Origin: Candidatus Gastranaerophilales bacterium
GTDB taxonomy: Bacteria > Cyanobacteriota > Vampirovibrionia > Gastranaerophilales > JANQFW01
DNA: 36,032 nucleotides
Reading direction: 5' to 3'
Assembly: GCA_028277625.1 (NCBI GenBank)
Contig: JANQFW010000029.1
Coordinates: 1 to 36,032, forward strand
In this document: piece after piece, positions 1-36,032 of the stretch
How the letters are laid out: every line of letters begins with the position of its first letter
Numbering within the stretch: the first letter of the stretch is position 1
The notes under the pieces: model-generated
What the model was told of the DNA's origin: nothing
The model's input: only the letters and a program-made list of their open reading frames with translations
The model's database searches: none
Program-made: the position numbers and the translations under genes

Positions 1-168
1 AGCTTTTAAAGATTCACTAATTGTTAGACCTGCCGCATCATCCGCTGCTTTGTTAATTTGATAACCGGTAGACAATCTTTCCAAAGATTTGTTAATACCA
101 CCTGTTGCACCTTGTAAGCTTCTCTGAACCATGAGAGAGCTTATATTCGTGTTGACAACGATACTCAT
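1..168 (-). CDS. Flagellin, N-terminal part (runs off window edge)
   Basis: Reverse-strand translation from ATG at 168: MSIVVNTNISSLMVQRSLQGATGGINKSLERLSTGYQINKAADDAAGLTISESLKA, the canonical flagellin N-terminal D0/D1 sequence; frame open to the window edge. Confidence 0.95.
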   Translation of the reverse strand, partial: MSIVVNTNISSLMVQRSLQGATGGINKSLERLSTGYQINKAADDAAGLTISESLKA

Positions 169-501
169 TCAGACTCTCCTTATCTAAACTATACATCCCT
201 GATATTTAATTGTTATGTTGAAATTATTTCAACCATACATTTCCAGGCTGTATGAAACCTATACTCCTATGTTTATCTTAAAGTATTTTCTTTTTTTCTA
301 AATCACTCGAAGGACAGAACATTCCTATACTAAAGTTTAAAGATTTTTTTTATTAAATTATTATTCGGCAAATAGCTTAAAAATCTTTAGACCTTATCCA
401 CATAGTTTTTACACTTCTTAATATATTTTCAAAAGGCGAATTCTGATTTAAATTGCAACACTTATCAATGATACAAACATAGTTTTGTTTCGCAAAAATT
501 A

Positions 502-670
502 ATGGAATGGACTCAAGGAACAAGGAAATATCTTGTAGAATTCCTTAAAAGACTTGAAAAATGGTGGCATGAAGTTGTAAACGCTTGTATTTTATAAAGG
601 CAGTAATGCAAGACAAGAGGGACTTAATAACAAAATCAAGGCTTTAGCTTTGAGTATAGAAACTGGCTAA
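502..670 (+). pseudogene. Degenerate transposase C-terminal remnant (ISL3/IS204-like)
   Basis: Frame 1 (502-597) MEWTQGTRKYLVEFLKRLEKWWHEVVNACIL*, then shifted frame (590-670) FYKGSNARQEGLNNKIKALALSIETG*; the 'SNxxxEGLNNKIKAL' block resembles ISL3-family DDE transposase C-termini. Family call is by eye. Confidence 0.6.
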
Positions 671-1034
671 ATTTTGAGTATCTAATATATACATAGAATG
701 CAATCTTTGATTAAATTTCACAAAAGTCTATTTTGAACCTTGAAAATTTTCTATATCGAAATCTGCATTTAAGTACTTTTTTTCTTTGCTAAATTTCTAA
801 TAAATATTAAAAACGCATATATTTTTTGCATATAGGCAGGCACTTTATTGAATTATATATTCATTAATTATATAATTTTTGTTTATAAAAAACTTCCAAA
901 ATACATCGTTTAATTTATTTACTGAAATCAGGTTAATAATTAAAATGATTTTAATCAGTAAAAATAATTACTTATCGTTCTTTTAATGTTGTTATACATT
1001 TTTTAGGTATTTAGTTAAAAATAGGGAATAAGTT

Positions 1035-2414
1035 ATGTTTTCAAAAAAATTATTTAGTGTGGCTCTAGCTGCATCAGTATTTGTAGGCTTACCAGCGTTT
1101 TCAAAAACATTAACATTACAAGATTTACAAGACTTACCAAGCTCAGCTCCAGTAGTACAATCAAACGATGTTGTTAATAAACACCACTGGGCATACAAAA
1201 GATTAGTAAACATATCCTCTAAGTATGGTTTAGATGTAAAAAATGGTAAAAAAGCTTTAACAAGAGATGAAGCTGCAGTTCTTCTTGTTAATTTAGTAGG
1301 AAAAATTGAACAAGAAAAAATTAATTTATCCGAAAGTGAAAGTGCTCAAGTTCAAATCTTAAAAGAAGAGTTTAGTCAAGAGCTTTCTGTAATGGCTGAA
1401 AGAATTGCCAATTTACAAGCTTCTGTTGATAGCCTAAAAGGTAGTGTTTCTAAAATGGGCAAGTCCAAGGGTAAGTCATTTACACACTACTATGGTAAAA
1501 ATTTCAAAATCGGTGGTTTATTACAAGCTAGATTTGATGGTAATTTGCGAGATGCCGACCATAATGGTGTTACCGGTAAAAACTTTAGTTTTCCAGTAGC
1601 GGAGTTTCGTTTTAAAGGGCAAGTACACGAAAAAGTTGACTATTTAGTTAGTATGGTTCCTAGCAGAAACTATTCTGGAACAAGTGCACTAATTGGTGAA
1701 ACTCGCGTAGGGTTAAAATTTATTCCAAATAATGATATATTAATTGGTCAAACAAGGTTACCTATAGGTCATGAAGGTGCAAAATCACCAACTACATTAG
1801 ACTTTGCACAACGTGCTCAAATAGGTAGAAGATTTAACAACACAAGAGACATAGGTGTTAAAGTTGCCGGTGGCTATAAATATTTAGACTATTACTTAGG
1901 TGTATATAATGGTTCTGGCCAAAATCAGTCTGACAGCAATAATCAGATGTCCCTTGGTGGATGGGCTATGTTTAAGCCATTAGCTGATACCGAAGGATAC
2001 GGTGATCTTCGCCTTGGTGGTGGTTACTTTACGGGAAAAACCGGTAACACTAGAGCACTTGCTGAATACGAACAAGATACTTGGGGCTTCTATGGTGATT
2101 ATAAATTAGGTTCTGCAACAATTAAAGGTGAATATTCTAAGAGACAAGGCTTTGGTGGGGCTGGAACTAAAGCTGATGGTTGGTACCTAACAGGTTTATA
2201 TGACTTAACTGAAAAATTACAACTAGCTGTTAGATTGGATAGGTTTGATCCAAATACACAAACAGCAAGTAATGATATAACTGAGTATGCTATTGGTACT
2301 AATTACTTTATTAATGGTAAAGCACTTAAGCTTCAAGTGGACGGTGTTTATTCCGAAAATAAAGCTGGTCGAGATGCACTTAAGTTCGTAGTATTAACAC
2401 AGTATATGTTCTAA
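1035..2414 (+). CDS. Outer-membrane beta-barrel porin with signal peptide, SLH-like segment and coiled coil
   Basis: Signal peptide, SLH-like 'HHWAYKRLVNISSKYGL...ALTRDEAAVLLVNLV', coiled coil, Gly/aromatic barrel repeats, C-terminal Phe (TQYMF). Confidence 0.85.
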   Translation: MFSKKLFSVALAASVFVGLPAFSKTLTLQDLQDLPSSAPVVQSNDVVNKHHWAYKRLVNISSKYGLDVKNGKKALTRDEAAVLLVNLVGKIEQEKINLSESESAQVQILKEEFSQELSVMAERIANLQASVDSLKGSVSKMGKSKGKSFTHYYGKNFKIGGLLQARFDGNLRDADHNGVTGKNFSFPVAEFRFKGQVHEKVDYLVSMVPSRNYSGTSALIGETRVGLKFIPNNDILIGQTRLPIGHEGAKSPTTLDFAQRAQIGRRFNNTRDIGVKVAGGYKYLDYYLGVYNGSGQNQSDSNNQMSLGGWAMFKPLADTEGYGDLRLGGGYFTGKTGNTRALAEYEQDTWGFYGDYKLGSATIKGEYSKRQGFGGAGTKADGWYLTGLYDLTEKLQLAVRLDRFDPNTQTASNDITEYAIGTNYFINGKALKLQVDGVYSENKAGRDALKFVVLTQYMF

Positions 2415-2445
2415 ATTTAGAATATACCACATTATAAGAGTTTTC

Positions 2446-2476
2446 AAAAGAGCTGACCATAACGATCAGCTCTTTT
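2446..2476 (+). terminator. Rho-independent terminator after porin gene
   Basis: Inverted repeat AAAAGAGCTGA (2446-2456)/TCAGCTCTTTT (2466-2476), T-rich end. Confidence 0.85.
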
Positions 2477-2701
2477 ATTAGCTTTAATGCGATTGAATAA
2501 TTTGAAAAATATTTTTGAATTATTATAGATTCATCAAGTATTTGTATCTCAACTTTTTAAATTAAATTTTTTTTATTGTATATAAAAATCTGGACATGTA
2601 TTAAACTATTTTTTAAAATGATATGTATCTGCTAATATTGTGATAATTTTAGATTAATATTTTTTAAGTTTAAAAAAATAAATTCACTGAAACGCACTTA
2701 A

Positions 2702-3079
2702 TTGAGGCTGAAGGATAAGACTTTGCAAAGCAATACTAAAAAAATAAGAGGTACCCCTAAATATAAACAAAAGATGATTAAGCAGTTATATCAAAAACGA
2801 TTTTATGCTTTTTTGACGGCCTTGCTACTTATTTTATTGCTACTGCAGGTCGTTAGAGGATTGTATTTAAATTGTTCAAAATTAATAGCATTGCATGTAA
2901 AGCATAATAAGCTTGAGGTTATTAATAAATCTGCAAATGTTAAAAACAAAGAGCTTAAGACACTTTTAGCAAAGTATAATTCACCAGCAGGTATTGAAGA
3001 AATGGTTAGAAATACTTTAAAAATGGTAGGACCTAATGAGGTGTTGCTTGTTATAAAAAGACCTCAAAATAAAGAATAA
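2702..3079 (+). CDS. FtsB/DivIC-like septum formation initiator protein (TTG start)
   Basis: Basic N-terminus, single TM helix, coiled coil, 'IEEMVRNTLKMVGPNEVLLVI' C-terminus typical of DivIC/FtsB. Confidence 0.75.
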   Translation: MRLKDKTLQSNTKKIRGTPKYKQKMIKQLYQKRFYAFLTALLLILLLLQVVRGLYLNCSKLIALHVKHNKLEVINKSANVKNKELKTLLAKYNSPAGIEEMVRNTLKMVGPNEVLLVIKRPQNKE

Positions 3080-3081
3080 AT

Positions 3082-3113
3082 AAAAAGATCTACATTTTTT
3101 AGTAGATCTTTTT
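3082..3113 (+). terminator. Rho-independent terminator
   Basis: AAAAAGATCTAC (3082-3093)/GTAGATCTTTTT (3102-3113). Confidence 0.85.
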
Positions 3114-3121
3114 ATTTATTA

Positions 3122-3373
3122 CTATTTAATTGCTTTTAATTTTGGAGTTATCCCTAAATTTCCCTGTATTAACTGTGCTTTTGCCTGGGCTAACGAACGG
3201 CGTTTTTTTGCCCCTCTCATAAGAAACATTACTGAATCTGAAATATTTGATAAATTAGTGTCTTGTTGTTTCATATCCGCTCCAAGTTCTATTGTCCTTA
3301 TCTTGATTAACTTATCGGCTTTATATTTCATAAACTTTAGGCTTTTTAGATGATTTTTAAAATTTTGAAACAT
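3122..3373 (-). CDS. Small basic hypothetical protein
   Basis: 83-aa ORF in an otherwise empty convergent slot; no recognised domain. Confidence 0.45.
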   Translation of the reverse strand: MFQNFKNHLKSLKFMKYKADKLIKIRTIELGADMKQQDTNLSNISDSVMFLMRGAKKRRSLAQAKAQLIQGNLGITPKLKAIK

Positions 3374-3460
3374 AAATTAATATTTGCATGTTGATTTCAT
3401 GCAATTTTCTCTACTTTACTGTTTTTATATATATGGGAAGTAAAAGGAAGGAATAGTAAA

Positions 3461-4375
3461 TTGTCTGTTGGTGATACAACTAGCAAAGTGGTACTAGCTG
3501 GAGTACCTACAAAGCCGGGTGCTGAAGTAAAATACGGCAAAAGTGGCGTTACAGCAACTGATTGCTTAGGCGGAAAGAATACGGCAGAAAATGTTATAAA
3601 AACGACTAAAAAAGTTGTTCAATCTCCATATGACTTCCAAGCATTGGTTGCGTCCGGAAATAAAACAAAGCAAATATTTGACACAATAGATAAATGCAGT
3701 AAAGCAGCAAGTACTGACAAAACTTCTTTTTTGCAGTACATGTACAAAGACAAAGACTTAAGAAATTTTTTATTTGATCCAAAAACAAAAACAACAGATG
3801 GCGTCAAAGTCGATGGCTTTAAGTTTTTTCCGCCTGAAACATTAAGGTTTATGGAAAATAAATGCCCTAATAGCAAAGGCGTTATATCAACAATTAGCGC
3901 TATTGATAAGAATTTGCTTGATACTAAATTTGGTCAGAGCATTGTAAAATCTATAGATAAAAACGCAAAAATTACTCTTTCTGGCACTCAAAATGTTGTA
4001 AGTGGTAGCAAGGGTGCTGTTTTTGCAGCAGACACTCTGGGTAAAATGCCTATTCTTAGTCTGGCAGTATCAGCGGGCTTAGAAATTCCAGAGTTAATGC
4101 AAGCTTATAAAAATGGTGACCTTGATTCTCAAATTGCTAGGTCTGCAACAAACGTAGTATGTACCGGTGTTGCATCAGCTGCAATGGGAACTATAATGGC
4201 ACCATTATGTCCACCATTTGGATCAATAGCCGGATTTACAATTGGGTCTTACCTTGGCCATAAAGTCTCTAAATCAGTAGGTGATAAATTTTTGGGCCAA
4301 TCAATAGAAGAACAGAAGACTGAAAATCAAAAAGTTGTGAAAAGTAATACAAAGCCACAAACTCATATTGCTTAA
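3461..4375 (+). CDS. Hypothetical protein with C-terminal Gly/Ala-rich membrane-like segment (TTG start)
   Basis: 304-aa ORF; AAGGAAGG SD upstream of TTG; glycine-zipper-like 'GVASAAMGTIMAPLCPPFGSIAGFTIGSYLG'. Confidence 0.8.
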   Translation: MSVGDTTSKVVLAGVPTKPGAEVKYGKSGVTATDCLGGKNTAENVIKTTKKVVQSPYDFQALVASGNKTKQIFDTIDKCSKAASTDKTSFLQYMYKDKDLRNFLFDPKTKTTDGVKVDGFKFFPPETLRFMENKCPNSKGVISTISAIDKNLLDTKFGQSIVKSIDKNAKITLSGTQNVVSGSKGAVFAADTLGKMPILSLAVSAGLEIPELMQAYKNGDLDSQIARSATNVVCTGVASAAMGTIMAPLCPPFGSIAGFTIGSYLGHKVSKSVGDKFLGQSIEEQKTENQKVVKSNTKPQTHIA

Positions 4376-4382
4376 CAAAGCT

Positions 4383-5426
4383 TTAGCAGCAACTGCCTGT
4401 AATGTTTGTACTAGAGCTATCAGAACAAGCGCCAACTGAGCAGTCAAAAGTACCATAATGAGTATTTCTATTACCTATAACTTTAAAATGTTTGCCAAAA
4501 CGTGTTTTTGAAACCATTGAAGCTGTATTGCCACATACAAGCATTGGTTTGCCTGTTATAAACTCATGATGATCGTCAAGTTCAAATGAATGAGGTGACT
4601 CAGGTATTGTGCCTTTGTAAGTAGCCACTTGACCATAATCTTCGCATATATCTTCAAGGTCATCCATCTTGAATGCTCTTATTGTTATAGAATAAAAATC
4701 TACCATGCCGGCTTTGTTTATGATTTCAGGGTTAGTTAATTTAATTCTTCTGTTGGAAATAACCCTATAATCAAGACAACCAACTTCTTTTAAAATTCTT
4801 CTAAAATCTTCTATGTATAAAACGCCACCCAAGCATTCTCCATAAAGAACAGGGTCATTTTTTATATCATCAGGTACTCTTCTGCCAGAGAAAACATCAG
4901 AAAAATAAAGTTCTCCACCTGGCTTTAAAACTCTGAATATTTCCGATAAAACAGCTTTTTTATCTGTAGAAAGGTTTATTACACAGTTTGATGTAACTAC
5001 ATCGCAAGAGTTATCTTCTATTTCCTCTAAATTTTCTATATAACCTTTTATAAATTTAACATTTGGCTTTGAGTAACCAAACTTTTTAGTTTGAGTTTCA
5101 ACGTGTCTCTGAGCAACATCAAGTTGTTCATCTGTCATATCTACGCCGGTAACAAACCCGTTCTCGCCGACAAGCTTTGATAAAAGATATACATCGCGTC
5201 CTGTACCACAACCAAGGTCAAGTATGCTGCATCCTTCAATATTTGTTGGGATAGGAGAGCCACAACCGTAAAATTTATCTAGAATCTCATCATCAATTAA
5301 TCCCATAATTCTTCTGTGAGATAAAGGCATACCACCTTCTACGCAGCAAGCGTTAGTTTTTAAGTCATTAGAGCTTTGAAGCTCTTTGCCATAGTAATTT
5401 TTTACACTTTCTCTTTCGTTTGTCAT
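4383..5426 (-). CDS. arsM: Arsenite S-adenosylmethionine methyltransferase
   Basis: SAM motif 'ILDLGCGTGRDVYLLSKLVG', 'DVVTSNCVINLSTDK', 'EIFRVLKPGGELYFSDVFSGRRVP', Cys-rich termini. Confidence 0.92.
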   Translation of the reverse strand: MTNERESVKNYYGKELQSSNDLKTNACCVEGGMPLSHRRIMGLIDDEILDKFYGCGSPIPTNIEGCSILDLGCGTGRDVYLLSKLVGENGFVTGVDMTDEQLDVAQRHVETQTKKFGYSKPNVKFIKGYIENLEEIEDNSCDVVTSNCVINLSTDKKAVLSEIFRVLKPGGELYFSDVFSGRRVPDDIKNDPVLYGECLGGVLYIEDFRRILKEVGCLDYRVISNRRIKLTNPEIINKAGMVDFYSITIRAFKMDDLEDICEDYGQVATYKGTIPESPHSFELDDHHEFITGKPMLVCGNTASMVSKTRFGKHFKVIGNRNTHYGTFDCSVGACSDSSSTNITGSCC

Positions 5427-5550
5427 TTTGCTAAATCCTCAATTCTATAAGTATTATGGAACAATAAATTATTTTTTATCTACCCCCTTACCCCCTAGCA
5501 AGGGGGAGTTTCTTTCTTGGGCTCGCTTTCCGTCAGCTTCGCTGACTCGC

Positions 5551-6255
5551 TTACCCTTTAAAGTTTTGAATGTTGTCTTTTTCTTTAAGATTATAATACC
5601 CTTTATATATTGTGTCAGGGGAAACTCCTATTTTATATGCTATATACGCCCACATTGTCCTGTAAAGAGTTTGAAATTTAGTTTCACTAGCATACTTGCG
5701 AGCACTTGTTTTAACAACTTCTGGCAATATTATAATTTTACCATTTTTTCTCATTTTATCAGAAAAAGCAGCATCTTCCATTATTTTAACGTCAGGAAAA
5801 CCGCCAAGCTCAAAAAAGGTATCTTTCCTGATAAATATTCCCCTATCACCAAAAAGCATACTTGTTAGCTTGCAAAAAATATTTGCAAAGTCGGCTTGAA
5901 ATAAAGTAAAAGGGGTTTCCGGAAAAAACCTTAAGGTAAGTCCTCCGCCAATATATTTTTTGTTATTTAAAATTTTTTTTATTGAATCTAAAGCCAAGCC
6001 AGAAATTCGGCTATCTGCATGAAAAAATAATAAAATATCGCCCTTGGCTTCTTTTGCACCGATATTCATCTGATAAGCCCTATTTTTTAAATTGGATTCA
6101 ATTAGTTTTACGTTGAATCCTCTAGCGATATCCACTGTACTGTCTGTACTCTGAGCATCAATAATTATAACTTCGCAGTCCTGGCCTAGAAATCCTTTTA
6201 TGCAATCTTCTATGTTTTCTTCCTCATTTAAAGTAGGTATTATTACTGAAATCAT
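5551..6255 (-). CDS. Arsenosugar biosynthesis-type glycosyltransferase (TIGR04283-like)
   Basis: 'MISVIIPTLNEEENIEDCIKGF', 'FFHADSR', 'GDRGIFIRKDTFFELGGFPDVKIMEDAAF'. Met at 6255 preferred over the 6300 start. Confidence 0.88.
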   Translation of the reverse strand: MISVIIPTLNEEENIEDCIKGFLGQDCEVIIIDAQSTDSTVDIARGFNVKLIESNLKNRAYQMNIGAKEAKGDILLFFHADSRISGLALDSIKKILNNKKYIGGGLTLRFFPETPFTLFQADFANIFCKLTSMLFGDRGIFIRKDTFFELGGFPDVKIMEDAAFSDKMRKNGKIIILPEVVKTSARKYASETKFQTLYRTMWAYIAYKIGVSPDTIYKGYYNLKEKDNIQNFKG

Positions 6256-7682
6256 TTGGATATTTCCTTTAAGATTTTTAGCCCTATTTGCATATACCAC
6301 TTGTCAGATAAATCTTTTAAAAAGTCATCGCAAGCTCTTTGAATCCCATATCCCCACGTTGGATAAATATGAGGGATAAACGATAAGTCTAAAATCCCTA
6401 TGTTTTTATTCATTGCAAGAAGGAGCTCATTAGCCAGCTCTCCTGAGCTTGTTGAAAGGATATGAGCACCTAGTATTTTTCCACTAGGAGTTGTGATTAA
6501 TTTTATCAACCCATATTCTTCTTGTTCAACAATAGCCCTGTCAAGTTTTGAAATAGGAAATTTATAAACCTTATGTGTAATATTATTATTTATAGCTTCT
6601 TGTTCTGTTATGCCGACATGAGCAAGTTCAGGATCAGTAAATGTTGCCCACGGCCCATGGGAATAATTTACTGATTTTTTAATCGGAGACAGGATATTTT
6701 GAATAACTTGTCTGGCTTCAACTTCAGAAATATGTGAGAATTGATAGCCTCCTATGCAATCACCACATGCCCAGATATTAGATATATTGGTTTGAAGATA
6801 TTTATTAACTTCTATCCCCTTAGATGAATACTTAACTCCAATTTCATCAAGATTCAGGTTTTCTACATTTGCTTTTCTGCCTATTGCAACTAATAGTTTG
6901 TCTACTATTCTTTCTTGTTCAGTATTATTTGCTGTTTTAGTGATTATTTTAACTTGATGTTCGTGTTGCTGTACTTGTTTAACTAGCTCTTTTGTTCTTA
7001 TTTCTAAGCCTTCAGTTTTTAATATATCAGCTAAAGCAGCTGTTAATTCTTTGTCATCTCTTGGTAAAATGCTATCTCCGGCTTCAAAAAGCGTAACCTT
7101 AGAGCCTAATCTGTTAAAGGCTTGAGCCATTTCTATGCCAATAGCCCCACCGCCAATTACACCAATAGATTCAGGTATTTTATCTATTGAAAAGATTTCC
7201 TGGTTTGTATAATATTCAATATTTTCTAATCCGATATTTTTGGGTCGTACAGGGCTTGAACCTGTTGCTATAATTATATCTTTACCATAAATTATTTCAT
7301 TATTAACTTTAATTTCATTTTTACTTACAAAAGTTGGCTCGCCATAGTATATTTCTACACCGCTATCTTTCATTAATTTTGTTGATTGAGCGTGGTCAAC
7401 TTCTCTTTGTACAAGCTCTCTGACTTTAGACATAACATCGGAGGTATCAATTGTACATTCGTTATTAAACTTTATATTCCATTGTGAGGCATGTCTTATT
7501 TTATGGACCGCTTTTGCGGCTGCTAAAAGCGCTTTTGATGGTACGCAACCTGTCCAGGAGCATTCACCGCCGATTTTATCTTTTTCAATAAGAGCAACTG
7601 ATAATCCAATACTTGCCGCAGCCATAGCACTTACAATTCCTGCAGCACCACCTCCAAGTACGATTATTCGATATTTTTTCAT
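6252..7682 (-). CDS. FAD-dependent pyridine nucleotide-disulfide oxidoreductase (mercuric reductase-like)
   Basis: 'IIVLGGGAAGIVSAMAAA', redox 'GGECSWTGCVPSKALL', second Rossmann 'IGVIGGGAIGIEMAQAF', C-terminal dimerisation domain. No N-terminal HMA domain or C-terminal CC pair. Confidence 0.9.
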   Translation of the reverse strand: MKKYRIIVLGGGAAGIVSAMAAASIGLSVALIEKDKIGGECSWTGCVPSKALLAAAKAVHKIRHASQWNIKFNNECTIDTSDVMSKVRELVQREVDHAQSTKLMKDSGVEIYYGEPTFVSKNEIKVNNEIIYGKDIIIATGSSPVRPKNIGLENIEYYTNQEIFSIDKIPESIGVIGGGAIGIEMAQAFNRLGSKVTLFEAGDSILPRDDKELTAALADILKTEGLEIRTKELVKQVQQHEHQVKIITKTANNTEQERIVDKLLVAIGRKANVENLNLDEIGVKYSSKGIEVNKYLQTNISNIWACGDCIGGYQFSHISEVEARQVIQNILSPIKKSVNYSHGPWATFTDPELAHVGITEQEAINNNITHKVYKFPISKLDRAIVEQEEYGLIKLITTPSGKILGAHILSTSSGELANELLLAMNKNIGILDLSFIPHIYPTWGYGIQRACDDFLKDLSDKWYMQIGLKILKEISK

Positions 7683-7718
7683 AATACCTCCCCCTTTTTA
7701 TGTTTGCCTAATCCTTTT

Positions 7719-7734
7719 GGTGATGTTCATCACC
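7719..7734. promoter_or_regulatory. Candidate operator: perfect palindrome GGTGAT-GTTC-ATCACC upstream of the oxidoreductase
   Basis: 6-bp arms, 4-bp spacer, ~37 bp upstream of the start at 7682; GTGA-N6-TCAC resembles CRP/FNR-superfamily sites. Confidence 0.5.
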
Positions 7735-7955
7735 TTTCTTAAGTCCTCGTTGTAAGCTTTTGATATATTTTAAGTTTACTTGTAGATATCAGTAATCGAT
7801 TGCCACTACCATACTTTTTTATATTATATAAGTGTATTAAAAAAATAAATACACCAGCTAAAAATATTTTTCAGATTATTCAAGTAAATAGGGTGTTTTG
7901 CAAGGCTAATATTGATTTTTAAGCTCTATTACTTTTAATTGATTACCATTATAAA

Positions 7956-7999
7956 AAGGCTAAAAGGGCAGGAATTACAAGTCCCGCCCTTTTAGCCTT
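7956..7999 (-). terminator. Large intrinsic terminator-like hairpin
   Basis: Perfect 14-bp inverted repeat AAGGCTAAAAGGGC (7956-7969)/GCCCTTTTAGCCTT (7986-7999); T-run on the minus strand. Confidence 0.75.
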
Positions 8000-8193
8000 A
8001 AAGGAACCAAAAATTTTTTATTCAACTGTATGTAATCTAAAAATTAAAAATAATATTGGCTGCAATTTTTTTTGCTTACAAAAGGGTATAAAAAGGCACA
8101 CTTATCCTCTAAGCGAGAAAAATAGTGCTTGGAAATTAAATTTTGCGTGGCTTGCGCATCCTTTAATCTCAAGTATGATAATAGTTTTATATT

Positions 8194-8211
8194 TTTGTAA
8201 CATTACTTAAT
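8194..8211. repeat. Left direct repeat flanking TA module
   Basis: TTTGTAACATTACTTAAT; 17/18 match to 8920-8937. Confidence 0.7.
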
Positions 8212-8216
8212 GGAAA

Positions 8217-8546
8217 TTACTCTATTAGCAAAGAATCAGATTTTTCCAACTCTTCTACACTATCAGGCCACTTTCCGGATGAGTGCAAAATACGGATAAT
8301 TTCAATATAACCATTTTTCATACGGTAAACGGCAATATAAGGAGTATTTGTTACTATAAGCTCTCTTGTGCCAATAATTCTTCCGGGACGACCGATTTCT
8401 TTAAACTTTACAAGCTTATTTTCTATGGATACAAGGATTTTTTGCGTAATTTCTACTGATGCTTGGGGGTTATCATCGTAGATAAAATCTTCAATGCTTA
8501 ATAAATCCTGGATAGCTTGGGGGGATAGTCTAAATACGTTTTTCAC
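8217..8546 (-). CDS. RelE/ParE-family toxin
   Basis: Likely GTG start at 8546, overlapping antitoxin end: MKNVFRLSPQAIQDLLSIEDFIYDDNPQASVEITQKILVSIE...GRIIGTRELIVTNTPYIAVYRMKNGYIEIIRILHSSGKWP; classic ParE pattern. Confidence 0.85.
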   Translation of the reverse strand: MKNVFRLSPQAIQDLLSIEDFIYDDNPQASVEITQKILVSIENKLVKFKEIGRPGRIIGTRELIVTNTPYIAVYRMKNGYIEIIRILHSSGKWPDSVEELEKSDSLLIE

Positions 8547-8793
8547 GACGCTTTTCCAATATGTCCAAGGCTTGATTGATTGTATAATATTCTCCATTAT
8601 CCAGAGATTTAATAGCCTGCTGAATACCTTCAATTTGCCATTTTTGAAGGTCAATATAGCCTTCCAAGGCTTCTTCAATTAAAACTGTTTGCGGTCTGCC
8701 GGTTGCTTCTGCCAGTGCGACAAGATCAGATTTTATTTGTCTTTTAAGCCTAAAAGATATTGGCTCTTTTTCTTGAGGATTTGGAGCTGTCAT
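8530..8793 (-). CDS. CopG/RHH-type antitoxin
   Basis: 'PISFRLKRQIKSDLVALAEATGRPQTVLIEEALEGYI' ribbon-helix-helix; overlaps downstream ParE. Start MTAPNPQ at 8793. Confidence 0.82.
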   Translation of the reverse strand: MTAPNPQEKEPISFRLKRQIKSDLVALAEATGRPQTVLIEEALEGYIDLQKWQIEGIQQAIKSLDNGEYYTINQALDILEKRREKRI

Positions 8794-8919
8794 AATATTC
8801 AAATCCTTTCTCGTTAATTCATTACATATATTACATTGTATTGTATCTGGAGAAAAATTCAAGACTAAAAATAAATTTTTTATATTTTTCGTAGGCTCTT
8901 GAAAAGTAAAAATACTATC

Positions 8920-8937
8920 TTTGTAACATTGCTTAAT
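8920..8937. repeat. Right direct repeat flanking TA module
   Basis: TTTGTAACATTGCTTAAT; 17/18 match to 8194-8211. Confidence 0.7.
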
Positions 8938-9120
8938 AAATAAAAATGCCTTGGGTTTAAATAATTATTTGAGCTTTAAAAGAAACCATCTTATTTTTAA
9001 AAAGACAAAATTGAATATTTAATAAAATTAAAAATTATTTGTTGGCAATTTTTATCTACCTTGCATTTTTATAAATTCGAGTTTATTAGATAATACTGTT
9101 ATACTAACTCAGAAATACTT

Positions 9121-9184
9121 TTCAGATTGTTCAATCGTGTTAAAGCTAATAAAATAAGCTAAACTCTGAAAAGAGTAATCTGAA
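9121..9184 (+). ncRNA. Candidate structured RNA/repeat element, copy A
   Basis: Outer stem TTCAGATT/AATCTGAA enclosing AGCT-AATAAAATA-AGCT and ACTCT-GAAA-AGAGT hairpins; core similar to ~22537-22604. Confidence 0.45.
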
Positions 9185-9230
9185 ATTTAATTGATGAGCA
9201 GTATATGTAATATAAAAGAAAGAGAAAAAG

Positions 9231-9836
9231 ATGTTAATTAAATCAACGAATTTAAATTACTCAAAAGTTAATTTACAAAAAGAGAAGAAAGAAGAAAACC
9301 TTGGCTTTAAAGCCGATAGCAAGGCTTTTGCTTATAAAGAGGGAGGCTTAAACTTAAATTTAAGCAGCTTAAATAGCTTGCACCCCAGCTTGGTGAAACA
9401 AAAATCCAGCCAACTCAATAAAAATTTGTCATTTCAAGGTAAAAAAGAAGTAAATAAAGCTTATAGTTATTATAAAACGGCTAAACAGTACCAAATATCA
9501 GAAGCGCAATTAAAACAAGACCTTGGTAATATTTTATATATTCAAGAAGAAAATAAAAATAATTCACATACAAAGGAAGAGCTTGTAAACACAGCATTAT
9601 CTACATTTAAAAAGGTTGACCAATTAGGTAAAACTTTAGATATAAAATGGTCTGAAGATGAAAATCCTAGTAGCATGGCTTGTTTGAAAGAAATAAATTT
9701 AGCTATTTCTTCTGCTCTTAATCCTACACAGTTAAGAAGTTTATCAGAATATGGATATTTGGGAATTTACCAAAGTCCGCCTAATTTAATTGATAATACT
9801 CCAGCTCCTCCAGCAGGACAATGCATCATCAATTAA
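9231..9836 (+). CDS. Hypothetical lineage-type protein with 'NLSFQGKK' motif
   Basis: 201-aa ORF, AAAGAGAAA upstream of ATG, terminator directly downstream; no known domain. Confidence 0.75.
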   Translation: MLIKSTNLNYSKVNLQKEKKEENLGFKADSKAFAYKEGGLNLNLSSLNSLHPSLVKQKSSQLNKNLSFQGKKEVNKAYSYYKTAKQYQISEAQLKQDLGNILYIQEENKNNSHTKEELVNTALSTFKKVDQLGKTLDIKWSEDENPSSMACLKEINLAISSALNPTQLRSLSEYGYLGIYQSPPNLIDNTPAPPAGQCIIN

Positions 9837-9925
9837 ATTAAATTACTACTGCAACTTTTAAAAAGTGATATGTCTTCTGAGCCCTAAGAGCTGAAAATAT
9901 TAAAAAGATACACTAAGCAATTAAC

Positions 9926-9956
9926 AAATGGTTTCTGTGTCCAACAGGAGCCATTT
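9926..9956 (+). terminator. Rho-independent terminator
   Basis: AAATGGTTTCTGT (9926-9938)/ACAGGAGCCATTT (9944-9956) with G-U pairs, then TTGTTTTT. Confidence 0.75.
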
Positions 9957-9986
9957 TGTTTTTATTTATGGCTTAAATAAAATATC

Positions 9987-10559
9987 CTACTCTGAAGTAC
10001 AAACATCCCACGCCATAGATAGCAGATCCAGCGTATACTTATCCGCCAGAATCCATGCCTTGATTTCTTCTTGTGATATCTCAAGTACCTTAGACAGCCT
10101 TTCTATAACCGTACCTGACATTTTATACCTTCCTAAAATCATTCTATTTAATGTTATTTGATCATATTCAATTAACTTGCTTAATTTTGTCCTTGATAAT
10201 TGCTTTTCAAGTATCAATTTGTCAATTTTAGCTGTCAATATTGGGGACTTAGTAACTTTTGTTTTTTGTTGAGGTATTTTAACAGGCTCTGGCGGATTTT
10301 TTTTAGCAGCTAGAGCTTTTTTAATTATTTCACTTGGATATTTATCGGCAACAATCCAGCTTTCAAATTCTTCTTCACTTACTTCTAATATTGGTAATAT
10401 CTTGTTTTTTATGTTTTTAGAAAATGGAACCTTACCGTTAGCCATTTTGCTTAAAGTACCATTTGTGCAATTAATAAGCTTACATACTTTATAACGGGAT
10501 AAACCTTTACTATTTAAAATAGCATCTATTTTATTTTTTAATTCAAATAGTTTCATCAC
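9987..10559 (-). CDS. Double helix-turn-helix (XRE-like) DNA-binding protein, copy 1
   Basis: Two internal ~75-aa HTH repeats (KIDAILNSKGLSRYKVCKLI...WIVADKY; KIDKLILEKQLSRTKLSKLI...WILADKY). Confidence 0.8.
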   Translation of the reverse strand: MMKLFELKNKIDAILNSKGLSRYKVCKLINCTNGTLSKMANGKVPFSKNIKNKILPILEVSEEEFESWIVADKYPSEIIKKALAAKKNPPEPVKIPQQKTKVTKSPILTAKIDKLILEKQLSRTKLSKLIEYDQITLNRMILGRYKMSGTVIERLSKVLEISQEEIKAWILADKYTLDLLSMAWDVCTSE

Positions 10560-10565
10560 TTACCC

Positions 10566-10594
10566 TTGACACGTTTTTTAAAATGCGGTAATAT
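10566..10594 (+). promoter_or_regulatory. Sigma70-type promoter of copy-1 small ORF
   Basis: TTGACA (10566-10571)-N17-TAATAT (10589-10594); identical architecture in copy 2. Confidence 0.75.
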
Positions 10595-10730
10595 AAAATC
10601 AATAAAGAAAAATATAAATTTAGAATTAAATTTTTCAAAAAGATTTAAGCCCTAACTAAAATTAGGGAGACTTTTAAGTATATATACATTTAAACAATAC
10701 TACCACAAAATAATTTGGGGAATTTTTGAA

Positions 10731-10904
10731 GTGAAAAAGATTAAAAATGAACTTATTAAGGAGTTAACGGCTGATATGAACCGCTCAATAGCTGATATAG
10801 TAAAAATACTGTTAAACAATAAAGCTGATATATTGGACTTAAAAGAAGAAATAGCAAATATAAAAAATATACTAAAAGATAATGGCTGTATTGATAGAGC
10901 TTAA
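10731..10904 (+). CDS. 57-aa small coiled-coil-like protein, copy 1 (GTG start; absent from ORF track)
   Basis: MKKIKNELIKELTADMNRSIADIVKILLNNKADILDLKEEIANIKNILKDNGCIDRA; near-identical paralog at 11713 with mostly synonymous differences. Confidence 0.8.
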   Translation: MKKIKNELIKELTADMNRSIADIVKILLNNKADILDLKEEIANIKNILKDNGCIDRA

Positions 10905-10945
10905 CTATATTAATTTTTAATATTTGATGCTTTAATTTAGCAGCA

Positions 10946-11521
10946 CTAAGTATTGTACCCCTCTGTATTACAAACATCCCACGCCATATATAGTACTTCT
11001 AACGAATACTTATCAGCCAATACCCAAGCTTTAATGTCATCCTTCGATATTTCTAGAAATTCAGACAGTCTCTCTATAACAGTATCTGACATTTTGTAAG
11101 CACCCAAAATCATTCTATTTAATGTTATTTGATCATATTCAATTAATTTGCTTAATTTTGTCCTTGACAATTGCTTTTCAAGTATCAGTTTGTCAATTTT
11201 AGCTGTCAATATTGGGGACTTAGTGACTTTTGTTTTTTGTTGAGGTATTTCAACCGCATCTGGCGGATTTTTTTTAACAAATATAGACTTCTTTATTACT
11301 TCCTTATGATATTTATCTGCAATAATCCAGCTTTCAAGCTCTTCTTCACTTACTTCTAGTATTGGCATAAGTTTTTCTTTTGTTCGTTTTGTCATAGATT
11401 GTTTGCCATATATAATTCGGTTCAAATTGCTATCTTTATAATTAATCATTTGGCTTAGCTTATACTTAGACAAGCCCTTTCTTAACAGGATTTCTTCTAT
11501 TTTTTTTGTAACAATAAGCAT
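10946..11521 (-). CDS. Double helix-turn-helix (XRE-like) DNA-binding protein, copy 2
   Basis: Paralog of 9987-10559; C-terminal HTH near identical (QQKTKVTKSPILTAKIDKLILEKQLSRTKLSKLIEYDQITLNRMILG), N-terminal HTH divergent. Confidence 0.8.
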   Translation of the reverse strand: MLIVTKKIEEILLRKGLSKYKLSQMINYKDSNLNRIIYGKQSMTKRTKEKLMPILEVSEEELESWIIADKYHKEVIKKSIFVKKNPPDAVEIPQQKTKVTKSPILTAKIDKLILEKQLSRTKLSKLIEYDQITLNRMILGAYKMSDTVIERLSEFLEISKDDIKAWVLADKYSLEVLYMAWDVCNTEGYNT

Positions 11522-11547
11522 TTTTTACTTAACCCATTTATTTATCC

Positions 11548-11576
11548 TTGACATTTTTTCAAAATTGAAGTAATAT
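11548..11576 (+). promoter_or_regulatory. Sigma70-type promoter of copy-2 small ORF
   Basis: TTGACA (11548-11553)-N17-TAATAT (11571-11576). Confidence 0.75.
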
Positions 11577-11712
11577 AAAATCAATAAAGAAAAATATAAA
11601 TTTAGAATTAAATTTTTCAAAAAGAATTAATCCCTAGCTAAAATTAGGGAAACTTTTAAGTATATATACATTTAAACAATACTACCACAAAATAATTTGG
11701 GGAATTTTTGAA

Positions 11713-11886
11713 GTGAAAAAGAATAAAAATGAACTTATTAAGGAGTTAACAGCCGATATGAACCGCTCAATAGCTGATATAGTAAAAATACTCTTAAATA
11801 ATAAAGCTGATATATTGGATTTAAAAGAAGAAATAGCAAATATAAAAAATATACTAAAAGATAATGGCTGTATTGACAGAGCTTAA
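11713..11886 (+). CDS. 57-aa small coiled-coil-like protein, copy 2 (GTG start; absent from ORF track)
   Basis: MKKNKNELIKELTADMNRSIADIVKILLNNKADILDLKEEIANIKNILKDNGCIDRA; one amino-acid difference from copy 1. Confidence 0.8.
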   Translation: MKKNKNELIKELTADMNRSIADIVKILLNNKADILDLKEEIANIKNILKDNGCIDRA

Positions 11887-11946
11887 TTTATTCAGTTTAA
11901 AGCGCAATATATCTTTTTAAAATCCAAAAATAAAATAATAGATTGT

Positions 11947-12903
11947 TTATGTCAAACTTCCAGTACAACTACTGCCGCTACCAGCACAACAAGCATAACA
12001 ATGCTCATGAAAAACAACAGGTAAATCTTGAAGGTCAGAAAGCTTAACTTTGCCTATATAGGGACTATCTGTTGGAATCCGCAGTCCCAGAGCCTGGTTA
12101 AAATCACAATCGTATATTTTACCTTGCCAGTCAACGCTTAACTGAGATAAGCACATTAAGTTTTTTAGATTGCTTGGATTGAATTTTGATTTTAATAAAG
12201 CCTTATAATCATCTATATTATCATTTTTGATTAAATCATCTTTAAAGCGCCCTATTGGCAAGTTTGTAATTGTATATAAATTATTAAAAACTATATCATA
12301 TTCGGATTTTAAGTATTGTTTATAAGCTTTTTTAAGCTCTTGTTGCTCAGGTGGGAGCTTTGCACCTCCTGGATTATAGACAAGGTTTAACTTTAAGTTT
12401 GTATTCTCTTGGCCGTACCCTAGTAAATTAAGCTTTTTTATTGATTCAATAGAGCTTTTAAAAACTTTATTCCCTCTTTGTTTATCAACATTTTCTTCCA
12501 AATAACAAGGCAAGGATGCTGTAAGCTCTATATTATTTTCTGCAAAGAACTCGCTTAGATGACTATATTCAGGCAGGTTTAAAATAACTAAATTTGTTCT
12601 TAAATTTATATTTCTTACTGAATTTATTAGTTTTAATTCTTTAATAAAATCTTTAATAAAAGGATTTATTTCTGGAGCACCGCCTGTTATATCAATAATA
12701 GAAATATTATTTTCCTGTGTAAATTGTAAAATATCCTGCATTACAGTCCAGCTCATTTGCTCTGTTCTATTGGGGCCAGACTGAAAGTGACAATGTTCAC
12801 AGTTTAAATTGCACTTATAGCCTACGTTTATCTGTAATGTGTTTATTGATTTTCTTTTTAAATTTTTATTAAAATTTTTAGTTTTATCAAAGCAGGTCGT
12901 CAT
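11947..12903 (-). CDS. arsS: Arsenosugar biosynthesis radical SAM protein
   Basis: Radical SAM 'GYKCNLNCEHCHFQSGP', 'DITGGAPEINP', C-terminal 'HCYACCAGSGSSCTGSL'. Confidence 0.93.
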   Translation of the reverse strand: MTTCFDKTKNFNKNLKRKSINTLQINVGYKCNLNCEHCHFQSGPNRTEQMSWTVMQDILQFTQENNISIIDITGGAPEINPFIKDFIKELKLINSVRNINLRTNLVILNLPEYSHLSEFFAENNIELTASLPCYLEENVDKQRGNKVFKSSIESIKKLNLLGYGQENTNLKLNLVYNPGGAKLPPEQQELKKAYKQYLKSEYDIVFNNLYTITNLPIGRFKDDLIKNDNIDDYKALLKSKFNPSNLKNLMCLSQLSVDWQGKIYDCDFNQALGLRIPTDSPYIGKVKLSDLQDLPVVFHEHCYACCAGSGSSCTGSLT

Positions 12904-12910
12904 TAAGTAT

Positions 12911-13522
12911 TTATCTTTCTAATTCTAAATATTTTACCCAATCATTTTCCGTATCAATGTCTCTTTTCTTATCTAGTATATGCAGTGGCAAATCGGTTTT
13001 AGCACAAACTTTTTTAACTTGTTTAAAAACAATTTCTGTTGACCATTTAACTTCTGAATTAAATATTTCTTTAACTTTTTCAATATATTTAGTATTAATT
13101 CCAAATAGGTAAAATCCTCCGTCATCTGTGGGACCAATAACCGCAGGTGAGGAGTCAAGGGTATAAAAAGCTTTTTTTATATCGATACTGGTAAGCTCAG
13201 GACAATCAGAGCCTATCACTATTATTTTTTCAGGATTTAATAGACTTGCTTCGCTAAAAGAATTAATTAATTTACCTCCCAAGTCATCGCCTTGCTGAAT
13301 TTTAGTATCAATATTGTAATGTGCAAAGTATTTCTGATTAGAATCTGGTGTTATATATATTATGCTTTTCCAAAAAGAACTATCTTTTACTTCCAGAAGC
13401 GTTGTTTTTAATAATTCTGAATAAATTTTTGCTGCATTATTCATCCCCATTGTTTTACCGATCCTGGTTTTTACTTTTCCAGGCTCTGGCGATTTTGCAA
13501 AAATTAGCAGTATATTGCTCAT
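12911..13522 (-). CDS. TIGR04282-like glycosyltransferase (DUF2064), arsenosugar type
   Basis: 'LLIFAKSPEPGKVKTRIGKTMG', 'IVIGSDCPELT', 'VIGPTDDGGFYLFGI'. Confidence 0.92.
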   Translation of the reverse strand: MSNILLIFAKSPEPGKVKTRIGKTMGMNNAAKIYSELLKTTLLEVKDSSFWKSIIYITPDSNQKYFAHYNIDTKIQQGDDLGGKLINSFSEASLLNPEKIIVIGSDCPELTSIDIKKAFYTLDSSPAVIGPTDDGGFYLFGINTKYIEKVKEIFNSEVKWSTEIVFKQVKKVCAKTDLPLHILDKKRDIDTENDWVKYLELER

Positions 13523-13535
13523 AGCTTATGTATTT

Positions 13536-14144
13536 TTACTTGCAGTGCTCTTCAGCTTTTTGAGCTGCAGAACTAACTTGTGCAAGTATGCTTTTCTGTT
13601 CATTTATTAAAACAGCTGATTCAGCTTTCATTTGAGCAAGGTGTTGTTGCCCATTTCTTACTATATTATGCAGGTTTGTAAGATCTTCGTTTAAATTGCA
13701 TAAAACGGTTTCTGCATAATGGTCAGCGCCTTCTCTAATTGTTATTGATTGCTTTATAGCAGCAGCTTTAATCAATTCTGCATCCTCTTTTGCTTGATGC
13801 TGCATTAATTCACATTCAGAAATAACTTGCTGCCTAATTTTATCAGCTTCTGATTGTACTGCTTTTAATAGCTCTGACTCACTTAAAAGGTTTTCAGCCT
13901 GATGTTTTGCATCTATTAAAAGTTGATTTCCTCTTTGTTGAGCTTCCATATATATATCATCACGTTTATTAATAATATTATGAGCTTCTTTTACTTCTGC
14001 CGGGATTAAAACATAAATTTTTTCAATAATGCTAGAAAGCTTATCTTCATGAATCATTACAAATGGTGTTAAAGGCATTTTAAATGACTTTGCAATAAGC
14101 TCATGTATTTTTTCTAAACATTTGTAGATATTATTGGTGCCCAT
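13536..14144 (-). CDS. DivIVA/ATP synthase b-like coiled-coil protein
   Basis: Long Ala/Glu/Gln coiled coil in an operon with coaD. Confidence 0.6.
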   Translation of the reverse strand: MGTNNIYKCLEKIHELIAKSFKMPLTPFVMIHEDKLSSIIEKIYVLIPAEVKEAHNIINKRDDIYMEAQQRGNQLLIDAKHQAENLLSESELLKAVQSEADKIRQQVISECELMQHQAKEDAELIKAAAIKQSITIREGADHYAETVLCNLNEDLTNLHNIVRNGQQHLAQMKAESAVLINEQKSILAQVSSAAQKAEEHCK

Positions 14145-14148
14145 AAAG

Positions 14149-14631
14149 TTAAATCTCCCTATTTAAATTATTAAAGTAATTATTTACTGACTCCGGTACA
14201 AGTTTAGAAATGTCTCCTCCTAGCATAGACACTTCTTTTACAATACTCGAGGAAAGAAATGTATTTTCTGTATTTGATACTAAAAATAATGTTTCCATTT
14301 CAGGGCTTAAGTTTTTATTCATTTGCGCCATCTGCATTTCATACTCAAAGTCTGTTACTGCTCGTAAGCCTCTTACAAGTACTTGTGCATTCTTTTTTTT
14401 AGCATATTCTACTATTAATCCATTAAAGCTATCCACTTCCACATTAGAAATATCTTTTACAGACTCCCTTATTAAATTTAACTTTGTTTCATAATCCAAA
14501 AAACCTTTTTTAGAAGGATTTGTTAATACTGCAATAATAACTTTATCAAAAAGTCTTGCAGCTCTATTTAAAACGTCTATATGTCCGTTAGTTATAGGAT
14601 CAAAGCTTCCAGGATAAATTGCTGTGGTCAA
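14149..14631 (-). CDS. coaD: Phosphopantetheine adenylyltransferase
   Basis: 'AIYPGSFDPITNGHIDVLNRAARLFD', 'VLVRGLRAVTDFEYEMQMAQMN', 'FLSSSIVKEV'. Confidence 0.97.
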   Translation of the reverse strand: MTTAIYPGSFDPITNGHIDVLNRAARLFDKVIIAVLTNPSKKGFLDYETKLNLIRESVKDISNVEVDSFNGLIVEYAKKKNAQVLVRGLRAVTDFEYEMQMAQMNKNLSPEMETLFLVSNTENTFLSSSIVKEVSMLGGDISKLVPESVNNYFNNLNREI

Positions 14632-14807
14632 TGTTTTTCCAATCTTGATTGTCTTTTCATCATTTAATATTATATAGAATATTATCCATCATAAATGAAA
14701 TTTTTGTTATTATTTCCTTATATTTCTTTGTATAGTTTACAATTTTTAATTATTATATGTTATAAGGTAGAAATAACAAATTTTTTAGATTGAAATAGGA
14801 CCTTAAT

Positions 14808-15323
14808 ATGCCATCAGGAAAAGTCCATGACAATATAGCTTTTTTATCATTAATACCTATTTTTGCGCTAGGGTACTTTTGGGGCAAGCTAAATCTTACT
14901 GATAATTTGCTTTTAACATTTTCCTGCTTGTTTTGCCAGCTTATGTTCGGTCCTGACTTAGATACCAATAGCAAACAATATAAAAGATGGGGGTTATTGA
15001 GATTAATATGGCTTCCATACAGAAAAATATTAGGACACCGCTCCAGATATACGCATGGACTGTTATGGGGACCTATAATTAGATGTATTTATTTAACAAT
15101 AGCAAGTTTTACGCTATTAATTGCGACTCTCTATGCTATTAATTATTTTTTAGAAATAAACTTATTTCCTCTTTTGGTAGAAATTTTTCTATTTATTATA
15201 ACTAGTTTTACTTTAGAGAATTTTTTGAATATTTTTGTGCCGATATTATGCGGTCTGTTTATTGGTACGGCAATTCATACGCTAACAGATAAAATAGCAT
15301 CATTTTTTAAAAATTTGATTTAA
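14808..15323 (+). CDS. DUF2227-like putative metal-binding membrane protein
   Basis: 'MPSGKVHDNIAFLS', 'FGPDLDTNSKQYKRWGLLRLIWLPYRKILGHRSRYTHGLLWGP'. Confidence 0.8.
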   Translation: MPSGKVHDNIAFLSLIPIFALGYFWGKLNLTDNLLLTFSCLFCQLMFGPDLDTNSKQYKRWGLLRLIWLPYRKILGHRSRYTHGLLWGPIIRCIYLTIASFTLLIATLYAINYFLEINLFPLLVEIFLFIITSFTLENFLNIFVPILCGLFIGTAIHTLTDKIASFFKNLI

Positions 15324-15338
15324 GGTGATGACTATTAC

Positions 15339-16280
15339 CTAATCTATTTTTATTTTAAAAACTTCAAGCTCATCGTTGTTAATATTGCAAATACCTTTAG
15401 AGTCAAATAAATATGTTCCTTTTGGGGCAAATTTAATACCTTCTTCCAGCTCTTCCGCTTCATATTTTTTCTTAAAGATATCGCTTACAGTCACTTCGTT
15501 GTCGCCACTTAATGCAAGAATTTTAGATGTTACATCCAAGTCTACTTCTTGATTATTCCTATCATAGTTGCAGTGACAGCCAACAGAATAATTAACTTTC
15601 ATACTTTGATCAATTACTTCTTTATTTATTTCTGCAACTCTATTTTTTATAAACTTTGAGTATTCAATAGCTTTTCTTGTATCGGTAAATAAAAATCTGA
15701 AAGTGTTGTTTTCTCCCTGAAAATCAGGATATCTTTCTGCATTATATTCTTTTTCTGCCTGCGCTGCAGTTCCGTTTATCAAGCCATTAACTATGCTTTG
15801 AGTAAAGAAATCTTCTTCTGAATTATACAAATAAGAATCAGGGCTATCGTTTTTGCTTAGTTTTAGAATAAAATATATTATTTTATGATCTTTTAAATCC
15901 TGTATTTCTTGTTGTATCTTTTCTTCCATTTCTTCTTCTTGTTTTTCTTGTTGCTTTTTTAATTTAATCGCATCGTATTTTAGTTCTAGCCTTTTTATAC
16001 CTTTTCTTACATAAGAAAGCGCTATAGATCCTCCCATAAATACAAAACCTAATATAACAGGAGTAAAATCTATAACTAAACCTCTGTCTTCTATTTGTAT
16101 GTCAACAATCCTTTTAATTGCAGCTAAAGGCTGACTAAAAATACTTTCAAACACAGCTAATAGTGGTCTTAATGCATCAAGGTCTATTAATGATAGAAAC
16201 CAGTAAAAAAAGATTAACGGAACTATTAACATTAATAACGCTTCAATAACTTTGATTATATTTTTTAGAAGTTTAAGCAT
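15339..16280 (-). CDS. Two-TM membrane protein with coiled coil and degenerate class III cyclase-like C-terminal domain
   Basis: Two N-terminal TMs, K/E coiled coil, then 'VNYSVGCHCNYDRNNQEVDLDVTSKILALSGDNEVTVSDIF...FAPKGTYLFDSKGICNINNDELEVFKI'. Confidence 0.65.
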   Translation of the reverse strand: MLKLLKNIIKVIEALLMLIVPLIFFYWFLSLIDLDALRPLLAVFESIFSQPLAAIKRIVDIQIEDRGLVIDFTPVILGFVFMGGSIALSYVRKGIKRLELKYDAIKLKKQQEKQEEEMEEKIQQEIQDLKDHKIIYFILKLSKNDSPDSYLYNSEEDFFTQSIVNGLINGTAAQAEKEYNAERYPDFQGENNTFRFLFTDTRKAIEYSKFIKNRVAEINKEVIDQSMKVNYSVGCHCNYDRNNQEVDLDVTSKILALSGDNEVTVSDIFKKKYEAEELEEGIKFAPKGTYLFDSKGICNINNDELEVFKIKID

Positions 16281-16465
16281 ATATTTATTTCTCCTGGCAA
16301 AATTTTATTTTACTATAAAAAAATAATCTATAAGGAGTTAAGGAAATTCCAGTTTATTTTTAAGAATTTCTTTATTATATAATATATAGCCATTAAAATA
16401 TATTCAATTTATATTCAATGTAAATTTATTGCAATAAATAATATAAGGTATAAATATAAAGTGTT

Positions 16466-17332
16466 TTAAATTACGATGTTATCTATTAACCTTATATTGT
16501 TGATTTTTGCAGCTATAGCAATTAATGTATTTTTTTCCAATAAATTAGTCTCTTTAAAAGAATCCAAGTTTAAGAATTCTAAATACTCAAGTTCTATATC
16601 AGCATCTAATATTTTTAGTGCAGTATTTAAAATTTTTTCTTTATTTTTCAATCCGTTATTATATAATTCTTGAATTTTAAATAAAAGTTTATTAATTGTT
16701 ATAGCTTTGGCTCGTTCTGCTTGTGTTAAATACGCATTTCGTGAGCTAAGAGCCAATCCGTCATTATCTCTAACTATAGGGCATTCTACTATTTTTACAG
16801 GTACATCTAGATCTCGACACATTTTTTTTATTATAATTAACTGCTGAGCATCTTTTAATCCAAAAAATGCTTGATCTGGAGCAACTATATTAAATAATTT
16901 TAATACAATCGTAGCAACCCCATTAAAATGCCCTTTTCGGGTTAAGCCGCAGAGCTTACTTTGATAATATTCAGAAGGGACTACATAGGTTAAATGTTTA
17001 TCCTCAGGATAAATTTCATTGCTAGATGGCGTAAATACTAAGCCTGCACCGTTTGCTTTGCATATTTCAACATCTTGCTTTAACTGTCTTGGGTATTTGT
17101 CTAAATCTTCATTAGGTCCAAACTGTGTAGGATTAACAAATATACTGACAATAACCTCATCACACTCTTGCACAGCTTTTTTTATTAAACTTGCATGTCC
17201 ATCATGAAGAGCCCCCATCGTAGGGACTAGACCAATCGTTTTATTATTTGATTTTAAATCTTTTACTTGTTTTCTAATTTGCTTAATAGTATTTAGTACG
17301 ACTATATCTTTATTTGCTTGTGATGAGCCCAT
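16466..17332 (-). CDS. panC: Pantothenate synthetase
   Basis: 'IGLVPTMGALHDGHASLIKKA', 'VSIFVNPTQFGPNEDLDKYPR', 'FFGLKDAQQL', 'LALSSRNAYL'. Confidence 0.97.
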   Translation of the reverse strand: MGSSQANKDIVVLNTIKQIRKQVKDLKSNNKTIGLVPTMGALHDGHASLIKKAVQECDEVIVSIFVNPTQFGPNEDLDKYPRQLKQDVEICKANGAGLVFTPSSNEIYPEDKHLTYVVPSEYYQSKLCGLTRKGHFNGVATIVLKLFNIVAPDQAFFGLKDAQQLIIIKKMCRDLDVPVKIVECPIVRDNDGLALSSRNAYLTQAERAKAITINKLLFKIQELYNNGLKNKEKILNTALKILDADIELEYLEFLNLDSFKETNLLEKNTLIAIAAKINNIRLIDNIVI

Positions 17333-18155
17333 TGTCTTTTAACCTATTTTTCTCATCCTCTGATAATTTAAAAATTTCGTTTTCAGCAGGAAAATTCATG
17401 GATTCCACATCATTTTTATAACTTTCAAAGGCTTCAACCATAGTATCAGCTAAATTAGTATATTTTCTGGCAAATTTAGGAGTAAAATCAGAATATTTTC
17501 CTAAAATATCATCTGTTACCAATATTTGTCCTGAGCAGTATCTACCGGCTCCAATACCAATTGTGGGTATATTTATTTTTTCTGTTATATACTTAGCCAC
17601 TTCTTCAGGTACCATCTCTAATACAATTGCAAATGCGCCTGCTTGTTCAAGAGCTTTAGCCTGCTCAAAGAGTTCCTGAGTTGCCTCCAGCGTTTTACCT
17701 TGAACGTTATATCCACCAAGAGTATGTAAATATTGAGGAGTAAAACCTAAATGTCCTAAAACAGGTATACCTATAGAATTACAATGACTTATAATATCCA
17801 CTATAAAGTTAGATCCACCTTCTATTTTAATAGCAGAAACACCAGCTTCCTTTATAAATCGTCCAGCGTTTTCTATAGCTGTTTTTTTATCTGTTTGATA
17901 ACTCATAAAGGGCATGTCTGCTATAACTAAAGCTTTTTGAGTGCCTCTTACAACAGCTTTTGAATGGTGCAGCATTTCATCAACTGTGACGGCATGTGTT
18001 GTTTCATAACCTAAAGCAACCATTGCCAGCGAATCACCAACTAAAATAATATCAATACCAGCTTGATCCATATATTTTGCTGTTGAATAGTCATAAGCCG
18101 TTAAAGCTGTTATTTTTTTATTTTTTATTATTGTATTTACAGTTACTTTTTTCAT
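17310..18155 (-). CDS. panB: 3-methyl-2-oxobutanoate hydroxymethyltransferase
   Basis: 'ALTAYDYSTAKYMDQAGIDIILVGDSLAMVALGYETT', 'PVLGHLGFTPQ', 'IPTIGIGAGRYCSGQILVTDD'. Confidence 0.97.
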   Translation of the reverse strand: MKKVTVNTIIKNKKITALTAYDYSTAKYMDQAGIDIILVGDSLAMVALGYETTHAVTVDEMLHHSKAVVRGTQKALVIADMPFMSYQTDKKTAIENAGRFIKEAGVSAIKIEGGSNFIVDIISHCNSIGIPVLGHLGFTPQYLHTLGGYNVQGKTLEATQELFEQAKALEQAGAFAIVLEMVPEEVAKYITEKINIPTIGIGAGRYCSGQILVTDDILGKYSDFTPKFARKYTNLADTMVEAFESYKNDVESMNFPAENEIFKLSEDEKNRLKDNGLITSK

Positions 18156-19492
18156 AATAGTTGCTTTTCGTTTCTTGATTTTTCTGTAGCACCTTCTTTT
18201 TGTATTGACTTATACCAGTGGCTTACAGCCTTAGCTAACATTTTAGGTGAATGCCTTACAAGACCCTCTTTATTTTCTTCAATCAAGCGTTTAAACACAA
18301 CATTTATTCCATGTTTTCTTACTCGCTCATGATCTAATTTTACAGGTAAAGAATCAGCAGCTTTATACTTTAATGCCAAGTTTTTAGGGAGATTGTCATT
18401 AACAAATACAGTATCAATAACATTGCCGTCTGAATGCTCCAGAATAGCTTCAACGTGATCTGCCACTGTATAATTATCTGTTTCTCCTGGCTGTGACATT
18501 ATATTGCATATATAGATTTTTTTTGCTTTTGCGTTTGATATAGCATTTGTGATTTCTTTAATGAGAAGATTTGGAATGATACTTGTATATAAACTTCCCG
18601 GCCCCATTATAATTAAATCAGCATCACTTATTGCTTGCACAGCATCGTCTAAAGGAACAAGATTATTAGGATGCGCTTTTAATCTTTTAATTTTGCCACC
18701 AGCTTCAGGAATGCTAGATTCGCCCATAATAACTCTACCATCTTCCATTTCGGCAATAAGGCGCATATCATCAAGTGTTGCCGGTAATACTTTTCCTCTT
18801 ATTGCTAAAACTTTTGATGATTCTTTAACCGCTCTTACCATATCACCTGTGATTGCACATAATGCAGATAAAAATAAATTACCAAAGCTATGACCTTCAA
18901 GACCATTGCCACATTTGAATCTGTACTGAAATAATTCTGTTACTAAATCTTCTTCATCTGCTAAAGCAGCTATACAGTTTCTTATGTCTCCAGGTGGTAG
19001 AACTCCCATTTCTTCTCTAAGCCTACCTGAGCTTCCACCATCATCACCAACGGTTACAATTGCAGTTAAATTATTTGTAATATGTTTAAGTCCTTTTAGT
19101 ATAGTGGAAAGGCCTGTGCCTCCTCCAATAGCAACAATTTTAGGACCTTTGTCAAGTTTACGTCTTCTATATAAGGTCTCTAATAAATGAGCCCTTTCAC
19201 CAGGATCGATTGCATCCATCAAAGAGCTATTTACTTTTTTTAGTCCAACTATTATAACAGCAAGTCCTAGTATAAATATTATACTGCCTGATACCGCAGA
19301 TGGAGAGTGTTCAGCCAATGCTCGAATTAGTTGAATTGATTGATCTATAGGATGTAAATCAAATAATATTCCAAGACCTAAAATTACTAATAAGGTTCCA
19401 AGTATAGCTAGAGATAACCATCTTTTTACCTTCATGCCTGGCAGCAACCAAGCTTTTAACTTCAAAAATTTCTTGTGCCCCAATAAATTCAC
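18152..19492 (-). CDS. YvcK/CofD-like gluconeogenesis factor with N-terminal TM region
   Basis: 'KIVAIGGGTGLSTILKGLKHITNNLTAIVTVGDDGGSSGRLREEMGVLPPGDIRNCIAAL'. Confidence 0.93.
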   Translation of the reverse strand: MNLLGHKKFLKLKAWLLPGMKVKRWLSLAILGTLLVILGLGILFDLHPIDQSIQLIRALAEHSPSAVSGSIIFILGLAVIIVGLKKVNSSLMDAIDPGERAHLLETLYRRRKLDKGPKIVAIGGGTGLSTILKGLKHITNNLTAIVTVGDDGGSSGRLREEMGVLPPGDIRNCIAALADEEDLVTELFQYRFKCGNGLEGHSFGNLFLSALCAITGDMVRAVKESSKVLAIRGKVLPATLDDMRLIAEMEDGRVIMGESSIPEAGGKIKRLKAHPNNLVPLDDAVQAISDADLIIMGPGSLYTSIIPNLLIKEITNAISNAKAKKIYICNIMSQPGETDNYTVADHVEAILEHSDGNVIDTVFVNDNLPKNLALKYKAADSLPVKLDHERVRKHGINVVFKRLIEENKEGLVRHSPKMLAKAVSHWYKSIQKEGATEKSRNEKQLL

Positions 19493-19732
19493 TATTTGAA
19501 CCCCTTAACTATTTTTGTTCAATAAATTATTTTTAAACTTAATTTTAATTATATAAACTAAAGTCTTACGTATGCATAATTAATTAAGATAAAGTTAACA
19601 TATGTATACATTTATTTTTGTGGTAATCATTACTTTTCTTTCTGTAATGATTTTAAAATTTTTATTCTACGTTAAGTAAAAAAAGAAAAAGTTAAAAAAT
19701 GCTTGATTAATTTATTTAATTTTTTCTTATAT

Positions 19733-20557
19733 TTAAGATAGCCAACCACTTTCCATTACAAAGGTAGCTGGTATTGGAGCTGTTTTATCTACAGCTGCTT
19801 GAATTTTTTTTGCTAATTCAATAGACTTTTCTGATCTTAAATCCAAGTGAATTGTATTAAAATCAGCAATTATTTTTTTCTTATCAACTGTTTTTATAAA
19901 AGAATCTTTGACTAAAGAATTTATTTGGCTCATGCAGAAGTTGATATCTTCGATATCTTCTCTTTCAAAATCAATTTCTCCATTTTCAGTATAATTTTTG
20001 ATTGGTTGAAATTCTTTAGCGATACGTATGCCTGCTGTGTCACCAGCTTCTTCTAGATTTTTACTTGGAGCCCCTACTAAAATTAACCATTTGTCAAAAT
20101 TGGCTATTCCTTTAGATACAGCTACTGCAGTATCAATATTAGTTAAAATATCTTTATGTAATGCACCATGAGGACGAACATATTCTACAGTGCGATTGTA
20201 GTACTTTGCCATTGCGTTTAAAGCACCAATTTGAAATACAACCATTGCTTGTATTTCTTCAGATGTAAGCTTTAATGAGCGATAGCCAAATCCTTGAATA
20301 TCTGGGTAGCCAATATGGGCACCAATAGATAAATTATGTTTTTGCGCCAATTTCAGAGCTTTCATTATAGTGACAGGATCACCGGAGTGCGCTCCACATG
20401 CTATATTTACAGAGCTAACATAAGGAATTAAGCTTTCTTCAGATTCATTTTTGTATACACCAAAACTTTGACCTAGGTCACAATTTATATCTATAATAAA
20501 TTCTTTTGGGGTGGTTTGTTCTTTTTTTATATTTGATAAAGGTAGCATTCCAGACAA
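19733..20557 (-). CDS. pxpA: 5-oxoprolinase subunit PxpA (LamB/YcsF family)
   Basis: 'IDINCDLGQSFGVYKNE', 'VNIACGAHSGDP', 'SIGAHIGYPDIQGFGYR', 'VRPHGALH'. Confidence 0.93.
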   Translation of the reverse strand: MSGMLPLSNIKKEQTTPKEFIIDINCDLGQSFGVYKNESEESLIPYVSSVNIACGAHSGDPVTIMKALKLAQKHNLSIGAHIGYPDIQGFGYRSLKLTSEEIQAMVVFQIGALNAMAKYYNRTVEYVRPHGALHKDILTNIDTAVAVSKGIANFDKWLILVGAPSKNLEEAGDTAGIRIAKEFQPIKNYTENGEIDFEREDIEDINFCMSQINSLVKDSFIKTVDKKKIIADFNTIHLDLRSEKSIELAKKIQAAVDKTAPIPATFVMESGWLS

Positions 20558-20641
20558 TTTTTGTTCCTTTATAGTAATTATCTAACACCTAAATTATATT
20601 ATAAATCAGCTTGATTTTAGAAGGGTAGAAATTTATTTTTT

Positions 20642-21013
20642 TTAATTTTGGAATTTACCCTTAATTCGTATAATTTTTTCAAGCTCATTAACTCCGTTCA
20701 TTCCATCTTTTAGGCCTTTAAAATTAGCAGCAGCATCTTTCATGTCAAAGGTTCCTTGTCTCAATATCAAATCCCAAAACACCTCCTTAAAAATAAAGCT
20801 TAATGTAGTCATTCCTGCAATACCTAAAATTTGATACTCAGAAGGTGCAAATCTCATTATACTGCCGAGTTTTTTATGAAATTTATAATGTTTTTGTAAG
20901 TCACTTCTAGCGGAAAGTTCTTTTTTCATCTCACCATAAAAATTTTTAGCAAAAGCAATTGGGGTACAACAAAGAATGAATGCAAACACTATTGCAAAAC
21001 CATGTTTTTTCAT
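20642..21013 (-). CDS. Hypothetical exported protein
   Basis: Signal peptide 'MKKHGFAIVFAFILCCTPIAFA'. Confidence 0.7.
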   Translation of the reverse strand: MKKHGFAIVFAFILCCTPIAFAKNFYGEMKKELSARSDLQKHYKFHKKLGSIMRFAPSEYQILGIAGMTTLSFIFKEVFWDLILRQGTFDMKDAAANFKGLKDGMNGVNELEKIIRIKGKFQN

Positions 21014-21156
21014 ATAGTAACACTCCCGTAAAAACTCCTTAAATTAGGACTTTAAAAAATTTTATTTTAAAATTTTTCTTTATAGTATGAAGTTATAACA
21101 ATGGAAAAAAAAATTTGAAAGATACAACTATTTATACCCTGCCTGGCAAAAATATA

Positions 21157-21203
21157 AAAATTAAAGCTTGTAAGAAACCTAGTCTCCTACAAGCTTTAAT
21201 TTT
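21157..21203 (-). terminator. Intrinsic terminator for the 21276 gene
   Basis: Perfect 16-bp inverted repeat AAAATTAAAGCTTGTA (21157-21172)/TACAAGCTTTAATTTT (21188-21203), T-rich on minus. Confidence 0.8.
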
Positions 21204-21275
21204 AGTGCGAGTATTAATTCAAGCTATTTAATACCGGTTTTTTTAGAGTTAAATATATCAACGTCTATATGATTT

Positions 21276-21701
21276 TTATTCTTGCTTTTTTTCACTATAA
21301 GTTAGAACTCCAGCAGCAAGAAAGAGTCCTGTTGTAGGTAAAATTAAAAGCGCCTTTCTTGTCGTCAATAGTGCCACTAAAGAGATTAAACTTAATTTTT
21401 CCATAAACTTAATAGCAAGAAGTTTATTTTTACTTTTATATTCATTTTTTTCTCGTTCTTGTTCTATAAAAGCGTCACATATAACTCCAGCTCCAATAGC
21501 AGGTATACCAATTGACATTTTTCTATATGCACATGCTGGTACAAGAGCACCTAAGCTTGCTAAATTTACAGTCTTAAGTGCAGCCACTTTATTATTATCC
21601 TTGTCATTTACAATGATGTTAGGGAAAAGTTTAAATGATTTAAAAGCTACTTGCTTTTGGGGGGTGAGTCGAGATGAATAATTACAATTATTCATTTTCA
21701 T
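21276..21701 (-). CDS. Hypothetical membrane protein with 'VAFKSF' N-terminal motif
   Basis: 141-aa ORF, two hydrophobic segments. Confidence 0.7.
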   Translation of the reverse strand: MKMNNCNYSSRLTPQKQVAFKSFKLFPNIIVNDKDNNKVAALKTVNLASLGALVPACAYRKMSIGIPAIGAGVICDAFIEQEREKNEYKSKNKLLAIKFMEKLSLISLVALLTTRKALLILPTTGLFLAAGVLTYSEKKQE

Positions 21702-21822
21702 AGTCAGCTTCCTTTTGAGTTGGATATATCATTTTTAACTTTATCAATATTCGCTATCATACGTGCCATAATAGCCCTCTTCATCTGAAGTTAAAGATTC
21801 TTTTATTGCTTTAAGAATAGGG

Positions 21823-22414
21823 TTAAGTAGTTGTCCAAGTGATTGCATCCGATATATATCTAGCAGGGGGCTTTACAGCTTGCTTAACAGGCTCTCCTGT
21901 TCCTGGAACTATAGCTTCTGCAATGATTCCTACACCTTCTGAAATAGCTTCACTTACAACTTTACCAGCACCTGTTGAGTCAACTATAGCTGCCTTACCA
22001 GCTTCTTCTCCAACCCTTTGAACAGGCCCTCCTTTGAAGCTTAAATTTTTATTATTGGAGAGTTTTTTATACTTGTTAATAAAAAGTAATAGGTTATCGA
22101 TTGCATTTGTTTTTTCTTGATCTTGACCTGCTTTTTTAAGATCCTCGTTGATTTTTTTTACTTTTTTTACAAAAATGTTGGATTTTTTAGAATCCATAGT
22201 TAAAATATCAGTAGCGAATTGAAAAAATTCTTTTGAAATTTTTCCTTCTCTAGAATCTTCTTTTTTTTCTTTTTTATTATGATTTACTAAAACTTTATTA
22301 TATGCAGATAATTTATCAAGCTCTTGACTTGCTCTACCGGCAAACTTAAGTGTCTCTTCTTTTTTTTGTTTTTGCGATTTACTTGACTTGAGGTATAGCT
22401 AATCTATTGATCAT
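21823..22414 (-). pseudogene. Hypothetical 'NLSFKGG' protein; apparent frameshift near N-terminus
   Basis: SD-preceded ATG at 22414 (MINRLAIPQVK*, stop 22379-22381); the +1 frame is open from ~22399 through the ORF ending at 21823. Track start at 22197 appears internal. Confidence 0.65.
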
Positions 22415-22536
22415 TTTTTTAACTCCTATCTTGACTTTTTATATATTAAATTAAATGATTATTTCACTGAATAATAGTATAAAAATAAGCAAGATTATAC
22501 TTAATAGGAATTGAATTGTAATAAAATTTAATATTT

Positions 22537-22604
22537 TTTTTAGAGCCCTCACACCTTGATTAAAGCTAATAAAATAGGCATCCTTTGAGAGGAGGAGTCT
22601 AAAT
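22537..22604 (+). ncRNA. Candidate structured RNA/repeat element, copy B
   Basis: TTTAGA...TCTAAA outer stem, GCT-AATAAAATA-GGC and TCCT-TTGAG-AGGA hairpins; identical core TTAAAGCTAATAAAATA shared with 9121-9184. Boundaries approximate. Confidence 0.4.
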
Positions 22605-22701
22605 TTTAATTAATTGAGTAGCATAATATTTGAGATTAGATTCTTGTTATAATACAATTATTTTGATATGAGTAGTACAAAAATAAGGGAATAAGGGAAC
22701 A

Positions 22702-23595
22702 GTGAGCGTAACATTTCAGCAATTAATACATAGATTAAATGAATACTGGTCAGATTACGGATGTATAATTCAGCAACCGTATGATATAGAAAAGGGTGCA
22801 AGCACAATGAACCCTGCAACCTTCCTTAGAGTTCTTGGCCCGGAACCATGGAATACTGCGATGGTTGAACCATGCCGTAGACCTACAGATGGTAGATATG
22901 GGGAAAACCCTAATAGATTGCAACACTACTTTCAGTATCAGGTTATTTTAAAGCCATCACCAGAAGATGCTCAAGATGTTTATTTAAAGAGCCTAGAAGC
23001 TATAGGTATTGATTTAAGTGCGCATGATATCAGGTTTGTTGAAGATAATTGGGAGTCACCAACGCTAGGGGCATGGGGCGTAGGCTGGGAATTCTGGCTT
23101 GATGGCATGGAAGTCACTCAGTTTACTTATTTTCAGCAAGCAGGCGGCATTGATGTAAAACCAGTTGCTCTAGAGTTGACCTATGGATTAGAGCGTATAG
23201 CTATGTATCTCCAAAATGTAGATAGTATTTACGATGTTCAGTGGAATGAAAACTTAAAATATGGTGACATTTATTTGCAAAATGAAATCCAGCAATCTAA
23301 GTATAACTTTGAAGTCTCTACTACAGAAAGCTTATCTCAAGTATTTGATTTATATAGTAAAGAAGTGGATGCGACTATTGAACAAGAATTACCACTTCCA
23401 GCTTATGATTGTGTTTTAAAATGCTCTCATACATTTAATCTTCTTGATGCAAGAGGAGTTATAAGCAAAGATGAGCGTACAAACTACATCAATAGAATAA
23501 GAAGAATGGCTGAAAAAGTAGCTAAAATGTATGTTCAGCAAAGAGAAGAAATGGGCTATCCGCTCCTTAAAAAAAACAATAAAGTTGGAGTTTAG
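22702..23595 (+). CDS. glyQ: Glycyl-tRNA synthetase alpha subunit (GTG start)
   Basis: '[79 protein letters not shown]'. Confidence 0.98.
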
Positions 23596-23700
23596 ACCGG
23601 CTAATTTATTTTTTTTTTTAAGCAACTATAATATTAAGCATTGTATAAAGTAGTGATATAAGCTAATTATTATCACTAAATCGGGCTTTGAATATTCAAG

Positions 23701-24321
23701 ATGAATAAAAATCTTATTAATAAAGCTATTCTACTTGCCTGGATAACAATTGTTTATAACATTGTAGAAGGTTCAGCTTCTCTTTTTTGGGGAATCTCGG
23801 AAGGATCTATTGCTCTTGCAGGCTTTGGTGCTGACAGTATAATTGAAGTTACTTCAAGCAGTTTAGTTCTTTGGCGTTTTGAGGATGAAGCTGTTAACAG
23901 TAAACATCTTAATTTAAAACGAGAAAAGCAAGCAACATACGGTATAGCTATTCTTTTTATTTTGCTTGCTTTTGTGATATTTATCACTTCGACATATCAG
24001 CTGCTTCAGCAGAATCACCCGCAAAGCACTATACCGGGATTAATTATTTCATTTATTAGTTTACTTACTATGTATTTCCTTTTTTATGAAAAGAAAGTAG
24101 TTGGACTCAAATTAAAAAGCTCTACAGTTATAAAAGATGCAAGCTGTACATTTGCCTGTATAAAGTTATCAATAGTCTTATTTATCGGAAGCTTACTCTT
24201 TTGGCTTCAGCCTACATTGTGGTGGGTTGATAGCATAGCTTCGATTTTTTTGGCGTACTTGATTTATAAAGAAGGTATATTCACTTTGCACCAATTAAAT
24301 AAATTACATAAAGCAGCTTAA
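23701..24321 (+). CDS. Cation-efflux (CDF-like) membrane protein
   Basis: Multi-TM; 'EGSIALAGFGADSIIEVTSSSLVLWRF' and 'WWVDSIASIFLAYLIYKEG' resemble CDF TM2/TM5 motifs. Confidence 0.75.
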   Translation: MNKNLINKAILLAWITIVYNIVEGSASLFWGISEGSIALAGFGADSIIEVTSSSLVLWRFEDEAVNSKHLNLKREKQATYGIAILFILLAFVIFITSTYQLLQQNHPQSTIPGLIISFISLLTMYFLFYEKKVVGLKLKSSTVIKDASCTFACIKLSIVLFIGSLLFWLQPTLWWVDSIASIFLAYLIYKEGIFTLHQLNKLHKAA

Positions 24322-24462
24322 GGTATTAAGTGCATAAGAAAAAGTTTTTACGTTTTTTGATTCAAATTATTTATTCCCCTTGTTATAGAAGCTTCTAGCT
24401 GAGAATTATCATTAAAAGCTCTTTCAAGTATATAACGATGCTTTAATATTTGCCACTTAATT

Positions 24463-24540
24463 TTAAGTGCTTGAGATTATTATTGTCACACCTGCTTGTA
24501 AAGGCTTGCTACCTGTTAAGAATTTTAAATAACTTATCAT
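24463..24540 (-). CDS. Micro-ORF 2 (25 aa) with strong SD; possible frameshifted start of a ~65-aa ORF continuing to 24348
   Basis: AAAGGAGG SD (24549-24556) before ATG 24540: MISYLKFLTGSKPLQAGVTIIISST*; adjacent frame reads SQALKIKWQILKHRYILERAFNDNSQLEASITRGINNLNQKT*. Confidence 0.45.
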   Translation of the reverse strand: MISYLKFLTGSKPLQAGVTIIISST

Positions 24541-24574
24541 TAAATAAGCCTCCTTTATTAAATCAATAAAAATT

Positions 24575-24628
24575 GCCGGCACTCTGCTGGTACCGGTCGA
24601 CTGGAGGAGGATAGCCCAAATGGCCGGC
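24575..24628. ncRNA. GC-rich structured element (strand unresolved)
   Basis: ~66% GC in 24575-24630; GCCGGC (24575-24580)/GCCGGC (24623-24628) closing stem; internal CTGG/CCGG/CTGG alternative pairings. Confidence 0.45.
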
Positions 24629-24667
24629 TCTACTTAGATAATATGCTTATAACATATAGCTTGAAGG

Positions 24668-24826
24668 CTATTTATTAGTATTTAAGCAATGTAAACCGAA
24701 TAAGGTTACTAGATACAATTCGTTTTTTTCATTGTACTCTTTTCCACATTCACCATACAGGTTGCATATTCTTGCTTTGTTGTAATAATTAACCTTGGCT
24801 TTTTTATTGTTTCCATTTTTTTTCAT
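24668..24826 (-). CDS. Micro-ORF 1, 52-aa Cys-containing peptide (absent from ORF track)
   Basis: AAGGAGAACTAAAATG start; MKKNGNNKKAKVNYYNKARICNLYGECGKEYNEKNELYLVTLFGLHCLNTNK*. Confidence 0.55.
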   Translation of the reverse strand: MKKNGNNKKAKVNYYNKARICNLYGECGKEYNEKNELYLVTLFGLHCLNTNK

Positions 24827-24875
24827 TTTAGTTCTCCTTATTTTATGTTACCCAGTTAATTTTATTATACCTTTG

Positions 24876-24892
24876 TTGAGAATAATTCTCAA
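24876..24892. promoter_or_regulatory. Fur-box-like palindrome
   Basis: TTGAGAAT-A-ATTCTCAA, perfect 8-1-8 inverted repeat; core TGAGAATAATTCTCA is close to the 7-1-7 Fur consensus TGATAATNATTATCA. Confidence 0.65.
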
Positions 24893-24942
24893 TAGAAAAT
24901 GATTATTTTATTACATAAATTTTAAAAAATAATCATCTGGCT

Positions 24943-24983
24943 AAAACACTGCCCTTTATTATTAATAAATATAAGGGTGTTTT
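24943..24983 (+). terminator. Terminator-like hairpin in the leader of the exporter operon (possible attenuator)
   Basis: AAAACAC..CCTT (24943-24956)/AAGG-GTGTTTT (24973-24983) followed by TATT; lies between Fur box and CDS 25037. Confidence 0.5.
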
Positions 24984-25036
24984 TATTAAAAAAAAATTTT
25001 ATAAATTAAAAAATAAAGAAAAAAAGTCTATAAAAA

Positions 25037-26368
25037 ATGAAAAATATAATCAAAAAAATATTGAAAAAAGAAGCACTATTATTAGGCCCTATTTTATTTA
25101 TATTGTTCATAGCTTTGGTATCTTATATTACCTTTACTTCTGTTGTTGCGTTTAAAGTGGAATATACCAACGCAACCAAAGGTGTGACGGTAACCGGGCT
25201 GGTTAAATCTAAAAAAGATATTAAACTTGCACCGGAAATAACAGCTAGAATAATCGCCCTTAATGTGAAAGAAGGAGATTTTGTTAAGCAAGATGAGCTA
25301 CTAGCGGTTTTGGACTTGGGAGAGGCTGTAGCAGAAAGTGAAAGAGCTAAAGGTAGGTATGACGAAGCAAGAGCTAACTTGCAAAATCTTTTGACCGGAT
25401 CAAGAGATCAGGAAATAGAAATAGCAAAAGAACAAATAAAAGACGAGCAGGAATCTATAAATATATTAAAAAAACAACTCGCAACCGGGCAAATACAATA
25501 TGATGATTCTTTGTCGCAGACCAAAAGATTTTATAAGCTATACAAAGAAGGAGCTATAAGCTACAGAGAATATGAAAAGTCTAAATTTGCAACTTTAAGG
25601 GCAGATATTTTGTTAAATACCGTTGAAAACAGGATAAAGGCAGCTGAGGCAAAGCTAAGACAAGCAAAATATAATTTGAGTCTGGTCGAAGAAGGCCCGA
25701 AGAAAGAAGCAATTATAAGTGCTAGAGCTAATATGCTTGCGGCAGAAGGAAATTATAAAAAGGCTCTCTCTGATGTGGAGGACTTTTATATAAAAGCCCC
25801 GGTGGATGGCTATATTGTAGATGTGATAATTAAAAAAGGCGAAATCGCCAGCCCTACCAGTCCTATTATTAGAATGGCTGATCTGAATGATATGGCAATC
25901 AGGGCAGAAATAGAAGAAACAGAGATAAATGACACAAAACTAGACCAAGAGGTATTATTAATCTTTGATGCATACCCTGACCAGATATTGAAAGGAAGGA
26001 TTTATCAAATTTTAGAGGATGTAAATCCTTCAACAGGTACTTTTATTACAAAAATAACACTGCCTGATAGTGATAAGCCTGTGTTTATTGGCATGTCTGT
26101 TGATGTGACAGTTATTCAAGAACGGGTGAAAAATGGGGTTATCGTTCCGGCTAGTTTTGTGTTTTTGGATGACAACAAAAAATATGTGTTTAGGCAAGTA
26201 GGGTCAAGCGCTATTAAAACATATGTGAAGGCTACGATTTTTAATAATAACAAGGTTTTTGTTAAAGAGGGGTTGAGTGTTAATGATGTGATTGTAAAGC
26301 CGGTAAAGCCCCAAAAATTAAGAAATAAAGAACGCATTAAGATTGTTGAATATCAAAAGGGTTTGTAG
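25037..26368 (+). CDS. HlyD/MacA-family membrane fusion protein
   Basis: N-terminal TM, 'VTGLVKSKKDIKLAPEITARIIALNVKEGDFVKQDELLAVLD', coiled coil, 'APVDGYIVDVIIKKGEIASPTSPIIRMADLNDMAIRAEIEETEI'. Confidence 0.92.
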   Translation: MKNIIKKILKKEALLLGPILFILFIALVSYITFTSVVAFKVEYTNATKGVTVTGLVKSKKDIKLAPEITARIIALNVKEGDFVKQDELLAVLDLGEAVAESERAKGRYDEARANLQNLLTGSRDQEIEIAKEQIKDEQESINILKKQLATGQIQYDDSLSQTKRFYKLYKEGAISYREYEKSKFATLRADILLNTVENRIKAAEAKLRQAKYNLSLVEEGPKKEAIISARANMLAAEGNYKKALSDVEDFYIKAPVDGYIVDVIIKKGEIASPTSPIIRMADLNDMAIRAEIEETEINDTKLDQEVLLIFDAYPDQILKGRIYQILEDVNPSTGTFITKITLPDSDKPVFIGMSVDVTVIQERVKNGVIVPASFVFLDDNKKYVFRQVGSSAIKTYVKATIFNNNKVFVKEGLSVNDVIVKPVKPQKLRNKERIKIVEYQKGL

Positions 26369-27610
26369 ATGAAGTATTATGAATTATTTATCGCTTGGCG
26401 TTATATGAAGGCTAATATAAAGCAGTCTGTTATTATTTCTGGCGCTGTGGGTATAGGTGTGTCTATCATAATATTTGTGCCGTCTATTAATTTGAGCTTT
26501 TTTCAGGATTTGATAGATAAAACTATATCAAGCTCGTCGCATATAACTATTACAAAAGAATTAGAGACCTTTAAAAGAGATGATTTGCTTATCAAGCAAA
26601 AGATGAAAGAAATTTTTTTGCTGAAAGATCAAACCTTAGCACGCAGGCGCAATATTATTTCTTATAAGCAGATAATAAAAAGTATAGACTTTATTAAAGA
26701 CATAGAGGAATTTTCTCCGTTTGCAAGGGGGCAGGCTATTGCGGTAAAAGGCTCGGAGGATAGAGGAATTACTTTGATTGGTGTTATACCAGAGAAAGAA
26801 GTTAAAGTTATTGATATTGAAAAATATATGGTCAAAGGTTCTCTAAGAGATATAGGACTTCAGGATATTGCAATTGGTAAAAAGCTTGCGGAGAAGTTAA
26901 AAGTTAGGTATTCGGATAAAATTAATGTTGTGGGACCTCGAGGTATTGAGAAAATCTTTACGGTGGGGGCCATTTTTTCTACAGGGCTAAGGACAACAGA
27001 TGAACAGAAGGCTTATGTGGCATTAAAGTCTGCCCAGCAGATTTTTGAGTTGCGCAATGAGGTTACTGGTATTGGCTTGAAATTAAACGATATTTATCAA
27101 GCTGATGTAATAGCTGAAGAAATAAGAAAGATAACGGGTTTAGATATTAAAAGCTGGATGGATGATAACAAGCAAATACTTGAGCAGATTACGAGGTTTA
27201 AGATTATTATTGCGTTTATTAATTTTTTGATTATATTCTCTGCAGCGTCTAGCATAACGAGTGTTTTTATATTGCTTATTGCGTCTAAGTCTAAGGAGAT
27301 TGGTATATTAAAGTCAATGGGGGCTCAGAATTTATCTATAATGATGGTGTTTTTGATTCAGGCTGTTGTTTATAGCGTGTTTGGGTATTGTATAGGGTTG
27401 GTTGGGGCAAAAAGTTTGATATCTTGGTATAGTTATATACTTAGTACGCAGGCGGAAACTTTTTTGACTACTAGTATTCCTGAGTTAAAAATTAATGTTC
27501 AATATGCGCTGCTGGCTTTGGTTTACTCTTTTGTTACGAGCTTGATTGCAAGTATAATTCCTGCTTATCAGGCGGCTAAGCTTAATCCGGTTGAGGCGAT
27601 AAATGAGTAG
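26369..27610 (+). CDS. FtsX/MacB-type ABC transporter permease
   Basis: N-terminal TM, periplasmic domain, 'ILLIASKSKEIGILKSMGAQ', 'SLIASIIPAYQAAKLNPVEAI'. Confidence 0.93.
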   Translation: MKYYELFIAWRYMKANIKQSVIISGAVGIGVSIIIFVPSINLSFFQDLIDKTISSSSHITITKELETFKRDDLLIKQKMKEIFLLKDQTLARRRNIISYKQIIKSIDFIKDIEEFSPFARGQAIAVKGSEDRGITLIGVIPEKEVKVIDIEKYMVKGSLRDIGLQDIAIGKKLAEKLKVRYSDKINVVGPRGIEKIFTVGAIFSTGLRTTDEQKAYVALKSAQQIFELRNEVTGIGLKLNDIYQADVIAEEIRKITGLDIKSWMDDNKQILEQITRFKIIIAFINFLIIFSAASSITSVFILLIASKSKEIGILKSMGAQNLSIMMVFLIQAVVYSVFGYCIGLVGAKSLISWYSYILSTQAETFLTTSIPELKINVQYALLALVYSFVTSLIASIIPAYQAAKLNPVEAINE

Positions 27611-27611
27611 G

Positions 27612-28256
27612 TTAATCAAATAGGGCTTTTAGCCAGTTAGCAAAATTATTGGCAAGTTCGTTGTCTGCTATAAGTTTTTTTGTTTTTATCGCTAGTCCCA
27701 GCTGGCATCCGGGTTCATCTTGCCAGGCTAAATAAGTATGCACCATAGCTTTAGAATAATGTACATCTTTGAATGTAGTAATTTCTGATTCTTTTGCTAT
27801 ATCTATACTAGTTTTTATAATATCTTTAGCGTAATCGGTTATCATTGTTTTTAAAAAGTCTTCTATCATGCCTGATTCTGAGTTGTTAGGCATAAGCCAT
27901 ACGCCTATTTTCATTTTTTCTGCCGGTATAATTGTGCCTTTTTTATCAGGTGATTTTGGGGCTTCAATATTCTTGGCATTTAAAATTGTTTTTATTTGAT
28001 TCCATCTATCGAGAAGGTGATTATTAGTAGGCTTTTCTATATTTTTATCTGCGTCAATTAATACACCAATGACTTCAGGTTTATCTGATGATTGTAAAAA
28101 AGTTTTTAAAGTTCTGGCTACCCCTCTGTCATTGTCACAGATTTTAATATCAAAATCTTTAATATAACAAACTTTAGATTCTTTTAATTGATAACATATT
28201 GCTTTTGTAACAGCTTCATCGGTTTTCCCCTCAACTAGTAGAACTTTTTTATACAT
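27612..28256 (-). CDS. TOPRIM (DUF3226-like) protein
   Basis: 'VLLVEGKTDEAVTKAI', 'VIGVLIDADKN', 'LMPNNSESGMIEDFLKTMI'. Confidence 0.85.
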   Translation of the reverse strand: MYKKVLLVEGKTDEAVTKAICYQLKESKVCYIKDFDIKICDNDRGVARTLKTFLQSSDKPEVIGVLIDADKNIEKPTNNHLLDRWNQIKTILNAKNIEAPKSPDKKGTIIPAEKMKIGVWLMPNNSESGMIEDFLKTMITDYAKDIIKTSIDIAKESEITTFKDVHYSKAMVHTYLAWQDEPGCQLGLAIKTKKLIADNELANNFANWLKALFD

Positions 28257-29315
28257 TTATCTAAACTCAACTCCTACTGCAAGGCTATCATCAAGAGTTT
28301 CTCTGTCATAATAAACAGCATCTATATCTGGAGAATCCTCTTCTTTTTCCAGTCTATAAAAACAGCCTTCCTCTTCATGCTCACCCCATATTTTATTAAA
28401 TCCCCTTACACAATCCAGGCTGTGAGAGGTTGCAAATACTTGTATATTTAATTCTTTTGAGAGCTTGAATATTATTTCCCATAACTTTGGATGTACTGAC
28501 CAGTGTAGCCCGTTTTCAACTTCATCTATTAAAGCTATACCGTCTTTAGCATTAACCATTGCAAGTATTATGCCTAGCAGACGAGTCATTCCATCGCCAT
28601 AGGTTTTTAAGGATAGTCTTTCTTTTACTTTTTTACTTTTTACTACAGGGATTCTTTTACCTCTATCGCCCATAAAAGCAAGCCCCGTAATGCTTGGTTC
28701 AATTAGTCTTAAGCAATTTATCACAATGCCTTCCAAGTCAGTTAAATTTATATTATCCCATAGTTTTGAAATATTCTGATTATTACAATTTAGAGAAGAA
28801 ACATATTGAACCTCAGTTAATTCACCAACTTCACTTTTTTCAAATTTATCAAAGATTTTAAAATGATTTTTAAATTTATCAAATAACTTTATATTGCTAT
28901 CACTATCTAAAGTTATTTGAATATTATATTCCCCTAGTGTATCAATGTTTATTATCTTTATTCTAAAGCAATCACTGTCAAGATCAACTGGCATAAAATA
29001 TCCGCATACTTTTTCTTTATTAGAACTTATAACTATTTCACTTTTAAGTAGTTCATATCCGTAAAAAATATATTTTAAAGGGTTATCTACTGTTTTATTA
29101 CGCAAATGCTCTTCTATCGAAAGTTCCCAGTCTTGCTCCCTTTCTTTAATTAAATCCCCTAAGTTTGAAAATTTTCTGGCATATGATTGCACTGCCTCTA
29201 ATAAACAGCTTTTGCCCGTATTATTTTTTCCAACAAACAAGTTTACATTACTGAGTTTTGGTACTTTTAGTTCCTTAAATATTTTAAAATTCTGTACATA
29301 AAGGGAATCTAACAT
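28257..29315 (-). CDS. AAA_15/AAA_21-type (OLD/RecF-like) ATPase
   Basis: Walker A 'NLFVGKNNTGKSCLLEAV', 'SLKTYGDGMTRLLGIILAMVNA', Walker B 'GIALIDEVENGLH', 'QVFATSHSLDCV'. Confidence 0.9.
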   Translation of the reverse strand: MLDSLYVQNFKIFKELKVPKLSNVNLFVGKNNTGKSCLLEAVQSYARKFSNLGDLIKEREQDWELSIEEHLRNKTVDNPLKYIFYGYELLKSEIVISSNKEKVCGYFMPVDLDSDCFRIKIINIDTLGEYNIQITLDSDSNIKLFDKFKNHFKIFDKFEKSEVGELTEVQYVSSLNCNNQNISKLWDNINLTDLEGIVINCLRLIEPSITGLAFMGDRGKRIPVVKSKKVKERLSLKTYGDGMTRLLGIILAMVNAKDGIALIDEVENGLHWSVHPKLWEIIFKLSKELNIQVFATSHSLDCVRGFNKIWGEHEEEGCFYRLEKEEDSPDIDAVYYDRETLDDSLAVGVEFR

Positions 29316-29488
29316 GCCACAATATCCTATTTATTTTAAATATAATTATATGGAAAAAATTATATTCCTAATATTAAAAGTTATCAACCAACATATTTTT
29401 GTACAATAAACTTCTTAGCAATGCTTTATTAAAATTTTTTAATTATAATTATTTATAATTATTTTAAAACTAAAAAAGGGAGCCTATT

Positions 29489-29791
29489 ATGATTTGCGCA
29501 GAAGTTTCAATTATACCAATAGGAACAAACTCAACAAGTGTAAGCGACTATATCGCAGAATCCGAAAAGGTTTTACAAAATTATACTAGCATTAAATACA
29601 AGCTAAACGCAATGTCTACAGAGATAGAAGCTGACAATATTGATACACTCTTTGAAGTACTAAAAGAAATGCACCTTGCTCAAATTGAGAATGGCGCTCA
29701 AAGAGTAAGCACATCTGTAAGAATTGATGACAGGCGCGATAAAAAGATAACTCTATCAGGTAAAGTGAAAGCAGTTGAAGCTAAACTTTAA
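29489..29791 (+). CDS. MTH1187/YkoF-like thiamine-binding family (DUF77) protein
   Basis: 'CAEVSIIPIGTNSTSVSDYIAESEKVL', 'YKLNAMSTEIEADNIDTLFEVLKEMHLAQIENGAQRVSTSVRIDDRRDK'. Confidence 0.88.
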   Translation: MICAEVSIIPIGTNSTSVSDYIAESEKVLQNYTSIKYKLNAMSTEIEADNIDTLFEVLKEMHLAQIENGAQRVSTSVRIDDRRDKKITLSGKVKAVEAKL

Positions 29792-30474
29792 TGGATGAAA
29801 ACGCCTTAATAAAGCTGGAAGAAATCAACAAGGTTTATTCCGGTATTTATCCTGTCTATGCTTTAAAAAATATTAATCTTTCTATTAGCAAAGGTGAATT
29901 TATAAGTATTGTAGGTCCTAGCGGTTCCGGCAAAAGTACGCTTATGAACATGCTTGGGCTTTTAGATCAGCCGACCTCTGGGAAGTTGTACTATGCAAAT
30001 GAGGAAACATCAAGCTGGGATAATAATCGCAAGGCAAACTTTAGAAACAAAGAAATCGGCTTTATCTTTCAAGCTCATTTGCTTTTGCCAGAGTTTACCG
30101 CACTAGAAAATGTGCTTATGCCAGTTTTTATTAGCAGAAAAATAGAAGAAGAAAAAATTGAATATGCCAAATATATTTTAAATACAGTTGGCCTAGGGGA
30201 CAAAATGCAAAGCTTGCCTACTCAATTATCGGGTGGTCAAAATCAACGTGTTGCAATAGCCAGAGCTTTAGTTAACAAACCGTCTATAATATTTGGAGAT
30301 GAGCCTACAGGAGCTTTGGACCAAAAAACAGGGCAGGATATCTATAATCTATTTAGAAAAATAAATAAAGAAGCTGGAATGACATTTGTTATAGTCACAC
30401 ATGCTGTCAATCTTGCACAAAAAGCCGACAGGGTGATAGAAATAGTTGATGGGGCAATAGTCTCAGGTGGGTAA
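29791..30474 (+). CDS. MacB/LolD-type ABC transporter ATP-binding protein
   Basis: Walker A 'IVGPSGSGKSTLMNMLG', 'LSGGQNQRVAIARALVNKPSIIFGDEPTGALD'; TAATG overlap with previous CDS. Confidence 0.96.
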   Translation: MDENALIKLEEINKVYSGIYPVYALKNINLSISKGEFISIVGPSGSGKSTLMNMLGLLDQPTSGKLYYANEETSSWDNNRKANFRNKEIGFIFQAHLLLPEFTALENVLMPVFISRKIEEEKIEYAKYILNTVGLGDKMQSLPTQLSGGQNQRVAIARALVNKPSIIFGDEPTGALDQKTGQDIYNLFRKINKEAGMTFVIVTHAVNLAQKADRVIEIVDGAIVSGG

Positions 30475-30481
30475 GCCTGAC

Positions 30482-30521
30482 ATTCTAATATTGATATAGC
30501 TAGGTGTATCAATATTAGAAT
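30482..30521 (+). terminator. Hairpin/terminator after ABC ATPase
   Basis: Perfect 15-bp inverted repeat ATTCTAATATTGATA (30482-30496)/TATCAATATTAGAAT (30507-30521), then ATTTT. Confidence 0.75.
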
Positions 30522-30729
30522 ATTTTAGAGCTATTATACTTAATTTTTAAAAGTGCTATTAATGCAGAGTATTCTTTTTTTATGCTTGCTTTTCGCCTAT
30601 TTTAGCGATTTGCTTGTTTTTAAACTTTTGGGATAATTATATCCTTATTATGATTTGTTAAATTGCAAGTTATATAGTACAATTAACTTTGTAAATTTGA
30701 AGTTAATTTATTTAAATTAAGGGGGACAA

Positions 30730-31161
30730 ATGAAACAACAATATTTAATCGTTGCAGAACAAATTTCTTTTAGAAATAACAGATTATCAGTAATTAATGT
30801 TTGGGATCAGTTTTCAGCATTACATTTACCTGCTAAATTTAACTTTGATCTAGCTTTTATTTGCGGTCCGAACTGGGAGCCCGGCGAATATGAGCTTAAA
30901 TTTAAAGTAAGAGCCGGCGACAAGGAAAGTGTTGAGCTTGGTACAGTAAAAGCAGAAATTAAAAATGAAAAATCTGTATTTAATGCGATTGCTAACAACT
31001 TGAACTTTTTAGCAGAAAAAGGTGCAGAAAGCATTACTTTTGAAATAGAAGTTAATGGCGAAAACATACTAGTAAGAGAATACCCAATTTCTTATCTTCT
31101 TGAATTAAAGAAACAAGAAGAGCAGGGAGAAGTTGAAGTTTCTGTAGGATCAGAAGCCTAG
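30730..31161 (+). CDS. Hypothetical beta-sandwich-like protein (DUF6941-like)
   Basis: 'YLIVAEQISFRNNRLSVINVWDQFSALHLPAKFNFDLAFICGPNW'; GGGGGA SD. Confidence 0.7.
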   Translation: MKQQYLIVAEQISFRNNRLSVINVWDQFSALHLPAKFNFDLAFICGPNWEPGEYELKFKVRAGDKESVELGTVKAEIKNEKSVFNAIANNLNFLAEKGAESITFEIEVNGENILVREYPISYLLELKKQEEQGEVEVSVGSEA

Positions 31162-31187
31162 TAAATAAGAACAACTTTTTTAATAGT

Positions 31188-31297
31188 AAAGAAGCTACCT
31201 ATATTTTACCTCTTGGTATTAACTAGCTGACTAATCGAAATTATGTGGAAGCAAGTTATATTTTTAACAAGAAGGTTACAAAATAGGTAGCTTCTTT
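31188..31297 (+). ncRNA. Long imperfect hairpin (candidate sRNA or long-stem terminator)
   Basis: Perfect outer arms AAAGAAGCTACCTAT (31188-31202)/ATAGGTAGCTTCTTT (31283-31297), inner ACCTCTTG/CAAGAAGGT pairing. Confidence 0.5.
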
Positions 31298-31318
31298 TAC
31301 GTTAAGCAAGGAGATCTT

Positions 31319-31768
31319 ATGAATAAAATAGTTATTACTTTGGCGATGATGATGTTTTTAAATTATAGTGCGGTAGAATCTTTTGCTAATGATACTGCTG
31401 TTATAGATACTTATAAAGTAATCAATAGCTATCCAAAAGCTAAAGAGTCAGCCGAAATAATTAAAAAACAGGAAAGAGAATTACATAAATTTATAATACA
31501 AGCATCTAAAGATATTAAAAGTGCAAAAAATGACGTGGCTAAAAAAGAAAAAGAAGAAAAATACAATAAAGACTTGGCTAAGAAAAGAGCAGAACTAAAA
31601 GCTAAAATGGAAGAATGGAACAAACTTCAAAAACAAATTTATGCAGTTATAGAGAAGGTTAGCCAAAAAAAGAAAATTAAAACAGTTGTACGAAAAGAAA
31701 GCACTTTGTATGGTGCTGAAGATATAACTGAAGATGTTATCAAAAAGTTAAATAACAAGAAAAAGTAA
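31319..31768 (+). CDS. OmpH/Skp-like periplasmic chaperone
   Basis: Signal peptide, 'AVIDTYKVINSYPKAKESAEIIKKQE', charged coiled coil, 'VIEKVSQKKKIKTVVRKESTLYGAEDITEDVIKKLN'. Confidence 0.88.
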   Translation: MNKIVITLAMMMFLNYSAVESFANDTAVIDTYKVINSYPKAKESAEIIKKQERELHKFIIQASKDIKSAKNDVAKKEKEEKYNKDLAKKRAELKAKMEEWNKLQKQIYAVIEKVSQKKKIKTVVRKESTLYGAEDITEDVIKKLNNKKK

Positions 31769-31789
31769 ATTAAATAAAATTGGGGAAAG

Positions 31790-33163
31790 TTAATCAATAA
31801 TTATTTCAATAGATTTTTTTCCTGCTTTTATCAGATATTCAATATGATTTTGCATAATAAGTTCACCACTTATCAAAATAGGTATGCCCGGCGGATATGG
31901 TACAATTGTTTCTTTTGCAACCAGCCCCTGGCATTCCTGTATTGGTAATATTTTTGACTTTTTGTTAAATGCATCTGCAGGAGAGAATATTACGTGCGGT
32001 GATGAGAAATAATTATTAAGTTCAGGCTCTGAACTTCTTTTGGGTAGTGTTTTCACTGAGAGAATCAGAGAAGACATTAACTTATCAAGTTTTTTCTTTG
32101 TTGTGCCAATTCCGGTATAAGCCATTAGTGATACATCATTATTAAGCTCTACTTCTATATTTCTTTTATTTTCAAGATGTTCTGCTACTAAGTTGCCTGA
32201 AATATCTTTTAACTTAAATAATAGCTTTGTAGGATCATGATTTTCATTATTATAAAACATTATTTCGGGATATTTTGTTAGTTTTTCTTTGAAAATACTA
32301 ATATTTTCTAATAAATTACTTAAATCTTTTTCACCTTGTATTGAATTTATATGCTCAATAGCTCCTTCTATACTTGCTAGTAGAACATAAGAAGGCGATG
32401 TTGTGTTGGTTACATTTAAACATTCTTGCATTTTTTCGGGCGTTATAGAAGCACTTTTAGCTATGTGTAATATCGCACCTTGAGTCAAGCAAGAAGCGCT
32501 TTTGTGTAATGATTGAACTGACGCATCTGCACCAAGCTTAATAGCTGGCTCAGGCAGGCTATTGTGGAAATTCCACAAGGCGCCGTGAGCTTCGTCGACG
32601 ATTAGCATAACATTTTTTTCTTTGCATATCCTTGATATTTCTGCAACCTCAACAGTAATGCCTTCGTATGTTGGGTTTGTAATCCATACTGATGTTATAT
32701 CAGGATTTTTATTCAAAGTTTCTTCTATTTTAGCTGTACAAATATTATTTGATATATTCCAATCATTTATCCAGTCTGCATCAAGCCATACAGGTATAGC
32801 GCCTGTTAAAATTAATGCATTAATAACTGATTTATGTGCATTTCTTGATATTAAAATTTTATCACCTTTTTTTGCAGTGGCTAGCATTAGTGCAGTTATG
32901 CCAGAGGATGATCCATTTGTTAAGTAAAAAGACGCTTTGCTGTTGTACATTACACCTGCTCTAAGCTGCGACTTGAGCAATGTATCAGATGGACTTTGTA
33001 AGTTATCCAGCCCTATAATTTCTGAGTAGTCATTTTTAAAAACTTTTTTACCTATTAAATTTTTTAATTGAGGAAATATTATTCTTCCTTGTGAATGGCC
33101 TGGGGTAGTAAATAAGATTGGTTGCTTTGCTGCTATTTCTGTCAATTTATTTATTAGATGCAT
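31790..33163 (-). CDS. Orn/Lys/Arg decarboxylase-family PLP enzyme
   Basis: 'FTTPGHSQG', 'YLTNGSSSGITALMLA', 'LIVDEAHGALWNFH', 'SLHKSASCLTQGAILH', 'PYPPGIPILISGE'. Confidence 0.93.
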   Translation of the reverse strand: MHLINKLTEIAAKQPILFTTPGHSQGRIIFPQLKNLIGKKVFKNDYSEIIGLDNLQSPSDTLLKSQLRAGVMYNSKASFYLTNGSSSGITALMLATAKKGDKILISRNAHKSVINALILTGAIPVWLDADWINDWNISNNICTAKIEETLNKNPDITSVWITNPTYEGITVEVAEISRICKEKNVMLIVDEAHGALWNFHNSLPEPAIKLGADASVQSLHKSASCLTQGAILHIAKSASITPEKMQECLNVTNTTSPSYVLLASIEGAIEHINSIQGEKDLSNLLENISIFKEKLTKYPEIMFYNNENHDPTKLLFKLKDISGNLVAEHLENKRNIEVELNNDVSLMAYTGIGTTKKKLDKLMSSLILSVKTLPKRSSEPELNNYFSSPHVIFSPADAFNKKSKILPIQECQGLVAKETIVPYPPGIPILISGELIMQNHIEYLIKAGKKSIEIIID

Positions 33164-33320
33164 TTAACGCTCCTCTGCCACCATTTTGTCTGGTTAATTA
33201 GTTATAAGATTTAAATATAAAATAATTTTAGCAATAAATAATTTTTAAATAAGAAAAAAACTCTTATAATAGTTGATTATTTTAAAAAAATTAACAATAA
33301 AAACAAAAATTTATTATGTA

Positions 33321-33371
33321 TTTCAAACATATTAACTAATATATTTGAAAAATAAGTTAATATGTTTGAAA
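33321..33371. promoter_or_regulatory. Three-half-site operator-like array upstream of ligA
   Basis: TTTCAAACATATTA (33321-33334), TAATATATTTGAAA (33337-33350), TAATATGTTTGAAA (33358-33371). Confidence 0.5.
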
Positions 33372-33386
33372 TAAGAGAATGTTTAA

Positions 33387-35865
<2,479 letters not shown>

Positions 35866-35874
35866 AAGATTATA

Positions 35875-35918
35875 TAAAATCCTCCCTTTTGACGGTATTG
35901 TCATATAGGAGGATTTTA
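35875..35918 (+). terminator. Rho-independent terminator
   Basis: TAAAATCCTCC (35875-35885)/GGAGGATTTTA (35908-35918), then TTTTA. Confidence 0.85.
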
Positions 35919-36032
35919 TTTTAGTAGTTATTCACGGAAATTCGACATTTAAAAATAAAAAAGTTAAGTGATCTCGGGTATTTTACCGATTTTTCAAATT
36001 AAACGTAGGTACTCAGTTATCTAATAATTTTA

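Follow-up and report, generated by a model that had tools for sequence, protein, structure and literature searches.

A multicopy double-HTH regulator and a divergent, previously unannotated microprotein gene in Candidatus Gastranaerophilales

Introduction

What is a repeated pair of divergent genes, one for a protein with two helix-turn-helix (HTH) repeats and the other for an unannotated protein of 57 residues, doing in the chromosome of a Candidatus Gastranaerophilales bacterium, and is the smaller of the two a gene at all? The window (the whole stretch analyzed here, 36,032 nucleotides of contig JANQFW010000029.1) contains two such pairs in a row. We describe them, follow them through the genome, a sister species (G001) and other families of the order, and weigh a regulatory switch against toxin-antitoxin, prophage, and selfish-repeat readings.

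Results and Discussion

Organization of the two units

Direct reading and a repeat search delimited two direct units (9990-10920 and 10961-11901) with 82% identity across 948 columns. Each consists of a minus-strand double Cro/C1-type HTH gene and, divergently on the plus strand, a GTG-started open reading frame (ORF) of 57 codons (Table 1), so that the first-pass annotation was correct in both the description and the coordinates. It had also considered the promoters and the ca. 130-nt leaders to be conserved, and the two copies, designated a and b, are indeed 94% identical in the 300 nt spanning the promoter, the leader, and most of the small ORF.

Table 1. Features of the two units, with positions in the window
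Feature	Position	Strand	Basis or remark
Double Cro/C1-type HTH protein, copy a	9987..10559	-	190 aa from GTG; alternative ATG at 10556; HTH_26 twice, AlphaFold2 (AF2)
Promoter of small gene a	10566..10594	+	TTGACA-17-TAATAT (10 of 12)
Candidate HTH promoter, copy a, TTGAAA-16-TATATT	10611..10638	-	Within small-gene leader; weak
Leader of small gene a, ~130 nt	10601..10730	+	Start inferred from -10
Leader hairpin, copy a, CCCTAA-CTAAAA-TTAGGG	10650..10667	+	Conserved; pairing in 22 leaders
Box ACTACCACAAAAT, copy a	10699..10711	+	Upstream of ribosome site
57-aa single-helix (coiled-coil) protein, copy a	10731..10904	+	GTG start; AF2 model is that of copy b, 98% identical
Double-HTH protein, copy b, 191 aa	10946..11521	-	HTH_26/HTH_3 matches, domain-wise divergence
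Promoter of small gene b, TTGACA-17-TAATAT	11548..11576	+	Motif score
Candidate HTH promoter, copy b	11593..11620	-	Motif
Leader of small gene b	11583..11712	+	Start inferred from -10
Leader hairpin, copy b	11632..11649	+	Pairing in 22 leaders
Box ACTACCACAAAAT, copy b	11681..11693	+	Sequence match
57-aa single-helix protein, copy b	11713..11886	+	GTG start; AF2 single continuous helix, residues 5-50, mean pLDDT 95

The small gene

The 57-residue proteins of the two units differ only by I4N, and six synonymous differences separate their genes, just as had been noted before. The purifying selection proposed from this pattern was borne out by the eight copies found in the genome, in which the frame is always open (8/8), the pooled pN/pS is 0.29 (28 pairs), and the variable columns are distributed 22/14/36 over codon positions 1/2/3. 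One antisense frame across the small ORF is also open (score, 0.35) and is read as a shadow that the codon structure of the sense frame would cast; because of it, the choice of strand draws on further evidence, namely, the promoter, the leader, the conserved ribosome-site region, and the start codon. Judged by its sequence, the small ORF is a real gene.

AlphaFold2, run for this protein on two input sequences, modeled a single continuous helix (Table 1), along which I20, I23, L27, N30, I34, L37, I41, I44, and L48 form a regular heptad (by eye), with N30 invariant. We infer a parallel dimer or trimer. No Pfam family reached the cutoff, and DUF397 was absent. Among Pfam, PHROGs, PADLOC, and PDB sequences there were just weak, short, or coiled-coil-like matches and no convincing family, fold, or PDB sequence relative, and the matches to known toxin families were all weak, none of them above the curated cutoff.

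Promoters and leader

The small-gene promoter scores equally in all eight copies. A switch built on face-to-face promoters was considered and rejected, since the weak candidate promoter of the HTH gene was recognized convincingly in only 5/8 copies.

Within the leader, the hairpin arms were aligned by hand in a script, which is not an independent alignment, after a MAFFT alignment that put the hairpins of different families out of register had defeated a whole-leader RNAalifold consensus; aligned in this way, 109/110 inner pairs in 22 leaders were standard, against 30 to 58% for slid arms, and compensatory changes appeared at two pairs (C-G/T-A at one and A-T/G-C at another). By this pairing, the leader hairpin covaries across families. 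A T-rich stretch lies 3' of the stem, the two together resembling an intrinsic terminator, and this succession suggests that the leader may work by attenuation. Seven leaders contain the box ACTACCACAAAAT in exact form and the remaining one with a single mismatch; elsewhere in the genome, the exact box does not occur. When promoter and leader were modeled together, the hits in this genome were the eight modules and nothing else, and G001 had two; the first look scored 150 of several thousand candidates and was therefore not exhaustive. Within the window, the leader had no match in Rfam.

A mosaic double-HTH regulator

Each double-HTH protein matches the Pfam profiles HTH_26/HTH_3 twice, and the AlphaFold2 model of copy a (pLDDT, 88.9) has two six-helix repeats, residues 7 to 87 and 106 to 189, with no third domain. 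Foldseek gave generic single-HTH matches for it (C.AhdI, C.BclI, and SinR), none at E <= 0.001.

The pair of units had been taken for a tandem duplication. Two direct units they are, but not the product of a simple one. The HTH proteins are 68% identical, and their N-terminal HTH domains (N-HTH) share 60% identity at the DNA level; the synonymous distance between the copies is 0.77 in the N-HTH, 0.29 in the linker, 0.25 in the core of the C-terminal HTH (C-HTH), and 0.18 in the small ORF. Since the N-HTH is far more diverged than its flanks, the units are mosaic, which rules out a simple recent tandem duplication; either N-HTH segments would have been exchanged or the flanks converted. A tandem trio from another family (genome G355) follows the same pattern, with pN values of 0.29 to 0.36 in the N-HTH, 0.00 in the linker, and 0.02 to 0.07 in the C-HTH core.

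The two domains also differ in constraint. With the closely related copies C93/C42/C99 set aside, most pairs had nonsynonymous distances of 0.29 to 0.47 in the N-HTH versus 0.03 to 0.07 in the C-HTH. Recognition-helix positions were identical in 29% (N-HTH) and 61% (C-HTH) of cases, against 74% and 83%, respectively, for scaffold positions. Other exposed positions of the N-HTH, beyond the DNA contacts, vary too, so that a weaker constraint is possible. Microproteins a and b are one residue apart despite widely different N-HTH domains, neither promoters nor microproteins have a visible correspondence to N-HTH type, and inspection of the promoter regions by eye, which is not a statistical test, revealed no DNA site changing with it. 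As the N-HTH tracks neither the promoter nor the microprotein of its own module, it probably reads something else.

Copies in the genome and in the sister species

The genome (2.9 Mb, 146 contigs) has eight modules. Conserved divergent linkage had been put forward as the check on the original proposal, and it was found in 8/8 of them, every small gene lying divergently beside a double-HTH gene, with 174 to 243 nt between the two starts where both are known; leader and microprotein recur in other families as well (see below). The HTH genes of C27 and C76 are cut by contig ends, and two more C-terminal HTH pieces sit at the end of C99 and the start of C102, so the assembly breaks within these repeats.

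In G001, two loci are orthologous in position to modules of this genome, and contig ends cut both: the site of C99 has its counterpart on C165, with an HTH gene, and that of C27 on C126, with a small gene. A third locus (on C21) is a decayed remnant in which the C-terminal half of the HTH gene is fused to the promoter, indicating that a given copy is dispensable. The site of the window itself has no module in G001 between MurI and ArsS, and synteny breaks there, which makes insertion indistinguishable from loss. The breakpoint corresponds to window 11947 / G001:C33:5943-6063 / G000:C76; MurI and ArsS are adjacent in G001, whereas here the two are found near separate modules. This arrangement suggests that recombination between modules may be behind the breakpoint.

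Dispersed copies and tandem arrays, contig ends within modules, and a synteny breakpoint at the site are what one would expect of a selfish repeat, i.e., a short element that is dispersed by spreading or recombination, has no cellular role, and keeps the HTH gene and the ORF for its own upkeep. We consider this very improbable. Similarity between modules does not extend beyond the two stop codons, and the marks of a transposon or insertion element, terminal repeats in the modules or a transposase in or beside them, were not seen. The small ORF is under coding constraint, and orthologous sites are retained in two species.

Relatives in other families

The double-HTH family was found in only three of the order's families: f1, represented by this genome and G001, f5 (6/10 genomes), and f6 (2/2); f2 yielded one weak match, to a single HTH domain. 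In a public GTDB-based collection, 14/14 loci came from Cyanobacteria/Candidatus Gastranaerophilales MAGs, and a scan of IMG/VR, phage, and plasmid collections for the module found nothing similar. Most f5 and f6 loci with enough upstream sequence have, before the HTH gene, a TTGACA-17 promoter and a leader in which the hairpin recurs. The small proteins found downstream are of three types: coiled-coil proteins of 47 to 51 aa (L077, L079, and L085; probably L090 and L111), hydrophobic proteins of 56 to 67 aa with two transmembrane segments (two-TM) and a common KN..T.P start (L082, L083, L086, and L109), and proteins of 57 to 58 aa with a C-terminal NNWxxYKxIF (L081 and L112). The f5/f6 coiled-coil proteins matched the 57-aa family with an hhalign probability of 88.9, which may be too high on account of coiled-coil composition. 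Two leaders of the G355 trio lead directly into the next HTH gene, and a clear small ORF is absent at L078, L108, and L087/L089/L091. In a tree of the HTH proteins, one clade holds the membrane-type loci, and the other those of the coiled-coil and NNWxxYKxIF types. The module family is real, conserved, and lineage-restricted, and its function we infer.

Genome G360 has its own peculiarities: palindromic repeats (SERSEESQ...CHCEPPKEAWQSN) have been inserted in frame into the inter-HTH linker of L087, L088, L089, L090, and L091, and the leaders of three of these loci (L087, L089, and L091) hold other insertions.

Comparison with known systems

The first-pass annotation knew of no described system with this layout, which proved too strong a statement. 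In the TF-smORF modules of phages, a TF activates a divergent, unannotated small protein, which inactivates cI (Silpe et al. 2023, PMC10432266), over a TF-smORF distance of about 150 nt (156 nt in an Aeromonas phage; PMC10432266). An XRE regulator with a divergent smORF of ca. 50 aa being known from phages, the layout itself has already been described. Both systems have an XRE-type regulator divergent from an unannotated small ORF (here in 8/8 copies), a small protein with no recognizable domain, and a single logic that serves several unrelated small proteins. However, the modules of Silpe et al. are carried by phages, have cI as their target, and use small XRE regulators, whereas those described here are chromosomal, in up to eight copies per genome, with a double HTH, a conserved hairpin leader, and homologous microproteins across copies.

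Descent from the TF-smORF module of a prophage or other element, since domesticated or left as a remnant, with a microprotein that inactivates the repressor of a phage, would explain this shared layout with its unannotated smORF of ca. 50 aa (PMC10432266), the match of phage repressor profiles to the HTH domains, and the nearest solved folds, restriction-system C-proteins that are also named in PMC10432266. Such an origin, already raised in the initial reading as a prophage-like module, seems improbable, given the lack of matches in phages, plasmids, and IMG/VR and the presence of at least two sites common to two species. Nor was a prophage context found at the window, where the neighbors are housekeeping genes and no phage genes were seen (by eye).

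Streptomyces also has multicopy pairs in which an XRE regulator goes with a small protein; these XRE-DUF397 pairs, many of them paralogous on one chromosome, were first filed as toxin-antitoxin systems and did not behave as such (PMC10364602). There, the small gene encodes DUF397 and follows the XRE gene, co-oriented with it, and the regulator has a single HTH with DUF5753; here, the genes are divergent in all copies, the HTH is double, and DUF397 and DUF5753 are lacking. By the features tested, the present system belongs to neither TF-smORF nor XRE-DUF397.

SinI of Bacillus is a 57-aa helical partner of the Cro/C1-type HTH regulator SinR, which has one HTH plus a dimerization domain; sinI and sinR are co-oriented. 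The size and helical nature of the small protein and the presence of SinR among the fold matches are reminiscent of this pair. Our regulator has instead two HTH repeats and no third (multimerization) domain, our small protein a single helix, and no sequence relation of the module to SinR/SinI was found.

The main rival to the regulatory switch is toxin-antitoxin-like action, with a harmful microprotein silenced transcriptionally by the double-HTH protein and the leader as a second brake. Like type II systems with HTH antitoxins, the modules comprise two small genes, probably autoregulated, and are patchy, multicopy, and sometimes decayed; moreover, two-TM proteins of 56 to 67 aa occupy the small-gene slot in some relatives, cargo type follows HTH clade, and one module adjoins a ParDE-like pair in the window. 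We nevertheless judge it unlikely. The genes are divergent and not operonic, the small protein matches no toxin family, and its coiled-coil type is a soluble helix strongly conserved among paralogs, while the similar XRE-DUF397 pairs were tested for toxicity and none was found (PMC10364602).

A putative regulator-microprotein switch

The regulatory switch, one of the possibilities raised at first, is a reasonable reading and partly supported as an overall interpretation, the pairing being real, coding, and conserved in linkage. We give an even chance to an autoregulated, chromosomal, multicopy regulator-microprotein switch, most likely working, by analogy, like a TF-smORF switch. The double-HTH protein would bind the common divergent promoter region and control a transcript composed of the structured leader and the tiny helical protein. 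Its near-constant C-HTH probably reads an operator common to all modules, and its variable N-HTH probably reads outside targets. The small protein, a predicted continuous helix of ca. 46 residues with regular a/d heptad positions from residue 20 to 48, probably binds a regulator (its own or another) by coiled coil, as an adaptor or antirepressor, and whether it is transcribed or translated is probably controlled by the leader hairpin and the box. The membrane-protein partner in some relatives is a poor fit to a mechanism with a single shared coiled-coil partner.

More tentatively, at somewhat below even chances, we propose that this is a previously undescribed chromosomal system of Gastranaerophilales in which the double-HTH protein and the structured leader would provide a fixed platform for interchangeable microproteins of the three types. 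The N-HTHs of the paralogs would have diversified against a constant C-HTH, leader, and microprotein, so that the switches are cross-connected, with a common output and different inputs. The divergent regulator-smORF logic of phages would then exist also as an expanded chromosomal gene family. The microproteins are of the type missed by ordinary ORF calling, for which the conserved leader would offer a handle to find further hidden examples, and the split between a constant and a variable HTH in one protein would amount to a natural experiment in acquiring new DNA specificities with the output kept.

Other features of the window

Beside the module, overlapping minus-strand ORFs (8217-8862) encode a ParE-like toxin and a ribbon-helix-helix partner, likely a type II toxin-antitoxin pair. 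A dispersed repeat of ~106 bp (9097-9206), with an inverted partial copy at 2473-2527, lies just upstream of the ORF at 9231-9836; it occurs in >40 places in G001 and is absent from the modules. By eye, the translations further along (27612-29315, minus strand) show an ATP-binding AAA-type protein and, next, a small TOPRIM/DUF3226-like one, a pairing that occurs in defense systems. Finally, three proteins of unknown function (9231-9836, 21276-21701, and 21823-22197) have a short [LV][SA]F[KQ] motif (KNLSFQG, KQVAFKS, and KNLSFKG), which may be a lineage-specific signal.
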